Shown: piece after piece, positions 1 to 64,000 of the stretch
How positions within the stretch are numbered: the first letter of the stretch is position 1
Layout of the letters: each line of letters opens with the position of its first letter
Source of the DNA: an uncultured Alphaproteobacteria bacterium
GTDB lineage: Bacteria > Pseudomonadota > Alphaproteobacteria > Micavibrionales > Micavibrionaceae
Assembly (NCBI GenBank): GCA_900696495.1
Contig: CAADGI010000023.1
Location: 1 to 64,000 of the forward strand
Direction of reading: 5' to 3'
Length of the DNA: 64,000 nt
Program-made: the position numbers and the translations under genes
The notes under the pieces: model-generated
Seen by the model: the letters and a program-made list of their open reading frames with translations, nothing else
What the model was told of the DNA's origin: nothing
Database searches by the model: none

Positions 1-480
1 TAACTTGCTTTCACCGCACGGGCGAGCATCCCATGTTCTGGCTTTCGCTGTGCGACGTTCAATGAGTAAGCGTTCCTGCTGTTCAGTAGCAATATCTTTT
101 GCGGGACCAGTGCGTATCCATACCTGCCCCTGATAACGAACAGGTGGTAAATCAGAAGGTAGAACTTCTACGACAGCTACTTCTCCACCAGTGAGCGAGA
201 ATTTTTTAATGTTAATTGCTGGGATAGGTTGAATTTTCCCATTATCACGCTGATCTGATAATGTTCTTAAGTTTTGATCTGTTATTGTTAGTCCCGCCAG
301 AGTGCCATCATCATTGGCACCAATAATCAAATAACCAGGTACACGATTGTCGGGCATATCATTCGCAAAAGCGCAAATCGCTTTGGAAAATTTATTTGTA
401 TCATTAGTTGAAATAGTTCTTTCAATCCTGTCAGATTCTAGATTAGCGAGAAGTGCTGATAGTTCATTTTGAGAAATCAT
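1..480 (-). CDS. AlbA_2 (Schlafen-like) domain protein, 3' end outside window
   Basis: The minus strand is open from an ATG at 480 to the window edge, giving 160 residues with no stop. The translation carries the AlbA_2/Schlafen-type nucleotide-binding signature: ESDRIERT near the N-terminus, then FAKAICAFAND-like KFSKAICAFANDMP, GYLIIGANDDG and VAVVEVLPSDLPPVRY, with RIGP-like IRTGPAKDI following. Full-length members usually continue into an ATP-binding or winged-helix half and act as DNA-binding transcriptional regulators or RecG-like proteins; that half is not visible here. The gene is clearly AT-richer than the core genes to its right and lies beyond a tRNA-Leu and an integrase, so it is probably cargo of an integrated element. 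The domain call is fairly secure. The biological role is not known. Confidence 0.75.
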   Translation of the reverse strand, partial: MISQNELSALLANLESDRIERTISTNDTNKFSKAICAFANDMPDNRVPGYLIIGANDDGTLAGLTITDQNLRTLSDQRDNGKIQPIPAINIKKFSLTGGEVAVVEVLPSDLPPVRYQGQVWIRTGPAKDIATEQQERLLIERRTAKARTWDARPCGESKL

Positions 481-513
481 TACTTTTGCCCATAATTTTG
501 ACAGGATGCTAAT

Positions 514-597
514 TGGTGCCCCAGGTCGGACTCGAACCAACACACCTTGCGGTACTGGATTTTGAATCCAGCGCGTCTACCATTTCACCACTGGGGC
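514..597 (-). tRNA. tRNA-Leu (anticodon CAA)
   Basis: The minus strand folds into a full class II tRNA. The acceptor stem GCCCCAG pairs with CTGGGGC, followed by a discriminator A and an encoded CCA. The anticodon stem CTGGA/TCCAG closes the loop TTCAAAA, so the anticodon is CAA (Leu, codon UUG). A long variable arm (TACCGCAAGGTGTG) and a GGTTCGAGTCC T-arm are present. The integrase gene lies immediately upstream, and a diverged 5' half of the same isoacceptor lies at 2014-2053. Confidence 0.96.
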
Positions 598-639
598 ACG
601 GGGATTAACCTAAACAGAAAGCCTAGGTTTTTCAAGTTC

Positions 640-1893
640 CTAAGTCTTGTTCTTTTTTGTCTTTTTCTTGGGCTTTCGGACGTTAATAGCCGAGGCATCC
701 AGCGTATTTTTGAGGTGGATGGCATAGAATTTCTCGATCATCTCAACGCTGGTCCGGCAATTCTTCGCAACCTGGTAAATATCGGCCCCTTCCATGAGCC
801 TGAGACAGATATAGGTATGACGAAGGCTATAGGCCGTTCGCACATTCCCATCCCGGTCATATTTCAGATTGAGTTCTTCAAGGACATTATTCAGCAATTC
901 GCGGGGCGTCTTGCCAAAGACTTTATCTGTCGGCTTGCCGCTATGCCGCTTCTGCATCCGCTGGAAGGGGTGGATTGCTCCCGGCATGCTTTTGCAGTAA
1001 CCAACGCCGCGTTTGCCACGCACTTCAATTTCTAAAAGGCGTTCGCCTGTATCTTCGTCCGTCACGATTGCGACGTCCCTGTATTCAAGGCGTTTGGCCT
1101 CGTCAGGCCGTAACCCTGTATTCGCCATGAATAGCACGTAATCGTGCAAATCCTCGGAAACCCCGCGCCAGCGCTCTTTCCTCGGGTTCTTCGCGCGTTC
1201 GCGCGTGGCTTCATAAAGCATTTTATATTCCTCGGGAGAAAACCATGCCCGGTGCGATATTTTGCCTGAAGCTTTGTAAGGGGGAGCGATATCGGGCACG
1301 GCTTCGATCCAGCCGTAACGATGCGCTGTTTTTAATATGAGGCGCAAAGTGACCGTTTCGCTATGCAGCGTCGAGCGCGAAGGAACTTTGCCCTTATGAG
1401 GGTTTTTGGTTCTGTGAACGCGATATTCCTGAACCAACCCGGCGTTGATCTTGTTCAACGGAATATCATTGAAGAAGGGCAGGAGATGAACGCGAAAGCG
1501 TAGCTCATGGCCTTCGGCGTATTTTTTGTTTCTTTGTCCTTCGGTAATAATCGAGTATTCGGTTATAAATTTTTCTCCAATCTCTAAAAATGAAGGGCCA
1601 GTATATTTTTTGGCTTTTGTGGTTGATGACACCGTAACCGGTGGCTGTTCTTCATGTTCAAATTTCTTGAGCAGGAGGGAGGTTCGGGTGCCTTGCCCCC
1701 GACGTTTTGAGTCCACATAGACCGCCATATACCATTCCCTGGCAAATTCCTTCGCCAGGGTAAGGCTTTCTTCCTTGGTCGAGACGCGGTAATTGCGTCC
1801 GTCCATGTAGGTTGAGCACTGCCAAAAGCGGCTTTTGTCACGTTTATAAACGTGAACTTTTCCATCCATGAAAGAGTGAGTTTCCGTGCTCAT
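640..1893 (-). CDS. Tyrosine recombinase / phage-type integrase
   Basis: This 417-residue site-specific recombinase has a SAM-like core-binding region (about 98-200) and a C-terminal catalytic domain. The catalytic box I arginine is in NTGLRPDEA (Arg262), box II is YSLRHTY (Arg358-His359), and the nucleophile is in EKFYAIH (Tyr390). The first box II histidine is replaced by tyrosine, a substitution seen in many integrases of this type. The C-terminus is very lysine-rich. A GGAGG ribosome site precedes the ATG by about 7 bases. The gene sits just inside a tRNA-Leu attachment-site remnant, so it most likely drives integration and excision there. Two TGTGTAAG copies (near 1920-1937) in the upstream region could be regulatory. 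Confidence 0.93.
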   Translation of the reverse strand: MSTETHSFMDGKVHVYKRDKSRFWQCSTYMDGRNYRVSTKEESLTLAKEFAREWYMAVYVDSKRRGQGTRTSLLLKKFEHEEQPPVTVSSTTKAKKYTGPSFLEIGEKFITEYSIITEGQRNKKYAEGHELRFRVHLLPFFNDIPLNKINAGLVQEYRVHRTKNPHKGKVPSRSTLHSETVTLRLILKTAHRYGWIEAVPDIAPPYKASGKISHRAWFSPEEYKMLYEATRERAKNPRKERWRGVSEDLHDYVLFMANTGLRPDEAKRLEYRDVAIVTDEDTGERLLEIEVRGKRGVGYCKSMPGAIHPFQRMQKRHSGKPTDKVFGKTPRELLNNVLEELNLKYDRDGNVRTAYSLRHTYICLRLMEGADIYQVAKNCRTSVEMIEKFYAIHLKNTLDASAINVRKPKKKTKKNKT

Positions 1894-1979
1894 CGCATGC
1901 CTCCGCTGACACTGAAAAGTGTGTAAGACATGTGTAAGTATAATACGGAAAGGTTAAGGAACTTAAAACTTTGATTTTT

Positions 1980-2020
1980 AATCAGATTTTGCCTTTGGTG
2001 GATAGGCAAATCAGATTTTG
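1980..2020. repeat. 12-bp direct repeats next to the att-like site
   Basis: AATCAGATTTTG occurs at 1980-1991 and again at 2009-2020, 29 bases apart. The second copy runs directly into the tRNA-Leu fragment. Between them is a short GCCT/AGGC inverted repeat. Position and arrangement are compatible with integrase core or arm-binding sites, but this is inference from location only. Confidence 0.45.
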
Positions 2021-2053
2021 AGTCGAGCGCGTCTACCATTCCACCACAGGGGC
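2014..2053 (-). other. Truncated tRNA-Leu(CAA) 5' half, probable attachment-site remnant
   Basis: On the minus strand the sequence begins GCCCCTGTGGTGGAATGG, contains the D-arm and the anticodon loop CTCAAAA, and stops after the first two bases of the 3' anticodon stem. It matches the 5' half of the complete tRNA-Leu at 514-597 with 4 differences over 40 bases. No 3' half follows. Its acceptor stem (GCCCCTG) does not pair with the 3' end of the intact copy, so the intact gene is not simply its reconstituted partner. Confidence 0.8.
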
Positions 2054-2110
2054 ACGCCCGCTTTATAGCGCACTAACGCCGCTCATATCAAGTTGCACGC
2101 CCATAAATAA

Positions 2111-2140
2111 AAAAAGCCGCCCGTTGCGGGGCGGCTTTTT
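2111..2140 (-). terminator. Rho-independent terminator after the 2157-2465 gene
   Basis: A GC-rich hairpin (AAAAAGCCGCCC, a short loop, then a matching GGGCGGCTTTTT arm) has T-runs on both strands, so it could work in both directions. It lies 17 bases beyond the stop of the small secreted protein gene. Confidence 0.85.
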
Positions 2141-2156
2141 CACGAATTTGTCCGGA

Positions 2157-2465
2157 TTATTCGGGCTGCGCTTCTTCAGAAACGGGAGCCTGGCCTTCAG
2201 CGGCGGCAGGCTCACTCTCGGATGCGGGCGCGGCTTGCGCTTCGCCAGAGGCCGGCGCGATCGTCTCGGGCGCGGCGTCCTGATCGGCGGCGGCTTCGGC
2301 ATTTTGCTCGGCCGGGGCCTGCGCGTCAGCGGGCTGTTCGCCGGCAGAGAGAATGACGGAGCGGTTTTCCGGCGCGGGAATGCCGCCGCAGCATTGAGCG
2401 AAAGCGGGCGCGGAAAAACTGGCGGCGATCAAAAGCGCAGCGGCGAGAATGATAGTCTTGTTCAT
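2157..2465 (-). CDS. Small secreted Ala/Glu/Pro-rich protein, unknown function
   Basis: This 102-residue protein has a clear Sec signal peptide: MNKT, a hydrophobic stretch, then a PAFAQ cleavage region near residue 23. The mature part starts with QCCGGIP and is otherwise low-complexity, dominated by Ala, Glu, Pro and Gln. It has no recognisable domain and is probably periplasmic or surface-exposed and disordered. The ATG is preceded by a good TTGGAG ribosome site. The two adjacent cysteines just after the signal peptide might bind a metal or form disulfides, which is speculation. A strong terminator follows, so it is probably monocistronic. Confidence 0.72.
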   Translation of the reverse strand: MNKTIILAAALLIAASFSAPAFAQCCGGIPAPENRSVILSAGEQPADAQAPAEQNAEAAADQDAAPETIAPASGEAQAAPASESEPAAAEGQAPVSEEAQPE

Positions 2466-2551
2466 AATTTAAATCTCCAAAAGGTTTGATTGTTTTTAGT
2501 TACACTTGGTTTAACGCAGTCACATAGAAAAATAAAGGGCGCATTTTGTTT

Positions 2552-3010
2552 TTATGTCACCGTCGGCGCCGGAGCACATTCATTCATCGCCGCCATGCCG
2601 TGATGTGCGGCATGTCCGAAATCGTGCGCCAGTTCTGCGCCCGGCGCGCACGCCGCCGATGCGAATTTGTCCGTCACCTGCAATGTGTCGAGCGCGCTCG
2701 TTTTAACCGGCGCGTCCGCGGCATGCTCCATGAGGTCTGTGTCGCTCAACATTTCCGGATCGATAAAGGCTATGCCGCTGGGATCGAAACCGAACAGCGA
2801 GAGCAGATTGCCTGTCGCCACGCCAAGCCCCTTGAGCCCCGCGCCGAGCGCATGAAAACCGTCGACGAACATATGCTTGAAATAACCCGCCCCGATATTC
2901 AGGAAGCTCGTCTTCGCGCCGTATGTCGCGAGCGCCCACGCGCCGCCCATCAGCAGCATGCTCGCCGTCATGATCCAGTGATTGTTTATTAACTTCCAGA
3001 TTGCTTTCAT
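2552..3010 (-). CDS. Membrane-anchored hypothetical protein with His/Met/Cys-rich tail
   Basis: The 152-residue product is not a family I recognise. It has one N-terminal hydrophobic segment (about 12-32), a second weakly hydrophobic glycine-rich region (about 55-75), and a C-terminal tail rich in possible metal ligands (AHDFGHAAHHGMAAMNEC). It lies 84 bases downstream of the DUF2946 gene on the same strand, and the two are probably co-transcribed. DUF2946 genes are often found near metal-handling functions, so a metal-related envelope role is a reasonable but unproven inference. Confidence 0.65.
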   Translation of the reverse strand: MKAIWKLINNHWIMTASMLLMGGAWALATYGAKTSFLNIGAGYFKHMFVDGFHALGAGLKGLGVATGNLLSLFGFDPSGIAFIDPEMLSDTDLMEHAADAPVKTSALDTLQVTDKFASAACAPGAELAHDFGHAAHHGMAAMNECAPAPTVT

Positions 3011-3094
3011 AAAGCACCGAATATGAATTGAATGACAGGAAATGCCGCGCGGAATTTCCCGCCGCGGAATTTCAAAAAATAATGATCGATGATT

Positions 3095-3445
3095 TTAGAG
3101 GAGCGGGGGTGCGCGGGCGCTGAGCGAGGCAAGCTCGAAACGATGAACAGCCGCCGTCTTGAAGGCGGTGCTTTGCTCATCGAAAATTTTGGGAACATAC
3201 GAAATCAGTACGGCGTCGGCCTTTGCTGTCTTCAGATGCGTCTGCGCGAAACAGAACGCGCAATCGTTCTTCTTTTCATGCTCTTGCTGTTCGGGCGCAT
3301 CGCCGGGCAGGGTGACGGTCTTGATGCCGTCATTCGTGCAAATCTCGATTTCGATGGAAGACTTGCCTGAAATAAACGCGCAGGCCGGCGATATGCCGGA
3401 AAGGATGAAGGAAATAAGTACAAAAATGTGAAGAGTGAGACGCAT
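3095..3445 (-). CDS. DUF2946-like secreted protein
   Basis: The 116-residue protein has an N-terminal signal or anchor (about 1-24). It shows the DUF2946 pattern: an IEICTNDGIKTV segment near residue 32, a DCAFCF Cys-x2-Cys motif near 61, and a terminal SARAPPLL resembling the family's RAPP ending. The conserved cysteines and HEKK region could coordinate metal. The family function is not established. It is probably the first gene of a two-gene unit with the histidine-rich membrane protein downstream. Confidence 0.72.
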   Translation of the reverse strand: MRLTLHIFVLISFILSGISPACAFISGKSSIEIEICTNDGIKTVTLPGDAPEQQEHEKKNDCAFCFAQTHLKTAKADAVLISYVPKIFDEQSTAFKTAAVHRFELASLSARAPPLL

Positions 3446-3498
3446 TGGTGTAGTCTTACAACGACATAGGAGAGATGTAAAGATATGCCTTTTAGTAA

Positions 3499-4542
3499 TT
3501 ACTGATTGAGTTCAAGCTTGTCTGTTCGGTTTACTAAAATAGTTTTTTCAATATCTAAATCCTCATTTTTTCCTCTCAAATCATAGGTCATGCTCACATC
3601 ACCAACTCCTTTAATGCTATACATGATATATATGCGCGGTGATGATTTAGACTTAAGACGGTGTTCATATGTTTCCGCTGTCGACATCGGACCAAAAACC
3701 GGGCTAAAAACATGTTGCAAACTATTTCGAAAAATTACCTTTGGTATAAGAACAAAAGCATTTGCAACGCGGTCTTCTTTGCTGTCGAGTGGATTGGGTT
3801 CGTTAGGACCAACACCAAAAAAATCATCGCTATTTATTTTAAGGTTCGAGTTTACGGGCATATCTAAAATTTGCCGTGCTTGTGCTTTGCCCCATTCGTG
3901 ATCTTTAATATGACGTGGTGTTAAGGACGTTAGGAACGAATTTTCTAAAGAATAATATAGCCCTATTAAAGCCCTTTTCGGCATAAGAACTAATTCATTT
4001 CCTGCTGCATCTTGAAGTATTTTAATTTCATCCAAATGAAAATCATTTGTATCAGGATAAGTTTTTGGCGATGTCGATTGTGTTGTCGGTATGGAAGAAG
4101 AGTTAAGGGCCTTTTCTGCGGGCGCGGGTTTAGGTTTGTGTGATACTGTGGATTTGGGGTCTGAAGGTAGGTCTGAAGCACTAACCCAAAGTCCAACCAC
4201 CAAGGCAGCCGCTCCAAATATTGTTACAAGATTTGCGCTTAAGCCTAGTTTAACGTCTTCTCCATTTTTAATCCTGTTTACGTTAGCAGCATGCATGGAA
4301 GGATTCCATACATTGTCCCATCTGACATTTGTTGAACTCCTCAGCAATGGAAAAGAGACATCTCCAACAAGAAAGCCGCGCGAGGCTGGTTGATCGAGGC
4401 GCTGCAGATCGAAACTTTCGTCGGAGCTGCCACCAAAAATATTTGTTCTTTTGTATACGTGGCCATTTGCCACGCCATAGCTGGTTGTCAAAAACCCTCT
4501 CCAGTCTTTCAGGATATAAGGTCTGACTTTATAGTGACTCAT
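3499..4542 (-). CDS. Single-pass membrane protein of unknown function, AT-rich
   Basis: The 347-residue product has a cytoplasmic-looking N-terminal region (1-100), one transmembrane segment (about 102-122, NLVTIFGAAALVVGLWV), a Ser/Pro/Thr-rich linker (about 125-165) and a C-terminal domain that would be periplasmic. I do not recognise a domain. The N-terminal KRTNIFGG and FLVGDVSFPL segments suggest a small folded domain. Base composition is markedly AT-richer than uvrA or gyrA, which suggests horizontal acquisition. An ATG with a GGGGATC upstream region is used. The neighbour at 4674-4982 has a similar composition, so both may have arrived together. Confidence 0.68.
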   Translation of the reverse strand: MSHYKVRPYILKDWRGFLTTSYGVANGHVYKRTNIFGGSSDESFDLQRLDQPASRGFLVGDVSFPLLRSSTNVRWDNVWNPSMHAANVNRIKNGEDVKLGLSANLVTIFGAAALVVGLWVSASDLPSDPKSTVSHKPKPAPAEKALNSSSIPTTQSTSPKTYPDTNDFHLDEIKILQDAAGNELVLMPKRALIGLYYSLENSFLTSLTPRHIKDHEWGKAQARQILDMPVNSNLKINSDDFFGVGPNEPNPLDSKEDRVANAFVLIPKVIFRNSLQHVFSPVFGPMSTAETYEHRLKSKSSPRIYIMYSIKGVGDVSMTYDLRGKNEDLDIEKTILVNRTDKLELNQ

Positions 4543-4635
4543 AATGGATCCCCTTTAAATTATTTTTTCAGGGTTTACCATAAATTGGGTTTATTACGCA
4601 AATTCTATTATTGGACCAAATTTGCGCCCAAACTA

Positions 4636-4657
4636 AAGAAGCCCCGAAGGGCTTCTT
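4636..4657 (-). terminator. Rho-independent terminator after the 4674-4982 gene
   Basis: The minus strand forms AAGAAGCCC-TTCG-GGGCTTCTT, a perfect 9-bp stem with a UUCG tetraloop, followed by TAGTTT. It lies 17 bases beyond the stop codon of the upstream small membrane protein gene. Confidence 0.88.
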
Positions 4658-4673
4658 AAATCTTTTTGGAAAT

Positions 4674-4982
4674 TTATGCGTTCGGTGCTGGCGACCATTC
4701 GGCCAATTTTTGCGCGCCTGCTTGTGCAAATTCTGAAACTTTCCCCGCCCCTTCAGTAACGCCTTCCATGACAGCCCCGCCAAGATCTTGAAGACCTATA
4801 GCTGTTTTGCCTTTTAAAGCAACAATACCAGGCCCTGCAGGAGAGGATACCAATGCCGCAACTACCAAGCACCCGGCTGCGAGAGCAAAAACTGTACCTA
4901 TATTTCGCTTTACGAAACCAGCTCCCTTTGAAACTGCGTTACCTGCCGCATTCGCTGCGTTTGATACTGCTTCTCCCGCCAT
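4674..4982 (-). CDS. Small Ala/Gly-rich single-pass membrane protein
   Basis: The 102-residue protein has an amphipathic, alanine-rich N-terminus (GEAVSNAANAAGNAVSKG), one transmembrane helix (about 30-50) and a C-terminal part with AVMEGVTEGAGKVSEFAQ. The repeated small residues recall membrane-interacting or holin-like peptides, but no family can be named. The ATG has a GGAGAG ribosome site. The uvrA terminator ends only about 30 bases upstream, leaving little room for a separate promoter, so the gene may depend partly on read-through. Confidence 0.6.
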   Translation of the reverse strand: MAGEAVSNAANAAGNAVSKGAGFVKRNIGTVFALAAGCLVVAALVSSPAGPGIVALKGKTAIGLQDLGGAVMEGVTEGAGKVSEFAQAGAQKLAEWSPAPNA

Positions 4983-5012
4983 GTTTTACTCTCCGTGTTT
5001 ATAAGTGTTTCT

Positions 5013-5040
5013 AAAAAAAGCGGGGCCGTTTGGCTCCGCT
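5013..5040 (-). terminator. Rho-independent terminator downstream of uvrA
   Basis: The minus strand reads AGCGGAGCC-AAAC-GGCCCCGCT followed by seven T. This 9-bp stem with one G-T pair lies about 100 bases beyond the uvrA stop codon. Confidence 0.82.
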
Positions 5041-5140
5041 GTTATTCCCTGTTGAATATGGGAAAGAACCTATCATAAAAATCCGCATCCTTGCAAATTT
5101 ATCTTAAAGAATACCCCCAAAATTATGGATTTTTATGAGG

Positions 5141-8104
5141 TTATTCAGCGGCTTGCGGCCGTGCGTGGCGGCGCGTGTCGAGAAGCGGCTTCAAATGCTG
5201 CCCGGTATAGCTTTCCTTGGTTTTGGCAATGTTTTCAGGGGTTCCCGAGGCGATGATTCTGCCGCCCTTGTGCCCGCCCTCGGGCCCAATATCTATTATA
5301 AAGTCCGCCGTTTTGATGACATCGAGATTATGCTCGATCACCACCACCGTATTGCCCTGTTCGACGAGGCGGTGCAGCACCTCGAGCAATTTGCGCACGT
5401 CCTCGAAATGCAAACCCGTCGTTGGCTCGTCGAGAATATAAAGCGTCTTGCCGGTCGAGCGTTTCGACAGCTCCTTCGAGAGTTTCACGCGCTGCGCCTC
5501 GCCGCCGGATAACGTCGTCGCCTGCTGCCCGACATGGATATAGCCGAGCCCGACATCCTTCAACGTCTCTAATTTATCCCGGATACTCGGCACCGCTTTG
5601 AAAAACGCCGCGCCTTCCTCCACCGTCATGTCGAGAACATCGGCGATGGATTTCTCCTTGTACTTCACCTCGAGCGTTTCGCGGTTGTAGCGCTTGCCGT
5701 CGCACGCCTCGCACGTCACGTAAACATCGGGCAGGAAATGCATCTCGATCTGGATGACGCCGTCGCCCTGGCATTCCTCGCAACGTCCGCCTTTCACGTT
5801 GAACGAAAAACGCCCCGGCCCGTAACCGCGCGCTTTCGCTTCCGGCAATCCCGCGAACCATTCGCGGATCGGCGTGAACGCGCCGGTATAGGTCGCCGGG
5901 TTCGAACGCGGCGTGCGCCCGATCGGCGACTGGTCGATATCGATGACCTTGTCGACGAATTCAAAACCCTTGATTTGTTTATAGGGCAGGGGATGCTCGT
6001 TCGACTTCATCAAAATCTTGCTGGCGGCGCGGTACAACGTGTCGATCGTCAGCGACGATTTGCCGCTGCCCGAAACGCCCGTCACACATGTAAACGTGCC
6101 GAGCGGAATTTTCGCCGTGACATTCTGCAGGTTGTTCCCGCTCGCGCCGATAATCTCGATCGATTGTTTCGGCTTGCCGGGGCGGCGCGTGCGCGGCAGC
6201 GGCACTTCCTTCTCGCCGTTCAGATATTGCGCCGTCAGGCTGCCCCGGCTTTTCAAGATATCTTTCAAAGATCCACTGGCGACGACATTGCCGCCATGGG
6301 TGCCCGCGCCGGGACCCATATCGATGACATGATCGGCCATGCGGATCGCGTCTTCATCATGCTCGACGACCAGAACCGTGTTCCCAAGATCGCGAAGCCG
6401 CTTCAGCGTTTCGAGCAATCTATTATTATCGCGCTGGTGCAAACCGATGCTAGGCTCATCAAGCACATAGAGAACACCCGTCAGGCCCGAACCGATCTGC
6501 GACGCCAGCCGGATGCGCTGGCTCTCGCCGCCTGACAATGTCCCCGATGCGCGGCCCAGCGACAGATAATCCAGTCCCACATTCATCAGGAACGTCAGGC
6601 GTTCATTGATCTCCTTCAAAATGCGGGCGGCGATTTGCTGTTGTTGTTTAGTTAATCCCTTATTGTCATCCCGAGCGGAGCGGAGCGAAGTCGAGGGATC
6701 TTTCTTGTTGGCTAGTTGCGAAGATCCCTCGGCTGCGTGCTTTGCACTTCGCTCGGGATGACGACTGAGGGATTTGAACCAATTATAAGCTTCCTCAATA
6801 CTAAACTCTCCAACCTCGCTAATGCTCAGCCCCGCGATCTTCACCGCCAGCGCTTCCGGCTTCAAACGTTTCCCGTGACATTCCTCGCACGGCGCGCTCG
6901 CCTGGTACTGCGCCAGTTTTTCCTGCTGCGAATTGCTGTCGGTATCCTTCAGCCGCCGCTCGACATTGGGAATCACGCCCTCGAACGGCTTGTTGCTCTT
7001 CCAGTCATTGCCCGTCTTGCTGTGATAGACGGTGCGGATATCCTCGTCGCCGCTGCCGTACAGGATATAATCGCGGTGTTCCTGCTTCAGTTTTTCCCAC
7101 GGCGTCGTGGTCTTGAACCCGTAATGTTTCGCCACCGCTTCCATCGCCTGTAAATAAAACGGCGCAAACCCGCGTGACCACGGCTCCACCGCGCCATCTT
7201 CAATCGACTTGGTTTTATCCGGCACGACTAAATCCGGATCGACGTATAATTTAACGCCAAGCCCGTCGCAATTCGGGCACGCCCCGTGCGGCGAGTTGAA
7301 CGAAAACAAACGCGGCTCGATCTCCGGAATCGTAAATCCCGAAACCGGGCAGGCGAATTTCTCGGAATAAACCGTCTGCTCCTTGCTGTCGGCGTTCTCG
7401 ACAATGATCAATCCATCCGCCAGCCGCAGCGCCGTCTCGACTGAATCCGCAAGGCGATTTCCAAGATCGTCGCGAATGACCAAACGGTCCACGACAACCT
7501 CGATATCATGCTTTAGCTTTTTATTAAGGTCCGGAACCTCGTCGATCTCGTATAGTTTCCCGTCGACCTTCACGCGCTGGAAACCCTTGGCGCGCAGTTC
7601 CTTGAATTCCTTTTTATATTCGCCTTTACGCCCGCGCACGATCGGCGCGAGGATATAAAGCTTCGTTCCCTCACCCATTTTCAAAATGCGTTTGACGATC
7701 TCGCTGGCCGACTGGCTTTCAATCGGCAGACCTGTCGCCGGGGAATAGGGGATGCCAACCCGCGCCCATAGCAGCCTCATATAATCGTAAATCTCGGTCA
7801 CCGTCCCCACGGTCGAGCGCGGGTTCTTGCTGGTGGTTTTCTGCTCGATGGAAATGGCGGGCGATAAACCCTCGATGGAATCCACATCGGGCTTCTGCAT
7901 CAGTTCCAGGAATTGCCGCGCATAGGCCGACAGGCTCTCGACATACCGCCTCTGGCCTTCCGCATATATAGTGTCAAAGGCAAGCGACGACTTCCCCGAC
8001 CCCGAAAGCCCGGTGATGACGGTCAGGGTGTCCCGTGGAATATCGACATTGATATCCTTGAGGTTATGTTCCCGCGCCCCGCGCACGGAGATAGTCTTGA
8101 GCAT
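5141..8104 (-). CDS. uvrA: Excinuclease ABC subunit A
   Basis: UvrA is the damage-recognition ATPase of nucleotide excision repair; it loads UvrB at lesions. Two ABC modules are visible. The first Walker A is GLSGSGKSS (about 32-40) and the second is GVSGSGKSS, with LSGGE signatures [12 protein letters not shown] and [12 protein letters not shown]. The zinc-finger cysteines CPNC and CEEC/CEAC are present. At 987 residues it is about 45 longer than E. coli UvrA. The excess is an in-frame palindromic repeat at about residues 448-480 ([14 protein letters not shown]...ARDDNK) between the NWFKSL helix and the [11 protein letters not shown] segment, a surface-linker position. All motifs on both sides are intact, so the protein is probably functional. 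A terminator follows at 5013-5040. Confidence 0.98.
6665..6763. repeat. 99-bp palindromic repeat inserted in frame in uvrA
   Basis: The outer arms begin GTCATCCCGAGCG and end CGCTCGGGATGAC, with inner arms GAGGGATCTTTC and GAAGATCCCTC around a 15-base centre. Its length is exactly 33 codons. It is translated in the minus frame without a stop. UvrA homologues that I know lack these residues. Confidence 0.88.
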
Positions 8105-8267
8105 GCCAGTTTTATATGGCGCGGACGGGCTGAAAGTCCAGAAAATCGGCGCGGTTTCAGCCCGACCCCGGCATAATTTATTCCATAATATTTATATTGC
8201 GCCGTCCTTCCGGAATAAGGTACCGTCCGGTCATCAGCAAAAACGACGATTAATTAATGGACTAAAA

Positions 8268-8471
8268 ATGCAAAACGACACCCGCACTCTCGAAGAAACG
8301 CTTGTAGAAAAATTCAAGAAAATGAAGATAAGCGACCGCATCGTTGAAATGGCGGCGGCAAAGATCAAACTGGAAGATGTTCCGCCCGGTATGGAGAACG
8401 AACAGATCCGGCAAGCCCGGCTGACCGTAAAATTGCTGAGCCTGCCTGACGAAGCCTTATTGGCCCTCTAA
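8268..8471 (+). CDS. Small hypothetical protein (67 aa)
   Basis: [20 protein letters not shown] starts at an ATG at 8268. The product is charged and helical, with no signal peptide or transmembrane segment, and ends [13 protein letters not shown]. No family is recognised. The longer upstream in-frame extension would overlap the uvrA start antisense and is unlikely to be coding. The 3' end overlaps the convergent HD-hydrolase gene by 15 bases. Moderate confidence rests on codon usage like the neighbours and a plausible leader. Confidence 0.55.
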
Positions 8472-9080
8472 CTCAGCGAATTTTTTCAGGAATTCTCTCT
8501 TGCAGCTTTCCGCGTCTATCGGTTCCGGGCGCGGGACGCGCGCATCCGGCTTCGGCCCGAAAATCCGCAGGGCTTCATCCTCGCTGAACCCCGCCAGCGC
8601 CGTCGCCTCCAGCCAGGCCGCCATTGTATCGGCCTCCTTGATACGCCGCTTTAAATCCGGGTCGAGGACCGGCGGCAGGCCGAACCTTATATGGATCGCC
8701 CGCTGCAAACGCTCCTCGAATCCCCGGTAATCGACGCCGAGCGCGTTTTTAAACGGTGAAATCATGTCGCCGATCACATATTCCGGGGCGTCATGAAGCA
8801 AGGTCGCCAGTCGCCAGCCCTGCGACATCTGCCGCCCGGTCTGCGAGGCAATCGCCTCTACCAGAAGTGAATGCTGGGCGACCGAAAAAATATGCCCGCC
8901 CGATGTCTGCCCGTTCCACCGTGCAACGCGGGATAATCCGTGCGCGATATCTTCTATCTCGATGTCCATGGGCGAGGGGTCGACGAGGTCCAGCCGCCGC
9001 CCCGAAAGCATCCTTTGCCACGCCCGCGCCGGGGGTAAATCCGCACCCGTTTTAGGTGTCTTTTTTCGCATGTTTTTCAT
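8457..9080 (-). CDS. HD-domain hydrolase, YfbR-like
   Basis: This is a 207-residue metal-dependent phosphohydrolase of the HD superfamily. Visible ligands are His63 and His70 in [11 protein letters not shown], His96-Asp97 in [12 protein letters not shown], and Asp154-region [10 protein letters not shown]. The [10 protein letters not shown] block is typical of YfbR/5'-deoxynucleotidase-like and related YqeK-type proteins, which remove phosphate from deoxynucleoside monophosphates. The exact substrate cannot be read from sequence. The start codon at 9080 gives an N-terminal basic extension ([12 protein letters not shown]). It is divergent from ssb with about 80 bases between, so the two promoters face each other there. 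Confidence 0.85.
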
Positions 9081-9162
9081 GGTGAAAACCGTATCCTATT
9101 CGCTATACAACGTCTACAAAACCCGGCTATAATCCGCAGAATCATTGGAAAAGGAAGTCACT

Positions 9163-9630
9163 ATGGCAGGCAGCGTAAACAAGGTCATTCTAATCGGCAA
9201 TCTGGGCAAGGACCCGGAAATCCGGTCCATGCAATCGGGCGACAAGGTCGCCAGTTTTTCCATCGCCACGTCCGAAAACTGGAAGGACAAGGCGACCGGC
9301 GAGCGCAAGGAAAAAACCGAGTGGCACCGCGTCTCCGTCTGGAACCAGGGCCTGGTCAAGGTCATCGAGAGCTACGTGAAAAAAGGCTCCAAGGTTTACA
9401 TCGAAGGCCAGCTTGAAACCCGCAAATGGACCGACAAGGATGGCGTCGAGAAATACTCGACCGAAGTCGTCCTGCGCCCCTTCCGCGGCGAGCTCACCAT
9501 GCTGGATTCCAAGGGCGGCGGCGGTTCGTCGTTCCAGGATAGCGGCGCCAACGATTACGGCTCCGCCCCGGCCAAGGCGGCATCGGGCGGCGGGCGTGCC
9601 GACGATTTCGAAGACGAAATTCCTTTCTAG
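9163..9630 (+). CDS. ssb: Single-stranded DNA-binding protein
   Basis: SSB coats single-stranded DNA in replication, repair and recombination. The product is 155 residues. An OB fold spans roughly residues 2-110, starting [18 protein letters not shown], with conserved EWHRVSVW and [18 protein letters not shown] Gly/Ser/Ala-rich linker leads to the acidic tip DDFEDEIPF that recruits partner proteins. The ATG at 9163 with an AAGGAAG ribosome site is preferred over an in-frame TTG at 9145, because the fold begins right after it. Confidence 0.97.
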
Positions 9631-9653
9631 ATAAAAAACCGGAGGGTCAATCC

Positions 9654-10166
9654 ATGAGAATTTTGCCGTTCCTGCTGCTGTTCGCGTTGCTGCCCGCGCC
9701 TCTTTTCGCGGCTGACGAAAAACCCGCCGCCGCGGCCGAAGCGCCGAAGCAGGACCCGGCCGATCTCGACAAGCGTATCGCGCTTTCGAAAAAATGGCAT
9801 GGCCTGATGCCTGTTTCGGTGCGCGACCAGGTCAACATCGCCATCGACGAGGCCGCCGCCATGCAACCGGAAAACCAGAAGGAAATTTTCCGCGCCAACA
9901 TGAGGAATATTCTGAATTACCAGGCGATCGAGAAAATCTCGATCGACGCCATGGCTGAAATCTACACCGTCGCCGAGCTTCAGGCGCTGGTCGATTACTA
10001 CAGCAAGCCCGAAGCCAAAAGCGCGACCGCCAAACACCAGCTGTATGCCGGCAAGGTTTACCCCGAAATCACCCGCATGCTCGACCAGGCCATGATGAAG
10101 GCCCGCACGGGCGGCGTCGGCACCGGCGGCCCGTCAACACCCGTTCCTCCCGCAAGCGGTCAGTAA
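9654..10166 (+). CDS. DUF2059-like periplasmic protein
   Basis: The 170-residue protein starts with a signal peptide (MRILPFLLLFALLPAPLFAA) and an alanine-rich linker. It then has a helical domain with the pattern AEIYTVAELQALVDYYSKPEAKSATAKH, matching the DUF2059 consensus (tveEl..l..FY.sp.G...). It ends in a Pro/Gly tail. The function of the family is unknown. It sits between ssb and gyrA with short gaps of 23 and 31 bases, suggesting co-transcription. Confidence 0.72.
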   Translation: MRILPFLLLFALLPAPLFAADEKPAAAAEAPKQDPADLDKRIALSKKWHGLMPVSVRDQVNIAIDEAAAMQPENQKEIFRANMRNILNYQAIEKISIDAMAEIYTVAELQALVDYYSKPEAKSATAKHQLYAGKVYPEITRMLDQAMMKARTGGVGTGGPSTPVPPASGQ

Positions 10167-10197
10167 TTTTAGCGTTCAGTTCACTTCAGGATAAAGC

Positions 10198-12903
10198 ATG
10201 ACCAACCCAGCCGAACCCATAGACACACTGCCGACCGTCGCCCTCGAAGACGAGATGAAGCAATCCTATCTCGACTACGCGATGAGCGTCATCGTCAGCC
10301 GTGCGCTGCCCGATGTGCGCGACGGGCTGAAGCCTGTGCACCGCCGCATCCTGTTCGGCATGAAGGAGGGCGGTTTCACCTCCGACAAGGCCTACCGTAA
10401 ATGCGCCCGTATCGTCGGGGACGTCATGGGTAAATACCACCCGCACGGCAACCTCGCGATTTACGAGGCGCTGGTCCGCATGGCGCAGGATTTCTCGCTC
10501 CGCCTGCCGTTGATCGACGGGCAGGGCAACTTCGGCTCGCTCGACGGCGACCCGCCCGCCGCCGACCGTTACACCGAGGCGCGCCTCGGCAAGGCCGGCG
10601 AAATGTTCCTGGAAGAGATCGACAAGGACACCGTCGATTTCCGCCCCAACTACGACGAAACTGAAAAAGAGCCGACCGTCCTGCCCACGCGCATCCCGAA
10701 TTTGCTCGTCAATGGCGCGGGCGGCATCGCCGTCGGCATGGCCACCAACATCCCGCCGCACAATCTGGGCGAAGTTGTCGATGCCTGCATAGCCATGGTC
10801 GCCAACCCCGATCTCTCGACCGAGGAAATCAACAACATCATTCCCGGCCCCGATTTCCCGACCGGCGCCCAGATCCTGGGCCGCAACGGCATCCGCAGCG
10901 CCTATCACACCGGCAACGGCTCCATCACCATGCGCGCCAAGACCTCGTTCGAGGAAAGCGGCAAGCGCGAATCCATCGTCATTCACGAAATTCCCTATCA
11001 GGTGAACAAGGGCAAGCTGCTTGAGCGTCTCGGCGAAGTCGCCCGCGAGAAAATCGTCGAGGACATCTCCGAAATCCGCGATGAATCCGACCGCGACGGC
11101 GTCCGCATCGTTATTGAACTCAAGGTTAACGCCAATGCCGACGTCGTTTTAAACCAACTCTTCAAGCATACCGCGCTGCAGACGAATTTCGCCTGCAACA
11201 TGGTCGCGCTCTCCGGCGGCCGTCCGCAGACCATGCTCATCAAGGACATGGTCCGCGCCTTCGTGAAATTCCGCGAGGAAGTCATCACCCGCCGCACGAT
11301 CTTCGAACTCGGCAAGGCCCGCGAGCGCGCGCATATCTTGGCCGGTCTCGCCGTTGCCGTCGCCAATATAGACGAAATCATCGCGCTCATCCGCGCCGCC
11401 AAGGACCCCTCTGTCGCCCGCGAGCAATTGATCGCCAGGGCGTGGCCCGCGAAGGACGTCGCGCCGCTCATCGCGCTGATCGACGATCCCGAATACGGCA
11501 TCGACGAGCGTGGAAACTACAAAATGTCCGAGGCCCAGGCCAAGGCCATCCTCGACCTGCGCCTCCACCGCCTGACCGGTCTCGAGCGCGACAAGATCGG
11601 CAACGAACTCAAGGAAATCACCGACCAGATCGCCGAATTCCTCTCCATCCTCGGCAGCCGTGAAAAACTGCTCGACGTTCTCGTCACCGAACTGAAGGAA
11701 GTTAAGGAAAAATTCGGCACGCCGCGCCGCACCGAACTGGTCGACGCCGAATTCGAAGCCGACATTGAATCCCTGATCCAGCGCGAGGACATGGTCGTGA
11801 CGATTACGCATGGCGGCTACATCAAGCGCGTCCCGCTCGACACCTACCGCGCCCAGCGCCGCGGCGGCAAGGGCCGCTCCGGCATGGCCACGAAGGACGA
11901 GGATTTCGTTTCCGACCTCTTCGTCGCCTCCACGCACACGCCCATCCTGTTCTTCACCAGCAAGGGCCTCGTCCACCGCATGAAGGTCTACCAGGTTCCG
12001 CTCGGTACGCCGCAATCGCGCGGCAAGGCGCTGGTCAACATGCTCCCGCTGGAGCAGGGCGAGAATGTCAGCGTCTATCTGCGTCTCCCCGAAAACGAGG
12101 AGCATTGGGACAAGCTCGACATCATGCTCGCCACGTCGCACGGCTCCGTCCGCCGCAACAAGCTCACCGACTTCAAGAACATCCGCGCCAACGGCCTGAT
12201 CGCCATGAAGCTCGAGGGCGACGAGAAACTCGTCTCCGTCAAAATCTGCCATGAGGAAGAGGACATCATGCTGGCCACCAGACTCGGCAAGGCGATCCGC
12301 TTCCCGGTCACCGACATCCGCGTTTTCTCCGGCCGCACCTCTACCGGCGTGCGCGGCATCAAGCTTGCGAATAAAAATGACGAAGTCATTTCCATGTCGG
12401 TCCTGAAACATCTCGACGTCACCCCGGACGAACGCAACGCCTATCTCAAGGCTTCCGGCGCCGCCGAAGGGGTCGAGATCGAGGAAACCAGCCTCCAACT
12501 CACGCCCGACCGTTTCCAGGAAATGAAATCCAAGGAGCAATTCCTGCTCACCGTCAGCAACAAGGGCTTCGGCAAGCGGACCTCATCATACGAATACCGC
12601 CTCTCGGGCCGGGGCGGGCAGGGCGTCACCAACATGGCGCTCACCTCCAAGAACGGCGGCGAGGTCGTGGCCACATTCCCCGTCACCGACAGCCACCAGA
12701 TCATGCTCGTCTCCGACAAGGGCCAACTCATCCGCACACCGGTCGAAACCGTGCGCGTCACGGGCCGCAGCGCGCAGGGCGTCACCATCTTCCGCGTCGC
12801 GCCGGACGAAGAGGTGGTCTCCGTCGCCTGGCTGATTCAAGAGGATGACGACGAGGAAGGCGACGCGCTGCCCGAAACCGCGCTGGACGACGCCGAAGAA
12901 TAA
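10198..12903 (+). CDS. gyrA: DNA gyrase subunit A
   Basis: GyrA is the breakage-reunion subunit of type II topoisomerase. The 901-residue product has the winged-helix/tower core with catalytic Tyr125 (DRYTEARL). The C-terminal beta-pinwheel carries the GyrA box QRRGGKG (about 558-564), which is required for negative supercoiling and separates it from ParC. The quinolone-determining segment reads [17 protein letters not shown]: the E. coli Asp82, Ser83 and Asp87 positions are Asn85, Leu86 and Glu90. Leucine at the Ser83 equivalent is the classical resistance residue, here probably natural. An acidic tail (DDDEEGD) is present, as in other gyrases. Confidence 0.98.
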
Positions 12904-12909
12904 GCCTCA

Positions 12910-14094
12910 ATGTTCAAATTCGAACAGCACCGCTTCCGCGTTCTTGATTCATGGCGCGGGCTGGCGGCCTGTTTTGTCGCGCTGTTTCATTTCCGCAATT
13001 TCGTCTATAGCCATCTTTTCCAACTCGACTTCGTCAACAACGCGCATCTGTTCGTCGATTTCTTTTTCGTCCTCAGCGGCTTCGTGATCTTCGCCAATTA
13101 CGAGGAAAAACTGCAGCAGGGCTACAGCCTCTGGAAATTCATGCTGCTGCGCTTCGGGCGGCTCTACCCGCTGCATTTCCTGCTGCTGATGCTGGTGACG
13201 CTCTATTGCCTTGCCGAACTGTACATTCCGGCGATGCAACATCCCGCCATGCCGGACAGCCCGTTCCGGGGCGCCGGCGAATTGCCTTACTTCTGGTCGC
13301 AGCTATTACTCGCGCACGGCCTCGGCATCGACGACCGCCTCAGCTTCAACCGCCCGAGCTGGACCGTCAGCGCCGAATTTTACACCTATGCGCTGTTCGC
13401 CATGCTGGTCCTGCTGTTCAAAAACCGCATCGGCCCGGTCCTCGTCCTGATCGCCGCCGCCGCCGGCTATTATTTATACAGCAGGCAAATCTACATATAC
13501 GGCACCTATGACTACGGATTTCTGCGCTGTATCTACAGTTTCGCCATAGGCGCGCTGCTCTGGCGCTTTTTCGCCCGCGTCGAAAGCGTCGCCGCCCCCA
13601 TCGCCCGCCGTAAAACCGCATTAATCAGCGCGCTCGAAATCCTGCTGGTCATGGCCATGATCATGGCGGTAACAATCTCGTCGGAGATGATCGAACGGAC
13701 TATGGCGCTGCCGTTTCTGTTCGCCGCCGCGATCTTCGTCTTTTCATTCGAGGCCGGAATCCTTTCACGCGTCCTGTCGCGCAAACCGTTCCTGCTGATC
13801 GGTGCGGTATCCTATTCCATCTACATGCTCCAGATCTTCATTGTCTCCGCTTTTGCGGTTGCGCTGAAACTTTTGCCCGGCCCGGAAAGCGCTCTTGAAG
13901 GCCGGATGGTCTGGGGCGACAATCTCTGGATAGGTGATCTTGTTGTAATTCTTTACCTTTTCGTGGTTGTCGCCGCCGCCATTATTACCTATTATCTCGT
14001 GGAAATGCCCGGCCGCGATTATTTCAGGAAACTGGCGGGCCGCGCCCCCGATGGGGATGCCACGGCAAACAAGGACCCAAATTCACATGGCTGA
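12910..14094 (+). CDS. Acyltransferase 3 family membrane protein
   Basis: This is a 394-residue polytopic protein of the acyltransferase-3/OafA type, which O-acylates cell-surface sugars. The N-terminal signature LDSWRGLAACFVALFHF (about 13-29) and the FVDFFFVLSGFVI block (about 48-60) are characteristic. RFGRLYPLHF (about 79-88) supplies the conserved Arg. About ten hydrophobic helices follow. It starts 6 bases after gyrA and overlaps the next methyltransferase gene by 8 bases, so the three are one transcription unit. The acceptor glycan is unknown. Confidence 0.9.
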   Translation: MFKFEQHRFRVLDSWRGLAACFVALFHFRNFVYSHLFQLDFVNNAHLFVDFFFVLSGFVIFANYEEKLQQGYSLWKFMLLRFGRLYPLHFLLLMLVTLYCLAELYIPAMQHPAMPDSPFRGAGELPYFWSQLLLAHGLGIDDRLSFNRPSWTVSAEFYTYALFAMLVLLFKNRIGPVLVLIAAAAGYYLYSRQIYIYGTYDYGFLRCIYSFAIGALLWRFFARVESVAAPIARRKTALISALEILLVMAMIMAVTISSEMIERTMALPFLFAAAIFVFSFEAGILSRVLSRKPFLLIGAVSYSIYMLQIFIVSAFAVALKLLPGPESALEGRMVWGDNLWIGDLVVILYLFVVVAAAIITYYLVEMPGRDYFRKLAGRAPDGDATANKDPNSHG

Positions 14095-14815
14095 AACTCT
14101 GGCTAAACTTGAGCCCGGCTATAACGAGCGCCTGTTCTCGGACAATTTCCGCGGTCGTCTTCACATCGCGCGTTTCATCTGGCTGCGCGATACGGTGCGC
14201 CGTTTGAATCTCAGGCCCCGCGCCGTGATGGAAATCGGCTGCTTCGATGGCCGCGCCGTTGAATTCCTGCCGCAGATCCCCGCGCGCTATATCGGCTTCG
14301 ACGCCGGGTGGGAAGACGCGCTGCAACTCGCCGCCCGCCGCTGGGCGTCCCAGCCGCATCTTGAATTCCGCGAATGCCTGAAGGCCGAGCAGATGAATTT
14401 GCAGGGCGAGACGTTTGACCTCATCCTCGCGCTTGAAACGCTCGAACACATCCCGCCGCAGGATCTCGAACCTTATCTCGAGACCGTCGCCGCCAGCCTC
14501 AAGCCCGGTGGTGCCTTCCTCGTCTCGGTGCCCAATGAAATAGGCCCGGTCTTCGCCGCCAAGCACATGCTCAAGGTCGCCTTCATCGGCAATTACGAAA
14601 CCTATTCCCTGCGGGAATTTATATTCGCAACATTAGGCATGGTCGAAAAAATAGACCGCCGGGAACATAAGGGCTTCAGCTACCGCCGCCTGATCAAAAC
14701 CCTTCAGCGGCACTTCACAGTCGAAAGCGCGCGGGGCATTCCCCTCGGCTTCCTGCCGCCATATCTGAATTTTGGGGTCGGCATCGTCTGCCGTCCGAAA
14801 GCGGGGCGGTCATGA
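14087..14815 (+). CDS. Class I SAM-dependent methyltransferase
   Basis: This is a 242-residue predicted methyltransferase with a Rossmann-fold motif I, VMEIGCFDGRAVEFLP (about 48-63). An acidic residue follows strand 2 (YIGFDAGWE), then LILALETLEHIPPQDL for motif II and SLKPGGAFLVSVPNE for motif III. The fold is sure; the substrate is not. The start is the ATG that overlaps the end of the acyltransferase gene, and the stop overlaps the coaD start by ATGA. The neighbourhood suggests sugar or lipid modification, but this is inference. Confidence 0.85.
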   Translation: MAETLAKLEPGYNERLFSDNFRGRLHIARFIWLRDTVRRLNLRPRAVMEIGCFDGRAVEFLPQIPARYIGFDAGWEDALQLAARRWASQPHLEFRECLKAEQMNLQGETFDLILALETLEHIPPQDLEPYLETVAASLKPGGAFLVSVPNEIGPVFAAKHMLKVAFIGNYETYSLREFIFATLGMVEKIDRREHKGFSYRRLIKTLQRHFTVESARGIPLGFLPPYLNFGVGIVCRPKAGRS

Positions 14816-15318
14816 CAGCGCATAAATCCAGGACCGGCGTCTATCCCGGCACCTTCGACCCCGTCACCAAGGGCCACCTCCACCTCATCCGCCGGGCCAG
14901 CCGCCTGGTTGATCACCTGGTGGTCGGTATCGCCGATAACCCGCGCAAGGGCCCCTTGTTCGACATCGACGAGCGCCTCGAAATGGTCCGCGCCGACATC
15001 GCCAACATGCATGAGAAGGGGTGCGAGATCGAGGTCCAGCCATTCGATGATTTACTGGTCCATTTTGCCCGGAAAATGAATGCCTCCTGCATTTTCAGGG
15101 GCCTGCGCGCCGTTTCCGACTTTGAATATGAATTCCAGCTGACGGGCATGAATGCCCGTCTCGACCCCGACCTTGAAACCGTTTTCCTCATGGCCTCGGA
15201 CAAGTGGCAGTTCGTCTCGGCCTCGTTTGTAAAGGAAATCTGCAGCCTTGGCGGGGATGTCGACGAATTTGTCACCCCGCAAGTGGCTGAAAAATTGAGG
15301 AAAAAGTACAAGAAATAA
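14812..15318 (+). CDS. coaD: Phosphopantetheine adenylyltransferase
   Basis: CoaD transfers AMP from ATP to 4'-phosphopantetheine, the penultimate step of coenzyme A synthesis. The 168-residue size is standard. The nucleotidyltransferase signature GTFDPVTKGHLHLI (about 13-26) holds the T/HxGH motif as KGHLH. The conserved FRGLRAVSDFEYEFQ (about 98-112) and the C-terminal FVSASFVKEI are present. It is translationally coupled to the methyltransferase gene upstream and followed by tRNA-Lys. Confidence 0.97.
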   Translation: MTAHKSRTGVYPGTFDPVTKGHLHLIRRASRLVDHLVVGIADNPRKGPLFDIDERLEMVRADIANMHEKGCEIEVQPFDDLLVHFARKMNASCIFRGLRAVSDFEYEFQLTGMNARLDPDLETVFLMASDKWQFVSASFVKEICSLGGDVDEFVTPQVAEKLRKKYKK

Positions 15319-15374
15319 GCCTCGGGAAGCTTGACGGGCAGGGTTTAAATCCATAATGTGCGTCAGTCCTGAAA

Positions 15375-15450
15375 GACCGCGTAGCTCAGCCGGTAGAGCA
15401 CATGACTTTTAATCATGGGGTCGTGGGTTCGAATCCCACCGCGGTCACCA
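15375..15450 (+). tRNA. tRNA-Lys (anticodon TTT)
   Basis: A 76-base cloverleaf with acceptor GACCGCG/CGCGGTC, D-arm GCTCAGCCGGTAGAGC, anticodon stem CATGA/TCATG around CTTTTAA (anticodon TTT), and T-arm GTGGGTTCGAATCCCAC. CCA is encoded. A structured repeat begins immediately after it. Confidence 0.98.
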
Positions 15451-15558
15451 TTCTGCTTCGCTCTGCGTAGCGCTTCGCGCGAAGCAGAGCTACGCGCAGA
15501 ATGCCCTGCGTAGCTTGCATCCTTCGCAGCTTTAGCGAAGAGGGATGGCGAAGCAGGG
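15451..15558. repeat. Double stem-loop repeat directly after tRNA-Lys
   Basis: Two adjacent long inverted repeats: TTCTGC...GCAGAA (15451-15502) and CCCTGC...GCAGGG (15504-15558). Both contain variants of the CTGCGTAGC and TTCGC words in nested pairs. They form a cruciform-like array between tRNA-Lys and the DUF502 gene. It could act as a tRNA trailer or terminator structure, or be a mobile palindromic repeat. No second copy is seen in the window. Confidence 0.7.
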
Positions 15559-15574
15559 CCGTTAAAGGAGTCGA

Positions 15575-16273
15575 ATGCAGGAAAAACCCACCATAAACGA
15601 CGCGCTGAAAAGACAGGTTTCCGTCCGCTGGAAAATCACGCTCCGGCGCTTGCGCAAATTTTTCCTGACCGGCGTTCTCGTCACCGCGCCGATCGCCATC
15701 ACGTTGTACCTCGTTTATGTGTTCATCGTTTTCATGGATCGCCAGTTGGCGAACATCCTGCCGAATAATCTTCAGCCCGCTTACGGCGAGAGTGTTTTCC
15801 CCGGCAGCGGTCTGATCATCAGCCTGATCTTTTTTATCCTTGTCGGCTGGTTCGCCACCAACGTGCTCGGTCAGATGTTCATTCGTATGTCCGAATACAT
15901 CATGGGCCGCATGCCCATCATCCGCACTTTCTACAACGCCATCAAGCAGGTCATCGAAACTCTGATGGGCTCGCAGGCCAAGGCCTTCCGCGAAGTCGTC
16001 CTGATCGAATACCCGCGCAAGGGCACATGGACGATCGGTTTCGTCACCGGCGTGCCCGAGGGCGAGGTCAAGGGCGGCCTGACTGAAAATCTTGTCACTG
16101 TTTTCGTGCCGACTGCGCCGAGCCCTGTAAACGGCTTCCTGTTATTCGTCCCGCGTGAAGATGTCATCGTGCTCAGAATCAGCGTCGACGAAGGCATTAA
16201 AATGGTTGTTTCCTGCGGCATGATCGCGCCGCCTCCGCCTGCTGAGCCGATCGTTGATAACAAGGTCGTATAA
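15575..16273 (+). CDS. DUF502 family inner-membrane protein
   Basis: The 232-residue protein carries the DUF502 signature. A basic N-terminus leads into two transmembrane helices (about 30-54 and 76-98) with the TAPIAITLYLVY segment. Next come GRMPIIRTFYNAIKQVIET (about 111-129) and FVPTAPSPVNGFLLFVPREDV (about 176-196), the best-conserved part of the family. The function is unknown; a plant homologue (LCV/COV) affects vascular patterning. The AAGGAG ribosome site is well placed. Its stop overlaps the start of the serine acetyltransferase gene by one base. Confidence 0.88.
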   Translation: MQEKPTINDALKRQVSVRWKITLRRLRKFFLTGVLVTAPIAITLYLVYVFIVFMDRQLANILPNNLQPAYGESVFPGSGLIISLIFFILVGWFATNVLGQMFIRMSEYIMGRMPIIRTFYNAIKQVIETLMGSQAKAFREVVLIEYPRKGTWTIGFVTGVPEGEVKGGLTENLVTVFVPTAPSPVNGFLLFVPREDVIVLRISVDEGIKMVVSCGMIAPPPPAEPIVDNKVV

Positions 16274-16896
16274 TGGAACTGATCGACAGCATCTGCGAGC
16301 GCGATCCGGCAAAACCGACTTATCTTGAAGTCGTCCTCGGCTATAACGGTTTTCACGCCGTCATGCTGCACCGGATGAACCACGCGATCTGGAACATGAA
16401 TCTGAAGGCTATCGCGCGCTTCCTCGCCAACATCTCCCGCATCCTGACCGGCGTTGAAATCCACCCCGAGGCGCAGATCGGCAAAAACCTCTTCATTGAT
16501 CACGGCACCGGCGTCGTCATCGGCCAGACCGCCATCATAAAAGACAACGTCACCATCTATCACGGCGTCACGCTGGGCGGCGTGCAGCGTCAGGGCGTCA
16601 ATCCCCATGCGAAACGTCACCCGACGATTGAAAACAACGCCATGATCGGGGCGGGGGCGCAGGTGCTCGGAGACATCACGGTCGGCGAGGGCGCGAAAGT
16701 CGGCGCCAATTCCGTCGTCACCTTCGACGTGCCGCCGCACAAAACCGCCCTCGGCATACCGGCCCGCATCGTCGGCGGCGACGACGTCAACCGCGCCTAC
16801 GGCATGCCCAGCCGTGACGAGATGGAAAAGCTCACCGCTACGCTGGATTCTCTTGTTCTGGAAGTCGAAGAACTCAAAAAATCCCTGAAAAAATAG
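16273..16896 (+). CDS. cysE: Serine O-acetyltransferase
   Basis: The enzyme acetylates L-serine with acetyl-CoA, the first step of cysteine biosynthesis. The 207-residue size matches the short EpsC/CysE type. A helical N-terminal domain is followed by a left-handed beta-helix of hexapeptide repeats (about 62-150). Family blocks GVEIHPEAQIGKNLFIDHGTG, VTLGGVQRQG, KRHPTIENNAMIGAGAQVLG and ALGIPARIV are all present. The catalytic His-Asp pair is in FIDHGTG. A short lysine-rich coiled tail ends the protein. It is coupled to DUF502 upstream. Confidence 0.95.
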   Translation: MELIDSICERDPAKPTYLEVVLGYNGFHAVMLHRMNHAIWNMNLKAIARFLANISRILTGVEIHPEAQIGKNLFIDHGTGVVIGQTAIIKDNVTIYHGVTLGGVQRQGVNPHAKRHPTIENNAMIGAGAQVLGDITVGEGAKVGANSVVTFDVPPHKTALGIPARIVGGDDVNRAYGMPSRDEMEKLTATLDSLVLEVEELKKSLKK

Positions 16897-16961
16897 GCTT
16901 TTAAAAAGCTTGCCATTTTCCCATAAATTGTTTACATAACATTATTCCAGGGAGATGGGTT

Positions 16962-17483
16962 ATGAATTTTGATATCGGGTTTACCATGGATTTAGCTGAT
17001 CCGGAGAATTTAAGAAAAAGTCTTAAAAGCCTTTTCCACGACGTTAGCGTCACCACAAATACCGATGGCTCGGTTACATCACGTTTGCCTTATCTATTTA
17101 ATATTAATATCAAAAATCCCGCGAAGCTTCAGCTTTGGAAACAACGGCTTGGATTGGGTCGTTCTACATGGATATTGGAACCGATCATTGCCGAGGGAAA
17201 AAATGAGCAGGAAAGCCTGATGAAGCTTTTTGCAAAGATTGCTTTTAATTTTGACGGAGGATTTTCCTTGTACCGTCCTAAAAAAGGACAGGCTGAAGAT
17301 GTTCTCAAGGATAACGGGAAGTATAACGTCATCCGTGCGAATGATCGTTTGCATGATCATGACAGCCCGTTGCTGATTGATTTTTATGAAATTTCGGTTC
17401 CGTTTCCGGGAATGATTATTAGAGAAGATTTTGATGAAATACACGTTCACCTTATTACACCCGAAATATTAGCCGCTTCGTAA
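16962..17483 (+). CDS. Hypothetical protein, AT-rich orphan
   Basis: The 173-residue soluble protein has no family I recognise. The translation has a plausible mixed alpha/beta composition, with no signal peptide or transmembrane helix. A strong GGGAGA ribosome site lies before the ATG. Base composition is AT-richer than recG and cysE, consistent with recent gain or weak codon selection. The upstream TTTACATAAC (16931-16940) recurs before the orphan gene at 57086. Its 3' end overlaps the convergent recG stop by 15 bases. Confidence 0.68.
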   Translation: MNFDIGFTMDLADPENLRKSLKSLFHDVSVTTNTDGSVTSRLPYLFNINIKNPAKLQLWKQRLGLGRSTWILEPIIAEGKNEQESLMKLFAKIAFNFDGGFSLYRPKKGQAEDVLKDNGKYNVIRANDRLHDHDSPLLIDFYEISVPFPGMIIREDFDEIHVHLITPEILAAS

Positions 17484-19592
17484 GTAAGCAATCGCCTGGT
17501 CGCGCTCGAACAGATAGAGCAGGGTGCGCAGCGCTTCGCCGCGCGGGGTTTTCAACTCCGGGTCTTTGCCGAGGATATATTTCGCGTCATCATGCGCCGC
17601 CGCGAGAAGCTCATTATGCGCGGGCAGCTCCGCCAGCCTGAAAGTCGGCATGCCGCTTTGGCGCACGCCAAGCAAATCACCCGCGCCGCGCAGCTCCAGG
17701 TCCTTCTCCGAAATCAGGAACCCGTCCTCCGTCTGGCGCATGATCGAAAGCCGCTCCTTCGCCGTCTCGCCCAGCGGCCCGTAATACAAGAGGAAACAGT
17801 ACGATTTATCGCCGCCGCGCCCGACGCGCCCCCGCAACTGGTGAAGCTGCGACAATCCGAATCGCTCCGCATGCTCGATCACCATGATTGTCGCTTCCGG
17901 CACGTTGACGCCGACCTCGATCACCGTCGTCGCCACGAGGATATCCAGCGTGCCGCTGGCGAATTTCTGCATCACCGCGTCTTTTTCCGTCGGCTTCATG
18001 CGGCCGTGCACCAGCCCGACTTTATCCCCGAACCGCGCATGCAATACATCGTAACGTTCTTCTGCCGCGGCCAAATCAATCAGCTCCGACTCCTCCACCA
18101 GCGGGCAAACCCAGTACGCCCGCGCGCCCGTCTTGATCTGCCGCGCGATGCCATCGATCATTTCATCCATATGGCTGGAATCCAGCAACCTCGTATCCAC
18201 GGGCTTGCGCCCCGGCGGCTTTTCGTCGAGCCGCGACACTTCCATGTCGCCATAAGCCGTTAAAGTGAGTGTGCGCGGGATCGGCGTCGCCGTCATCACC
18301 AGAATGTCCGTGCCGCGACCCTTCGCTGAAAGCTGCAATCTTTGATGCACGCCGAAACGGTGCTGCTCATCAATCACCGCGAAACCAAGATCATTGAACT
18401 CCACGCCTTCCTGGAAAATCGCGTGCGTGCCGATGACAATCTGCGCTTCGCCGCTGGCGATTTTCTGTGTCAGCGCATCCCGCGCCTTGCCCTTGTCGCG
18501 CCCTGTGAACACGACATATCTTAAGTCCGCCGCATCCAGCCAAGGCCTCAACGTCTCCCCATGCTGCCGCGCGAGAATTTCGGTAGGCGCAAGGAACGCC
18601 GCCTGCGCGCCGTTTTCCACCGCGTTCATCATCGCCATCGCCGCGACCACCGTTTTCCCGCTGCCGACGTCGCCCTGCAGTAGCCGCATCATGCGCGACG
18701 CCTCGGCCATATCCTTGTCGATCTCCGCAATCGCCCGTTTCTGCGCGCCCGTCAGCTCAAAGGGCAGGGCGGGGATAATTTTCCGACGCAACTCTCCCGT
18801 CCCTTTAAACGCCCGCCCGCTCGATTTTTTCTGCCTGCTTCGAACAAGTGCAATAGTCAACTGGTTCGCCAGTAACTCATCATAGGCCAGCCGCTCCCGT
18901 GCCTTGTCTTCCGGCAATAACCCGCGCTCATCCGCCGGGTTATGCGCCGCCTTCACCGCCTCATTCCAGTCCGCCCATCCCTGCCGCTTCTTATGCGCTT
19001 CATCCAGCCACTCCGGCAGTTCCGGCACGAAACCCAGCGCCGCGCCCGCCGCCTTGCGCACCAGTTTATTGGTGATCCCCTGCGTCAACGGGTAAACCGG
19101 TTCCACGGTCTCGATCGCAGCGCGGTCCTCGGGCTTACCGATCGCGTCCGGGTGCACGATTTGCGGATTGCCTTGGAAATATTCGACGCGTCCCGAAACG
19201 ATCACATCCGTATCCATCGGCAATTGCTTCTCCAGCCAGTCCTTGTGCGCATGAAAGAAAACCAGGTTGATCGCGCCGGTCTCGTCGCTGCACCAAACCT
19301 TGTAAGGCAGGCCTTTCCGTGCGTTCGGGAAATGCTTGTTCACCCGCAGCGCCAGCGTTACCACCTTGCCGTCCGGCGCGTCCTTCACTTTCGGCGAAAA
19401 CCGCCGGTCTACAAATGCTATGGGCCTGTGCCAGAGCAGATCGAGAATCTTCGGACCCTCGACAAGCTTCTCCAGCAATTTGCCGTTCTTCGGCCCCACG
19501 CCCGGCAGCGCGGTCAGTGCCCGGAACAATGGATCCAAAGCAAAGGGTCGGCTCGCGGGCCGTGCCGGTTCGGTTTTACGCTCGCTGGACAT
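17469..19592 (-). CDS. recG: ATP-dependent DNA helicase RecG
   Basis: RecG remodels stalled replication forks and Holliday junctions. The 707-residue product has an N-terminal wedge (OB-fold) domain and a superfamily 2 motor: Walker A GDVGSGKTVVA (about 307-317), DEQH box VIDEQHRFGVHQ, and motif III TATPIPRTL. The RecG C-terminal block QLHQLRGRVGRG and a SEKDLELRGAGDLLG motif are present. The ATG at 19592 overlaps the stop codon of the upstream membrane-protein gene (TAATG) and is chosen over an ATG 93 bases earlier that would sit inside that gene. Confidence 0.97.
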   Translation of the reverse strand: MSSERKTEPARPASRPFALDPLFRALTALPGVGPKNGKLLEKLVEGPKILDLLWHRPIAFVDRRFSPKVKDAPDGKVVTLALRVNKHFPNARKGLPYKVWCSDETGAINLVFFHAHKDWLEKQLPMDTDVIVSGRVEYFQGNPQIVHPDAIGKPEDRAAIETVEPVYPLTQGITNKLVRKAAGAALGFVPELPEWLDEAHKKRQGWADWNEAVKAAHNPADERGLLPEDKARERLAYDELLANQLTIALVRSRQKKSSGRAFKGTGELRRKIIPALPFELTGAQKRAIAEIDKDMAEASRMMRLLQGDVGSGKTVVAAMAMMNAVENGAQAAFLAPTEILARQHGETLRPWLDAADLRYVVFTGRDKGKARDALTQKIASGEAQIVIGTHAIFQEGVEFNDLGFAVIDEQHRFGVHQRLQLSAKGRGTDILVMTATPIPRTLTLTAYGDMEVSRLDEKPPGRKPVDTRLLDSSHMDEMIDGIARQIKTGARAYWVCPLVEESELIDLAAAEERYDVLHARFGDKVGLVHGRMKPTEKDAVMQKFASGTLDILVATTVIEVGVNVPEATIMVIEHAERFGLSQLHQLRGRVGRGGDKSYCFLLYYGPLGETAKERLSIMRQTEDGFLISEKDLELRGAGDLLGVRQSGMPTFRLAELPAHNELLAAAHDDAKYILGKDPELKTPRGEALRTLLYLFERDQAIAYLRSG

Positions 19593-20863
19593 TAAGCGCT
19601 CGCCTTGATGCGGCCGGCCAGCCGCGCGAATGCGAAACCGGAAGCCAGGACAAGAATGCCGAAGAAAATAAGCAGCACCGGCCACGCGATCGTGTTGGCG
19701 AAATGCTCGGCGCTGTAGGCGATGATAAAGCCGATCATCGACAGCACGGCGGCGGCCAGAACGGCACGGGATTTAAGCAGCAGCGCCCCGTAAATCGCGA
19801 CACCCGCAAAAGCGATGGCCACGGGTTGCAGCGCCGCAGGGAAAAGACTGTACAGCCCGCCCAGCGCAAAGCCCGTGCCGAGGAACATCCACAGCGGGTG
19901 CAGCGAGATATAATTCGAGCGGCGCAGCCATTGCCCCGCCAGGACGAGGCTCGTGCCCGTGAAAACCGCCGCGACCTGGTTGTAGAAATGCCAGTCGAAA
20001 CCGCCCCAGCCGCCGCCCGGCCCGCCGCAAAAATAGGCCGTCATATACAGCATAGATAGCACATAAAGCGTTTTTGATTCCTTGATCGCCGCGAACCCGA
20101 GCAGCGACAGGATCAACGACAGGGCGATGGAATCGAACACCGTCCTGCCGACAAAATAATAAACGCCCGAGAAGAACAGCACGGTCGCGATGACAAAGAA
20201 CAGCGGCGTCAAATCCTTGAATTTCTCCTTGATCTGCATGTTGATCGTGGTCAGGAGCAGGAACGTGCCGAGCACCAGCGACGCCGCGCCGCGGTTGAGA
20301 TCGAAATATTCGACGAAGCTGAACGCGAATCCCAGCAGGTAAAGCAGGCTGTAGAGCAGCAGCGACGAATACCGGAATTTAATGAAAGTCAGGAATTGCT
20401 GAAGCGCGAGCGGCGCGAACACCACCATCCCGCCGAGCGCGGCGTTATCGCCCGGGAAATATTCATCGAGTAGAACGAACAGTCCCGTCGGCTGCATGAT
20501 GAACGCGAGAATGAAGGCCGGCGTCGCGGCCTTTTCAAATCTTTTATCCAGCGCGAATACGACGCCGCAGATATAGGCGGTGAAACCCGTGCCGAGCGTG
20601 ATGATGACACGCGAAAGCGAACCGATATCTTCCCAGATCGTCTCGATGAACACCGACAGCCCCGCGAAAATGAGCGCCCCGCCCATATAAAGGAAAAGCC
20701 GCAGGATCATTTCGCCTTTTGAAGATTCCTTGCCCTCCGATTTCTGCGCCTTCTTATGCTCCGCCGCCGCTTTCTTGACATCCGCGCCGGACAGGTTATG
20801 CGCATCCATCAGGCGCAGGATCTGTTCAAGCCCGTCCTTTTGCGCGGCGGAAAAAACCGTCAT
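19592..20863 (-). CDS. Polytopic membrane protein, DUF2157-like
   Basis: This 423-residue protein has a short cytoplasmic N-terminal helix-rich region (1-50, with the charged stretch AAAEHKKAQKSEGKESSKGE), then about twelve hydrophobic helices. The N-terminal soluble segment followed by a glycine-containing helix array (LFLYMGGALIFAGLSVFIE) resembles DUF2157 proteins; the fit is approximate. A glycine-rich loop CGGPGGGWGGFDW lies near 292-304. Function is unknown. It is coupled on both sides: ATGA overlap with the gene upstream and TAATG with recG downstream. Confidence 0.72.
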   Translation of the reverse strand: MTVFSAAQKDGLEQILRLMDAHNLSGADVKKAAAEHKKAQKSEGKESSKGEMILRLFLYMGGALIFAGLSVFIETIWEDIGSLSRVIITLGTGFTAYICGVVFALDKRFEKAATPAFILAFIMQPTGLFVLLDEYFPGDNAALGGMVVFAPLALQQFLTFIKFRYSSLLLYSLLYLLGFAFSFVEYFDLNRGAASLVLGTFLLLTTINMQIKEKFKDLTPLFFVIATVLFFSGVYYFVGRTVFDSIALSLILSLLGFAAIKESKTLYVLSMLYMTAYFCGGPGGGWGGFDWHFYNQVAAVFTGTSLVLAGQWLRRSNYISLHPLWMFLGTGFALGGLYSLFPAALQPVAIAFAGVAIYGALLLKSRAVLAAAVLSMIGFIIAYSAEHFANTIAWPVLLIFFGILVLASGFAFARLAGRIKASA

Positions 20864-21429
20864 TCGACCACCCAGCCGAGAAAGCGCGAATTGTAGTAAT
20901 TGTAATTATTGCCGTCGGGAATTTTAAAGCCGACGAGGCGGCCGTCTTTCGCGATGCCCTGGCGGTTGCCGCGCGGGCTGTCCATCGAGAAAATCTCCGT
21001 CATGATATTGCCGCCGGAACGGTAGGAATCGACGAAGGCATAGCCGTCAGGGCCGGGGCTGACATTGACGACCTTGATATCCGTGACGCCCGGAATGTCT
21101 ATGGTCTTTGCGCCGTCGCCGCCGGGCGTATTCAGCGAAATTTCCTGCACCGTCATTTCCGGCACATTGACCCGCCACAAACGTGGCTTCGAACTGTAGC
21201 TCACGTCCTTCTCGGCGGCGCGGTAATTGATGTTCAGGCGCTCGTTATTGACGTCGAACTGGAAGCGCGAGCCGTTATCGTAATAATCGGTGGCGATGAA
21301 GAAATCATTTTTGGGGTCTTCGACACTGACCCGCACAACCAGCGTCGAGAGCGCGAAAACAACCGCGAGCAGGGCGGGAAGGGCGATGGCGGCGACAAGG
21401 GCAATATTGTCTTTCAGAAAAGCTTTCAT
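20860..21429 (-). CDS. GDYXXLXY-like single-pass membrane/periplasmic protein
   Basis: The 189-residue protein has one N-terminal transmembrane helix (about 10-33), then a predicted periplasmic beta-rich domain. I do not recognise it with certainty. Companion genes of DUF2157 proteins are often GDYXXLXY-type proteins, and the position fits, but the diagnostic motif is not clearly seen. The ATG at 21429 is preferred over one at 21516 because the latter would cross the divergent sdhE start. Only 18 bases separate it from sdhE. Confidence 0.66.
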   Translation of the reverse strand: MKAFLKDNIALVAAIALPALLAVVFALSTLVVRVSVEDPKNDFFIATDYYDNGSRFQFDVNNERLNINYRAAEKDVSYSSKPRLWRVNVPEMTVQEISLNTPGGDGAKTIDIPGVTDIKVVNVSPGPDGYAFVDSYRSGGNIMTEIFSMDSPRGNRQGIAKDGRLVGFKIPDGNNYNYYNSRFLGWVVE

Positions 21430-21447
21430 AACGCTAAGGTCCTTTCC

Positions 21448-21720
21448 ATGGGGTCTGCAGACACTATAGAAGATATCGAAATACGCCGCAAACGGCTGGT
21501 TTACCGCGCCTGGCACCGCGGCACGCGCGAAATGGACCTTATATTGGGATCGTTCGCCGATAAAAACGTGCCTGCCTTTTCACCCGCCGAACTGGATGAG
21601 TTTGAAAACCTGCTCCAGCTCCAGGACCCCGACCTCTATAACTGGATCACGGGCACTGAACCCGTCCCGGCGAATATAAACAGCAATCTTTTTGAAAAAC
21701 TTAAGGCCCATAAAGTCTGA
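21448..21720 (+). CDS. sdhE: Succinate dehydrogenase flavinylation factor SdhE
   Basis: SdhE promotes covalent attachment of FAD to SdhA in the cytoplasm. The 90-residue length matches. The family signature RRKRLVYRAWHRGTREMDLI (about 13-32) includes the essential RGxxE motif, and DPDLYNWITG follows in the right place. It is divergent from the recG cluster. The sdhE-recG-mfd grouping is a common alphaproteobacterial arrangement; here the btaA-btaB pair separates sdhE from mfd. Confidence 0.94.
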   Translation: MGSADTIEDIEIRRKRLVYRAWHRGTREMDLILGSFADKNVPAFSPAELDEFENLLQLQDPDLYNWITGTEPVPANINSNLFEKLKAHKV

Positions 21721-21724
21721 AATC

Positions 21725-21755
21725 GTCATTGCGAGGCCTTCAGGCCGAAGCAACC
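21725..21755. repeat. GTCATTGCGAG-type short palindrome
   Basis: GTCATTGCGAGGCC-TTCA-GGCCGAAGCAA forms a small hairpin between the converging sdhE and btaB genes, immediately beside a second, larger repeat (21771-21847). It may serve as a terminator for sdhE. Confidence 0.7.
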
Positions 21756-21770
21756 CAGAAAATAGAGTCA

Positions 21771-21847
21771 AACCACAGCGGCCACAGGCGAAATCACAGC
21801 GCTTTTTGCGCTGAACGCGCTGTGTATTCGCTGTGAACGCTGTGGTT
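21771..21847. repeat. AACCACAGCG...CGCTGTGGTT repeat, copy 1
   Basis: A 77-bp imperfect palindrome with outer arms AACCACAGCG and CGCTGTGGTT and an inner GCGCTTTTTGCGC hairpin. A near-identical copy is at 44983-45060. It lies between the 3' ends of sdhE and btaB. Confidence 0.9.
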
Positions 21848-21854
21848 AAAATTT

Positions 21855-22553
21855 TTAATTCTTCTTGAAAACCGCGTAATAGGCATAGCCTTTATAGAGG
21901 TGCGTGGTTTTCAGCACGCCCTTTTTCTCGAATTCCAACCGCCGCAGGTAATTGAGGATTTCCGGCTTGTGATAGACATGGAACATCCGCAGCCACCAGA
22001 ACAGCGCGGCCCGGAACGGGGCGGGCAGCCCGTCCTGCGCCCCGAAATCGACGATATGGATTTCCCCGCCCGAACGAAGCAGCGTCAACGCATGATCGAC
22101 CGACTCCCGCCATGGCGGGATGATCGACAGCGCATAGGAAAACACGATCTTGTCGAGCGGCCTGGATAACCCGAACAGCGCCGCCGGGTCGAACGACTGG
22201 GCAAACCCCTGCGCCACATCGACCTTATCGGCAAGGCCACGGTTTTTCAGGATATTACGCGCCGTCTTTAACATTTCATCTGAAGCATCGATGCCGACGA
22301 AACGGGCATTGGGATAGCGCGGCGCCATCTTGCGCAGGTTCCGGGCCGTGCCGCAGCCAGCCTCGCAGACCACTTCGCCCGCCGCCGGCTTTATTTCACG
22401 TATTAATACGTCGCGGCCCAGCAGGTAATATTTGCGCGAGGCGTCATAGATATGCCGCGTCCAACGGTACATCCGGTCCATCGCGGCCTTGGCGTCCCTT
22501 TCCGGAACGTTAGATTCAGGCGCGGGCCGGGCCGTTTTTGAGGGTATAGACAT
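21855..22553 (-). CDS. btaB: Diacylglyceryl-homoserine N-methyltransferase (BtaB-like)
   Basis: BtaB methylates diacylglyceryl-homoserine three times to give the betaine lipid DGTS. The 232-residue SAM-dependent methyltransferase has motif I VVCEAGCGTARNL (about 61-73) and FVGIDASDEML (about 84-94). The middle FSYALSIIPPWRESVDHA and the C-terminal RMFHVYHKPEIL fit BtaB. Assignment depends partly on the adjacent btaA. The ATG at 22553 overlaps the end of btaA by 38 bases, indicating translational coupling. Alternative: another small-molecule methyltransferase. Confidence 0.87.
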   Translation of the reverse strand: MSIPSKTARPAPESNVPERDAKAAMDRMYRWTRHIYDASRKYYLLGRDVLIREIKPAAGEVVCEAGCGTARNLRKMAPRYPNARFVGIDASDEMLKTARNILKNRGLADKVDVAQGFAQSFDPAALFGLSRPLDKIVFSYALSIIPPWRESVDHALTLLRSGGEIHIVDFGAQDGLPAPFRAALFWWLRMFHVYHKPEILNYLRRLEFEKKGVLKTTHLYKGYAYYAVFKKN

Positions 22554-23793
22554 GGAAACCACCGTAAATCGAGGAACGGTCGTGCTTGACCGCCTCTTTT
22601 GAAGCTTCGGGGTCATAGGCCCATTTGCCGAGCATCTCGGGCGGCAGGGCATTGGTCAGCGGGCTGTCCTCGCCGGCGGTGCGGAAGATCACGCGCGCGC
22701 CGGGGCGGGCCGTGCGCATCACGCCGTTCCACAAATCGTTGAGCTGGTCCTTGTTCATCCAGTCCTGCGCGTCGAGGAAGACATAGCAATCGAGGCTCGC
22801 GGCGGGCTGCGATTCCAGGAAGCCCGTCATCGACGTGTGATAGACTTCGACCCGGTCGGCGTAATTCTTGATCTTGTTGTAATTCTCTTCCGTCAGGTAA
22901 CGCGGGATCGCGCGCTTGTTGACGCGGTCATAGCCGCGCCCGAACGCCTGCCACGCGAAATAATTGTCCTGAATCGGGAAATCACAAGCCAGTCTTTCAA
23001 GTCGCGCCTTCAGCAGCTGCGCCATGTCGCCATTATCCGCGACCTTTTGCAGTTCATCGAATTGCGAGGGCGGAATCCCGAGGCCGTAAAGCGAAACCGG
23101 CCAGCTGAACATTTTCTTCACCAGCGGTTTATCGAACAGCGGCCCGAGCGTGCGGTCGAAAATTTCCTTCTGCTCCTGCATCGTGCGGGCTTGCAGGATA
23201 TCGCGCGGGTCCTTGCCGTAAACGCGGGCGAGGATATGCACGAAGCTGATCGAGCGCCCGAGCAGGCCGAACTGATACAGATTTTTCGTGAAGTAATTGA
23301 TGCGGCGCCCGTCCAGCAGCGAATAGCTCTCCCAGTATTTCTTCGAGAACGGGTCGAGGTTCGGCGCGATATATGTCTCGTAATTGCGGATATTGTCCTT
23401 GGTGTCGGCATGGCCGAAGAATTTGAAGAAGCTTTCGTAATCCGGCAAATGCTTCAGCGCCGTGATTTTTAAACGCGTCAGCGCGACGTGCGCGGGATTA
23501 AGATCCACCGCCTTCACGCGGCGCGGCCCTTCGGTCAAATAATTCATCACGTTACAGCCGCCCGACGCGATGGTCATGATCCGGCTGTCATCATCGATCT
23601 TCAGGGCAGGGAGATCGACCTCCGGGTCTTCCCAGATCTGCGGATAGACGAAACCGCGAAACGCGAAAGCGAACAGGCGCTCTAAAAATCCGCGCTTGCT
23701 GGTCGGCTTGAAATCGTGGACCACGGCTTCTTCGAGAAGCCGTTTTTTCTCAGTATTTATTTCGCGGTTTGAAATCGCAGGATTGGCGCCCAT
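22516..23793 (-). CDS. btaA: S-adenosylmethionine:diacylglycerol 3-amino-3-carboxypropyltransferase (BtaA)
   Basis: BtaA moves the aminocarboxypropyl group of SAM to diacylglycerol, the first step of betaine-lipid synthesis, at the inner membrane. The product (425 residues from the ATG at 23793) shows the DUF3419/BtaA blocks FVYPQIWEDPEVDLPAL, IASGGCNVMNYLTEGP, VKAVDLNPAHVALTRLK and the C-terminal VFLDAQDWMN. With BtaB it makes DGTS, a phosphorus-free substitute for phosphatidylcholine that bacteria such as Rhodobacter and Sinorhizobium use during phosphate limitation. No Pho box could be identified by eye upstream. The pair is divergent from mfd. Confidence 0.93.
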   Translation of the reverse strand: MGANPAISNREINTEKKRLLEEAVVHDFKPTSKRGFLERLFAFAFRGFVYPQIWEDPEVDLPALKIDDDSRIMTIASGGCNVMNYLTEGPRRVKAVDLNPAHVALTRLKITALKHLPDYESFFKFFGHADTKDNIRNYETYIAPNLDPFSKKYWESYSLLDGRRINYFTKNLYQFGLLGRSISFVHILARVYGKDPRDILQARTMQEQKEIFDRTLGPLFDKPLVKKMFSWPVSLYGLGIPPSQFDELQKVADNGDMAQLLKARLERLACDFPIQDNYFAWQAFGRGYDRVNKRAIPRYLTEENYNKIKNYADRVEVYHTSMTGFLESQPAASLDCYVFLDAQDWMNKDQLNDLWNGVMRTARPGARVIFRTAGEDSPLTNALPPEMLGKWAYDPEASKEAVKHDRSSIYGGFHVYTLKNGPARA

Positions 23794-23883
23794 CTGGCTA
23801 ATGTCCCTTATTTGTCGCCCTTTGCAACAGAGGGAAATATATATATAAAAACGCATTCCAAGACAAACACTGATTTCCTTGAT

Positions 23884-23920
23884 TCCCCCCTCCCGAAGGG
23901 AGGGGGATAGGGGGAGGGGT
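23884..23920. repeat. CCCTCCC-type palindromic repeat, intergenic
   Basis: CCCCCCTCCC-GAA-GGGAGGGGG followed by GATAGGGGGAGGGG, in the btaA-mfd divergent region. It belongs to the same hairpin type as the copies inside mfd (25043-25065) and the TrmJ-like gene (56519-56618). Confidence 0.8.
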
Positions 23921-23947
23921 TAAGGTCTGAAACTTATTAATAAAGCA

Positions 23948-26900
23948 ATGACATACCAAATATCCGTAGATCATTCTTATCAACAGTCCAACGTCATCCA
24001 CGGTGCGCCTGAGGGCCATGACGCCCGCATTCTGGCTGAAAAAGCGCGTGCCTTAATGCCCCGGGACAGGGTGCTGCTCCATATCGCGCTGGACGACATA
24101 CGCGCCTCTACCCTCGTGGATTTGCTGGCTTTTTTCGCCCCCGATGTGCGGGTCGTCATTTTCCCCGCATGGGACTGCCTTCCATACGACCGCGTCTCGC
24201 CCAACAGCGATATTGTCGCCCGCCGGGTCGCGGCCCTGACGAAACTGCTGGCCTGGGACCGGGAGCAGGAGCGCTACCCCCGCATTCTCATCACCACCGT
24301 CAACGCCGCCATCCAGAGGGTCATGCCGCGCGCCGCGCTTGAAAACGCCGCCCTCATCGCCGCGCAGGGCCAAAAGCTCGACATACAAAATCTCCAGAAA
24401 TTTTTCGCTAGCGGCGGCTATTCCCGCACCGAAACGGTGAGAGAAGCAGGCGAGTATGCCATTCGCGGCGGCATCATCGATCTGTTCCCGCCCGGTCAGG
24501 ACAACCCTGTGCGCATCGACCTCTTCGGCGATGAAATCGAGAGCTTGCGTACCTTCGATCCCGCGACTCAAAGAACCATCGAAAAAATAAAATCCCTGAC
24601 GCTGCAGCCCGCCACCGAATTTTTTCTCGATGAAGAGTCGATCGCCCGGTTCCGCGCCGGATACCGCGAAACCTTCGGGGCCGTGCAGAAAGATGATCCG
24701 CTTTATGAATCAGTATCCGAAGGCCGCCGCTACAGCGGCATGGATCACTGGCTCGCGCTCTTCCACGAAAAACTCGATACGCTGTTCGATTATGTACCGA
24801 ACGCCTTCATCAGTTTCGATTATCACGCCGCCGACGCCCACGACGAGCGCATCGCCCATATCCGCGATTTCTACCAGGCCCGCAAAACGCTCGAATCCGA
24901 CTCCCTCAAAAAAGCGAAAAAAAGCGACGTCAGCCTTTCCGGCACTGTCTATCATCCTCTGCCCGTCGAACGCCTCTATATAGAAGACAGGGAATGGCGT
25001 GAAAAAACCGCCGACTCCGTTTCGTTATCACCTTTTTCTTCTCCCTCTCCCCAAGGGGGAGAGGGTCGGGGTGAGGGGGCAAAAAAAGGCCGCGATTTCG
25101 CCGACATCCGCGCGCTGCCCGACGGCGATGTTTTCGGCGAACTCAAAAAACATATCTTTTCGCTGCAAAAGCCGGTCTTCATAGCCGCTTATTCCGAAGG
25201 CTCCAGGGAACGCCTGAAGGGCCTCATGAATCATGCCGGAATCTCTTCAAAGGAATTCGAGTCTCTTAAAAAAATAGATAAAAGCGATGTCGCCATCGGC
25301 ATCCTTGCTCTTGAACACGGCTTCGTCGCCGATGACCTTGCCGTCATCACCGAGCAGGACATTCTCGGCGATCGCCTCGCGCGCAAATCCAAAAAACGTC
25401 GCAAAGCCGACAATTTCCTGACCGAAGTCTCTTCCCTCAACGAAGACGACCTCGTCGTCCATATCGAGCACGGCATCGGTAAGTTCATCGCGCTCGAAAC
25501 GCTCGAAGCCGCCGGCACGATGCATGATTGCCTGAAACTCGAATATGCGGGCGGCGACCGCCTCTATGTTCCCGTCGAAAACATGGAAGTCCTCTCGCGC
25601 TTCGGCAGCGACGAGGGCGCGGTGCAGCTCGACAAGCTCGGCGGCGCAGGCTGGCAGGCGCGTAAATCCCGCGTCAAACAGGATTTAATGATCATGGCTG
25701 ACCAGCTTCTGAAAATCGCCGCCGCGCGCCAATTAAGAAAAGCCGAAAAACTCGACATCGATATCGGCGTCTATAACGAATTCGCCGCCAAATTCCCCTA
25801 TCAGGAAACCGAGGACCAGGAACGCGCCATCAACGACGTCATCGCCGATCTCGCCAGCGAACACCCGATGGACCGCCTCATCTGCGGCGATGTCGGCTTC
25901 GGCAAAACCGAGGTCGCGCTCCGCGCCGCCTATGTCGCCGCCAAAGACGGCGCGCAGGTCGCCGTCGTCGTCCCGACCACCTTGCTCGCGCGCCAGCACT
26001 TCCAGAATTTCTCGAAACGTTTCGCGGGCACCGGCATCCGCGTCGAGCAGCTCTCCCGCATGGTCTCCGCACGCGACGCCGAAAAAACCCGTCAGGGATT
26101 AAAAGAGGGCAGCGTCCAGATCGTCATCGGCACACATGCGCTCTTCAGTGAAAGCGTCAAATTCGCCAATCTCGGCCTGTTGATCGTCGACGAGGAACAG
26201 CGCTTTGGCGTCAAACAAAAAGAATGGCTGAAGGAAATCAAGAACAACGTCCACATCCTGACTCTCACCGCCACGCCCATTCCGCGCACGCTGCAAATGT
26301 CGCTTTCGGGCGTGAAAGACATGAGCCTCATCGCCACGCCGCCCGTCGACCGCCTCGCCGTGCGCACCTTTATATTGCCCTATGATCCGCTCGTCATCCG
26401 CGAGGCGGTCCTGCGCGAACATTACCGCGGCGGCCAGACCTTCTATGTATGTCCGCGCGTCAAAGATATGGACGATCTGCAAAAACAACTCGCCGATCTC
26501 GTCCCCGAAGTCAAAATCATCTCCGCTCATGGCCAGATGACTCCCACCGAGCTCGAAGACCGCATGAGCGCGTTTTATGACGGCCAGTACGACATCCTCC
26601 TCGCCACCAACATCATCGAATCCGGCATCGACATCCCGACCGCCAACACGCTTGTAGTCCACCGCGCCGACATGTTCGGCCTCGCGCAGCTTTATCAGAT
26701 CCGCGGACGCATCGGCCGCTCGAAGGTCCGCGCCTACGCCTATCTCACCTGGTCGCCGGGGCAGATATTGAACCCCAACGCCATGAAGCGCCTCGAGGTC
26801 ATGGAAACGCTCGATACACTCGGTGCGGGATTTCAACTCGCCAGCCATGACATGGACATCCGCGGCGCGGGCAATCTGCTCGGCGACCAGCAATCCGGTC

Positions 26901-27451
26901 ATATCCGCGAAATCGGCGTCGAGCTCTATCAACAAATGCTGGAGGACGCCGTCGCCGCCGCGCGCGAGGGCGTCAACTTCACCGAAGCGCCGGAACAAAA
27001 ATGGGCGCCGCAGATCAATATCGGCACCTCCGTCCTCATTCCTGAAAATTACGTCGAGGATCTTGGCGTGCGCATGAGTCTCTACCGCCGCCTGTCCGAT
27101 CTCGACACGCAGGACGATATTGAATCCTTCGCCGCCGAACTGATCGACCGTTTCGGCAAGCTGCCAAAAGAAGTCGAAAACCTTCTCGACATCGTCGCCA
27201 TCAAGCAGCTCTGCCGCAAGGCGGGCGTTGGCCAGGTAGAGGCGGGGCCCAAGGGCGCCGTCATCGGTTTCCACAAGGACCGCCCGCCGAATGTAGACGC
27301 GCTGCTTAAATGGATCGGCGGCAAGCGCGGCGGCGTCAAGCTCCGCCCGCAGGACCAGAAACTCGTCGCCATACGCCAGTGGGACACGGCCTCCGAGCGC
27401 GTTAAAGGCGTGCAATCATTGATGAAAGAGTTATCTCAATTGTCATCCTGA
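23948..27451 (+). CDS. mfd: Transcription-repair coupling factor
   Basis: Mfd removes RNA polymerase stalled at lesions and recruits UvrA. The 1167-residue product has the UvrB-like N-terminal module (LPAWDCLPYDRVSPN-like FPAWDCLPYDRVSP, about 74-87), the RNA polymerase-interacting CarD-like domain (DLVVHIEHGIGKF, about 502-514) and the RecG-like motor. The motor carries Walker A GDVGFGKTEVA (about 645-655), DEEQ box, TATPIPRTLQMS and the LYQIRGRIGRS block. A CCCTC-type palindromic repeat is inserted in frame at about residues 358-380 (PFSSPSPQGGEGRGEGAKK), between the N-terminal module and the domain before the CarD-like domain. All motor motifs are intact. Confidence 0.98.
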   Translation: MTYQISVDHSYQQSNVIHGAPEGHDARILAEKARALMPRDRVLLHIALDDIRASTLVDLLAFFAPDVRVVIFPAWDCLPYDRVSPNSDIVARRVAALTKLLAWDREQERYPRILITTVNAAIQRVMPRAALENAALIAAQGQKLDIQNLQKFFASGGYSRTETVREAGEYAIRGGIIDLFPPGQDNPVRIDLFGDEIESLRTFDPATQRTIEKIKSLTLQPATEFFLDEESIARFRAGYRETFGAVQKDDPLYESVSEGRRYSGMDHWLALFHEKLDTLFDYVPNAFISFDYHAADAHDERIAHIRDFYQARKTLESDSLKKAKKSDVSLSGTVYHPLPVERLYIEDREWREKTADSVSLSPFSSPSPQGGEGRGEGAKKGRDFADIRALPDGDVFGELKKHIFSLQKPVFIAAYSEGSRERLKGLMNHAGISSKEFESLKKIDKSDVAIGILALEHGFVADDLAVITEQDILGDRLARKSKKRRKADNFLTEVSSLNEDDLVVHIEHGIGKFIALETLEAAGTMHDCLKLEYAGGDRLYVPVENMEVLSRFGSDEGAVQLDKLGGAGWQARKSRVKQDLMIMADQLLKIAAARQLRKAEKLDIDIGVYNEFAAKFPYQETEDQERAINDVIADLASEHPMDRLICGDVGFGKTEVALRAAYVAAKDGAQVAVVVPTTLLARQHFQNFSKRFAGTGIRVEQLSRMVSARDAEKTRQGLKEGSVQIVIGTHALFSESVKFANLGLLIVDEEQRFGVKQKEWLKEIKNNVHILTLTATPIPRTLQMSLSGVKDMSLIATPPVDRLAVRTFILPYDPLVIREAVLREHYRGGQTFYVCPRVKDMDDLQKQLADLVPEVKIISAHGQMTPTELEDRMSAFYDGQYDILLATNIIESGIDIPTANTLVVHRADMFGLAQLYQIRGRIGRSKVRAYAYLTWSPGQILNPNAMKRLEVMETLDTLGAGFQLASHDMDIRGAGNLLGDQQSGHIREIGVELYQQMLEDAVAAAREGVNFTEAPEQKWAPQINIGTSVLIPENYVEDLGVRMSLYRRLSDLDTQDDIESFAAELIDRFGKLPKEVENLLDIVAIKQLCRKAGVGQVEAGPKGAVIGFHKDRPPNVDALLKWIGGKRGGVKLRPQDQKLVAIRQWDTASERVKGVQSLMKELSQLSS
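25041..25080. repeat. CCCTCTCCCC palindromic repeat inserted in frame in mfd
   Basis: CCCTCTCCCC-AAG-GGGGAGAGGG followed by TCGGGGTGAGGGGG. It is translated as a Ser/Pro then Gly/Glu-rich stretch that I do not know from other Mfd proteins. The reading frame is preserved. Confidence 0.85.
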
Positions 27452-27463
27452 TACTCTTATTTA

Positions 27464-27600
27464 CCGTCACCCCGGATTTATCGTCACCCCGGTCCCTCAT
27501 CGTCACCCCGGCGAAGGCCGGGGTCCATCGATCCGTTTGTTCAAATGCCTGATTTTTGAGCTTATTCTATCCATGGATTCCAGCCTTCGCTGGAATGACG
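27464..27600. repeat. GTCAC/GTCATTCC-type composite palindromic repeat
   Basis: Three successive CGTCACCCCGG units (27465, 27482, 27501 region) lead into a hairpin CCCCGGCGAAGGCCGGGG. After a spacer comes the second hairpin GGATTCCAGC-CTTC-GCTGGAATGACG. This is the two-armed type A element seen elsewhere in the window, with a tandem duplication of the outer arm. It separates mfd from the next gene. Confidence 0.85.
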
Positions 27601-27661
27601 GTGGTGGTGACACCCTTGATGAATTATGCCATCATGAAAGGGTACAGCAAAGGAGCCGGCC

Positions 27662-28066
27662 ATGTCCGAATACGCCGAACGCTATATCCGCGACGCCCTC
27701 AAAATATCGAAGGGCAACATCCCGAAGGCCAGCAAACAGCTCATCGAATGGGCGCTCGAGGACCAGCGCCTCATGCATGCGCTCATCAAGCCGCACATCA
27801 ATGGCATCGTCGCTTACAATGTCGAGCGCGTCGCTTCCGGCCGCAGCGAAAAGGCCAAATCGCTCGAGCCGCTCGCCCGCAAGGTCAAAAGCCACAACAC
27901 CAAGGACAAATTCGGCATGGAATTGCTGAAAGCGGTTGTCGACGATCACGCCACCGTCTTCGGTTTCGAGGACCAGCCCGCCCGCCGCAAGAGCGCGTCG
28001 CAGGACCATATCGACGCCATTAAAAAACTCGCGAACACGCGGACCAAGTCCAAAAAAGACAAGTGA
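27662..28066 (+). CDS. Conserved-looking hypothetical protein, basic C-terminus
   Basis: The 134-residue soluble protein starts at an ATG with an AAAGGAG ribosome site. The N-terminal half is a helical region (RYIRDALKISKGNIPKASKQ); the C-terminus is very basic (NTRTKSKKDK), which suggests nucleic-acid contact. No family is recognised. Its TGA overlaps the GTG start of the kinase-like gene downstream (GTGA), so the two are translationally coupled. Confidence 0.72.
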   Translation: MSEYAERYIRDALKISKGNIPKASKQLIEWALEDQRLMHALIKPHINGIVAYNVERVASGRSEKAKSLEPLARKVKSHNTKDKFGMELLKAVVDDHATVFGFEDQPARRKSASQDHIDAIKKLANTRTKSKKDK

Positions 28067-29018
28067 AACACGGCGTTTCTCCCAAAAACTGGACGATCAC
28101 ATCTCCCATGGGGCAGGACGCATCCACGCGTTCCTATGCGCGCGTCGAAAAATCCGGCCGCGCCGCCATCCTCATGGATTGTTCGCTGGACGAACGGCCC
28201 GATCACGGGCTGGACGATTATATCCGCATCGCCGGATGGCTGAACGATATCGGTCTGCGGGCCCCGGAAATTTACGAACGCGAGAAAAATTATCTCATCA
28301 TCGAGGATTTCGGCAATATTTCATTTAAGAAAGCCATGGAGCAAAACGGCCCCGCCGAAATATACGCGCTGGCCGCTGATGTTCTCGCGCATCTTCGCGA
28401 GCAGAAAAACCTTCCATCCATGCCGCCTTATTACGACAGTAACGTTCACAAGACTCACCGCCGCGTCATCGACTGGTACGTGCCCACGGTCAAGCGAAAA
28501 AAAATCCTGATGGCCTGGCCGGGGAATATCTGGCCGTTTGGCAGGAAATCGAAAAAAACGCGCCCGCAAGCACGGATAATTTCGTCCACGCCGATTACCA
28601 TGTCGAAAACCTGATGTTCCTGCCGGGCGAAAAGGGCCTGAAACGCTGTGGCATCCTGGATTTTCAGGACGCGCTGCTGGGCTCGGGCCTTTACGATCTC
28701 GGCAATCTGCTGGAAGACGTGCGCATCGATGTTCCGCCCGCCATCCGGAAAAAATACGCCCCGCACGACCCCGCTTACCGTATTCTCGCCACGCAGTTCC
28801 ATTGCCGCGTCGTCGGCCAGTTCATCCGCATGGCGGCCAAGGATCACAAAACCGGATACCTGCAATATATCCCGCGCACGCAAGCCTACATTCAGGACGC
28901 ATTGCAGGAGCCGCTGCTGAAACCTCTGAGAAATTTCTTTGATAAAAACGGCATTGCCTTCGACGCAAAGCCGGATCTGACCGACATCAAATCGTTTGTA
29001 CGTCCCGACGCGGTCTGA
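28063..29018 (+). pseudogene. Aminoglycoside-phosphotransferase-like / AmgK-like sugar kinase, frameshifted
   Basis: Two abutting reading frames together encode one protein of about 318 residues. Frame 1 (28063-28614) has the N-lobe: MGQDASTRSYARV and YLIIEDFGN. The Brenner-type catalytic motif HADYHVENLMF lies in the third frame (about 28583-28615) and continues as CGILDFQDALLG in the second reported frame (28614-29018), which carries the DFQD metal motif. The switch falls at a run of eight A (28497-28504); one added A restores a continuous kinase sequence. The family includes N-acetylmuramate/N-acetylglucosamine kinases of cell-wall recycling. It could be a true pseudogene, programmed slippage, or a sequencing error. 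The GTG start overlaps the previous stop. Confidence 0.82.
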
Positions 29019-30226
29019 CGAGCGTCAGCCCAAGCATAAACCACAAAAACCGCGTATAAAGCAGTTCGTGGAACAACGAAAAAATCCCGAAACATAAAAG
29101 AATAATAAAAATCCCGCGCGCAAACGCATCCTCTTTCGCCTTTTTCAGCAACGCCATCGCCATTAACGCATACGACCCGGCAAAAACCAGCAATCCGATA
29201 ATCCCCATCTCGCTCAAAATCCACAACGGCGTGCAGTCGATCACATCGAGCGTTTGGCCGTTCTCTTGCCGCTGGAAATAAAGCGCCGAGCCCAGCCCAG
29301 CGCCCTGTAATGGCCGCTCCTTGAACATCGCCAGCGCGCCGTGGATGATGTCCATCCGCTCCGCATGCCCGTACCCTTGCGCATCGTCTCGCTTTTCTAC
29401 CAGCGCATCAATCCCGGTCAGCGGCGCGGCGATGAAAATTTTCTGTTGCTCCGCGGAAAAAATCAGGAAAAAGAGCGACGATCCGATCGCCGCGCACGGC
29501 AGGATGATTTTCAAACTCTTCCGCCAGTCGAGACATATAAAAACCACCAGTAGGAACGCCGTGCAGACCCACAGCGTCCGCGACCCGTTGAAGATAAAAA
29601 CCGCCGGGAACATCAGCCAGAAAATATAAAATTCCGGCCTCGGCCTGGTTTTCTCAAATCCCTGCACGGTGACAAGCGCAGCCGCCGCCGCCAGCAGGAA
29701 ACCATAGGCATTGCGGTTGGCCATGAACCCGCGCGCCGCTTCCCACGGGCCGTAGGCGCTGATCTCGACGCCATACATTTTAAAAATCTGGATCGCGATG
29801 TCCCACGCCATCGCCGCCATCGCGAACAGCACGAACGCCCGGATGAAATGGGGCAGGACCCGCCCGTGATTTGCCGCCAGCCATGCACCCGCGCCGAAAT
29901 ACCCCATCAGCACGAACCAGCCCGTCAGTTTGTTCGTCAGCGCCCAGCGGCTGATCTCCCCCTGCACGAAATATCCATTCACGAACGCAAAAATCATCAC
30001 GCCGCTCATCGCCAGCGGCGCCAGCCAGCGAAACGGCTTCTCCCATGCCGGCCACGCGCTGCGCCGTCTCAGGAAACTCACGCCAATAAACAGCGCCGCC
30101 AGCGGCAGCAGGAAATCCGCCGCCGAAATCCTGAGGCCCGGATAATCGGCCGAAGCCATGAAAGTTAAATTAATCTGGAGGGTAATCGCAAAAAGAACGG
30201 CAGCAATAACGATGCCGTCGATGGTC

Positions 30227-30240
<14 letters not shown>
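28987..30240 (-). CDS. O-antigen ligase/polymerase-like membrane protein
   Basis: This 417-residue protein has roughly eleven transmembrane helices and one large periplasmic loop (about 270-340). The loop contains HAERMDIIHGALAMFKERPLQGAGLGS, the Wzy_C/O-antigen-ligase signature (R...G...F...P..G.G.G). Such proteins polymerise or ligate surface polysaccharide at the periplasmic face. Which of the two activities applies cannot be told. It is convergent with and overlaps the kinase-like gene by 32 bases, and the upstream flippase-like gene overlaps its start by 14 bases, making a two-gene operon. Confidence 0.85.
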
Positions 30241-32585
<2,345 letters not shown>

Positions 32586-32602
32586 CAATCTAATTAAATG
32601 GT

Positions 32603-32708
32603 GTCTCCCCCGCGAAGGCGGGGGTCTGGTCTTTTTTGAGCCGCTTCGCGGCAATTATGTTCCAGGTCCCCGTTCACGCTCGCCTTGGGCTCGCTGCCGG
32701 GGATGACA
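32603..32708. repeat. Type A composite palindromic repeat
   Basis: Left hairpin TCTCCCCCGC-GAAG-GCGGGGGT, an internal GCCGCTTCGCGGC hairpin, and a right segment with TCCCCG...CGGGGATGACA. It fills the gap between the convergent aspartate aminotransferase and patatin genes and may also terminate both. Confidence 0.82.
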
Positions 32709-33971
32709 TTATCCAGCCTTTAAGAAATTCGGCAGGCGGAAAAACTTTTTCGCGTCTTTTAATATCGTTTTCTTCTCGCTGACGTTCTGGTCGCGGTTGC
32801 GCACGAGGATATCGCAGACCTCGTCAAACTTCTGTTTGTTTTCCTCGAGCGTTTCCTCGAAGAAGTTTTTCAGTTTTTTCAGGTTTTCCGGCCGCGCATC
32901 GTCGATCTGCGTGCTCGGGTTTTTCGGATTGTTGATCTCCGGGATCAGCGATTTGTTGAAAGTATAAATATTCCCCTTCATCTCCTGCGCGAAGCTCTCG
33001 ATCAGCGCCGTTTCCGAGGCGTGGAAGAGAATATTGATCAGCGGCAGGTCGTTGGTCGGGTCGACGACGCCGAGCCCGCCGAAACTGTTCCAGTCGTCTT
33101 TCTTGAACGAGCGCAGCGTGTGGCCCGTGCCGAGAATGATCATCACCAGTTTTGAATCCGTGGGCACATGCTGCCTGATCGCCCCGTGATAGCTGATGCA
33201 CGGATTGTCGAAAATGCTGCCGTCGATGCCAGCATATTCGATCGTCTTGCGCCGGTTCTTGCCGTAGACGACCGTGAAATTATGGCAGGGGAAATAGGTC
33301 GGCGCCGCGCAGCTCGCCAAAATCGCGTCATAAACCGAAACGTCCGGCGTCGGGTAAAGCGCCATGCCGGTCTTGATGTTCTTGAGCCACACCGCGTATC
33401 CGCCCTGGTCGACGAAATTGTTCTGGGTGTGAACCGGCGCATTGCTGCTCTCGCCCGTTTCCTCAACCGCCTGCAGCCCGTCGCCGTCCAGGTTGTAAAC
33501 CGGGATGATCAGGCTCTTGAGCGTATCCGTCAGTTTCGTATCGCCATACATCGCGCGCAGCGATTTCTGCAGGTGCCCGGGATGATAATGACCCTGCCGG
33601 AACAGTTTCTTCATCTGCCCGATTTTCATCGTGCGGTTGTTGAAATCATGCACGAAGGCGCGGAATTCGCGGAACCGGTCCGGCGGGAAAATTTTCAGCC
33701 CCTCGCGCTCGTAAAACTGCACCATCTGCGCCGCGCGGTATTTAGGCCGCGCCGGGTCGTGGGGCGAGGGCATGTTCAGCGCCGCGTTCAAAATCGCGCC
33801 CGTCGAAGGCCCGGTGAAAATATCGACCATGTCGGTCATCGCCAGGCCTGTCACCTCTTCGATCCGCGTCATGAAATGCGCCGGGATCAGCCCGCGCATG
33901 CCGCCGCCGTAATTGAACAGGGCAACCGTTGTCTTGGAAGAGGCCGATGTGGCCGCCGGAGAAGCAATCAT
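32709..33971 (-). CDS. Patatin-like phospholipase
   Basis: This is a 420-residue lipid acyl hydrolase. The oxyanion loop YGGGMRGLIPA (about 21-31), nucleophile elbow GPSTG (Ser56) and catalytic aspartate GIDGS (about 249-253) form the patatin Ser-Asp dyad. There is no signal peptide, so it is cytosolic unless exported by another route. Related patatins act in lipid turnover, as secreted effectors, or as CapV-type effectors of CBASS defence. No CD-NTase gene is nearby, which argues against the last. No ribosome site is evident before the ATG, which lies only 14 bases beyond a rho-independent terminator, suggesting attenuation-type control. Confidence 0.9.
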   Translation of the reverse strand: MIASPAATSASSKTTVALFNYGGGMRGLIPAHFMTRIEEVTGLAMTDMVDIFTGPSTGAILNAALNMPSPHDPARPKYRAAQMVQFYEREGLKIFPPDRFREFRAFVHDFNNRTMKIGQMKKLFRQGHYHPGHLQKSLRAMYGDTKLTDTLKSLIIPVYNLDGDGLQAVEETGESSNAPVHTQNNFVDQGGYAVWLKNIKTGMALYPTPDVSVYDAILASCAAPTYFPCHNFTVVYGKNRRKTIEYAGIDGSIFDNPCISYHGAIRQHVPTDSKLVMIILGTGHTLRSFKKDDWNSFGGLGVVDPTNDLPLINILFHASETALIESFAQEMKGNIYTFNKSLIPEINNPKNPSTQIDDARPENLKKLKNFFEETLEENKQKFDEVCDILVRNRDQNVSEKKTILKDAKKFFRLPNFLKAG

Positions 33972-33985
33972 TTTTCAGATATACC

Positions 33986-34013
33986 AAAAAAAAACCGGAC
34001 CATAAAGGTCCGG
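33986..34013 (-). terminator. Strong terminator just upstream of the patatin start
   Basis: The minus strand forms CCGGACC-TTTAT-GGTCCGG, a perfect 7-bp stem followed by nine T. It sits between a short leader ORF and the patatin ATG, so it ends a small transcript or acts as an attenuator. Confidence 0.9.
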
Positions 34014-34070
34014 CGAGTTGAACAGGGAGGTTTCACGTCTGGGAGACGTAAGAACCCTTGCGGGTCCTTC

Positions 34071-34121
34071 TCAACGCAATGTGTGGCGTTGATGCGGAAG
34101 TTTATATACTTTTCGAGCCAT
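34071..34121 (-). CDS. Possible 16-residue leader peptide
   Basis: MARKVYKLPHQRHTLR with an AGAGG sequence just before the ATG. It is very basic and ends as the first hairpin of the structured region begins. It is too short to be judged by composition and is proposed only because of its position ahead of an intrinsic terminator. Confidence 0.3.
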   Translation of the reverse strand: MARKVYKLPHQRHTLR

Positions 34122-34207
34122 AATCCTCTACGGCCAATTCGCGATGACAGCTATGCATTTTATGCATGGGATAAAAATAATACCGTTTAAAATCAATAGC
34201 TTGAATA

Positions 34208-35119
34208 TTAGGATTCTATGGGCCGAAGGGCAAAAGATGTCGCCTGTATGTTTTCCAGCAGGAAGTCGCGGAAGGCGGTCAGGCGCCGTGAATTGCGGCG
34301 CTCCTCGGCGTAAATGAAATACATTTCGACGGGCGGACGCTCGAGGCGGGGCAGCACGGCCTCGAGCGAGGGGTCTTCCGCGATCATGTAATCGGGCAGC
34401 ACCGCGAGTCCCGCGCCGGTTTTCACCGCCTGGTGGATCGCCTGCATCGAATTGGTTTTCATCAGGTTGTTGGCGGTGCGCTCGTTGACGCCCGCGACCT
34501 CGAACAGCCAGTTCGGGTTCGAAAAAGGCCATGTGATGTTTTCCGGCACGCCGATCAGCCGGTGATTTTTCAGCTCGTTGACGATTTTGGGCTGCCCGTA
34601 TTTCTCGAAATACGATTTCGAACCGCAGATGTGAAAATGAATCGAGGCGAGATGCCGGTGAATCAAATCCGATTCCGTCGGCTTGCTGAGCCGCAGCGCC
34701 GCGTCCGCTTCCTTCAAGTTGATCTTCAGGATTTTATCGTCGACCAGGATTGTCAGCTGGATATCGGGATAGGCCTCGCGGAACTGCACCAGCTTCGGCG
34801 CCAGCCATGTCGAGGCGACGAATTCCGAAACCGTGATCGTCAGCGGCCCTTCCGGGCGCTTGCGCGTATCGCCGAGCTGGCCTTTGACGACCGAAAGACG
34901 GTGAAAAATATCCTTCGTCGTTTCATAGAGCAGTTCGCCCTGCTCGGTCAGCACGAGGCCCCGCGCATGCCGCCGGAATAACCCGACGCCGAGATTTTCT
35001 TCAAGCGTTGCGATTTGGCGGGAGACAGCAGGCTGGCTGAGGGAGAGCGCTTTTCCTGCGCCTGTCAGGCTTCCTGACTCGGCGACGGCGTGGAAAATGC
35101 GGAGCTTGTCCCAATCCAT
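34208..35119 (-). CDS. LysR-family transcriptional regulator
   Basis: This 303-residue regulator has an N-terminal winged helix-turn-helix (about 1-62; AGKALSLSQPAVSRQIATLE is the recognition region). The LysR effector-binding domain follows (about 90-295), with TVSEFVASTWLAPKLVQF. The effector is unknown. It begins 1 base after the trxB stop, so it is co-transcribed with thioredoxin reductase; trxB-lysR pairs are common in alphaproteobacteria. It may respond to redox or thiol status, which is inference from the neighbour. Confidence 0.93.
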   Translation of the reverse strand: MDWDKLRIFHAVAESGSLTGAGKALSLSQPAVSRQIATLEENLGVGLFRRHARGLVLTEQGELLYETTKDIFHRLSVVKGQLGDTRKRPEGPLTITVSEFVASTWLAPKLVQFREAYPDIQLTILVDDKILKINLKEADAALRLSKPTESDLIHRHLASIHFHICGSKSYFEKYGQPKIVNELKNHRLIGVPENITWPFSNPNWLFEVAGVNERTANNLMKTNSMQAIHQAVKTGAGLAVLPDYMIAEDPSLEAVLPRLERPPVEMYFIYAEERRNSRRLTAFRDFLLENIQATSFALRPIES

Positions 35120-35120
35120 G

Positions 35121-36107
35121 TTATTCCGCGGCTTCAGCCTGTTTTTTATGAGGGTTCAGCGCGCTTTCAAGGGCGCCGAGGCCTGCAAGATAGCGGTCCG
35201 CCTCCAGCGCCGCCATGCAGCCCATGCCGGCCGCCGTCACCGCCTGTCTGTATACATGATCTGCCACGTCTCCGGCGGCGAACACGCCGGGAATTTCCGT
35301 CGCGGTGGAGTCGGGCGCCTTGATGATATAACCGCTTGCATCCATTTTCAGCTTGCCCTTGACCAGTTCCGTCGCCGGGTCATGGCCGATCGCCACGAAC
35401 AACCCGTGCGCGGTGAAATCGCTCTGCTTGCCGGTCTTTATATTTTTCAGCTTCAGGCCCGTCATGCCCGCCGCGTCGCCGACGATTTCCTCGATTACCG
35501 TATCCCAGATGACGTTGATCTTCGGATTTTTGAACAATCTGTCCTGCAGGATTTTTTCCGCCTTCAATGAATCGCGCCGGTGAATAAGCGTCACCTTGCT
35601 GCAGAAATTCGTCAGAAAAATCGCTTCTTCCGCCGCCGTGTTGCCGCCGCCGACAATCGCGACCTCTTTGCCCTTGAAGAAAAACCCGTCGCACGTCGCG
35701 CACGCCGAAACGCCGCGCCCGCGGAATTTTTCCTCGCTCGGCAGCCCCAGCCATCTTGCCTTCGCGCCCGTCGCGATGATCAACGTGTCGCCCGTATAAA
35801 CCGCGCCGCTGTCGCTGGTCGCGGTGAAAGGGCGCGTGTCGAAATCGACATTCGTGATGTAATCGGTGACCATCTGAGCGCCGACATGCTCGGCCTGGGC
35901 GCGCATCTGTTCCATCAGCCACGGCCCCTGGATCACATCCTTGAAGCCGGGGTAATTCTCGACATCCGTCGTTACCATCAACTGCCCGCCGGGCTCATGC
36001 CCGGTGACGAGGATAGGCTTCAAATTGGCCCGCGCGGCGTAAATCGCGGCGGTATAACCCGCCGGGCCGGAGCCGATAATTAAAACTTTGGAATGCAGAT
36101 TGCTCAT
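35121..36107 (-). CDS. trxB: Thioredoxin-disulfide reductase
   Basis: TrxB transfers electrons from NADPH through FAD to thioredoxin. The 328-residue product has the FAD-binding GSGPAGYTAAIYAAR (about 12-26) and the redox-active CATC (Cys136, Cys139) in GVSACATCDG. NADPH-binding GGGNTAAEEA (about 152-161) and the C-terminal FAAGDVADHVYRQAVTAAG block complete the set. It is the first gene of an operon with lysR. The ATG is preceded by GAGGGGT. Confidence 0.97.
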   Translation of the reverse strand: MSNLHSKVLIIGSGPAGYTAAIYAARANLKPILVTGHEPGGQLMVTTDVENYPGFKDVIQGPWLMEQMRAQAEHVGAQMVTDYITNVDFDTRPFTATSDSGAVYTGDTLIIATGAKARWLGLPSEEKFRGRGVSACATCDGFFFKGKEVAIVGGGNTAAEEAIFLTNFCSKVTLIHRRDSLKAEKILQDRLFKNPKINVIWDTVIEEIVGDAAGMTGLKLKNIKTGKQSDFTAHGLFVAIGHDPATELVKGKLKMDASGYIIKAPDSTATEIPGVFAAGDVADHVYRQAVTAAGMGCMAALEADRYLAGLGALESALNPHKKQAEAAE

Positions 36108-36125
36108 AGATACCCCTCTAGTAAC

Positions 36126-37142
36126 TTACATTTCTCCGGCCTGTTGTCCAGCCATGCGAATCCTTATTTCATCGGCTATTTTCTGCGAATCCCGCAGCGG
36201 TTCATAGGCCCAATGTTCCAGTCTGCCGTTGAAAGGACGGGTGATTCCCTTTTTGCGTAAATTCTCATGCAGTTTATCGAGGCGCTTCGACCCGCCTTCG
36301 AGCGGAATCACGTAAACAGGCTTTCCCGTCGTCGCGGCATCGGACAGCATCGACGCGCTGTCTTCCGTCACCAGTATAAAATCCGCCCAGGCCAGCATCC
36401 CGAAATAGGGATTCTCTCCGCTGCCGTCCCATAAAAAAACATTACTATCATCGTCATGCCAGCGAAGGCTGGCATCCATGGATAGGCTGTCGCTGATGGA
36501 TGGATGGACCCCTGCCTTCGCAGGGGTGACAAGAGATGATTTTAAAATTTCGGTGTTTACCTCTCCCGTCCTCCGCGACGTCGTCACCATCAACCCCGCA
36601 TCCAGCCTTTTCAATTGCGCCGCCAAATTCTCCGTAATCTCCCGCGTCAATTTATGCGCCTTGCTGTTCCCGCCGACCAGCACCGCCACGCGCGGGCCTT
36701 TCAGTTTTTCGAACGCGCTGAATTTTTCCTTCGCCGCCGCGAGTTTTTCAATCGTGATTCTGTTCGGGCTCGCATCCGTCACGATTACATTCTCGCCGCG
36801 CGTCGGGTCGTGCGCGGGGAGGGCGACGAGATCGAACTGCGCGGGTGAAACGCGCGGATCCTGAATCTGCACCGTGAAACTTTTTCCGTTACTGGCTTTT
36901 CTAATGTAACGCGAAGTGGCAATGCTTTTGCGGCCGCTGGCGATCACCAGGTCGGGCCATGGCGGCGAAAGGGCAGGCTCGAAAATTCCCGCATGCTCAA
37001 ACCCCAGCCATGGCGAAAAACTCTTCCAAGGCTGACGCAAGGTAATGCGCTTCACCTCGGGCGTAACGCCCAGCGCCTCGGCCACGCCAAGACATTGATT
37101 TTCAGTTCCGGCCAGGCCTTCCGTGATGATCCAGCACTTCAT
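36126..37142 (-). CDS. Mitochondrial-fission ELM1-like (DUF1022) protein with in-frame repeat insertion
   Basis: The 338-residue product belongs to the ELM1/DUF1022 family: N-terminal CWIITEGLAGTENQCLGVAEALG (segments), DLVIASGRKSIATSRYI, VGGNSKAHKLT and the C-terminal LVTEDSASMLSDAATTGKPV. The fold is glycosyltransferase-like (GT-B); bacterial members may act on envelope polymers, but the substrate is unknown. A type A palindromic repeat is inserted in frame at about residues 205-231 (VTPAKAGVHPSIS...ASLRWHD), between the ILKSS and VFLWDGSGENPY segments. The ATG at 37142 is chosen because homologues begin MKCWII-like. Confidence 0.88.
   Translation of the reverse strand: MKCWIITEGLAGTENQCLGVAEALGVTPEVKRITLRQPWKSFSPWLGFEHAGIFEPALSPPWPDLVIASGRKSIATSRYIRKASNGKSFTVQIQDPRVSPAQFDLVALPAHDPTRGENVIVTDASPNRITIEKLAAAKEKFSAFEKLKGPRVAVLVGGNSKAHKLTREITENLAAQLKRLDAGLMVTTSRRTGEVNTEILKSSLVTPAKAGVHPSISDSLSMDASLRWHDDDSNVFLWDGSGENPYFGMLAWADFILVTEDSASMLSDAATTGKPVYVIPLEGGSKRLDKLHENLRKKGITRPFNGRLEHWAYEPLRDSQKIADEIRIRMAGQQAGEM
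36452..36530. repeat. Type A palindromic repeat inserted in frame in the ELM1-like gene
   Basis: Left hairpin CGTCATGCCAGC-GAAG-GCTGGCATCCATGG, then a spacer, then right hairpin ACCCCTGC-CTTC-GCAGGGGTGAC. The architecture is the same as the intergenic elements at 54278-54377 and 60828-60928. It is read through as protein with no stop. Confidence 0.9.
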
Positions 37143-37289
37143 ATTTTCCAGCCGTCTTTCAACCATCGGGTGTCAAGCATTAAGTTTCATGTTTTTAAAA
37201 AAAGAAAAGCCTTGCATCGGCCCTCGCGCAACTTTATATCAAACCCGGTATTAATTCTAAAATCCTTATTTAAAGGGCAGTGATTATTC

Positions 37290-37763
37290 ATGCGCCGTTC
37301 CAAACTAGACAAAATCGACAAAAAAATCCTCCGCGATCTTCAGGATAATGGCCGTATCACCAATGTCGATCTGGCGAAAAATGTCGGCATCTCCGCGCCG
37401 CCATGCCTTCGCCGTGTGCGTGCACTGGAGGAAGCGGGGTATATCCGCAGCTATCACGCCCACTTAAGCCCCGCGACGCTGGGCTATACCGTCAGCGTTT
37501 TCGCCATGGTCAAGCTCAACAGTCATGCTGAAAACGAACTGGCGAAATTCGAAAAGCAGGTTAGGGAATGGCCGATGGTGCGCGAGTGCTACATGCTCGC
37601 CGGCGAGGTCGATTTCATCCTGCGCATCGTCGCGCGCGACTGGGACAGCTACCAGAATTTCCTGACCAATGAGCTGACGAAAATAGCCAATGTCACGTCG
37701 GTGAAATCATCGCTCGCGATTCGCTCCATCAAGGAAGATCCCGGCGTCCCGATTGATGAGTGA
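37290..37763 (+). CDS. Lrp/AsnC-family transcriptional regulator
   Basis: This 157-residue regulator has an N-terminal helix-turn-helix (about 1-62; LDKIDKKILRDLQDNGRITNVDLAK, given here in parts: LDKIDKKIL and VDLAKNVGIS) and a C-terminal RAM ligand-binding domain (about 70-145; ECYMLAGEVDFILRIVARD). It probably senses an amino acid. It diverges from the ELM1-trxB side, and Lrp beside trxB is a recurrent alphaproteobacterial neighbourhood. It converges on greA with a perfect hairpin between. Confidence 0.93.
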   Translation: MRRSKLDKIDKKILRDLQDNGRITNVDLAKNVGISAPPCLRRVRALEEAGYIRSYHAHLSPATLGYTVSVFAMVKLNSHAENELAKFEKQVREWPMVRECYMLAGEVDFILRIVARDWDSYQNFLTNELTKIANVTSVKSSLAIRSIKEDPGVPIDE

Positions 37764-37771
37764 CCTACACC

Positions 37772-37800
37772 TCGTCATCCCTGCCTTCGCAGGGATGACG
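37772..37800. repeat. Perfect type A hairpin between convergent genes
   Basis: CGTCATCCCTGC-CTTC-GCAGGGATGACG: 12-bp perfect arms with a 4-base loop, placed exactly between the lrp-like stop and the greA stop. Likely doubles as a bidirectional terminator. Confidence 0.88.
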
Positions 37801-37802
37801 CG

Positions 37803-38276
37803 TCACTTATACTTCACTTCAACGATTTCGTATGACTTCTTCCCGCCCGGCGCCCTGACTTCAACACTGTCGCCGACAGATTTGCCGATCAACGCGCGCG
37901 CGATCGGCGCCGTGATGGAAATGCGTTTCTTCTCGGCATTCGCTTCGTATTCGCCGACGATCATGTAGGTTTCTTCCGCGTCCGTATCTTCATCCGCGAT
38001 TTTCACCGTCGCGCCGAACTTCACCACGTTCCCCGTCATGGTCGCCGGGTCGATGATCTGCGCCTTGCTGGTGACGGCCTCAAGCTCCTTGATGCGTCCC
38101 TCGATGAAACTCTGCTGCTCTTTCGCGGCATGGTACTCGGCATTCTCCGACAGGTCGCCATGCGCGCGCGCGGTCGCGATCGCCTCGATGATCGCCGGGC
38201 GTTCGACCGATTTCAGATTCTTCAGTTCCGCTTCCAGGTCCTTAAGGCCCTGCGGCGTCATCGGGATTTTTTCCAC
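37803..38276 (-). CDS. greA: Transcription elongation factor GreA
   Basis: GreA enters the RNA polymerase secondary channel and stimulates cleavage of backtracked transcripts. The 157-residue size is standard. The N-terminal coiled coil carries the acidic tip region [20 protein letters not shown] (about 36-55) with the catalytic DLSENAEY. The C-terminal FKBP-like domain includes [10 protein letters not shown]-like [14 protein letters not shown] and ends EIVEVKY. carB-greA clustering is typical of alphaproteobacteria. Confidence 0.97.
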
Positions 38277-38356
38277 GTTTCTGCTTCCTTTACAGCAATA
38301 TCCCGGCGCAAGCCGGGATTGCCTTTAAAGATAGGGGGGCGGGGCGGTTTCGTCAA

Positions 38357-41300
38357 TCATGCCGTCTTGCGGCGTTTTTGGGTCGTGGATTCGGGCTTTT
38401 CAGCGGGTTTTGACGCTTCGAAATAGCTCTGCAGCGGTGCCACCTCGATCTCCTTGGCCTTCACCGCCCGGATCGCCTGCACCGCCGCGTTCGCCGCCGT
38501 CAGCAGCGTGTAATAGGGAATTTTATTCATCAGCGCGAGGCGGCGGATATTGGTTCCGTCCGCCACCGCCTGCGACGATTTCGCCGTCGTGTTGATCATC
38601 AGCGCGATCTCGCCGTTGATGATCGCGTCGCCGATATGCGGCTGGCCCTCCATCACCTTGTTGATGCGTTTGACCTTCAGGCCTTTTTCTTTCAAAAATC
38701 TCGCCGTGCCGCCGGTGGCGACCAGTTCAAACCCGATATCCGCCAGTTCTTTCGCGATCGGCGCGAGCGCCTCTTTATCGACATCCTTCACCGACAGGAA
38801 CACTTTTCCGCCCGTCGGTAGGCGCGTGCCCGCCGCGAGGAACGCTTTCGCAAGCGCGTGGCTCACATCCGTATCCAGCCCCATCACTTCCCCGGTCGAT
38901 TTCATTTCCGGGCCGAGCAGGGGTTCGACGCCCGGGAAACGGTTGAACGGGAACACCGGCGCCTTCACCGCGTGGTGTTTCGGGTTCATGCCTTTCAGCA
39001 TACCCTTGAAATCCGCGAGCTTCTCGCCGGCCATGATCCGCGCCGCGAGTTTGGCCACGGGAACGCCCGTCGCCTTCGCCACGAACGGCGCGGTGCGCGA
39101 TGCGCGCGGGTTGACCTCGAGAATATAAATATCCAGCACGCCGGTTTCATCGTTCTTCCGCACCGCGAACTGCACATTCATCAGGCCCTCGACCTTCAGC
39201 GCCTTCGCCAGCGTGATCGTCTGCTGCTCGATTTCCTTGACCGTCTCGGCGGGCAGCGAATGCGGCGGCAACACGCAGGCCGAGTCGCCCGAGTGAATCC
39301 CGGCTTCCTCGATATGCTCCATGATGCCCGCGACGTAAACATCCGTGCCATCCGCCAGCGCATCGACATCCACCTCAATGGCAGATTTCAGATAACGGTC
39401 GAGCAGCACCGGGTCGTCGCCCGAAACCTTCACCGCCGTCTTGATATATTGCTTCAGCTCTGTCTTGTTATGGACGATCTGCATCGCCTGTCCGCCGAGA
39501 ACGTAAGACGGGCGGATAACGATCGGAAACCCGATTTCCTCCGCGATATCTTCCGCTTCCTTCGCCGAACGCGCCAGGCCATTCGGCGGCTGGCGCAGCT
39601 TCAGTTTCTTCAGCAGCTTCTGGAATCTCTCGCGGTCTTCGGCGAGATCGATCGCATCCGGGTCGGTTCCCAAAATCGGAATCCCGGCCTTCTGCAGCGG
39701 GTGCGCGAGCTTCAGCGGCGTCTGCCCGCCGAGCTGCACGATCACGCCTTTGACTTTTCCGCTTTCCTGCTCGGCCTTGATCAGCTCGATCACATCTTCC
39801 TGCGTCAACGGTTCGAAATACAGCCTGTCCGACGTATCGTAATCCGTCGAAACCGTTTCCGGGTTACAGTTGACCATGATCGTCTCATAACCCGCCTCGC
39901 GCAGCGCATAGCTCGCATGCACGCAGCAATAATCGAACTCGATTCCCTGGCCGATCCTGTTCGGCCCGCCGCCGAGAATGATGATTTTCTCCTTGTCCGA
40001 TGGGTCGATCTCGCTCTCCGGCTCGTTGATCCCGTCGCCCTCGTAACAGCCGTACATATAAGGCGTCGAGGAGGGAATCTCCGCCGCGCATGTATCCACG
40101 CGCTTGAAAACAGGATTGACTTTATGCGTCGTGCGCGCCTTGCGCACCTGCGCCTCGCTGACATTCATCAGCGTCGCCAGCCGCGCATCCGAGAATCCGA
40201 GTTTCTTGAGTCGCACCCATCCCTCGCGGTCGGTTGGCAGGCCTTTTTTCGTGATGTCCTTCTCCGCATCGACGATATTCTTGATGCGCTCCAGGAACCA
40301 CGGATCGTATTTGCACGTGTCGTGAATTCTCTCCAGCGAAATGCCGTGGCGGATCGCATCGGCAATATGCAGGATACGTTGCGGCGTCGGCAGCGCGACG
40401 GCCGCCAGCAAGGCATCCGTAAATGATTCCGGGTTAGCCGGGTCGGCGTTCGGCACCGGCATGGGGTCGAGGCCCGTCAGGCCTTTCTCTAGCGAACGCA
40501 TCGATTTCTGCAGCGACTCTTCAAAGCTCCGCCCGATCGCCATCACTTCGCCGACCGATTTCATCGACGTGTTCAGCAACGGCTTCGCGCCCTTGAATTT
40601 CTCGAACGCGAAACGCGGCACTTTGGTGACGACGTAATCAATCGTCGGCTCGAACGAGGCCGGCGTGCGCCCGCCCGTGATGTCGTTCTTAAGCTCATCC
40701 AGTGTGTAACCCACCGCCAGCTTCGCCGCGATCTTCGCAATCGGGAACCCCGTCGCCTTCGACGCCAGCGCCGAGGAACGCGATACGCGCGGGTTCATCT
40801 CGATCACGATCATCCGCCCGTTTTCCGGATTGATCGCGAACTGCACGTTCGATCCGCCGGTCTCGACCCCGATGCCGCGCAGCACGGCGATCGAGGCATT
40901 GCGCATGATCTGGTATTCCTTGTCCGTCAGTGTCAGGGCAGGGGCGACGGTAATGGAATCTCCCGTATGCACGCCCATCGGGTCGACGTTTTCGATGGAA
41001 CAGATAATGATGCAATTGTCGTTCTTGTCGCGAACGACTTCCATTTCATATTCTTTCCACCCGAGGAGCGATTCCTCGATCAGAACCTCCGTCGTCGGCG
41101 AGGCGTCAAGGCCGCTATAGACGATTTCCTCGTACTCTTCTTTATTGTAGGCAATGCCGCCGCCCGTGCCGCCGAGCGTAAACGAAGGACGGATAATCGC
41201 GGGCAGCCCGACATACTCGAGCGCCGCGTCGGCTTCCTCGATGGAATGAATGGTTTTGCTCCGCGCCGATTCAAGGCCGAGTCGGTCCATGCATTCCTTG

Positions 41301-41695
41301 AACTTGTTGCGGTCCTCGGCCATTTCGATGGCCTCGCGGTTCGCGCCGATCAACTCGATGCCCAATCTCTCAAGCGTCCCGTCTTCCGCCAGCGCCAGCG
41401 CCGTATTCAGCGCCGTCTGTCCCCCCATTGTCGGCAATAATGCGTCCGGGCGTTCCTGTTCCAGGATTTTCGCGACAACTCCAGGTGTAATCGGCTCTAT
41501 ATAGGTCGCATCCGCCATCTCCGGATCGGTCATGATCGTCGCCGGGTTCGAGTTGATCAAAATAATCCGGTAACCTTCCTCGCGCAGCGCCTTGCAGGCC
41601 TGCGTTCCCGAATAATCGAATTCACACGCCTGGCCGATGATGATGGGCCCGGCCCCGATGATCGCGATGGATTTTATATCTGTACGCTTTGGCAT
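38357..41695 (-). CDS. carB: Carbamoyl-phosphate synthase large subunit
   Basis: CarB makes carbamoyl phosphate from bicarbonate, ammonia (delivered from CarA) and two ATP, for arginine and pyrimidine synthesis. The 1112-residue product has two homologous ATP-grasp halves, seen as [17 protein letters not shown] (about 14-30) and [17 protein letters not shown], with FTLGGTGGG and YVLGGQAMQ loops. The C-terminal MGS-like allosteric domain (about 970-1090; [13 protein letters not shown]) is present. A lysine-rich tail ends it. Usually carA is adjacent; here a methyltransferase and a carbonic anhydrase gene separate them. Confidence 0.98.
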
Positions 41696-41704
41696 TTTTT
41701 ACCC

Positions 41705-42466
41705 TTATCGCCCCTCTACTTTTAAAACCTTGGTGTGTTTTTTCAGGTATCGCAGCGTCAGGCAGAGCGCGATGATGACTGCATAACTAACAGGCCAGAT
41801 GAAATCTTCCGATGCCCATTCCCAGAGTTGTTCACCTTCAAAAAAGATATCGGTGGTGAATTCAATGATAAAAAATGCAGTGCCGATGGCCAGCAGCCCC
41901 GGGTATTCGCGGCGCATGACAGCTTTCCATGAAAATTCCATCGCGGGCGGCTGCCACAGGCGGAAATTCGGTAGGATCACAGGCGTCTTCATGCGCCATT
42001 GATCATAGCTGTTGCCGAACTTCTCGCTCAGGAATTTTTCTTCCGCGAGGATGATGCGCTCCATATAGATGAGAAAACCGAACAGACCGATAATCACTAG
42101 CCACCACACTTTGATTGACAGCAACACGCCGAGGATGATGATGAAGTTGCCGAGATAAAGCGGGTTGCGTACGATGGAATATATGCCCGTGGTGTTGAGC
42201 ACGTTGGCTTTCTGCTCCTTGGTGTTGCGGCCCGAAGTTCCTGCCGGCACATAACCGATCGTATAGATACGCAGGGCCAGCCCGGCTAGGGAAAGTATGA
42301 AACATATAAATACCCAGGCGTCCTCCAGCGTATCGCCGACCAGGCTTTCAAGATAGACGCTTTCTTTCAGGGCGATGAAAAGCGGCCCCATGATCAGCAG
42401 GGGCAGGTAGCTGCGCCAGCGGAACATCTGGTGGCCATGCCTGATCATTGTTTCATGTAAACTCAT
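41705..42466 (-). CDS. Isoprenylcysteine/phospholipid-type membrane methyltransferase
   Basis: This is a 253-residue polytopic protein of the ICMT/PEMT superfamily. The SAM-binding C-terminal signature is IYSIVRNPLYLGNFIIILG (about 95-113), followed by EEKFLSEKFGNSYDQW (about 141-156). Around six transmembrane helices are visible. Substrates in this superfamily range from phosphatidylethanolamine to isoprenylated or hopanoid compounds; which applies here is open. It sits between carbonic anhydrase and carB with 5- and 9-base gaps, so it is part of the same operon. Confidence 0.83.
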   Translation of the reverse strand: MSLHETMIRHGHQMFRWRSYLPLLIMGPLFIALKESVYLESLVGDTLEDAWVFICFILSLAGLALRIYTIGYVPAGTSGRNTKEQKANVLNTTGIYSIVRNPLYLGNFIIILGVLLSIKVWWLVIIGLFGFLIYMERIILAEEKFLSEKFGNSYDQWRMKTPVILPNFRLWQPPAMEFSWKAVMRREYPGLLAIGTAFFIIEFTTDIFFEGEQLWEWASEDFIWPVSYAVIIALCLTLRYLKKHTKVLKVEGR

Positions 42467-42471
42467 GTTTT

Positions 42472-43128
42472 TCAGGTCCTGGCGGCTTTGCGTCTGTACA
42501 TTTTATGTTCGGCCTGTCCCGGCACCGGTACGAAACTTTTTGTTTCCGGTTCGAATTTTTTAAGCGTGCCTGTTTCCAGCTCGAACAGCCACGGCACGAT
42601 CTCCAGCGATTCGTCTTCCAGCAGCGGCGCCACGCTCGGGTAGGTCTTGAGATTTTCAAGGCTGAGCGTCACGAGTTGCTCTTCTATTCTGTGTAGCAGC
42701 TCTTCACGGTCTGCGTCGGGGCCGCACTGCGCCTTGGCTTTTGACAACGCCGTCTGCGCCACGTCGATGAATTCGGCGATGTCCGGGTCGTCCACCTTGT
42801 CAACCAGCGCATTGATCGCGCCGCATCGCGTGTGCCCGAGCAGGATAATCTTGCGCACATTGACGTGGTGAAGCGCGAATTGCAGCGCGGCCGCCAGCGC
42901 CGTTCCCTGCTGGTAAGGCCTGACGATCGCTCCCATCGCTTTGTAAGCTATGAACGTGCCGGGAGCGGGGCGGAAGATCGTGCCGGGGTTCGAGCGGCTA
43001 TCGATGCAGGAAATGATGAAATATTCCGGGCGCTGGCCTTCCTCCACCAGTCTGCCCATCAGGCTCGATTTGCCGTCATAGGCATCGGCGCAGAATTCCC
43101 TGAACCCTTTCAGCAACGTTTCCGTCAT
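42472..43128 (-). CDS. Beta-class carbonic anhydrase
   Basis: The enzyme interconverts CO2 and bicarbonate. The 218-residue product has all zinc ligands and the Asp-Arg dyad: Cys41, Asp43 and Arg45 in SCIDSRSNPG, and His99 and Cys102 in LGHTRCGAI. It lies in a four-gene stretch with carA upstream and carB downstream, so it may supply bicarbonate directly to carbamoyl-phosphate synthase, which uses bicarbonate rather than CO2. That link is inferred from position. It is separated from carA by a palindromic repeat. Confidence 0.95.
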   Translation of the reverse strand: MTETLLKGFREFCADAYDGKSSLMGRLVEEGQRPEYFIISCIDSRSNPGTIFRPAPGTFIAYKAMGAIVRPYQQGTALAAALQFALHHVNVRKIILLGHTRCGAINALVDKVDDPDIAEFIDVAQTALSKAKAQCGPDADREELLHRIEEQLVTLSLENLKTYPSVAPLLEDESLEIVPWLFELETGTLKKFEPETKSFVPVPGQAEHKMYRRKAART

Positions 43129-43144
43129 GCCGCCACCCCAAGCC

Positions 43145-43238
43145 CGTCATTCCCCGCGAAAGCGGGGAATCCATTGATCCATAATGATAGATCTTGGAGG
43201 TTAAGTGATGGATCCTCCGCTTTCGCGGAGGATGACGA
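43145..43238. repeat. Type A composite palindromic repeat between carA and carbonic anhydrase
   Basis: Left hairpin GTCATTCCCCGC-GAAA-GCGGGGAATCCATTGATCC; right hairpin GGATCCTCCGC-TTTC-GCGGAGGATGACG. The spacer is about 35 bases. The two stems have different sequences but both pair perfectly. As an mRNA segment it would form two hairpins within the carA-carB operon. Confidence 0.88.
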
Positions 43239-43258
43239 CCAAGATGTGGTTAAAATCT

Positions 43259-44431
43259 TCATGCCGCCTTCGCTTTCCGGATATTTTCGACGAAGCGGTG
43301 GAAGAGGTAATGACTGTCCTGCGGGCCGGGTGACGCTTCAGGGTGATATTGCACTGAAAACACCGGCTTGTTCTTCACTCTTAAACCTTCGTTTGAGCCA
43401 TCGAACAGGCTCACATGGGTCACTTCCACATCTTTAGGCAACGACTCAGAAATCACGTGGAAGCCATGGTTCTGGGACGTAATTTCCACCTTGCCGGTCG
43501 TTAAATCCTTCACCGGCTGGTTCGCGCCGCGGTGGCCGAGATTCATCTTCGTCGTTTCGCCGCCCAGCGCCAGCGCCAGCATCTGGTGCCCGAGGCAAAT
43601 CCCGAAAATCGGCATATTCTTCTCAAGCAGCGTCTTGATCATCGGCACGGCATATTTCCCCGTCGCCGCCGGGTCACCCGGGCCGTTCGAGAGAAAAACC
43701 CCGTCCGGCTTGTGGCTCATGACATCCTCGGCGCTGGAATGGCCCGGCACCACCACGACCTCGCAGCCCGCCGCGGCGAGGCACCTCAGGATATTCCGCT
43801 TCGCGCCGTAATCGACCGCCACCACCTTGTATTTGGGGCTCGTCTGCTTCTTGTAACCCTGTCCGAGCACCCAGTCGGCCTCGTCCCATTTATACATCTG
43901 CGTGCAGGAGACATCCTTGGCGAGGTCCATACCCTCCAGCCCCGGCCAGCTCTTGGCCTCGTCATGCAGCGCCTTGAGATCGAATTTTCCGTCCGGTGCA
44001 TGCTGTATAATCCCCACCGGCGCACCGCCGTCGCGGATCAGCCTCGTGATCGCCCGCGTATCCACATTGCAGATCCCGGGTAGGTTATAGCTCTTCAGCC
44101 ACGCGTCGAAATGCTTCTGCGCCCGCCAGCTCGACGGGCTGGTGATGTCCTCGCGCACGATCAGGCCCCGGCTGGCCGGGTTGACCGTCTCGATATCCTC
44201 GTCGTTGGTGCCGACATTGCCGATATGGGGGAAGGTGAAATTGATGATCTGCCCGGCGTAGGAGGGATCGGTGAGAATCTCCTGGTATCCGGTGATCGAG
44301 GTGTTGAAACAGATCTCGCCCACAGCCTTGGCGGGAGCCCCGAAACCCTTGCCCCATATGACTTTTCCGTCAGCCAAAACGATAACCCCGGTCGCGTTTC
44401 GGGGTTGTTTTGTGGTCTTTGAACTTGTCAT
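43259..44431 (-). CDS. carA: Carbamoyl-phosphate synthase small subunit
   Basis: CarA is the glutaminase subunit that hydrolyses glutamine and channels ammonia to CarB. The 390-residue product has an N-terminal domain (TGVIVLADGKVIWGKGFG; SITGYQEILTDPSYAGQII in part) and a class I glutamine amidotransferase domain. Its triad is Cys in IFGICLGHQ, His in VQYHPEASPGP and the following Glu. The ATG at 44431 is used; an earlier in-frame start would run into the divergent YqeY gene leader. It heads the carA-cah-methyltransferase-carB run. Confidence 0.97.
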   Translation of the reverse strand: MTSSKTTKQPRNATGVIVLADGKVIWGKGFGAPAKAVGEICFNTSITGYQEILTDPSYAGQIINFTFPHIGNVGTNDEDIETVNPASRGLIVREDITSPSSWRAQKHFDAWLKSYNLPGICNVDTRAITRLIRDGGAPVGIIQHAPDGKFDLKALHDEAKSWPGLEGMDLAKDVSCTQMYKWDEADWVLGQGYKKQTSPKYKVVAVDYGAKRNILRCLAAAGCEVVVVPGHSSAEDVMSHKPDGVFLSNGPGDPAATGKYAVPMIKTLLEKNMPIFGICLGHQMLALALGGETTKMNLGHRGANQPVKDLTTGKVEITSQNHGFHVISESLPKDVEVTHVSLFDGSNEGLRVKNKPVFSVQYHPEASPGPQDSHYLFHRFVENIRKAKAA

Positions 44432-44508
44432 TTCCGGTGGTCTTTCTAGCTTGATGCCGCTAGAAAAAGATTTAATAATCACTTTGGACAAAAAAGGAAA
44501 GAAAAATC

Positions 44509-44961
44509 GTGAGCAAACGCACAGAATTCAACGACGCCCTCAAGGCCGCCATGAAGGCCGGCGACCAGAACGCGGTGGGCACCCTCCGCCTCATCAACGC
44601 CGCCCTCAAGCAGAAGGACATCGACGCGCGCCCGTCTGGAAAAGAAGTCACAGAAGCCGACATCCTCTCCATGCTCCAGGGCATGATCAAGCAGCGCAAG
44701 GAATCGATTCAAATCTTCCGCGAGAACAAGCGCGAGGACCTCGCCACCAAGGAGGAGGCCGAAGTCGCCGTCATCGAACGCTTCCTGCCCGCGCAGATGG
44801 ACGACGCCGAAGTCGCGGCCATCATCGACAAACTCATCAAGGAAACCGGCGCCGCCAGCCAGAAAGACATGGGTAAGGTCATGGGCGCGCTCAAAACCCA
44901 GTACGCAGGCCAGCTCGACATGGGCAAGGCCGGCGCTGTGGTTAAACAAAAACTCGGCTAA
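44509..44961 (+). CDS. GatB/YqeY domain protein
   Basis: This 150-residue protein of the YqeY family resembles the tail of GatB in tRNA-dependent amidotransferase. Family blocks: KAGDQNAVGTLRLINAALKQ (about 16-35), EKREDLATKEE-like NKREDLATKEEAEVAVIERFLP (parts), and the C-terminal DMGKVMGALKTQYAGQLD. Its role is unproven, possibly tRNA binding. The start is GTG with an AAAGGAAAG ribosome site. It diverges from carA, and in many alphaproteobacteria this carA-yqeY-dnaG-rpoD order is preserved, with extra genes here. Confidence 0.92.
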   Translation: MSKRTEFNDALKAAMKAGDQNAVGTLRLINAALKQKDIDARPSGKEVTEADILSMLQGMIKQRKESIQIFRENKREDLATKEEAEVAVIERFLPAQMDDAEVAAIIDKLIKETGAASQKDMGKVMGALKTQYAGQLDMGKAGAVVKQKLG

Positions 44962-44982
44962 AATCTTCAAATAAAAAAATTA

Positions 44983-45060
44983 AACCACAGCGGCCACAGG
45001 CGAAATCACAGCGCTTTTTGCGCTGAACGCGTCTGTGTTTTCGCTATGATCGCTGTGGTT
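44983..45060. repeat. AACCACAGCG...CGCTGTGGTT repeat, copy 2
   Basis: Nearly identical to the copy at 21771-21847, with the same GCGCTTTTTGCGC core and the same outer arms. Differences are concentrated in the right arm (GTCTGTGTTTTCGCTATGAT here). It lies between the YqeY and lipase genes. Confidence 0.9.
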
Positions 45061-45107
45061 AAAAAATTATATATGAATGTGCATGGCCCGAGTTTGCCGG
45101 AGCGACC

Positions 45108-46409
45108 TTGATTGCAATCAAATTGTCCGTAAAATCGGGAATTGATTTTTCACTCTCGCAACGGTCGGACATCATGAAAATTCTCAAGGTCCCTTCATTA
45201 CCCGAACTCCCGAACTGCCCCCTGAAGGCCACGGACATCGTCCCGCCCGTCGAGATATTCGAAAAGCCGGCGGCGGAACAGATCCTCCGCGCCAGCGTGC
45301 TTGCCAATGCGAACAAGGCCGAGCTTGAAACCGTCCGGGAAGCCCTGCAATTCAGCTTCATCGTCTACGACCCGCTCGATCACCTGGCGCAGCAGCTTGA
45401 AGACGCCCAATTCACCCACGTCGAAAAAATACATATGCGCCTCACCGGCACGCAAGGAATCGCCTGCGTCAAGGACAAAACCGCCTACATAGCCTTTCGC
45501 GGCTCCTCCAGCCCGCTCGACTGGATCTATGATTTTCTCCTCATCCCGTTCTACTGGCCCGTGCGCCATTTCGGTTTCGGCACGGCATGGCTCAGCGTCC
45601 GCGGAAAAATCCGCAAATACCTTGCCGCGCTTCCCGCTGATGTTGAATCGGTGACGCTCTGCGGCCATTCGCTGGGCGGCAGCATCGCCCACATGGCGGC
45701 ACTCGGTCTCGCCCGTGATTTCCCGCTGGATTCCGTCGTCACTTTCGGCGCGCCGAAAGCCTGCTTTCTCGGCACGGCAAAGCGCTATGTGGAAACAAAA
45801 ATAAAAGACACAAACAAAACGCTGGGCGATATCACGTACGCCGTCGTCAACCAGCGCGATATCGTTTCCAAAGTGCCATTTACTTTTCTCGGATACCGCC
45901 CCGTCGGCAAGCTGATCTACATTGATTACACCGGCGCCGTCCACCACGGCGAGCAGGCGCGGGAAGTGCGCGAAAAAAATTCCGACATGGATATCGATTT
46001 TCTTTTCAACTTCATGGAGGAGGAAAAAATCCAGGCCCTCGGCCCCCACAGCACGTCGACTGAAAAATTTTATTACAACATGCGCCGTACCGTCGCATGG
46101 ATCGGCAAAGCCATGCCGCCTCTCAAAAGCGTGATCCTGCCGTCGCTCATGTATATTCTGTTCTCGATGTATTTCATGCGCTCCGGCCTCGCGCATCTTG
46201 GCGACAAATATATGGACGTCTTCATGGAGCCGTCCTCCTCCCAGTCCTCATCTTGGAAATACACGCCGTACCAGAAAACGAAATTCCAGATTTATTTCTC
46301 GCTGGTCGTGCGCTTCGTTCTCGGCGCTGTTCTTCTCGTCGGCTTCCTCGCCGGCCTCGTCTACATCGCCGCCTGGTCGGCGTCAGGCCTGATGCAGCAG
46401 CCGGGATAA
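45108..46409 (+). CDS. Class 3 lipase-like alpha/beta hydrolase with C-terminal membrane segments
   Basis: This is a 433-residue lipase_3-type hydrolase. The nucleophile elbow is LCGHSLGGSIAH (Ser188), preceded by TAYIAFRGSSS (oxyanion region, about 126-134). The likely Asp is in NQRDIVSKVPF (about 250-259) and the His in GAVHHGEQ. Two hydrophobic segments near 345-362 and 402-425 suggest membrane attachment at the C-terminus. There is no signal peptide. The start is uncertain: a TTG at 45108 has a GGAG site, while an ATG at 45174 lacks one but gives a 411-residue protein. Substrate is not predictable. Confidence 0.85.
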   Translation: MIAIKLSVKSGIDFSLSQRSDIMKILKVPSLPELPNCPLKATDIVPPVEIFEKPAAEQILRASVLANANKAELETVREALQFSFIVYDPLDHLAQQLEDAQFTHVEKIHMRLTGTQGIACVKDKTAYIAFRGSSSPLDWIYDFLLIPFYWPVRHFGFGTAWLSVRGKIRKYLAALPADVESVTLCGHSLGGSIAHMAALGLARDFPLDSVVTFGAPKACFLGTAKRYVETKIKDTNKTLGDITYAVVNQRDIVSKVPFTFLGYRPVGKLIYIDYTGAVHHGEQAREVREKNSDMDIDFLFNFMEEEKIQALGPHSTSTEKFYYNMRRTVAWIGKAMPPLKSVILPSLMYILFSMYFMRSGLAHLGDKYMDVFMEPSSSQSSSWKYTPYQKTKFQIYFSLVVRFVLGAVLLVGFLAGLVYIAAWSASGLMQQPG

Positions 46410-46445
46410 ATCAAACCCCCGTAACCCCCGGGCTCTTTTGTACCC

Positions 46446-46485
46446 CGGCTCACCTCTCGAAATCCCGGCGAAAGCCGGGGCCCAT
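46446..46485. repeat. Degenerate type A half-element
   Basis: AATCCCGGC-GAAA-GCCGGGGCCCATCA resembles a single arm of the composite element. The second arm is not recognisable. It lies downstream of the lipase gene. Confidence 0.55.
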
Positions 46486-46586
46486 CACTCTAATCCGCAC
46501 CAATCCATGACAAATCCGGTCACTCCGCGCTTCCCGGCGGAACCATGCCGGAGCTCATCCCGTGATCGTTCAGAAATAATTCCAAA

Positions 46587-46620
46587 TAAAAACCGCCCCT
46601 TGCGAGAGGGGCGGGCTTTT
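46587..46620 (-). terminator. Terminator downstream of the 38-residue micro-gene
   Basis: The minus strand forms CCGCCCC-TCTCGCAA-GGGGCGG followed by TTTTTATTT. It also has A-runs on the other side, so it could serve the lipase gene in the opposite direction. Confidence 0.85.
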
Positions 46621-46645
46621 TATATATCGCGGGTGCAGCGACTGT

Positions 46646-46762
46646 TTATTTAAACAGGCTTTTAAGCGCGCACATAAAGGATTTGAACGTGATCGGCTTG
46701 AAGCAGCGATCCTCGTCATCCATCATATTAACGTTCAGCTCTTTATCGTAAGCGTTTGTCAT
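46646..46762 (-). CDS. 38-residue micro-protein behind a sigma-54-like promoter
   Basis: MTNAYDKELNVNMMDDEDRC continues to FKPITFKSFMCALKSLFK and a TAA stop. The ATG has a GAGGGAAAGG ribosome site, a sigma-54-type promoter lies 42-58 bases upstream (46804-46820), and a strong terminator follows the stop by about 25 bases. This complete small transcription unit is what makes the ORF credible. No family is recognised. It resembles the next small ORF (46871-47002) in pattern: NV near the start, a Cys about 10 residues later, then a basic hydrophobic Met/Ala-Lys tail. Confidence 0.62.
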   Translation of the reverse strand: MTNAYDKELNVNMMDDEDRCFKPITFKSFMCALKSLFK

Positions 46763-46803
46763 TTTTCACCTTTCCCTCTGCTAACGTTTGTCAGAGGCTA
46801 AAG

Positions 46804-46820
46804 TTGCAAGTATTATGCCA
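46804..46820 (-). promoter_or_regulatory. Sigma-54 (-24/-12) type promoter
   Basis: The minus strand reads TGGCATAATACTTGCAA. It matches the TGGCAC-N5-TTGCA consensus with one core difference (T for C after GGCA) and has the required 10 bases between GG and GC. Transcription would start about 30 bases before the 38-codon ORF. Confidence 0.65.
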
Positions 46821-46870
46821 AATGGCTGTCTATTTTCTGGCCTTTAATACACAAAATCGTCGCTGATGTC

Positions 46871-47002
46871 TCAGGACGATTTAAGGACTTTCCTCATATA
46901 GCCAAAACAGGCCTGCATAATCTCCTGCCAGGAGGAAGCTGTGCATTGTTCTCCGTACACGATGACGTTGAATTTTGTGTTCTGTGTAAAGATCTTGGGC
47001 AT
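46871..47002 (-). CDS. 43-residue micro-protein, possibly related to the 38-residue one
   Basis: MPKIFTQNTKFNVIVYGEQC continues to TASSWQEIMQACFGYMRKVLKSS and TGA. No strong ribosome site is seen (GACCGAAAC before ATG). A TTGCTT / TATATA pair further upstream (about 47045-47080) could be a sigma-70 promoter. The FNV, Cys, Met-x-Ala and basic-tail pattern parallels the 38-residue neighbour. Length is too short for a firm call. It fills most of the otherwise gene-free stretch before dnaG. Confidence 0.42.
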   Translation of the reverse strand: MPKIFTQNTKFNVIVYGEQCTASSWQEIMQACFGYMRKVLKSS

Positions 47003-47098
47003 GTTTCGGTCGCCGTTTGTCCAATTTTTTTTAACGAATAATTAATAGATATATATACCTTTTTTGTGCATAAAGCAAGTTTTTCGGCGTTCTCTAAA

Positions 47099-47114
47099 TG
47101 TTCCACGTGAAACA
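47099..47114. promoter_or_regulatory. parS centromere site
   Basis: TGTTCCACGTGAAACA is an exact match to the bacterial ParB-binding parS consensus, a 16-bp near-perfect palindrome around CACGTG. It lies 37 bases upstream of dnaG. parS sites cluster near the replication origin in most bacteria and nucleate ParB spreading for chromosome segregation. No other copy was noticed in the window, and parA/parB are not in view. Confidence 0.9.
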
Positions 47115-47150
47115 TTTTCCGTAGGGAAAAGGCCATGCTATGTATTGCTT

Positions 47151-48974
47151 ATGACGATTCCCCCGCGTTTTCTCGACGATATCCGCAGCCGCCTTGGCCT
47201 GTCCGATGTGATCGGCAAACGCGTGCGCCTCACTCGTGCGGGGCGGGAATATAAAGGATGCTGTCCGTTTCACAAGGAAAAAAGCCCATCCTTCACCGTC
47301 AATGACGATAAACAGTTTTTCCATTGTTTCGGCTGCGGTGCGCACGGCGATGTCATCGGATTCGTGATGCGCTACGAGAATCTGTCTTTCATCGAGGCGG
47401 TGGAGAGTCTGGCCGCGCAGGCGGGGCTGCAGGTTCCAAAACCCAGCCCGCAGGACATCCGGAAAGCCGAAAAAGCCCGCGACCTCCACGCGCTGATCGA
47501 TTCCGCGACGCGCTGGATGGAGGAGCAACTTTTTACCCCGGCGAATAAAGAAATTTTGAATTATCTGACGGGCAGGGGCCTCAGTAAGGAAACAATTCAA
47601 TCATTCAGGATCGGCTACGCGCCGCCGGACAGGCAGGCGCTGCGGAAATTTTTGCTTGCCGAAAAATTCACCGACGAACAGATTTTCGAAGCGGGCCTCG
47701 TCCGTAAAAAAGACGGCGAGCCGCCTTATGCGTTTTTCCGCGAGCGCGTCATGTTCCCGGTCGGAGACAGAAGGGGACGCATCGTTGCTTTTGGTGGACG
47801 CATTCTTCCCGATCATATGCGCGAACCCGATAAGGGCGATTACAAACCGGCGAAATACATGACCTCGTCCGACACACCGCTGTTCGACAAATCCCGCACT
47901 TTGTACGGTCAGAGCTTTGCAAGACAAGCCGCGAGAGAAGGCGCGACTGTGCTCGTGACCGAAGGCTACATGGATGTCATCGCCTGCCACCAGGCAGGGT
48001 TCCGGGGCGCCGTCGCGCCGATGGGCACCGCGTTGACCGAAGACCAGATCGTTATGCTATGGAGCATGATCGTCGCGGAAGAAAAGATTCCCGTTCTCTG
48101 TTTCGACGGCGACAATGCCGGGCGCGGCGCGGCGGTGCGCGCGTGCGAGAAAATCCTGCCGCTGCTGAGACCCTATCACTCCGCGCGGTTCGCGTTTATG
48201 CCGGAAGGCGAAGATCCGGATACGCTGATCAAATCCGGCGGCGCGAAAGCGTTCCGGGATATTCTGGACTCCGCGATCCCGCTTTTTGATTTTCTCTGGC
48301 TTGCCCATACCGGCGGGCGGAATTTCGACTCGCCCGAAAGCCGCGCGGGCGTGGTAAAGGCGCTGGAGAATTCGATCCGGACGATTGCCGACGGCGAGGT
48401 TCAGCGCCACTACCAGGAACATCTGCGCCGGAAAGTCGGCGAGGTCTTCTTCAACCGCTCCCGCGCCGCCGGTCCGCGCGATTTCAGCAAACCCGTCCGC
48501 CCCGGCATGCGCCCGCAGGCGCCCGGCGCCATCCGCCAGAAAGACGAGCGCAGCCTGCTGGCCGCGATCATTAACCACCCCCATATCTTTGAAACCGTTG
48601 AGCAACCGCTGGGCAGTTTCGATTTCCGCAACCCCGCCTGCGACCGGGTCCGTCAGGTCCTGCTGGCCGCTTTTTCCCATAATCCAGACCTTGACGGCGA
48701 GGGGCTCCGGAACCATCTGGAATCACAAGGGCTTGCGAAAGAATTGAGTGACATCCTTAACGAATCTGTCTATCGTCTCGCGACTTTTGCGGGTCCGCGC
48801 GCCGATCCCGGGTCGGTGGCCCAGACATGGCTGGCCCTGTACCGGGATTACGAAGGCGAAGCCTTGAAGCAGGAAGTACGGAGCGGATGGAAAAACGCCT
48901 TTTTGACATCGAGCGAAGATGACGAACAAAGGCTGAGAGCCATGGTGGAACTCAAGACCGGCGAAAGCCGATGA
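47151..48974 (+). CDS. dnaG: DNA primase
   Basis: DnaG synthesises RNA primers at the replication fork. The 607-residue product has the CHC2 zinc-binding domain (Cys38, His41, Cys59, Cys62 in CCPFH...FHCFGCG), the primase core with EGYMDVIA and the TOPRIM acidic triad ([20 protein letters not shown]), and a DnaB-binding C-terminal domain (about 430-600). The ATG at 47151 is preferred; earlier in-frame starts would overlap the parS site. The order dnaG-rpoD is the conserved macromolecular-synthesis arrangement, here without rpsU in front. Confidence 0.97.
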
Positions 48975-49053
48975 CAGGTTGGGGAACAATCATCTTAAGA
49001 CTTTGGATTTCATGGGAATTGGGATTAAATCAACGAATCGGGTTGGAGCGTTA

Positions 49054-51093
<2,040 letters not shown>

Positions 51094-51119
51094 TTTATAG
51101 AACCCGAAAGGAAACTTCC

Positions 51120-51734
51120 ATGAAGTACGTACTGAACGCCTTTGTAATGATCTGCGCGCTCGGCTTTTTTGCCGCGCCTGCCGCCGCCGAGAAACTCTCG
51201 GGCGATAATGTTTCGAAATTCGTCAAGGCTCTTCCTGACGTCGAGGTCTTCTCCGAGGACCTCCATAAAACAGGCAAGGACAAGGAGCTGAATGTCGCGC
51301 TGCAGCCCAAGCTCGGCGAAAAAGGCTATTCGCCGTATCTGATGGGCATCGAGATCATGAAGGAAAAGCTTCCCTCCGATTACGCCAGGCTTGGTGAAAT
51401 AGTGAAGAAGCACGACTTCAAATCGCAGGAAGAATGGGCGAATACGGGCGATGGCGTGATGTTGGCCTATATGGCGATCAAGATCGATCAGGAAAATCCG
51501 AATGCGCTCAAGCAGCTCCGCGACATACCCGAGGCGAGCAAGGCTAAAATGTCGCCTGCGCAAAAAGCGCAGCTCGAGCAGAGCGTTCGCATGATGGAGA
51601 TTTTCACCAGCGCTCCCAAGGAAGACAGGGAAGCGGTGAAGCCGCATCTGAATGAAATCACGGCGTGGCTCGAGCGCTCGAAGGCGAAGGAAGAAAAAGA
51701 AAATCCCGCAGAGCCCGCGAAAAAGCCGGAATAA
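51120..51734 (+). CDS. Secreted hypothetical protein
   Basis: The 204-residue protein has a signal peptide (MKYVLNAFVMICALGFFAAP, cleavage near AAAEK). The mature domain is helical, with lysine-rich repeats of helices (SDYARLGEIVKKHDF; KQLRDIPEASKAKMSPAQ), and ends in a charged Glu/Lys/Pro tail. It is presumably periplasmic. The family is not recognised, though the helical layout resembles proteins seen after rpoD in related genomes. A GAAAGG ribosome site precedes the ATG. It lies 26 bases after rpoD and just before tRNA-Ile2. Confidence 0.74.
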   Translation: MKYVLNAFVMICALGFFAAPAAAEKLSGDNVSKFVKALPDVEVFSEDLHKTGKDKELNVALQPKLGEKGYSPYLMGIEIMKEKLPSDYARLGEIVKKHDFKSQEEWANTGDGVMLAYMAIKIDQENPNALKQLRDIPEASKAKMSPAQKAQLEQSVRMMEIFTSAPKEDREAVKPHLNEITAWLERSKAKEEKENPAEPAKKPE

Positions 51735-51745
51735 TTTAACGCTAA

Positions 51746-51822
51746 GGGCCTATAGCTCAGTTGGTTAGAGCAGTCCGCTCATAACGGATTGGTCCCAGGT
51801 TCAAGTCCTGGTGGGCCCACCA
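51746..51822 (+). tRNA. tRNA-Ile2 (anticodon CAT, lysidine-modified)
   Basis: A 77-base cloverleaf with acceptor GGGCCTA/TGGGCCC, D-arm GCTCAGTTGGTTAGAGC, anticodon loop CTCATAA and T-arm CCAGGTTCAAGTCCTGG, CCA encoded. The CAT anticodon could indicate Met. The GGGCCTATAGCTC body and CTCATAA loop match the tRNA-Ile2 type whose C34 is changed to lysidine by TilS, rather than elongator or initiator Met. Confidence 0.9.
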
Positions 51823-51838
51823 ATTTTTTCGAGACCTT

Positions 51839-52594
51839 ATGCTCAGCATCGTCATTCCCGTCTATAACGAAAAAGAAAACATCCGGCCGCTGCTGGAAGA
51901 GATCAGCGCCGTCGCGCGCAGCGTTCCGGTCACGGAAGTTCTGTATGTCGATGACGGCAGCGATGACGGCACGCATTTGCATCTGCAGGAGCTTTCGGTC
52001 ACGTTCCCGTTCCTGCGTATCATCCGGCATTCGAAGCGCTCCGGCCAGTCGCGCGGGCTGTGGTCTGGCGTCAGCCACGCGACCGGGCCGCTGATCGTCA
52101 CGCTGGACGGCGACGGCCAGAACGACCCCGCCGACATCCCGCTGCTCTTCGAACTCTATCAAAAACAGGCCGCGAAGAATCCGCGCGTCATGATTGCAGG
52201 CCAGAGGGCGAAGCGGCATGACAATCTCGTGCGGCGTTTATCCTCCCGCGCGGCCAACGCCATCCGCTCTTATTTCCTGAAAGACGGAACCAAAGACACC
52301 GGCTGCAGTTTGAAGCTTTTTAGACGGGAGGATTATATCGCGCTGCCATATTTCAACCATATGCACCGCTATCTGCCCGCTTTGATGAAAGGGCATTACG
52401 TGGAAGTCTGTCATGTCGATGTTTCGCACCGCCCGCGCGGCAAGGGGGTTTCGAAATACGGGTTTTTCGACCGGCTGTGGGCCGGGGTGCATGATTTATT
52501 CGGCGTGCGGTGGCTGTTGAAAAGGGCGCGCCCGGACATTATTGTGAGCGAATTGAACGCCGCGAGGGAGAATGTCCGTGAGCTTAAACGCTGA
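51839..52594 (+). CDS. Family 2 glycosyltransferase (ArnC/DPM-like)
   Basis: This is a 251-residue GT2 enzyme. The start MLSIVIPVYNEKENIRPLLE, YVDDGSDDGT (about 38-47) and the DxD metal site in TLDGDGQNDPADI (about 88-100) identify the dolichol/undecaprenyl-phosphate sugar transferase subgroup. Late blocks are TGCSLKLFRRED and RPRGKGVSKYGF. It lacks the C-terminal transmembrane pair found in ArnC. It most likely loads a sugar onto undecaprenyl phosphate. It overlaps the next gene by 23 bases, making a three-gene operon with LAB_N and ArnT-like genes. Confidence 0.92.
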   Translation: MLSIVIPVYNEKENIRPLLEEISAVARSVPVTEVLYVDDGSDDGTHLHLQELSVTFPFLRIIRHSKRSGQSRGLWSGVSHATGPLIVTLDGDGQNDPADIPLLFELYQKQAAKNPRVMIAGQRAKRHDNLVRRLSSRAANAIRSYFLKDGTKDTGCSLKLFRREDYIALPYFNHMHRYLPALMKGHYVEVCHVDVSHRPRGKGVSKYGFFDRLWAGVHDLFGVRWLLKRARPDIIVSELNAARENVRELKR

Positions 52595-52886
52595 AACGAT
52601 CGAAAAAATCTGGATCGGGATCGGATTTTTCGGCCAGGCCATGTTCTTCATGCGGTTCTTCGTGCAGTGGCTCGCCTCCGAGCGCGCGCAGAAAAGCGTC
52701 ATCCCGGTCGCCTTCTGGTATTTCAGCATCGCCGGCGCGCTGATCATTCTCTCCTACGCGATCTACCGCGCCGACCCGGTCTTCATCGCCGGGCAGAGCA
52801 TCGGGCTGCTGATCTATACGCGCAATCTGTATCTTATCCGCAAGAACGCAGCCGCTGAAAAAACCAACCCGGAGCAGGCAGCCTAG
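52572..52886 (+). CDS. Lipid-A-disaccharide-synthase N-terminal-domain (LAB_N) protein
   Basis: The 104-residue protein has three transmembrane helices. It matches the LAB_N domain: IWIGIGFFGQAMFFMRFFVQWLASE (cited in part) and VPVAFWYFSIAGALIILSYAIYR (in part), ending in GQSIGLLIYTRNL. These small proteins are usually encoded between a GT2 and an ArnT-like transferase and resemble small multidrug-resistance folds, so they may help flip or present the lipid-linked sugar. Both flanking genes overlap it. Confidence 0.9.
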   Translation: MSVSLNAETIEKIWIGIGFFGQAMFFMRFFVQWLASERAQKSVIPVAFWYFSIAGALIILSYAIYRADPVFIAGQSIGLLIYTRNLYLIRKNAAAEKTNPEQAA

Positions 52887-54274
52887 TGAGCGCGGGCCGT
52901 CAAAATTTTATCGGGCTTTCGGTTCTGTGCGCGCTGCTGGCGCTGGCGGCGGTTATCTTCCGCCCCGCGCTTCCGATCGACGAGACGCGTTACCTCACCG
53001 CCGCGTGGGAGATGTTTCTGAACCATAATTATTTCCTGCCGACGCTGAATTTCGCGCCGTATCACCACAAGCCGCCGCTGCTCTTCTGGCTGATCAACCT
53101 GTCATGGGAGATTTTCGGGCCGCACAGATGGCCGGCGGTTTTGATGGTTTCGCTCATCAGCGCCGGCACGATCTTCCTGACTTATAGATTGATCAGGATC
53201 CTGTTTCCCGAGCGGGAGGAACTCGCCGCCCGCGCGCCGTGGATCATGGTGGCGAGCGCGCCGTTCCTGGCGGTGGGCACCGCGATCATGTTCGATTTCC
53301 TGCTGACTTTCTGCGTGCTGGCGGCATGGATTTTCGCAGCGAAATTCCTCAAAGGCGGAAAATTTATTCTCACTATTCCCGCAGGCCTCGCGCTCGGCTT
53401 CGGCGTGCTGGCGAAGGGGCCGGTGGTGTTGCTGTTCACATTGCTGCCGTGGCTGCTGGCGCCGCTCTGGCATGGAGGCGTGCAGAAAAAAAGATTTTAT
53501 AAAGGCCTGCTGGTCATGGTTCTGGTCGGCCTCGCGCCGGTTTCAGTCTGGTTGTACGAAGTGTTTCAAGGCACCGACCGCGAATTTTTCCACTGGCTGG
53601 TCGTCGAGCAGACGAAAGGCCGCATGACCGGCAGCTTCGGCGGCGCGCATTCCCGCCCGTTTTATTTCTACGTCCCGTTCTTCATCGGCCTGTTCGCGCC
53701 GTGGATCGTGTTCCCCGCATTCTGGAGAAAAGTGAAAACCGCGCAGCGCACTGACCATGTTATGCGCTTTTGTTTTTTCACCATCGTCCCGGCGCTGCTG
53801 GTCTTTACGGTCATGAGCGGCAAGCAGGCGCATTACCTCGTGCCGCTGCTGCCTTTCGCCGCCATTCTCACGGCGCATTGTCTTGAAAGCGTGCAGATGA
53901 AAACGCTGCAACGTGTCGCGGTTGCCGCCGTAGCTTTGATGGTGATCGGGCAGGGCATCGCGTCCCTCACCATTTTTCCGCGCCATGATTTGAACGAAAT
54001 CGTGAAGATCGTCGCCGCCAACCCGGACAAGGACTGGGCCTATGTCCGCAACTATCACGGCGAGGTCGGGTTCCTGGCAAAACGCGAAAAGCCCATCGAG
54101 GGCCTGCCGGACCTGGCCTCGCTCCATGAGTGGTTTATCAGGCACCCGGACGGCCTGGCCGTTGTCCGGTACAGGCAGCCTGAAGATATCAGGCCCTATA
54201 AGGTCTTGTATACAATGGATTATTCCAGCGCCAAGAAGCTCTCGGTCATCGCCCTGAACCCGGAATACCCCTAA
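52886..54274 (+). CDS. ArnT/PMT-like lipid-linked glycosyltransferase
   Basis: The 462-residue product is a GT-C integral membrane transferase. The first periplasmic loop has the catalytic acidic region PIDETRYLTAAWEM (about 30-43), and YHHKPPLLFWL (about 58-68) is the ArnT/PMT signature. About ten helices follow, then a C-terminal soluble part (about 370-462). It would transfer a sugar from an undecaprenyl carrier to lipid A or another envelope acceptor at the periplasmic face. The GTG start overlaps the LAB_N stop (TAGTG). The three-gene cassette suggests one envelope glycosylation pathway. Confidence 0.9.
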   Translation: MSAGRQNFIGLSVLCALLALAAVIFRPALPIDETRYLTAAWEMFLNHNYFLPTLNFAPYHHKPPLLFWLINLSWEIFGPHRWPAVLMVSLISAGTIFLTYRLIRILFPEREELAARAPWIMVASAPFLAVGTAIMFDFLLTFCVLAAWIFAAKFLKGGKFILTIPAGLALGFGVLAKGPVVLLFTLLPWLLAPLWHGGVQKKRFYKGLLVMVLVGLAPVSVWLYEVFQGTDREFFHWLVVEQTKGRMTGSFGGAHSRPFYFYVPFFIGLFAPWIVFPAFWRKVKTAQRTDHVMRFCFFTIVPALLVFTVMSGKQAHYLVPLLPFAAILTAHCLESVQMKTLQRVAVAAVALMVIGQGIASLTIFPRHDLNEIVKIVAANPDKDWAYVRNYHGEVGFLAKREKPIEGLPDLASLHEWFIRHPDGLAVVRYRQPEDIRPYKVLYTMDYSSAKKLSVIALNPEYP

Positions 54275-54277
54275 CTT

Positions 54278-54377
54278 CGTCATTCCAGCGAAGGCTGGAA
54301 TCCATGGGAAGACCGGGGAAAATGCCGGATTTTCGTGCAAACGGATGAATGGACCCCTGCCTTCGCAGGGGTGACGA
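54278..54377. repeat. Type A composite palindromic repeat before rpsD
   Basis: Left hairpin CGTCATTCCAGC-GAAG-GCTGGAATCCATGG, spacer of about 45 bases, right hairpin GGACCCCTGC-CTTC-GCAGGGGTGACG. This is the clearest intergenic full-length copy and has the same architecture as the copy inside the ELM1-like gene. Confidence 0.92.
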
Positions 54378-54391
54378 GTATGGGGGTTTTG

Positions 54392-54419
54392 TTGACTTTT
54401 ACCCCTAAATCCTTATAGT
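54392..54419 (+). promoter_or_regulatory. Sigma-70 promoter of rpsD
   Basis: TTGACT (-35), a 16-base spacer, and TATAGT (-10). It is located about 105 bases before the rpsD start codon and immediately after the palindromic repeat. Confidence 0.72.
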
Positions 54420-54523
54420 CCCGCCATTCCCGGGAAAGAGGGGGCTAAAGCGCCTCCCGTTGATGGCGGATCGGCCGCTTTTCAAACCTGATGGTCAGCC
54501 GGGACAAGAAAGAGAGCAATAAA

Positions 54524-55141
54524 ATGAGTGGTAAGCGTTTACAATCCAAACACAAGATCGACCGCCGCCTTGGTGAAAACCTCTGGGGCCGTCCGAAATC
54601 CCCCGTCAACACACGCCAGACCGGCCCGGGTATGCACGGCGCACGCCGCGGCAAGCCGACCGACTACGGCACGCAGCTCCGCGCCAAGCAGAAACTCCGC
54701 GGTTACTACGGCAATATCGGCGAGCGCCAGTTCCGCGGTTACTATCACGAAGCATCGCGTATGCGCGGCGACACGGGTCAGAACCTGATCGGCCTGCTTG
54801 AGCGCCGTCTCGACGCGGTTGTTTACCGCGCCAAATTCGTTCCCACGGTTTTCGCCGCGCGCCAGCTTGTCAATCACAACCACATCACCGTGAACGGCAA
54901 GCGCGTCAACATCCCGTCATACCTCGTGAAAGAGGGCGACGTTATCGAGGTGAAGGAAAAATCACGCCAGATGCCGGTGGTGATCGCCGCCGCTCAACTG
55001 GCCGAGCGCGAAATCCCCGAATATGTTTCGGTTGACGTCGCCGCGTTCAAGGCGACGTTCCTGCGCGTTCCGAAACTGGACGAAGTGCCTTACGCCGTTC
55101 AGATGGAACCGCATCTGGTCGTCGAATTCTATTCGCGCTAA
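54524..55141 (+). CDS. rpsD: 30S ribosomal protein S4
   Basis: S4 nucleates 16S rRNA assembly and helps maintain decoding accuracy. The 205-residue product starts [20 protein letters not shown], with the typical [17 protein letters not shown] and the S4 RNA-binding motif [21 protein letters not shown] (in part, about 95-115), and ends in VVEFYSR. The ATG at 54524 is used; the earlier in-frame start would add residues not found in S4. The 5' leader of about 100 bases could hold a regulatory structure, not identified here. It stands alone, as in many alphaproteobacteria. Confidence 0.98.
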
Positions 55142-55148
55142 TCTTACT

Positions 55149-55280
55149 GTCATCCTGCGGCGCTGCGTTAGCGGCGCTCAAATCGCGGGGATCCACAATG
55201 CCAGCCCGCGAATGCGGGCTGTCGTTTTTCCGGATCCCCGTTCTGCATTCAGCCTCCGGCCTCATTGGCCGGGGATGACA
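55149..55280. repeat. Long composite palindromic repeat after rpsD
   Basis: GTCATCCTGCGG...CGGGGATGACA outer ends, with inner hairpins AGCCCGC-GAAT-GCGGGCT and CGGGGATCC...GGATCCCCG. It is about 130 bp and more elaborate than the two-arm type, but shares the GTCATCC ends. It probably also terminates rpsD. Confidence 0.82.
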
Positions 55281-55364
55281 TTGGAGGGCGGCTTTTTTAT
55301 TGATAAAAAATATTTACATAAAGATAATATATCGATTAACATACTCCTTTAAAGGGAACTGCGT

Positions 55365-55760
55365 ATGAGCAATAAAAATAATAATCCTGATATGAGTGAA
55401 GCCAAGCGCGCGGAAGAATTGCTTCTGATCAAGAGCGGCGCCTGCAGCGTGCGCATCGGCGATATGGTGCTGCAAATTCGTATCGAGACAGTCGTGGAAA
55501 ACCCTCAGCAACAGGGCGAATTTATAGCGATTGCTATATTAACTGCGCCAAGCACGAAACGTGCCGGTATCGACAAAGAAACGGGGATCGAAGTGCTTGC
55601 CGGCGGTGGGGTTGCATATGTGCCGGTGACGGCTTTATCTCAAGCCGTTCCTCTCCTGCCGGAAGGTTGGGGGCTGCTCAACTGGATAAAAAAATATGCC
55701 GTGGAAGATGAACAAAAAAATATGGCCCGCATGTTCGGTCCTTATGAGCCCGGTCATTAA
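55365..55760 (+). CDS. Tandem orphan protein A
   Basis: The 131-residue soluble protein has a middle region SVRIGDMVLQIRIETV, then FIAIAILTAPS, GIDKETGIEVLAGGG and VPVTALSQAV. The same order of motifs is found in the next gene (IRIGGIEMRI, YVLAHILEPVS, GVDAETGIEVMTSE, VPFEMLKQAV), so the two are tandem paralogues. No known family is recognised. It has an AAAGGGAAC upstream sequence and is somewhat AT-rich. The 15-base gap to its partner suggests an operon. Confidence 0.72.
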   Translation: MSNKNNNPDMSEAKRAEELLLIKSGACSVRIGDMVLQIRIETVVENPQQQGEFIAIAILTAPSTKRAGIDKETGIEVLAGGGVAYVPVTALSQAVPLLPEGWGLLNWIKKYAVEDEQKNMARMFGPYEPGH

Positions 55761-55775
55761 AAAAAGAAGGCATCC

Positions 55776-56111
55776 ATGTATAAAGCCCTGCGAAAAGACG
55801 AAAGTGAAATCGCTCCAAGACGTATCCGGATCGGCGGCATCGAAATGCGGATCATGGAGGAGCTGGAGCCCTATGAAGCCAAAGGGCGAACATATGTGCT
55901 CGCGCATATCCTGGAGCCGGTTTCGTTGCAAGATGGCGTCGATGCCGAAACCGGAATCGAGGTGATGACGTCGGAAAACGGCCTTCGCTATGCAATGGTG
56001 CCTTTTGAAATGCTGAAGCAGGCGGTGCATGCCGGGGAGCGATCGCGCAAGGAAAAGGGCAATCTTTATGTCGTAAAAAAAGCCTCTGAACCAAACCCGC
56101 CCGAGCCGTGA
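55776..56111 (+). CDS. Tandem orphan protein B (paralogue of the preceding gene)
   Basis: This 111-residue paralogue of the upstream gene lacks its first 20 or so residues and its C-terminal extension. The shared block (about 16-86) has alternating hydrophobic residues typical of a small beta-barrel or OB-like fold, and the invariant DxETGIEV motif. No function can be named. The GAAGGC upstream sequence is a weak ribosome site. It ends one base before the convergent methyltransferase stop. Confidence 0.72.
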   Translation: MYKALRKDESEIAPRRIRIGGIEMRIMEELEPYEAKGRTYVLAHILEPVSLQDGVDAETGIEVMTSENGLRYAMVPFEMLKQAVHAGERSRKEKGNLYVVKKASEPNPPEP

Positions 56112-56930
56112 TCAGATTTTATTTTTCCCCGTCAGCGACGACAGCATGCCGTGGAAGGTGCGTACCTCCTGGTCGGTCATACCGGTGCGGGTGAACAGAT
56201 TGCGGATGTTCCGCACCATTGTCGGTTTCTGGTCGGGCGCGCGGAAAAATCCGCTTTTATCAAGATCGGCTTCAAGACGCACGAGCAATTCCTCAAGTTT
56301 TTCATGCGCGGCGGGGAAGCTGGCATTGGTCGGCGTGCTAACGATATTGTCCGATTGCCGCGCCAGCCACTCATAGCAAATAACCATCACCGACGCCGCG
56401 ATATTGATCGACGAGAAATCGGGGTTGGTTTTCATCGTGAGAATGGCGTGGCACCGCGCGACATCGTCATTCTCGAGCCCGGAGCGTTCGGGTCCGAACA
56501 CAAAACCCGCTCGAAAATCCCTCCCCCTGAGGGGGAGGGTAGGGTGGGGGTTTAAAGTGCTGGCATTATGATCGGGCTCCGTAAACCCTCTCCCCGCCCC
56601 CTCCCTCAGGGAGGGGGAATTCGCGAGAATTTTTTCAATCGCGGCGGCGGGCGTGTAGACAGGCTTCACCATGTCGCGGGGGCGGGCGGTGGTGGCGAAC
56701 AGGAAATGCAAATCTTTTACGGCATCGGCGAGCGTTTCAAAAACCTTGACCTCGGGTATGATCTCCAGCGCGCCGGCCGACATGTCAATCGCCGCCCGGT
56801 TCGGCCAGCCATCACGCGGGGCGACAATGCGCAAATCGGTCAGGCCGAAATTCAGCATCGCCCGCGCCGCCGCGCCGATATTCTCGCCCATCTGGGGCCG
56901 GACAAGGATGATGGCAGGAGCGTCCTTCAT
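56112..56930 (-). CDS. TrmJ-like tRNA 2'-O-methyltransferase (SPOUT) with in-frame repeat insertion
   Basis: The 272-residue product is a SpoU/TrmH group 1 methyltransferase, most like TrmJ/LasT, which methylates the ribose at tRNA position 32. Motif 1 is LVRPQMGENIGAAARAMLNFG (in part, about 9-29), motif 2 FVFGPERSGL (about 142-151) and motif 3 FSSINIAASVMVICYEW (in part). About 36 residues (104-139) between AIEKILAN and the FRAGFVFG strand come from a palindromic repeat. Length without it would be about 236. The catalytic motifs are intact, so it is likely functional. Confidence 0.9.
   Translation of the reverse strand: MKDAPAIILVRPQMGENIGAAARAMLNFGLTDLRIVAPRDGWPNRAAIDMSAGALEIIPEVKVFETLADAVKDLHFLFATTARPRDMVKPVYTPAAAIEKILANSPSLREGAGRGFTEPDHNASTLNPHPTLPLRGRDFRAGFVFGPERSGLENDDVARCHAILTMKTNPDFSSINIAASVMVICYEWLARQSDNIVSTPTNASFPAAHEKLEELLVRLEADLDKSGFFRAPDQKPTMVRNIRNLFTRTGMTDQEVRTFHGMLSSLTGKNKI
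56519..56618. repeat. CCCTCC-type palindromic repeats inserted in frame in the TrmJ-like gene
   Basis: Two hairpins facing each other: CCCTCCCCC-TGA-GGGGGAGGG (56519-56539) and CTCCCTC-AGG-GAGGGGG with a preceding CCCTCTCCCCGCCC (56586-56618), separated by about 45 bases. The minus frame stays open through both (SPSLREGAGRG and NPHPTLPLRGR). Confidence 0.87.
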
Positions 56931-57085
56931 GATGCTTTCGTCACAATTTGGCCAAAATAGTTTACATAACGTTAATATGTTAAGATATTGTTTTTAAATA
57001 ATAAAATGCGTTTTATTTTTCTTATTCGTCAAAATAGGGTAGATTGGAATGATAATCTATTGAGATTAAGGACAGGGGTAAAGCC

Positions 57086-57325
57086 ATGGCGCGCTATGAA
57101 GGCGGCGACGATCTTCTGAAACAGGCCCAGCAGCCGTTCAGCATCATCGAGGAATTCGCGACGTTGAGCGCCAAGCGCAAGGTCTTGCTCTGCGATCATC
57201 TTTTCATCGAAGGGTTTGAAACGTTTCAGAACACCGTGAAACTTCTCTGGCCCGAGGCGACCGCGCTCGACGTGAAAAAACTCGAAAGCTTCCTGGTTCT
57301 TCTGCGCAAAACCGCGCGCTATTAG
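57086..57325 (+). CDS. Small hypothetical protein (79 aa)
   Basis: This soluble 79-residue protein (MARYEGGDDLLKQAQQPFSI; then LCDHLFIEGFETFQNTVKLLW) is helical by composition, with no known family. GGGGTAAAG precedes the ATG at moderate distance. The 150-base upstream region contains TTTACATAAC (56961-56970), also found ahead of the 16962 gene. The 3' end overlaps the convergent gltX stop by 4 bases. Confidence 0.65.
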   Translation: MARYEGGDDLLKQAQQPFSIIEEFATLSAKRKVLLCDHLFIEGFETFQNTVKLLWPEATALDVKKLESFLVLLRKTARY

Positions 57326-58656
57326 GCGGCGAGGCGCTTCTTCACAGTTTCAGGACCGATGAGGGGGAGCAGGCCCGCAAGCTCCGGCCCGTGATCCATG
57401 CCCGTGATCGCCTGGCGCAGCGGCATGAAGAGTTGCTTGCCCTTGCGGCCGGTCTTGTCTTTCACCGCGTTTGTCCAGACGGTCCCTGTCTCGTTGTTCC
57501 ACGGCGCGGGCGGCAGGAGCGTCGCCGCTTCCTGGATGAAGGCGGCGTCCTCGATCTTCGGCTGCACCGGGCCTTTCGCCACGTGCCACCATTCCTTGAT
57601 GTCTTCGAGCTTTTCGAGGTTGGCGCGCACGGCGTTCCAGAATCCTTCGTCGATGCCGGCGAGGCCCATATTGGCGAGGCGCACATTGACGTCGCTGAAA
57701 TTCGTCTGGTGAATGATTTTTGAATTGAGGCGCAGCAGTTCGTCCGGGTCGAATTTCGGCGTGCCGCGCGAGAATTTCGCGAAATCGAAATTGGCGATCA
57801 GCGGTTCCAGGTTTGTGAACGCGTCGATCGGGTCCGACGTGCCGAGACGGGCGAGCAGGCTGTTCACCGCCATCGGCTCAAGCCCCTCATTTTCCTTGAT
57901 TTCCTTCATGCTCAGTGAGCCGAGGCGCTTCGAAAGCTTGCCGCCCTCGGTGTCGGAAATGAGCGGCAGGTGGACGAATTCCGGTGGCTTGGCTTGAAGC
58001 GCCTCGAACATCTGGATGTGCGTCGCGGTGTTGGAGACGTGATCCTCGCCGCGCACGACATGCGTGATTTTGAAATCAATGTCGTCAATAACCGAGCAGA
58101 GATGGTAAAGCGGGCTGCCGTCCTCGCGGATCGCGACCGTGTCGGAGAGTTGCGCGCCGTCGAACTTCACGGGGCCGCGAATGAGATCATTCCACTCGAT
58201 GGATTTATGCTCGAGCTTGAAGCGCCAGTGCGGCTTGCGCCCCTCCGCTTCATATTGTTGTTTCTGCGCGTCGGTCATATTCAGCGCGCCGCGGTCGTAA
58301 ATCGGCGGCAGGCCGCGACCGAGAAGTGATTTACGCTTCAGCGCCAGTTCCTCAGCCGTTTCATAGCAAGGGTAGAGGCGTCCGGAATCTTTGAGTTTCT
58401 GGATCGGGTCTTTGTAACGCTCGAGACGGAGTTTCTGGTTGGTTTTTTCATCCCATTGCAGGCCGAGCCAGATCAGGCTCTCTTCAATCGCCTGTTCATA
58501 TTCCACCTTCGAGCGCTCGGTGTCGGTGTCGTCGATGCGCAGCAGGAAGTGACCGCCATGACGGCGGGCAAACAGCCACGTAATCAGCGCCGTACGGGCA
58601 TTGCCGACATGCAGCATCCCGGTGGGCGAGGGGGCGAAACGAACGCGAATGGTCAT
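57322..58656 (-). CDS. gltX: Glutamyl-tRNA synthetase
   Basis: This class I synthetase charges tRNA-Glu, and in lineages with GatCAB also tRNA-Gln. The 444-residue product has the HIGH-equivalent HVGN (residues 16-19) in PSPTGMLHVGNARTAL, and the KMSKS-equivalent KLSKR in GGKLSKRLGSLSM. VVRGEDHVSNTATHIQM marks the GluRS type. The C-terminal anticodon-binding domain is present. Alphaproteobacteria often carry two GluRS paralogues; whether this is the Glu-only or the tRNA-Gln-specific copy cannot be decided. Confidence 0.96.
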   Translation of the reverse strand: MTIRVRFAPSPTGMLHVGNARTALITWLFARRHGGHFLLRIDDTDTERSKVEYEQAIEESLIWLGLQWDEKTNQKLRLERYKDPIQKLKDSGRLYPCYETAEELALKRKSLLGRGLPPIYDRGALNMTDAQKQQYEAEGRKPHWRFKLEHKSIEWNDLIRGPVKFDGAQLSDTVAIREDGSPLYHLCSVIDDIDFKITHVVRGEDHVSNTATHIQMFEALQAKPPEFVHLPLISDTEGGKLSKRLGSLSMKEIKENEGLEPMAVNSLLARLGTSDPIDAFTNLEPLIANFDFAKFSRGTPKFDPDELLRLNSKIIHQTNFSDVNVRLANMGLAGIDEGFWNAVRANLEKLEDIKEWWHVAKGPVQPKIEDAAFIQEAATLLPPAPWNNETGTVWTNAVKDKTGRKGKQLFMPLRQAITGMDHGPELAGLLPLIGPETVKKRLAA

Positions 58657-58684
58657 AAGTGCACTCTTTCTAAAAAAAATGTTT

Positions 58685-58713
58685 TAACGCAACGCGCGCT
58701 AAGAACGCAACGA
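58685..58713. repeat. Left inverted repeat of the GxxExxY cassette
   Basis: TAACGCAACGCGCGCTAAG continuing AACGCAACGA. It matches the reverse complement of 59112-59141 at about 26 of 29 positions. It lies 3 bases beyond the stop codon of the GxxExxY gene. Confidence 0.85.
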
Positions 58714-58716
58714 AAC

Positions 58717-59106
58717 CTATGATGAAATAAAACGTTTGATGCCGTTTTTTAAGAGTTTTTCATTAAAATTCAGAAGCAAACCCAGTTTTATTTTCGATAA
58801 TCTTAAATAAGTCAGCATTTGGGCTTCATGTAAAGGAATAAGTTTTTCAATGGCTTTAAGTTCCACCAGAACGCAATCTTCAACCAGTAAATCGGCCCTG
58901 AAGCCCATTTCGAGAGTTTTGCCCCTGAAAGGCACAGGAATAATTTTTTGTTTGGAAACATTCATGCCAAATTCAGTGAGAATGTCAGCGAAGCAAACTT
59001 CATAAACGCTTTCAAGCAAGCCTGGTCCGAGCTCTTTATGAACAATGAATGCCGCATCCAGAATTTTTTCGGCGACTTTGTTTTCTCTTTCCGTTGGTTC
59101 TTGCAT
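58717..59106 (-). CDS. GxxExxY protein (PD-(D/E)XK nuclease-like)
   Basis: The 129-residue protein has the defining GPGLLESVYE motif (about 27-36), with HKELGPG before it. The PD-(D/E)XK-like core is FRADLLVEDCVLVELKA (about 68-84; Asp and Glu-x-Lys). The family is widespread, patchily distributed, and has no settled function. AT-rich composition and inverted repeats immediately on both sides suggest a mobile cassette inserted between gltX and nadE. The start ATG fits the family N-terminus. Confidence 0.9.
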   Translation of the reverse strand: MQEPTERENKVAEKILDAAFIVHKELGPGLLESVYEVCFADILTEFGMNVSKQKIIPVPFRGKTLEMGFRADLLVEDCVLVELKAIEKLIPLHEAQMLTYLRLSKIKLGLLLNFNEKLLKNGIKRFISS

Positions 59107-59111
59107 GGAAG

Positions 59112-59141
59112 TCGTTGCGTTCGTAGCGTGCGCTGCGTTTA
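59112..59141. repeat. Right inverted repeat of the GxxExxY cassette
   Basis: TCGTTGCGTTCGTAGCGTGC continuing GCTGCGTTTA, an imperfect inverted copy of 58685-58713. Its outer end contains the nadE stop codon (59139-59141), so an insertion here would have had to preserve or supply the nadE terminus. Confidence 0.85.
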
Positions 59142-60806
59142 ATTTTTATTCTCGATGATTTTCACGAAATGGTTCGTGATCGGGTAGCGGCGGTCGCGGC
59201 CGAAGGCGCGGCGGGTGATCTTGATGCCGGGCGCGGCCTGCCGGCGCTTATATTCGGCGCGGTCGACCATGCGCCATATTTTGAGGATTGTATCGCGGTC
59301 ATGGCCGAGAATAACGATCTCGTTGACGCTCAGTTCCTCCTCGACAAGCAATTTCAGAATGGCATCCAGCGTTTCATAGGGCGGCAACGTGTCCTGGTCG
59401 GTCTGGTTCTCGCGCAATTCCGCCGTCGGGGCGCGGTTGATGGAATTCTGCGGGATGACCGCGCCCGCAGGACCGAAGGCGCCGCGCGGCTTGTTTTTAT
59501 TGCGCCAGTTGGAGAGTTCGTACACTTGCGTCTTGTAAACATCCTTCAGCACATTGAACCCGCCGCACATATCGCCGTACAGCGTGGCGTAACCCACCGC
59601 CATTTCGGATTTGTTGCCGGTGGAGAGAACCATTTTGCCCGATGCGTTCGAAAGCGCCATGAGGATGATGCCGCGCGCGCGGGGCTGGATATTTTCAAAA
59701 GTCGTTGAAGGAGCGTCCTTAAGGTGCGGGCTTAAAACACCCTGCAAGGCGTCGACGGTTTTTTCGATAGAAATTTCATCAACCTTTATGCCGAGATTTT
59801 TCGCAAGCGCCTGCGCGTCGGCGATGCTGACGCTCGACGTATAGATCGAGGGCATCATGACGCCGTGCACGCGCTCAGCCCCCAGCGCATCGACGGCGAT
59901 CGCGGCCGAGAGCGCGCTGTCGATGCCGCCTGAAAGACCGATAAGAATGCCGGGGAAATTATTCTTGCCGATATAGTCGCGCAGGCCAAGCATCAGGGCC
60001 TGGTAAATTTCTTCCTGCGGCGAGAACGCAGGGGCCGAATTTTCAACGCCGCCGAAAATGATGCCCTTGTCGTTTTTCTCAAGCAGCATGTGATAGGTCT
60101 GTTCGGCGAACTGGTCGCCTTCGAGCAGGGTATGGCCTTTTTCATTCATGACGAACGACCCGCCGTCGAAAATCAGCTCATCCTGGCCGCCGACCTGGTG
60201 CACGTAAATCAGGGGCAGGCCGGTTTCCTTGATGCGGTCCGCCGCCAGCTTGTGGCGCACCGCTTTTTTGCCGCTTTCAAAGGGTGAAGCGTTCGGCACG
60301 ACGAGAATCTCAGCGCCGCCTTTTTTCAGGTGCCTGGCGATTTTCGGATACCACATATCCTCGCACAGCATCAGGCCGAGCGAGAAACCGCGAAAATTTA
60401 CCGGATCCGGCAACGGCCCGGCGGTGAAAACGCGCGCCTCGTCGAAGACGCCGTAATTCGGCAAATGATGCTTGGATTGCGTGGCGGTGATTTTGCCGTC
60501 CTCGATCATGTGCATGACGTTATGAATTTTTCCGTCGATCACCCACGGCGAGGGGATGATGGCGGCGGCCTTGCCCTTGCTGAAAGCGACGAGTCTTTCG
60601 ACGGATTTTTTTACCTCGTCGAGAAAAGATTGATTGAGCACCAAGTCCTCGGGCGGATAACCGCACACCGCCATCTCAGGGAACACGACGAGGTCCGTAT
60701 TTTTCGGAACGGAATTCCAGATATCGCAGATTTTTTTCAAATTATAGTCGAGGCCGCCTACGATGGGGTTCATCTGGGCGAGGGAGATGTGGAGTTTAGC
60801 GCTCAT
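59139..60806 (-). CDS. nadE: Glutamine-dependent NAD+ synthetase
   Basis: The enzyme converts deamido-NAD to NAD using glutamine-derived ammonia and ATP, the last step of NAD synthesis. The 555-residue two-domain form has an N-terminal nitrilase-type glutaminase (FPEMAVCGYPPEDL; catalytic Cys in GLMLCEDMWYP). The C-terminal synthetase has the PP-loop GLSGGIDSALSAAIA (about 292-306) and LSTGNKSEMAVGY. The triad Glu, Lys and Cys are in the expected segments. The C-terminus is intact although a mobile-looking cassette begins at its stop codon. Confidence 0.97.
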   Translation of the reverse strand: MSAKLHISLAQMNPIVGGLDYNLKKICDIWNSVPKNTDLVVFPEMAVCGYPPEDLVLNQSFLDEVKKSVERLVAFSKGKAAAIIPSPWVIDGKIHNVMHMIEDGKITATQSKHHLPNYGVFDEARVFTAGPLPDPVNFRGFSLGLMLCEDMWYPKIARHLKKGGAEILVVPNASPFESGKKAVRHKLAADRIKETGLPLIYVHQVGGQDELIFDGGSFVMNEKGHTLLEGDQFAEQTYHMLLEKNDKGIIFGGVENSAPAFSPQEEIYQALMLGLRDYIGKNNFPGILIGLSGGIDSALSAAIAVDALGAERVHGVMMPSIYTSSVSIADAQALAKNLGIKVDEISIEKTVDALQGVLSPHLKDAPSTTFENIQPRARGIILMALSNASGKMVLSTGNKSEMAVGYATLYGDMCGGFNVLKDVYKTQVYELSNWRNKNKPRGAFGPAGAVIPQNSINRAPTAELRENQTDQDTLPPYETLDAILKLLVEEELSVNEIVILGHDRDTILKIWRMVDRAEYKRRQAAPGIKITRRAFGRDRRYPITNHFVKIIENKN

Positions 60807-60827
60807 ATACCACCTCCATACCGAATG

Positions 60828-60928
60828 CCGTCATTCCAGCGAAGGCCGGCATCCATGGAAAGTCCGGGGATAATTTATGCAATTCAGCGCGAATGGCAAA
60901 ATGGATTCCAGCCTTCGCTGGAATGACG
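60828..60928. repeat. Type A composite palindromic repeat upstream of nadE
   Basis: Left hairpin CGTCATTCCAGC-GAAG-GCCGGCATCCATGG and right hairpin ATGGATTCCAGC-CTTC-GCTGGAATGACG with about 45 bases between. It lies between nadE and the broken GIY-YIG gene. Confidence 0.9.
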
Positions 60929-60938
60929 CTGTGGGGAA

Positions 60939-61234
60939 TTACGCCGCCAGGTTTTTTGAGAGGTCTGTCCATTGGGGATTATTTTCTTCAATCAGCCTTA
61001 TCTTCCAATCACGTTTCCATGCTTTCAAGCGTTTTTCTCTTAAAATGGCGCTTTCAGCATTGGGATGCTGTTCATAAAATACGAGTTTATGGACACCATA
61101 TTGCGAAGTAAACCCGCCAGTAACCTGATTTTGATACTCCCACATCCGTTTTGGAAGGTTAGATTAGTGACCCCTGTATAAAGCGTTTCGTAATGGCCGC
61201 TGGCTAAAATGTAAACATAGAAGCTTTTATCCAT
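60939..61234 (-). pseudogene. GIY-YIG endonuclease-like gene broken by a 1-base frameshift
   Basis: From the ATG at 61234 the first frame gives MDKSFYVYILASGHYETLYT then GVTN, the GIY-YIG start of the small UPF0213/YhbQ-like group. After TNLTFQ the frame shifts at AAAA near 61150, and the rest continues in another frame: MWEYQNQVTGGFTSQYGVHK, YYEQH-like VFYEQHPNAESAILREKRLKAWKR, ending at 60939. Adding one A gives a continuous protein of about 97 residues. It is either decayed or misread at a homopolymer. Type A repeats border it on both sides. Confidence 0.85.
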
Positions 61235-61253
61235 CGTTTGTCCTTGTGGCACA

Positions 61254-61281
61254 ATGGATCCCTGCCTTCGCAGGGATGACG
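61254..61281. repeat. Single type A hairpin
   Basis: GGATCCCTGC-CTTC-GCAGGGATGACG: one arm of the composite element, close to the DAHP synthase stop and next to the GIY-YIG remnant. Confidence 0.8.
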
Positions 61282-61287
61282 ATCAAG

Positions 61288-62676
61288 CTATTCCGCCGCC
61301 GCCGCCGTCGAGGGGAGATAGCCGCCCTGGCGCAGGCCTTTCAGTTCATCCGCGAGCAGGAAGGCGAGTTCCAATGCCTGGTTCGCATTCAGGCGCGGGT
61401 CGCACGCCGTGTGGTAACGGCTCGATAAATCCTCATCGGTGATTTTCTCGGCGCCGCCGACGCATTCGGTGACGTTCTGGCCGGTCATCTCGAAATGAAC
61501 GCCGCCGGGGTGCGTGCCTTCCGCCTTGTGCACTTCGAAGAATGTTTTGACTTCGGCGAGAATATGCTCGAAGCGGCGGGTTTTGTAACCGGTCGTCGAT
61601 TTGATCGTATTGCCGTGCATCGGGTCGCAGGACCAGACGACGGAGCGGCCTTCCTTCTTCACGGTGCGCAGCAGCGGCGGCAGGCAGGCTTCGGCTTTCT
61701 CATGGCCCATGCGGGCGATCAGCGTCAGGCGGCCCGGGATGTTGTCCGGGTTCAGCGCGTCGATGAGTTTGAGCAGGTCATCCGTCTTCATATCGGGCGA
61801 GCATTTCAGGCCGATCGGGTTCTTGATGCCGCGCATGAATTCGACCTGCGCGTTGTCGAGTTGGTGCGTGCGCGCGCCGATCCACAGGAAGTGCGCGGAG
61901 GTGTCGTACCATTCGCCCGACGTGGAATCCACGCGCGTCATCGCTTCCTCGAAATTGAGGAGCAGCGCTTCGTGGGAGGTGTAGAATTCAGTCTGTTTGA
62001 TCGCCGGGACCGTTTCGCTCGTGATCCCGCAGGCGCCCATGAAGCCCAAAGCTTCACTGATCCGGCCCGCCATCTCCTCATATCTCTTGGTGAGGGGGCT
62101 GTCCTTGACGAATTCGAGGTTCCAGCCATGGACGCGGTGCAAATCCGCATAACCGCCATCGGCGAAAGCGCGCAGAAGGTTCAGCGTCGCCGCCGACTGG
62201 TTATAGGCCTTGAGCATGCGCTCGGGGTCGGGCTTGCGCCCTTTTTCCGAGAATTCGAAACCGTTGATGTTGTCGCCGCGGTAAGCGGGCAGGGTGACGC
62301 TGCCTTGCGTTTCGGAATCGCTTGAGCGCGGCTTGGCGAACTGCCCGGCGATGCGGCCGAGTTTGACGACGGGGAGCGAGCCGGCATAGGTCAGGACCAC
62401 GGCCATTTGAAGAATGACGCGGAACGTGTCGCGGATTTTATTGGCGCCGAATTCAGAGAAACTTTCGGCGCAGTCGCCGCCCTGGAGCAGGAAGGCCTGT
62501 CCTTCGGCAACCTTGGCCAGTCTTGCCTGGAGGTTGCGCGCCTCGCCCGCGAAGACAAGCGGCGGCAGCCTCGAAATCTCGGTTTCGATGCGTTTCAGGG
62601 CCGCCTGGTCGTCATAAACCGGCATTTGCAAGACCGGTTTCGTGCGCCAGGATGAGGGGGACCAGTTCCGGGACAT
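61288..62676 (-). CDS. Class II 3-deoxy-7-phosphoheptulonate synthase
   Basis: DAHP synthase condenses phosphoenolpyruvate and erythrose 4-phosphate, the entry to aromatic amino-acid synthesis. The 462-residue plant-type (AroA-II) enzyme has [10 protein letters not shown] (about 63-72; metal-ligand Cys), [14 protein letters not shown] (about 104-117), [34 protein letters not shown] and the late [18 protein letters not shown] (in part). An Ala-rich tail ends the protein. It stands alone, with the divergent HD-domain gene on the other side. Confidence 0.96.
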
Positions 62677-62853
62677 AAAGTAATCCGTTAACCTTTTCGC
62701 TTTAAAATTATCCTTATATATAGCAATTCAAGGGGTTTAGCCAAGCGAATAAGGCCTCTGATAATCCAGTATTTTTCCGGCTTGTGATACCTTCCTGCTT
62801 GTCAGGCCGAGGGCTGGGGTATTAAGATTGACGGGGACGGGGGAGCGGTAGCC

Positions 62854-64000
62854 ATGGTTGAATTGGCAGACGAGAACAACAAGCTGGACTGGGCGGCCAC
62901 GCTGCGCGCCATGAGCCCGGCTTTTGACGCCATCCGCCCGGATGCTTCATGGGCGACGCGCAACACTGTCCACCAGACCGCCCAGAAAATCATCGAGACG
63001 CTGGAACAGGATGCCGCAACGCTGGAAAGCGAGGCGAATTTCATTTTCTCCCACGCCGCCGGAGGTGAAGGAATGACCCCGCAGAGCGTCGCCATGTTAC
63101 TGCGCTGGCATATCGCCGAGCGCACACCCAGCCTTTCGTCGCTGGCGATTTTCGCGGCCCGCAATCTGGCGTTTGGCATGCCGCCGGAAATCGCGCGCGG
63201 CGTCCTCGCGGCCAGCGTCATCGGCGAAGCTGAAAACAACCTGCCGTATCACAACAATCTTCACTATAAAAAAGTGCTGTTCCAGACCATGCGTCTCATC
63301 GCGATGCATAATCATATCTATGAAGGCACGGATCAGGCGCTCGACGGGAAAAAAACGGGGCTGCTGATCATCGCCGCCTGCATTCACGATCTCGGCCATG
63401 ATGGCAAGGGCAACACGATCAAGGGCGTCTTCGAGCCCGGCAGGCTGGAGCGCCGGGCTTTCAAGTTGGCCTTCCCGTATCTTGAGGCGTGCGGCATCGA
63501 CTATGCCGATCTCGAAAAGCTGAGAGTCATGCTTCTGTGCACGGATGTCGCGCCGCTCGGCGACCCGGCCAATCCGGTGAACCAGATGAAATCGGCCTAC
63601 CGCTACCATTTCCTCGGCCAGAAAAGAAAGACCGGCCCGCTCAATCTCGACGAGGATCTCGAGCCGCTGCAGAGGGATGCCGAACTGACCATGATGTGCG
63701 CCATCCTGCACGAGGCCGATATCGGCACGTCGGCAGGGCTTGATTACGCCGTCACGGTCTATGAAACCGGGCTTTATAAACGCGAGATGGGCGAGGAGCA
63801 GGCCTTCCCGCAGGATGTCGTGGATTTCCTGAATGACATCTGCCAGCGGCAGATGCTGACCGACGCGGGCCAGCGCTTGTTCGCCGCCAATATGGCGCGC
63901 ATCTTCGCGCTGGCCGAGAAGGAAATCGCCGACGGCAATCATGCCTTCCCGCAGCCGGAATATTCCGATTTCCTGCTGCTCCACCGCGCGGATGACAGCA
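62854..64000 (+). CDS. HD-domain metal-dependent phosphohydrolase, 3' end outside window
   Basis: An ATG at 62854 with GGGGGAGCGG upstream opens a frame that stays open to the window edge (382 residues seen). YHNNLHYKKVLFQTMRLIA (about 131-149) and IAACIHDLGHDGKGNTI (about 174-190) provide the His and His-Asp ligands; a late ILHEADIGTS supplies the Asp. The spacing resembles eukaryotic-type 3',5'-cyclic nucleotide phosphodiesterases (HNxxH then HDxxH), so a cyclic-nucleotide or related substrate is possible. This is only a superfamily-level call. No transmembrane segment is seen in the visible part. Confidence 0.8.
   Translation, partial: MVELADENNKLDWAATLRAMSPAFDAIRPDASWATRNTVHQTAQKIIETLEQDAATLESEANFIFSHAAGGEGMTPQSVAMLLRWHIAERTPSLSSLAIFAARNLAFGMPPEIARGVLAASVIGEAENNLPYHNNLHYKKVLFQTMRLIAMHNHIYEGTDQALDGKKTGLLIIAACIHDLGHDGKGNTIKGVFEPGRLERRAFKLAFPYLEACGIDYADLEKLRVMLLCTDVAPLGDPANPVNQMKSAYRYHFLGQKRKTGPLNLDEDLEPLQRDAELTMMCAILHEADIGTSAGLDYAVTVYETGLYKREMGEEQAFPQDVVDFLNDICQRQMLTDAGQRLFAANMARIFALAEKEIADGNHAFPQPEYSDFLLLHRADDS

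Follow-up and report, generated by a model that had tools for sequence, protein, structure and literature searches.

In-frame palindromic repeats share loops of four core genes across lineages, with a REP-like dimer inside an ELM1-like gene

In four core genes of a Micavibrionaceae bacterium (ELM1-like, truB, dxs and dusA), palindromic repeats inserted in frame lie in the same loops as inserts of at least 20 aa from other lineages, a coincidence seen in all four genes. This observation is new; our search for earlier reports of these sites, which returned none, covered open-licence literature only and is not proof of novelty. In-frame palindromic insertions as such have been described before, in Rickettsia and in some REP-rich bacteria, and what stands out here is an unusually clear pattern of recurrent sites. 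The starting point is the window, a stretch of 64,000 nucleotides from the host genome (G000), in which a 78-bp element at 36453-36530 is read through by an ELM1-like gene. We consider it highly probable that this element is selfish DNA of the CGTC-1 REP type, copies of which survive in genes only if they are in frame, free of stops and placed in a tolerant loop. The wider question is what determines the positions of in-frame inserts: chance, the copying machinery or the tolerance of the protein. The four genes offer a natural repeated experiment in this regard, since each has received several inserts in different lineages and from more than one repeat family, and relatives with an empty site serve as controls.

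The element consists of two inverted palindromic arms of 26 bp, separated by a spacer of equal length (Table 1), and 8 of 8 stem pairs form in each arm. The base before GTC is a C in the left arm, giving a CGTC tag, while the right arm reads TGTC on its own strand; the first two stem pairs are AT/AT in the left arm and AC/GT in the right, i.e. the second pair of the latter is C-G. Arm matches number 12 within the 64-kb window, against 0.00 in shuffled sequences (n=100), and the only Rfam matches in the window are tRNAs. An earlier reading of the window from its letters and open reading frames (the sequence-only reading) had proposed a two-armed repeat in this gene with arms and spacer stop-free in the coding frame. 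Both proposals are borne out, the element giving exactly 26 codons (residues 213-238, VTPAKAGVHPSISDSLSMDASLRWHD). The same reading had taken the spacing to equal that of the intergenic copies near 54278 and 60828, which is incorrect: arm starts lie 52 bp apart versus 71 and 72 bp, with spacers of 26 bp versus 45 and 46 bp and total lengths of 78 bp versus 97 and 98 bp.

Table 1. Coordinates of the ELM1-like gene, its element and related copies in the window
Feature	Position	Strand	Description
ELM1-like gene (PF06258, GT-B-fold)	36126..37166	-	346 aa; Pfam, translation, fold neighbours
Putative CGTC-1-type REP head-to-head dimer	36453..36530	.	78 bp, 26 codons, no stop; orthologs with empty site
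Left arm	36453..36478	+	GTCATGCCAGCGAAGGCTGGCATCCA; GTC tag, 8-bp stem ATGCCAGC/GCTGGCAT, GAAG loop, CCA tail
Spacer between arms	36479..36504	.	26 bp
Right arm	36505..36530	-	reverse complement GTCACCCCTGCGAAGGCAGGGGTCCA; GTC tag, 8-bp stem ACCCCTGC/GCAGGGGT, GAAG loop, CCA tail
Dimer, same family	27502..27599	.	98 bp
Intergenic dimer	54279..54375	.	97 bp
Intergenic dimer	60830..60927	.	98 bp
Single arm	61255..61280	-	arm match
Diverged single arm	32603..32628	+	arm match, 3 mismatches

CGTC REPs are described as repeats with a CGTC tag, 8-bp stems, 4-nt loops and CCA tails, arranged mostly as head-to-head dimers and found chiefly in alpha-Proteobacteria (Di Nocera 2013, PMC3733652). The excerpts of that paper used here list CGTC-1 repeats in Micavibrio aeruginosavorus, and give complementary A-T at stem positions one and two as almost invariable in CGTC-1 and tail-tail pairs as rare. 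Judged by its sequence, the element in the ELM1-like gene fits a CGTC-1 head-to-head dimer: tag, stem length, loop length, tail, the predominance of head-to-head pairs and high copy number all agree, and the listed carrier M. aeruginosavorus belongs to the same order as the host here. It departs from this description in the right arm only, at the second stem pair. The genome of M. aeruginosavorus has been called completely devoid of mobile elements, with a repeat-search threshold of 50 bp and 97% (PMC3189940).

Across the whole host genome, 173 arms were found versus 0 for a reversed-pattern control. Among the 105 element sites collected, 56 are head-to-head pairs (‘+-’) and none is tail-tail (‘-+’), the remainder being single arms and tandemly oriented pairs. 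Dimer lengths fall into groups of 61-71, 74-80 and 96-99 bp. A pair at position 37774 of the window was left out of the frame analysis (n=55 dimers) because it is one self-complementary palindrome; this perfect 26-bp palindrome, GTCATCCCTGCGAAGGCAGGGATGAC, occupies 37774-37799 between convergent Lrp/AsnC-type and greA-type genes, a placement like that of a two-way terminator. GTC is preceded by T in 32 and by C in 23 of the 55 dimers. In their 14-nt flanks, inspected by eye, there were no evident direct repeats of a target-site duplication, the mark of an IS-derived MITE, and no shared flanking motif was obvious.

Dimers lie in frame within six genes of the host genome whose spanning frames are supported by Pfam (argC, dxs, a ygfZ-like gene, the ELM1-like gene, dusA and truB). 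With in-frame single arms in anmK and cobT and a further in-frame copy in a helicase-like gene, nine genes in all are affected. These counts rest on an open frame together with a Pfam match, a definition that genes broken by an insert would escape; open frames that cross elements but lack a Pfam match were set aside as spurious or antisense. The same unit occurs both between and within genes, as the sequence-only reading had held, and its ‘mobile-like’ character is suggested indirectly by copies that differ between genomes and by a site empty in most relatives. Of 50 dimers in nine other genomes, 2 are situated in Pfam-supported genes, one ResB-like (G020) and one histidyl-tRNA synthetase-like (G034). 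The complete Micavibrionales genome G024, a single contig of 2,458,610 bases, carries six CGTC dimers.

Intragenic CGTC copies coding for 20-30 aa, with truB among the REP targets, appear in the excerpts of PMC3733652, which make no mention of the ELM1-like, dxs, argC, ygfZ and dusA loops. The pattern of different families reusing a single loop is also stronger here than in their sole remark of this kind, on a Xanthomonas recB pair inserted at about one site. A second point of comparison is given by the Rickettsia palindromic elements (RPEs), which lie in frame in genes that stay open (PMC3733652, PMC10969869, both in excerpt) and of which RPE-6 is classed as CGTC-1 in the excerpts of PMC3733652. 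Compared by description only, RPE-4, RPE-6 and RPE-1 resemble the repeats here in their in-frame coding insertion, seen in nine genes of G000; the differences lie in RPE-1, a longer element from another family, and in the host, which here belongs to the Micavibrionales.

Like REPIN/RAYT systems (GTAG REPs), the repeats form inverted pairs of short palindromes dispersed through the genome as units; unlike them, they carry a CGTC or TGTC tag in place of GTAG, in a genome with no Y1 transposase gene. The search for Y1 (RAYT-type) genes, the sole transposase family searched, gave zero PF01797 matches in G000. Among 55 genomes, a Y1 gene is present in 4 of the 10 that carry elements and in 8 of the 45 that lack them. 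Given the absent gene, and since Y1 and the elements do not visibly go together across these genomes, we rejected RAYT mobilisation by the host's own Y1 transposase. In the excerpts of PMC3733652, CGTC REPs are described as having no dedicated transposase.

Among the six frames of the 55 dimers, 48% are free of stops, with little difference by frame offset (47, 58 and 54, each of 110). Since nearly half of all dimer frames are open anyway, a stop-free frame alone is weak evidence, and stop avoidance was rejected as a sign of selection; the empty site found in nearly all orthologs is the stronger evidence of insertion. A count of in-gene frames against chance had also been suggested from the sequence. 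In the host genome, 5 of 6 in-gene dimers use the TCN-CGG-CGA-AAG frame (SPRRKPGS), but no bias was left under wider sampling, as two further in-gene dimers (G020, G034) read in other frames, and the idea of a reading-frame bias was dropped.

The empty site was assessed in the ELM1 loop, defined as the segment from SRRT to WDG..NPY in orthologs with matchable flanking motifs. Its length is 30-33 aa in almost every measurable ortholog and 59 aa in G000, so that the net insert, 26 codons relative to 33 aa, equals the 78-bp element exactly. Longer loops are found only in G000 (59 aa), two congeners (42 aa each), L033 (75 aa) and L089 (39 aa). The congeneric copies (L031 and L032) keep one arm, or 9 residues, with the same right boundary as in G000, and the short insert of L032 (TGGACCCCGGCTTTCGCCGGGGTTAC) is one arm with one base changed. 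The simplest reading is a single insertion predating divergence of the genus, then in-frame loss of an arm and the spacer in the line of G001 and G002; the reverse order, with the one-arm state before the two-arm state, may also apply. In L033, a different palindromic dimer occupies the same loop, and because the tree sets L033 inside a short-loop clade (100/99), its insert is independent.

The host gene itself matches PF06258 (Mito_fiss_Elm1; E 5e-100), the match being interrupted at the insert position, and searches of NCBIfam and the PDB gave nothing in the former and no sequence relative of the protein in the latter. Neighbours in a fold search are GT-B enzymes, e.g. UDP-GlcNAc 2-epimerases and MurG, with TM-scores of about 0.4-0.5 that speak to fold class only. 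Structural modelling of the loop, which the sequence-only reading had proposed, was performed with AlphaFold2 (43 aligned sequences; mean pLDDT 87.6), and only residues 216-235 fall below 50. In the model, the insert follows a helix (202-212) and precedes a strand (243-246) of the second Rossmann-like domain, and its 26 residues are predicted to form a disordered surface loop. Comparison with two congeners gives dN/dS values of 0.099/0.67 and 0.104/0.637, dN staying low to either side of the insert. With dN well below dS, the gene evolves under purifying selection; it shows none of the decay into a pseudogene that had been raised as a possible objection. That we are dealing with a pseudogene, or with an insert created in assembly, is very improbable. 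The host genome is a draft of 25 contigs and repeat inserts can mislead assembly, but the ratio is about 0.15 in both flanks of the insert, invariant residues are retained, no frameshift is present, and two independent assemblies have one arm at the same position.

Recurrence was assessed in alignments of orthologs (60 for ELM1-like, 30 for truB, 30 for dxs and 28 for dusA), drawn mostly from draft metagenome assemblies of relatives, by scanning the whole protein for every internal insertion of at least 7 aa relative to majority columns. All four ELM1-like insertions lie at column 209 of 309, all three truB insertions at columns 160-165 of 311 and 9 of 13 dxs insertions at column 487 of 607; in dusA, column 219 of 321 holds two insertions and column 246 another two. 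Every one of the 13 inserts of at least 20 aa folds as a hairpin (MFE z -1.4 to -8.9 relative to shuffled sequence; background-window mean near 0). Six inserts of this length come from outside the genus, or from within it but with another family, and 6 of 6 are at the site occupied in G000: L033 for ELM1, G002 and G028 for truB, G013 and G028 for dxs, and G013 for dusA. With an 11-column window and uniform positions, chance coincidence is ~2-4% each; as this null is too generous, only some loops tolerating inserts, we withhold a combined probability. A tree built on four genes from 25 genomes leaves many branches in unsettled order, which makes the exact number of independent insertion events uncertain, and the dxs inserts within the genus could stem from one ancestral insert, later altered or replaced.

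Several repeat types fill these sites. A second type, GTCATYCYGAGCG...CGARGRATCT (GTCAT...ATCT), is found in truB of G002 and G028 and in dxs of G013, and is multicopy in G002, G028 and G013 (6, 4 and 10 pattern matches, respectively). A third, CCCTCTCCC...GGGAGAGGG, is found in dxs of G028 and at the second dusA site of G000 and G001. Within one genus, truB is empty in G001 and carries type 1 in G000 and type 2 in G002. Two families with different stems have GTCAT...ATGAC ends in common, which may point to one copying system. Were the copying machinery drawn to these codons by a preferred sequence or structure of the DNA nearby, with protein tolerance playing a minor part, independent lineages would be hit in the same codon region, as they are, and the common ends of two families would be in keeping with this. 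We nevertheless regard such DNA-level hot spots as unlikely, for at least three palindrome types occur at these sites, one of them (CCCTCTCCC...) without GTCAT ends, the flanks of the 55 dimers have no obvious common motif, and every site is a linker or loop that coincides with a gap in solved homologs. In phmmer comparisons with solved structures, the homologous segments are much shorter at the sites in truB, dxs, dusA and argC, and there is a gap at the one in anmK.

It could also be that the loops have been domesticated and are kept by selection because they benefit the enzymes, for instance as a segment for regulation or interaction. The ELM1 insert has persisted through divergence of the genus and several lineages fill the same loops, yet inserts at one site are unrelated in sequence and length (9 to 43 aa in ELM1) and differ in frame, truB has either no insert or inserts of different families among congeners, and the ELM1 loop is predicted to be disordered. 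Domestication thus appears distinctly unlikely. Because the inserts vary in sequence, length and presence, we infer that they are neutral.

In the selfish-DNA reading that we favour, the element would be a palindromic repeat that belongs to the CGTC-REP super-family, is non-autonomous and had entered the ELM1-like gene by the time the genus split into species. New copies would arise by some copying mechanism and land in many places, with selection purging most of those in coding DNA. Survival within a gene would require a net insert that keeps the frame, no stop and a site tolerant of an unstructured loop, such as the one between helix and strand in the second Rossmann-like domain of the GT-B fold. 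The insert would then be translated as a disordered loop of 26 residues, drift and at times be trimmed, as in the congeners with one arm and 9 residues. A small number of loops is indeed reused, by different palindrome families in different lineages. It is possible, if on balance doubtful, that in Micavibrionales a small set of core-enzyme loops serves as standing landing sites for unrelated palindromic families in turnover. If so, each such loop would be a repeat-fed, fast-evolving segment within an otherwise conserved protein, where one family after another arrives, is translated, decays and gives way to the next. The sites themselves mark where these enzymes accept 20-40 extra residues.

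Further palindromic inserts were noted in passing. The second in-frame dusA insert, of the CCCTCTCCC family (G000 C23:211605-212813, L246; G001 L248), is absent from G002. In anmK (G000 C5, L124:909-2072), an in-frame single CGTC arm is accompanied by a CCCTC-type insert, PPHPPSSHRGEGRGEGG. Within the window, a SpoU-family rRNA/tRNA methylase gene (56112-56930, minus strand) has an in-frame insert near 56519, SPSLREGAGRGF...NPHPTLPLRGRD, that splits its Pfam match. The mfd gene for the transcription-repair coupling factor (23948-27451, plus strand) contains, near 25043, a palindrome of another family that is inserted in frame; its sequence, CCCTCTCCCCAAGGGGGAGAGGG, is translated as SSPSPQGGEGRGEG and lies between the UvrB-interaction domain and the D3 domain.

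Follow-up and report, generated by a model that had tools for sequence, protein, structure and literature searches.

What is a single small gene doing between nadE and gltX, closely bracketed by a pair of inverted repeats, in an uncultured alphaproteobacterium of the family Micavibrionaceae, and could the nuclease that it encodes have a part in its own movement? The gene and its repeats lie in the window, i.e. the whole 64,000-nt stretch of DNA that was analysed (GenBank assembly GCA_900696495.1, contig CAADGI010000023.1), and a preliminary description had taken them for a minimal mobile cassette. Combining the layout of this unit with comparisons across the GxxExxY family and across related genomes, the present analysis arrives at a reading that we hold to be moderately likely, namely that we are dealing with a minimal mobile element lacking a promoter of its own, the Cas4-like nuclease of which would recognize short heptads and would move the unit as well as gene-less copies in trans. 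No published account of GxxExxY mobility or of the repeat words was found in the literature within reach, which included few subscription papers.

Layout of the unit

The inserted unit measures about 460 bp (58683..59142) and is AT-rich, with 38 % GC compared to approximately 57 % in its surroundings. Upstream of it lies nadE, the host operon gene for NAD synthase (59139..60806, minus strand), and downstream of it gltX, the host gene for Glu-tRNA synthetase (57322..58656, minus strand). Between the repeats is one gene, on the minus strand (58717..59106), which encodes a GxxExxY protein of 129 aa that has kept its catalytic residues; its assignment to the PD-(D/E)XK nuclease fold is based on the ORF, profile matches, conserved residues and a structural model. 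Inverted-repeat search and inspection of the sequence place the left arm, on the gltX side, at 58683..58713 (plus strand) and the right arm, on the nadE side, at 59112..59142 (minus strand). The two arms, 31 nt each, 87 % complementary and 398 nt apart, are the sole inverted pair found in the surrounding 1 kb. Where the preliminary description had seen imperfect inverted repeats of 29–30 bp, the bounding repeats are indeed present, their length is 31 nt, and each divides into three 7-mers. On the gltX side, the heptads are CGCAACG (58688–58694), CGCTAAG (58697–58703) and CGCAACG (58706–58712), with an AT-rich edge, TTTTAA, ahead of them; on the nadE side, read on the minus strand, they are CGCAGCG (59137–59131), CGCTACG (59128–59122) and CGCAACG (59119–59113). 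The nadE stop codon, TAA (59139..59141, minus strand), falls within the right arm, as had been claimed, and is contained in the element's TTTAA edge.

The GxxExxY protein

The gene had been called complete, and the product of the 58717–59106 ORF is a full-length TIGR04256/PF13366 protein. It matches TIGR04256 over profile positions 2–116 of 116 (E 4.5e-40; 136.6 bits, cut-off 35) and PF13366, PDDEXK_3, with an E-value of 1.6e-38 (132.1 bits, cut-off 22), and these are its only profile matches. With a full-length match and both the GxxExxY and the D...ExK motifs, the protein belongs to the GxxExxY/PDDEXK_3 family, in which G21, G23, E26, Y29, D66 and K78 are invariant and E76 is nearly so. Conservation across 99 proteins is 98–100 % for the catalytic residues (D, E and K) as well as for the QxxxY and GxxExxY motifs. 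The predicted structure of the window protein (pLDDT 95.5) has a PD-(D/E)XK fold, and its nearest solved fold is that of the Cas4 protein SSO0001 (Z 9.3 over 96 residues); lambda exonuclease and related nucleases are weaker structural matches. Since the Foldseek E-values for the model are above 0.001, the link between the GxxExxY and Cas4 folds is a moderate one, and a sequence search returned no solved homologues of GxxExxY. The nearest relatives of the window protein, encoded at L122 (63 %) and L127 (59 %), occur in different genera and at different sites; their ends likewise carry CGCNACG-type words. PADLOC gave no match for the GxxExxY gene, which is thus not among the anti-phage defence genes that it recognizes, and PHROGs gave none either; a novel defence role is possible.

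Cassette ends across the family

Inverted ends accompany GxxExxY genes in many phyla, and the gene's carriers include cultured bacteria such as Brumimicrobium aurantiacum N62 and Methylobacillus sp. MM3 (L052 and L067). A locus was counted as having ends when its flank-to-flank alignment score was no lower than the 99th percentile of the scores of 755 control ORFs, and by this measure ends are present at 70 of 102 GxxExxY loci, leaving approximately 30 % of the genes in this first set without clear ends; they are also present at 35 of the 40 loci of a second set, taken from across the phylum. The window gene scores 44, as against a control maximum of 31; a score of 28 or more was reached by 0.8 % of the 755 control ORFs, and the score of the window unit by none. 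That an unrelated gene merely came to lie between accidental repeats, a notion for which only the general ubiquity of short repeats speaks, is refuted by these controls, by the reversed-pattern control given below and by the recurrence of the same anatomy across phyla, and its probability is negligible.

The usual end consists of three heptads of the form CRCNNMG, separated by spacers of 1–3 nt. In a divergent GxxExxY subfamily the heptads are CRCNNAT with 3-nt spacers, and in small groups they are CRCNNAA or CRCNNAC. The exact word varies from element to element and is common to both arms of an element: the consensus heptad is the same in the two arms in 78 % of cases, is held in common with the other arm of the nearest relative in 46 %, and with a random arm in 3 %. 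When the word is mapped onto a tree of 139 proteins, its last letters require four changes (shuffled mean 18, minimum 13), its CAC/CGC letter eight (shuffled mean 20, minimum 15) and its two middle letters 30 (shuffled mean 43, minimum 36). Word type is associated with protein subfamily, an agreement that would arise in part from linkage alone. We consider it likely that the GxxExxY protein recognizes the heptads.

Placement in operons and the question of pairing

Among loci with both neighbours assigned, the cassette has the same sense as both in 54 and the opposite sense in two. Its 5' end lies a median of 10.5 nt past the upstream stop codon, and no more than 30 nt past it in 41 of 48 cases. 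A promoter scan gave nothing above chance, and the data are most simply read as expression of the gene from the host operon, which misplaced copies would lose. Phages and plasmids were considered as the usual vehicle and rejected, as GxxExxY occurs in none of 50,697 phage records and in five of 72,556 plasmid records.

Strict sense orientation within operons would also be expected of an RNA-level parasite resembling the intervening sequences of 23S rRNA, the arms of which would form a stem in the transcript and be removed by RNase III, so that pairing would matter. The intervening sequences described measure 428 nt, contain a small ORF as well as tandem heptamers, have inverted ends and undergo RNase III excision (PMC4990558), and in Coxiella the tandem heptamers stand just ahead of the S23p ORF (PMC4990558). 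The GxxExxY unit is similar in its size (approximately 430–460 bp for the two kinds), its one small ORF, its inverted ends and the presence of heptamers beside the ORF. In contrast to the S23p type, it does not lie in a 23S rRNA gene, its ORF encodes a GxxExxY nuclease rather than a four-helix bundle, its heptad word and spacing are different, and it gives no sign of selected stem pairing. Thus, in 52 gene-bearing elements, the likeness of heptads that would pair is 0.886 and that of non-pairing heptads 0.871 (p=0.17), and in gene-less elements the corresponding values are 0.841 and 0.857. In the spacers, matching is at chance level for gene-less elements (0.33, null 0.41) and somewhat above it for gene-bearing ones (0.58, null 0.42). 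An origin as an rRNA intervening sequence was rejected given that the unit sits between two protein genes, nadE and gltX, and that an Rfam scan of the window returned tRNAs only; pairing of a hairpin or RNA as the selected feature was rejected as well, since potential pairing brought no greater likeness between heptads. Overall, the RNA-level explanation is very unlikely. Because pairing in a hairpin makes no difference to their likeness, each heptad looks like a protein-binding site, and an element would have six of these.

Empty sites and mobility

A check set beforehand, the search for empty sites between gltX and nadE in relatives, had a positive outcome: in both available same-genus species the nadE–gltX gap is shorter than 50 bp and has no unit. 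Among the loci of 29 other relatives, none has a GxxExxY gene within 1.5 kb of nadE. The genome from which the window comes (G000) contains four GxxExxY genes, each bounded by a separate pair of ends, together with compact gene-less elements that carry the window's CGCNACG word. When seven further sites of this genome, three gene-bearing and four gene-less, were compared with those of sister species, the G000 unit proved to be absent from at least one sister species at all seven, and two of them have an unrelated insertion in one sister species. At C5:41323, the GxxExxY gene of G001 is a different one, and its word, CACGAAG, is that of G000. In another genus, two species with approximately 88 % nucleotide identity yield two clean filled/empty pairs. 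In the gene-less pair, a 168-bp element sits exactly after a TAA stop codon, where it replaces 2 bp and no target duplication can be seen; in the gene-bearing pair the cassette sits after another TAA. Other comparisons between these two species are less clean. In neither of the two clean pairs, L323/L324 and L325/L326, is a target-site duplication clear, the flanks being approximately 12 % diverged.

Some cassettes have been kept at one site across genera (L004, L181 and L176), and some empty sites may therefore be losses. Gene-bearing cassettes are never recent duplicates of one another within a genome, the best identity in 67 pairs being 63 %. Between the close loci L048/L055 and L287/L289, all heptads appear changed in place, an observation given little weight because the identity of the sites is judged from flank similarity only.

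Two individual sites deserve separate mention. Between the ATP synthase genes, the sisters G000 and G001 share both the site and the CACGAAG word (L003 and L108), their proteins are clearly diverged, and G002 is empty there; repeated insertion, cassette exchange and fast evolution are candidate readings. At L187, the G001 counterpart of the L004 site, an unrelated insert occupies a position similar to that of the L004 cassette, and this gap has therefore been used by more than one element.

The gain and loss of units as whole blocks between close species speaks against the idea that GxxExxY is an immobile accessory nuclease serving autoregulation or host defence, with the heptads as its operators and the gene-less sites as operators of host genes. 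Iterated short words do resemble operator sites, and a position behind a stop codon would permit control of downstream genes; however, the inverted ends bracket the gene instead of being placed at a promoter, the databases of defence and phage genes contain no match, and the idea is rated as highly improbable. Mobility of the unit itself, in contrast, we regard as very probable.

Gene-less copies and the tie to the gene

The preliminary description had also pointed to other copies of the repeats as a means of judging the cassette, and such copies are strongly tied to GxxExxY genes across genomes. The class A arm pattern has 333 sites in 95 related genomes, and the reversed-pattern control has 11. 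Class A arms are found in 30 of 34 GxxExxY carriers (313 sites) versus 11 of 61 non-carriers (20 sites; p=2e-11), and at least two arms in 28 of the 34 versus four of the 61; phylum-wide, in 299 genomes, at least three arms occur in 21 of 37 carriers versus 14 of 262 non-carriers (p=1e-13), all of these being counts across genomes that are not phylogenetically independent. Class B arms average 20.4 per genome where a class B gene is present, 1.8 where all GxxExxY genes are of class A and 0.6 where there is no gene. Because empty sites exist and the repeats are tied to GxxExxY genes, the mobile-cassette part of the earlier claim is well supported; for its other part, a role of the nuclease in its own mobility, such a role, although inferred, is the best explanation of the data.

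Many of the arm matches are compact gene-less elements with 10–40 nt between the arms, and other gene-less elements are longer, enclosing other repeats and even one element within another. At L226, L227, L229, L230 and L323, for example, heptad-ended gene-less elements often contain pairs of CGTC-type REPs, or else another element with heptad ends. At L238 (G039:C48), the CACCAAG arm is present three times on one strand, with an exact 834-bp spacing and close to the end of a contig, a pattern suggestive of tandem duplication or of an artefact of assembly.

The main counter-evidence consists of orphan repeats without a gene and of a weak match between words at a fine scale. Sixteen genomes were picked for having arms without a gene hit and were then subjected to a GxxExxY profile search, which found nothing in 13, a short significant GxxExxY fragment in one and sub-threshold scores in two. 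Some orphan genomes hold 45 (G232), 16 (G012) or 15 (G053) arms, and it is plausible that gene loss lies behind them. The word of gene-less arms coincides exactly with that of the resident gene in 32 % of cases, with 21 % expected (p=0.06), and G018 has 11 CACGAAG arms but a gene with the CACAGAG word.

Orphan repeats in gene-free genomes are what one would see if some other enzyme, of the host or of a transposon, moved the ends and the gene-less elements, with GxxExxY as captured cargo. The fact that gene cassettes do not multiply inside a genome fits as well, as does the occurrence of other small genes, those for the four-helix-bundle S23 and for GIY-YIG proteins, between inverted repeats. 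Yet the ends are specific to the GxxExxY family and to its subfamilies, S23 genes have a different repeat of 7-nt period, the S23-only genomes G012 and G038 have no class A arms, and nearly all copies of the nuclease have retained an intact active site. This alternative is unlikely, and our judgement leans slightly towards the GxxExxY nuclease as the driver of movement.

Other cassettes of gene and repeats

On the other side of nadE, at 60890–61290, the window contains a frameshifted single-domain GIY-YIG gene (minus-strand ORFs 60939–61145 and 61040–61252) flanked by inverted CGTC-type palindromes. At 29 GIY-YIG loci of relatives (L293–L322), CGTC-type flanks are seen in about two thirds, and the CGTC core motif is present on both sides in 11 of the 29, compared to 1.3 % of control positions. 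CGTC-tagged REPs have been reported without a dedicated transposase (PMC3733652), and for this reason the GIY-YIG protein is a candidate for their enzyme, a matching case that ties CGTC REPs to GIY-YIG nucleases. The arrangement parallels the GxxExxY cassette, as a gene with inverted repeats in the same window and in relatives, whereas its repeat and its nuclease fold are different. The S23 (TIGR02436) loci L128–L153 are flanked by inverted arrays with another 7-nt period (e.g. AGTTTTC and TCCGAATC), and S23 genes are co-directional with tandem neighbours by 14 to 0.

A proposed mechanism and its implications

RAYT genes are, like the GxxExxY cassettes, few and chromosomal. GxxExxY cassettes resemble the RAYT-REPIN (REPtron) system in that a chromosomal nuclease-type gene, in few and divergent copies, is flanked by inverted short repeats, and in that a population of gene-less elements at intergenic sites is tied to the gene across genomes, here with orphans in addition. 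They differ in that the enzyme is a Cas4-like PD-(D/E)XK protein and not an HUH Y1 tyrosine transposase, and in that the ends are composed of three CRCNNMG or CRCNNAT heptads and not of GTAG-tagged palindromic hairpins, hairpin pairing not being conserved. With insertion sequences and MITEs they share a gene between terminal inverted repeats, gene-less miniatures and clean empty sites; unlike these, they have a single PD-(D/E)XK ORF with no DDE transposase and three-site ends with a word that differs from element to element.

In the mechanism that we propose, a GxxExxY multimer would bind the three heptads in duplex DNA at each end, and the bound protein would cut or process the DNA there. The whole cassette would then be copied or moved, and gene-less elements with matching ends would be moved in trans. 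Insertion would be directed into intercistronic operon gaps after stop codons, probably without target duplication, and the cassette would be transcribed from the host operon. The fullest version of this proposal envisages a sole enzyme of approximately 125 residues, a Cas4/lambda-exonuclease-like PD-(D/E)XK protein with three 7-bp sites per end and a word that co-evolves with the protein, which moves itself and gene-less copies into post-stop operon gaps without target duplication; the GIY-YIG and S23 cassettes would be parallel systems, the GIY-YIG protein would be the missing enzyme of the CGTC REPs, and the whole would constitute a previously undescribed class of mobile element. We offer this version tentatively, as a possibility that falls somewhat short of being probable.

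If the reading is right, a PD-(D/E)XK nuclease alone would replace the transposase in a REPIN-like replicator, and widespread unexplained repeats in environmental genomes (CCACGGAGACACGGAG and similar) would be explained. The three-heptad ends provide an exact DNA target for assay, and GxxExxY, a common and conserved family of unknown function, would thereby gain a testable role.
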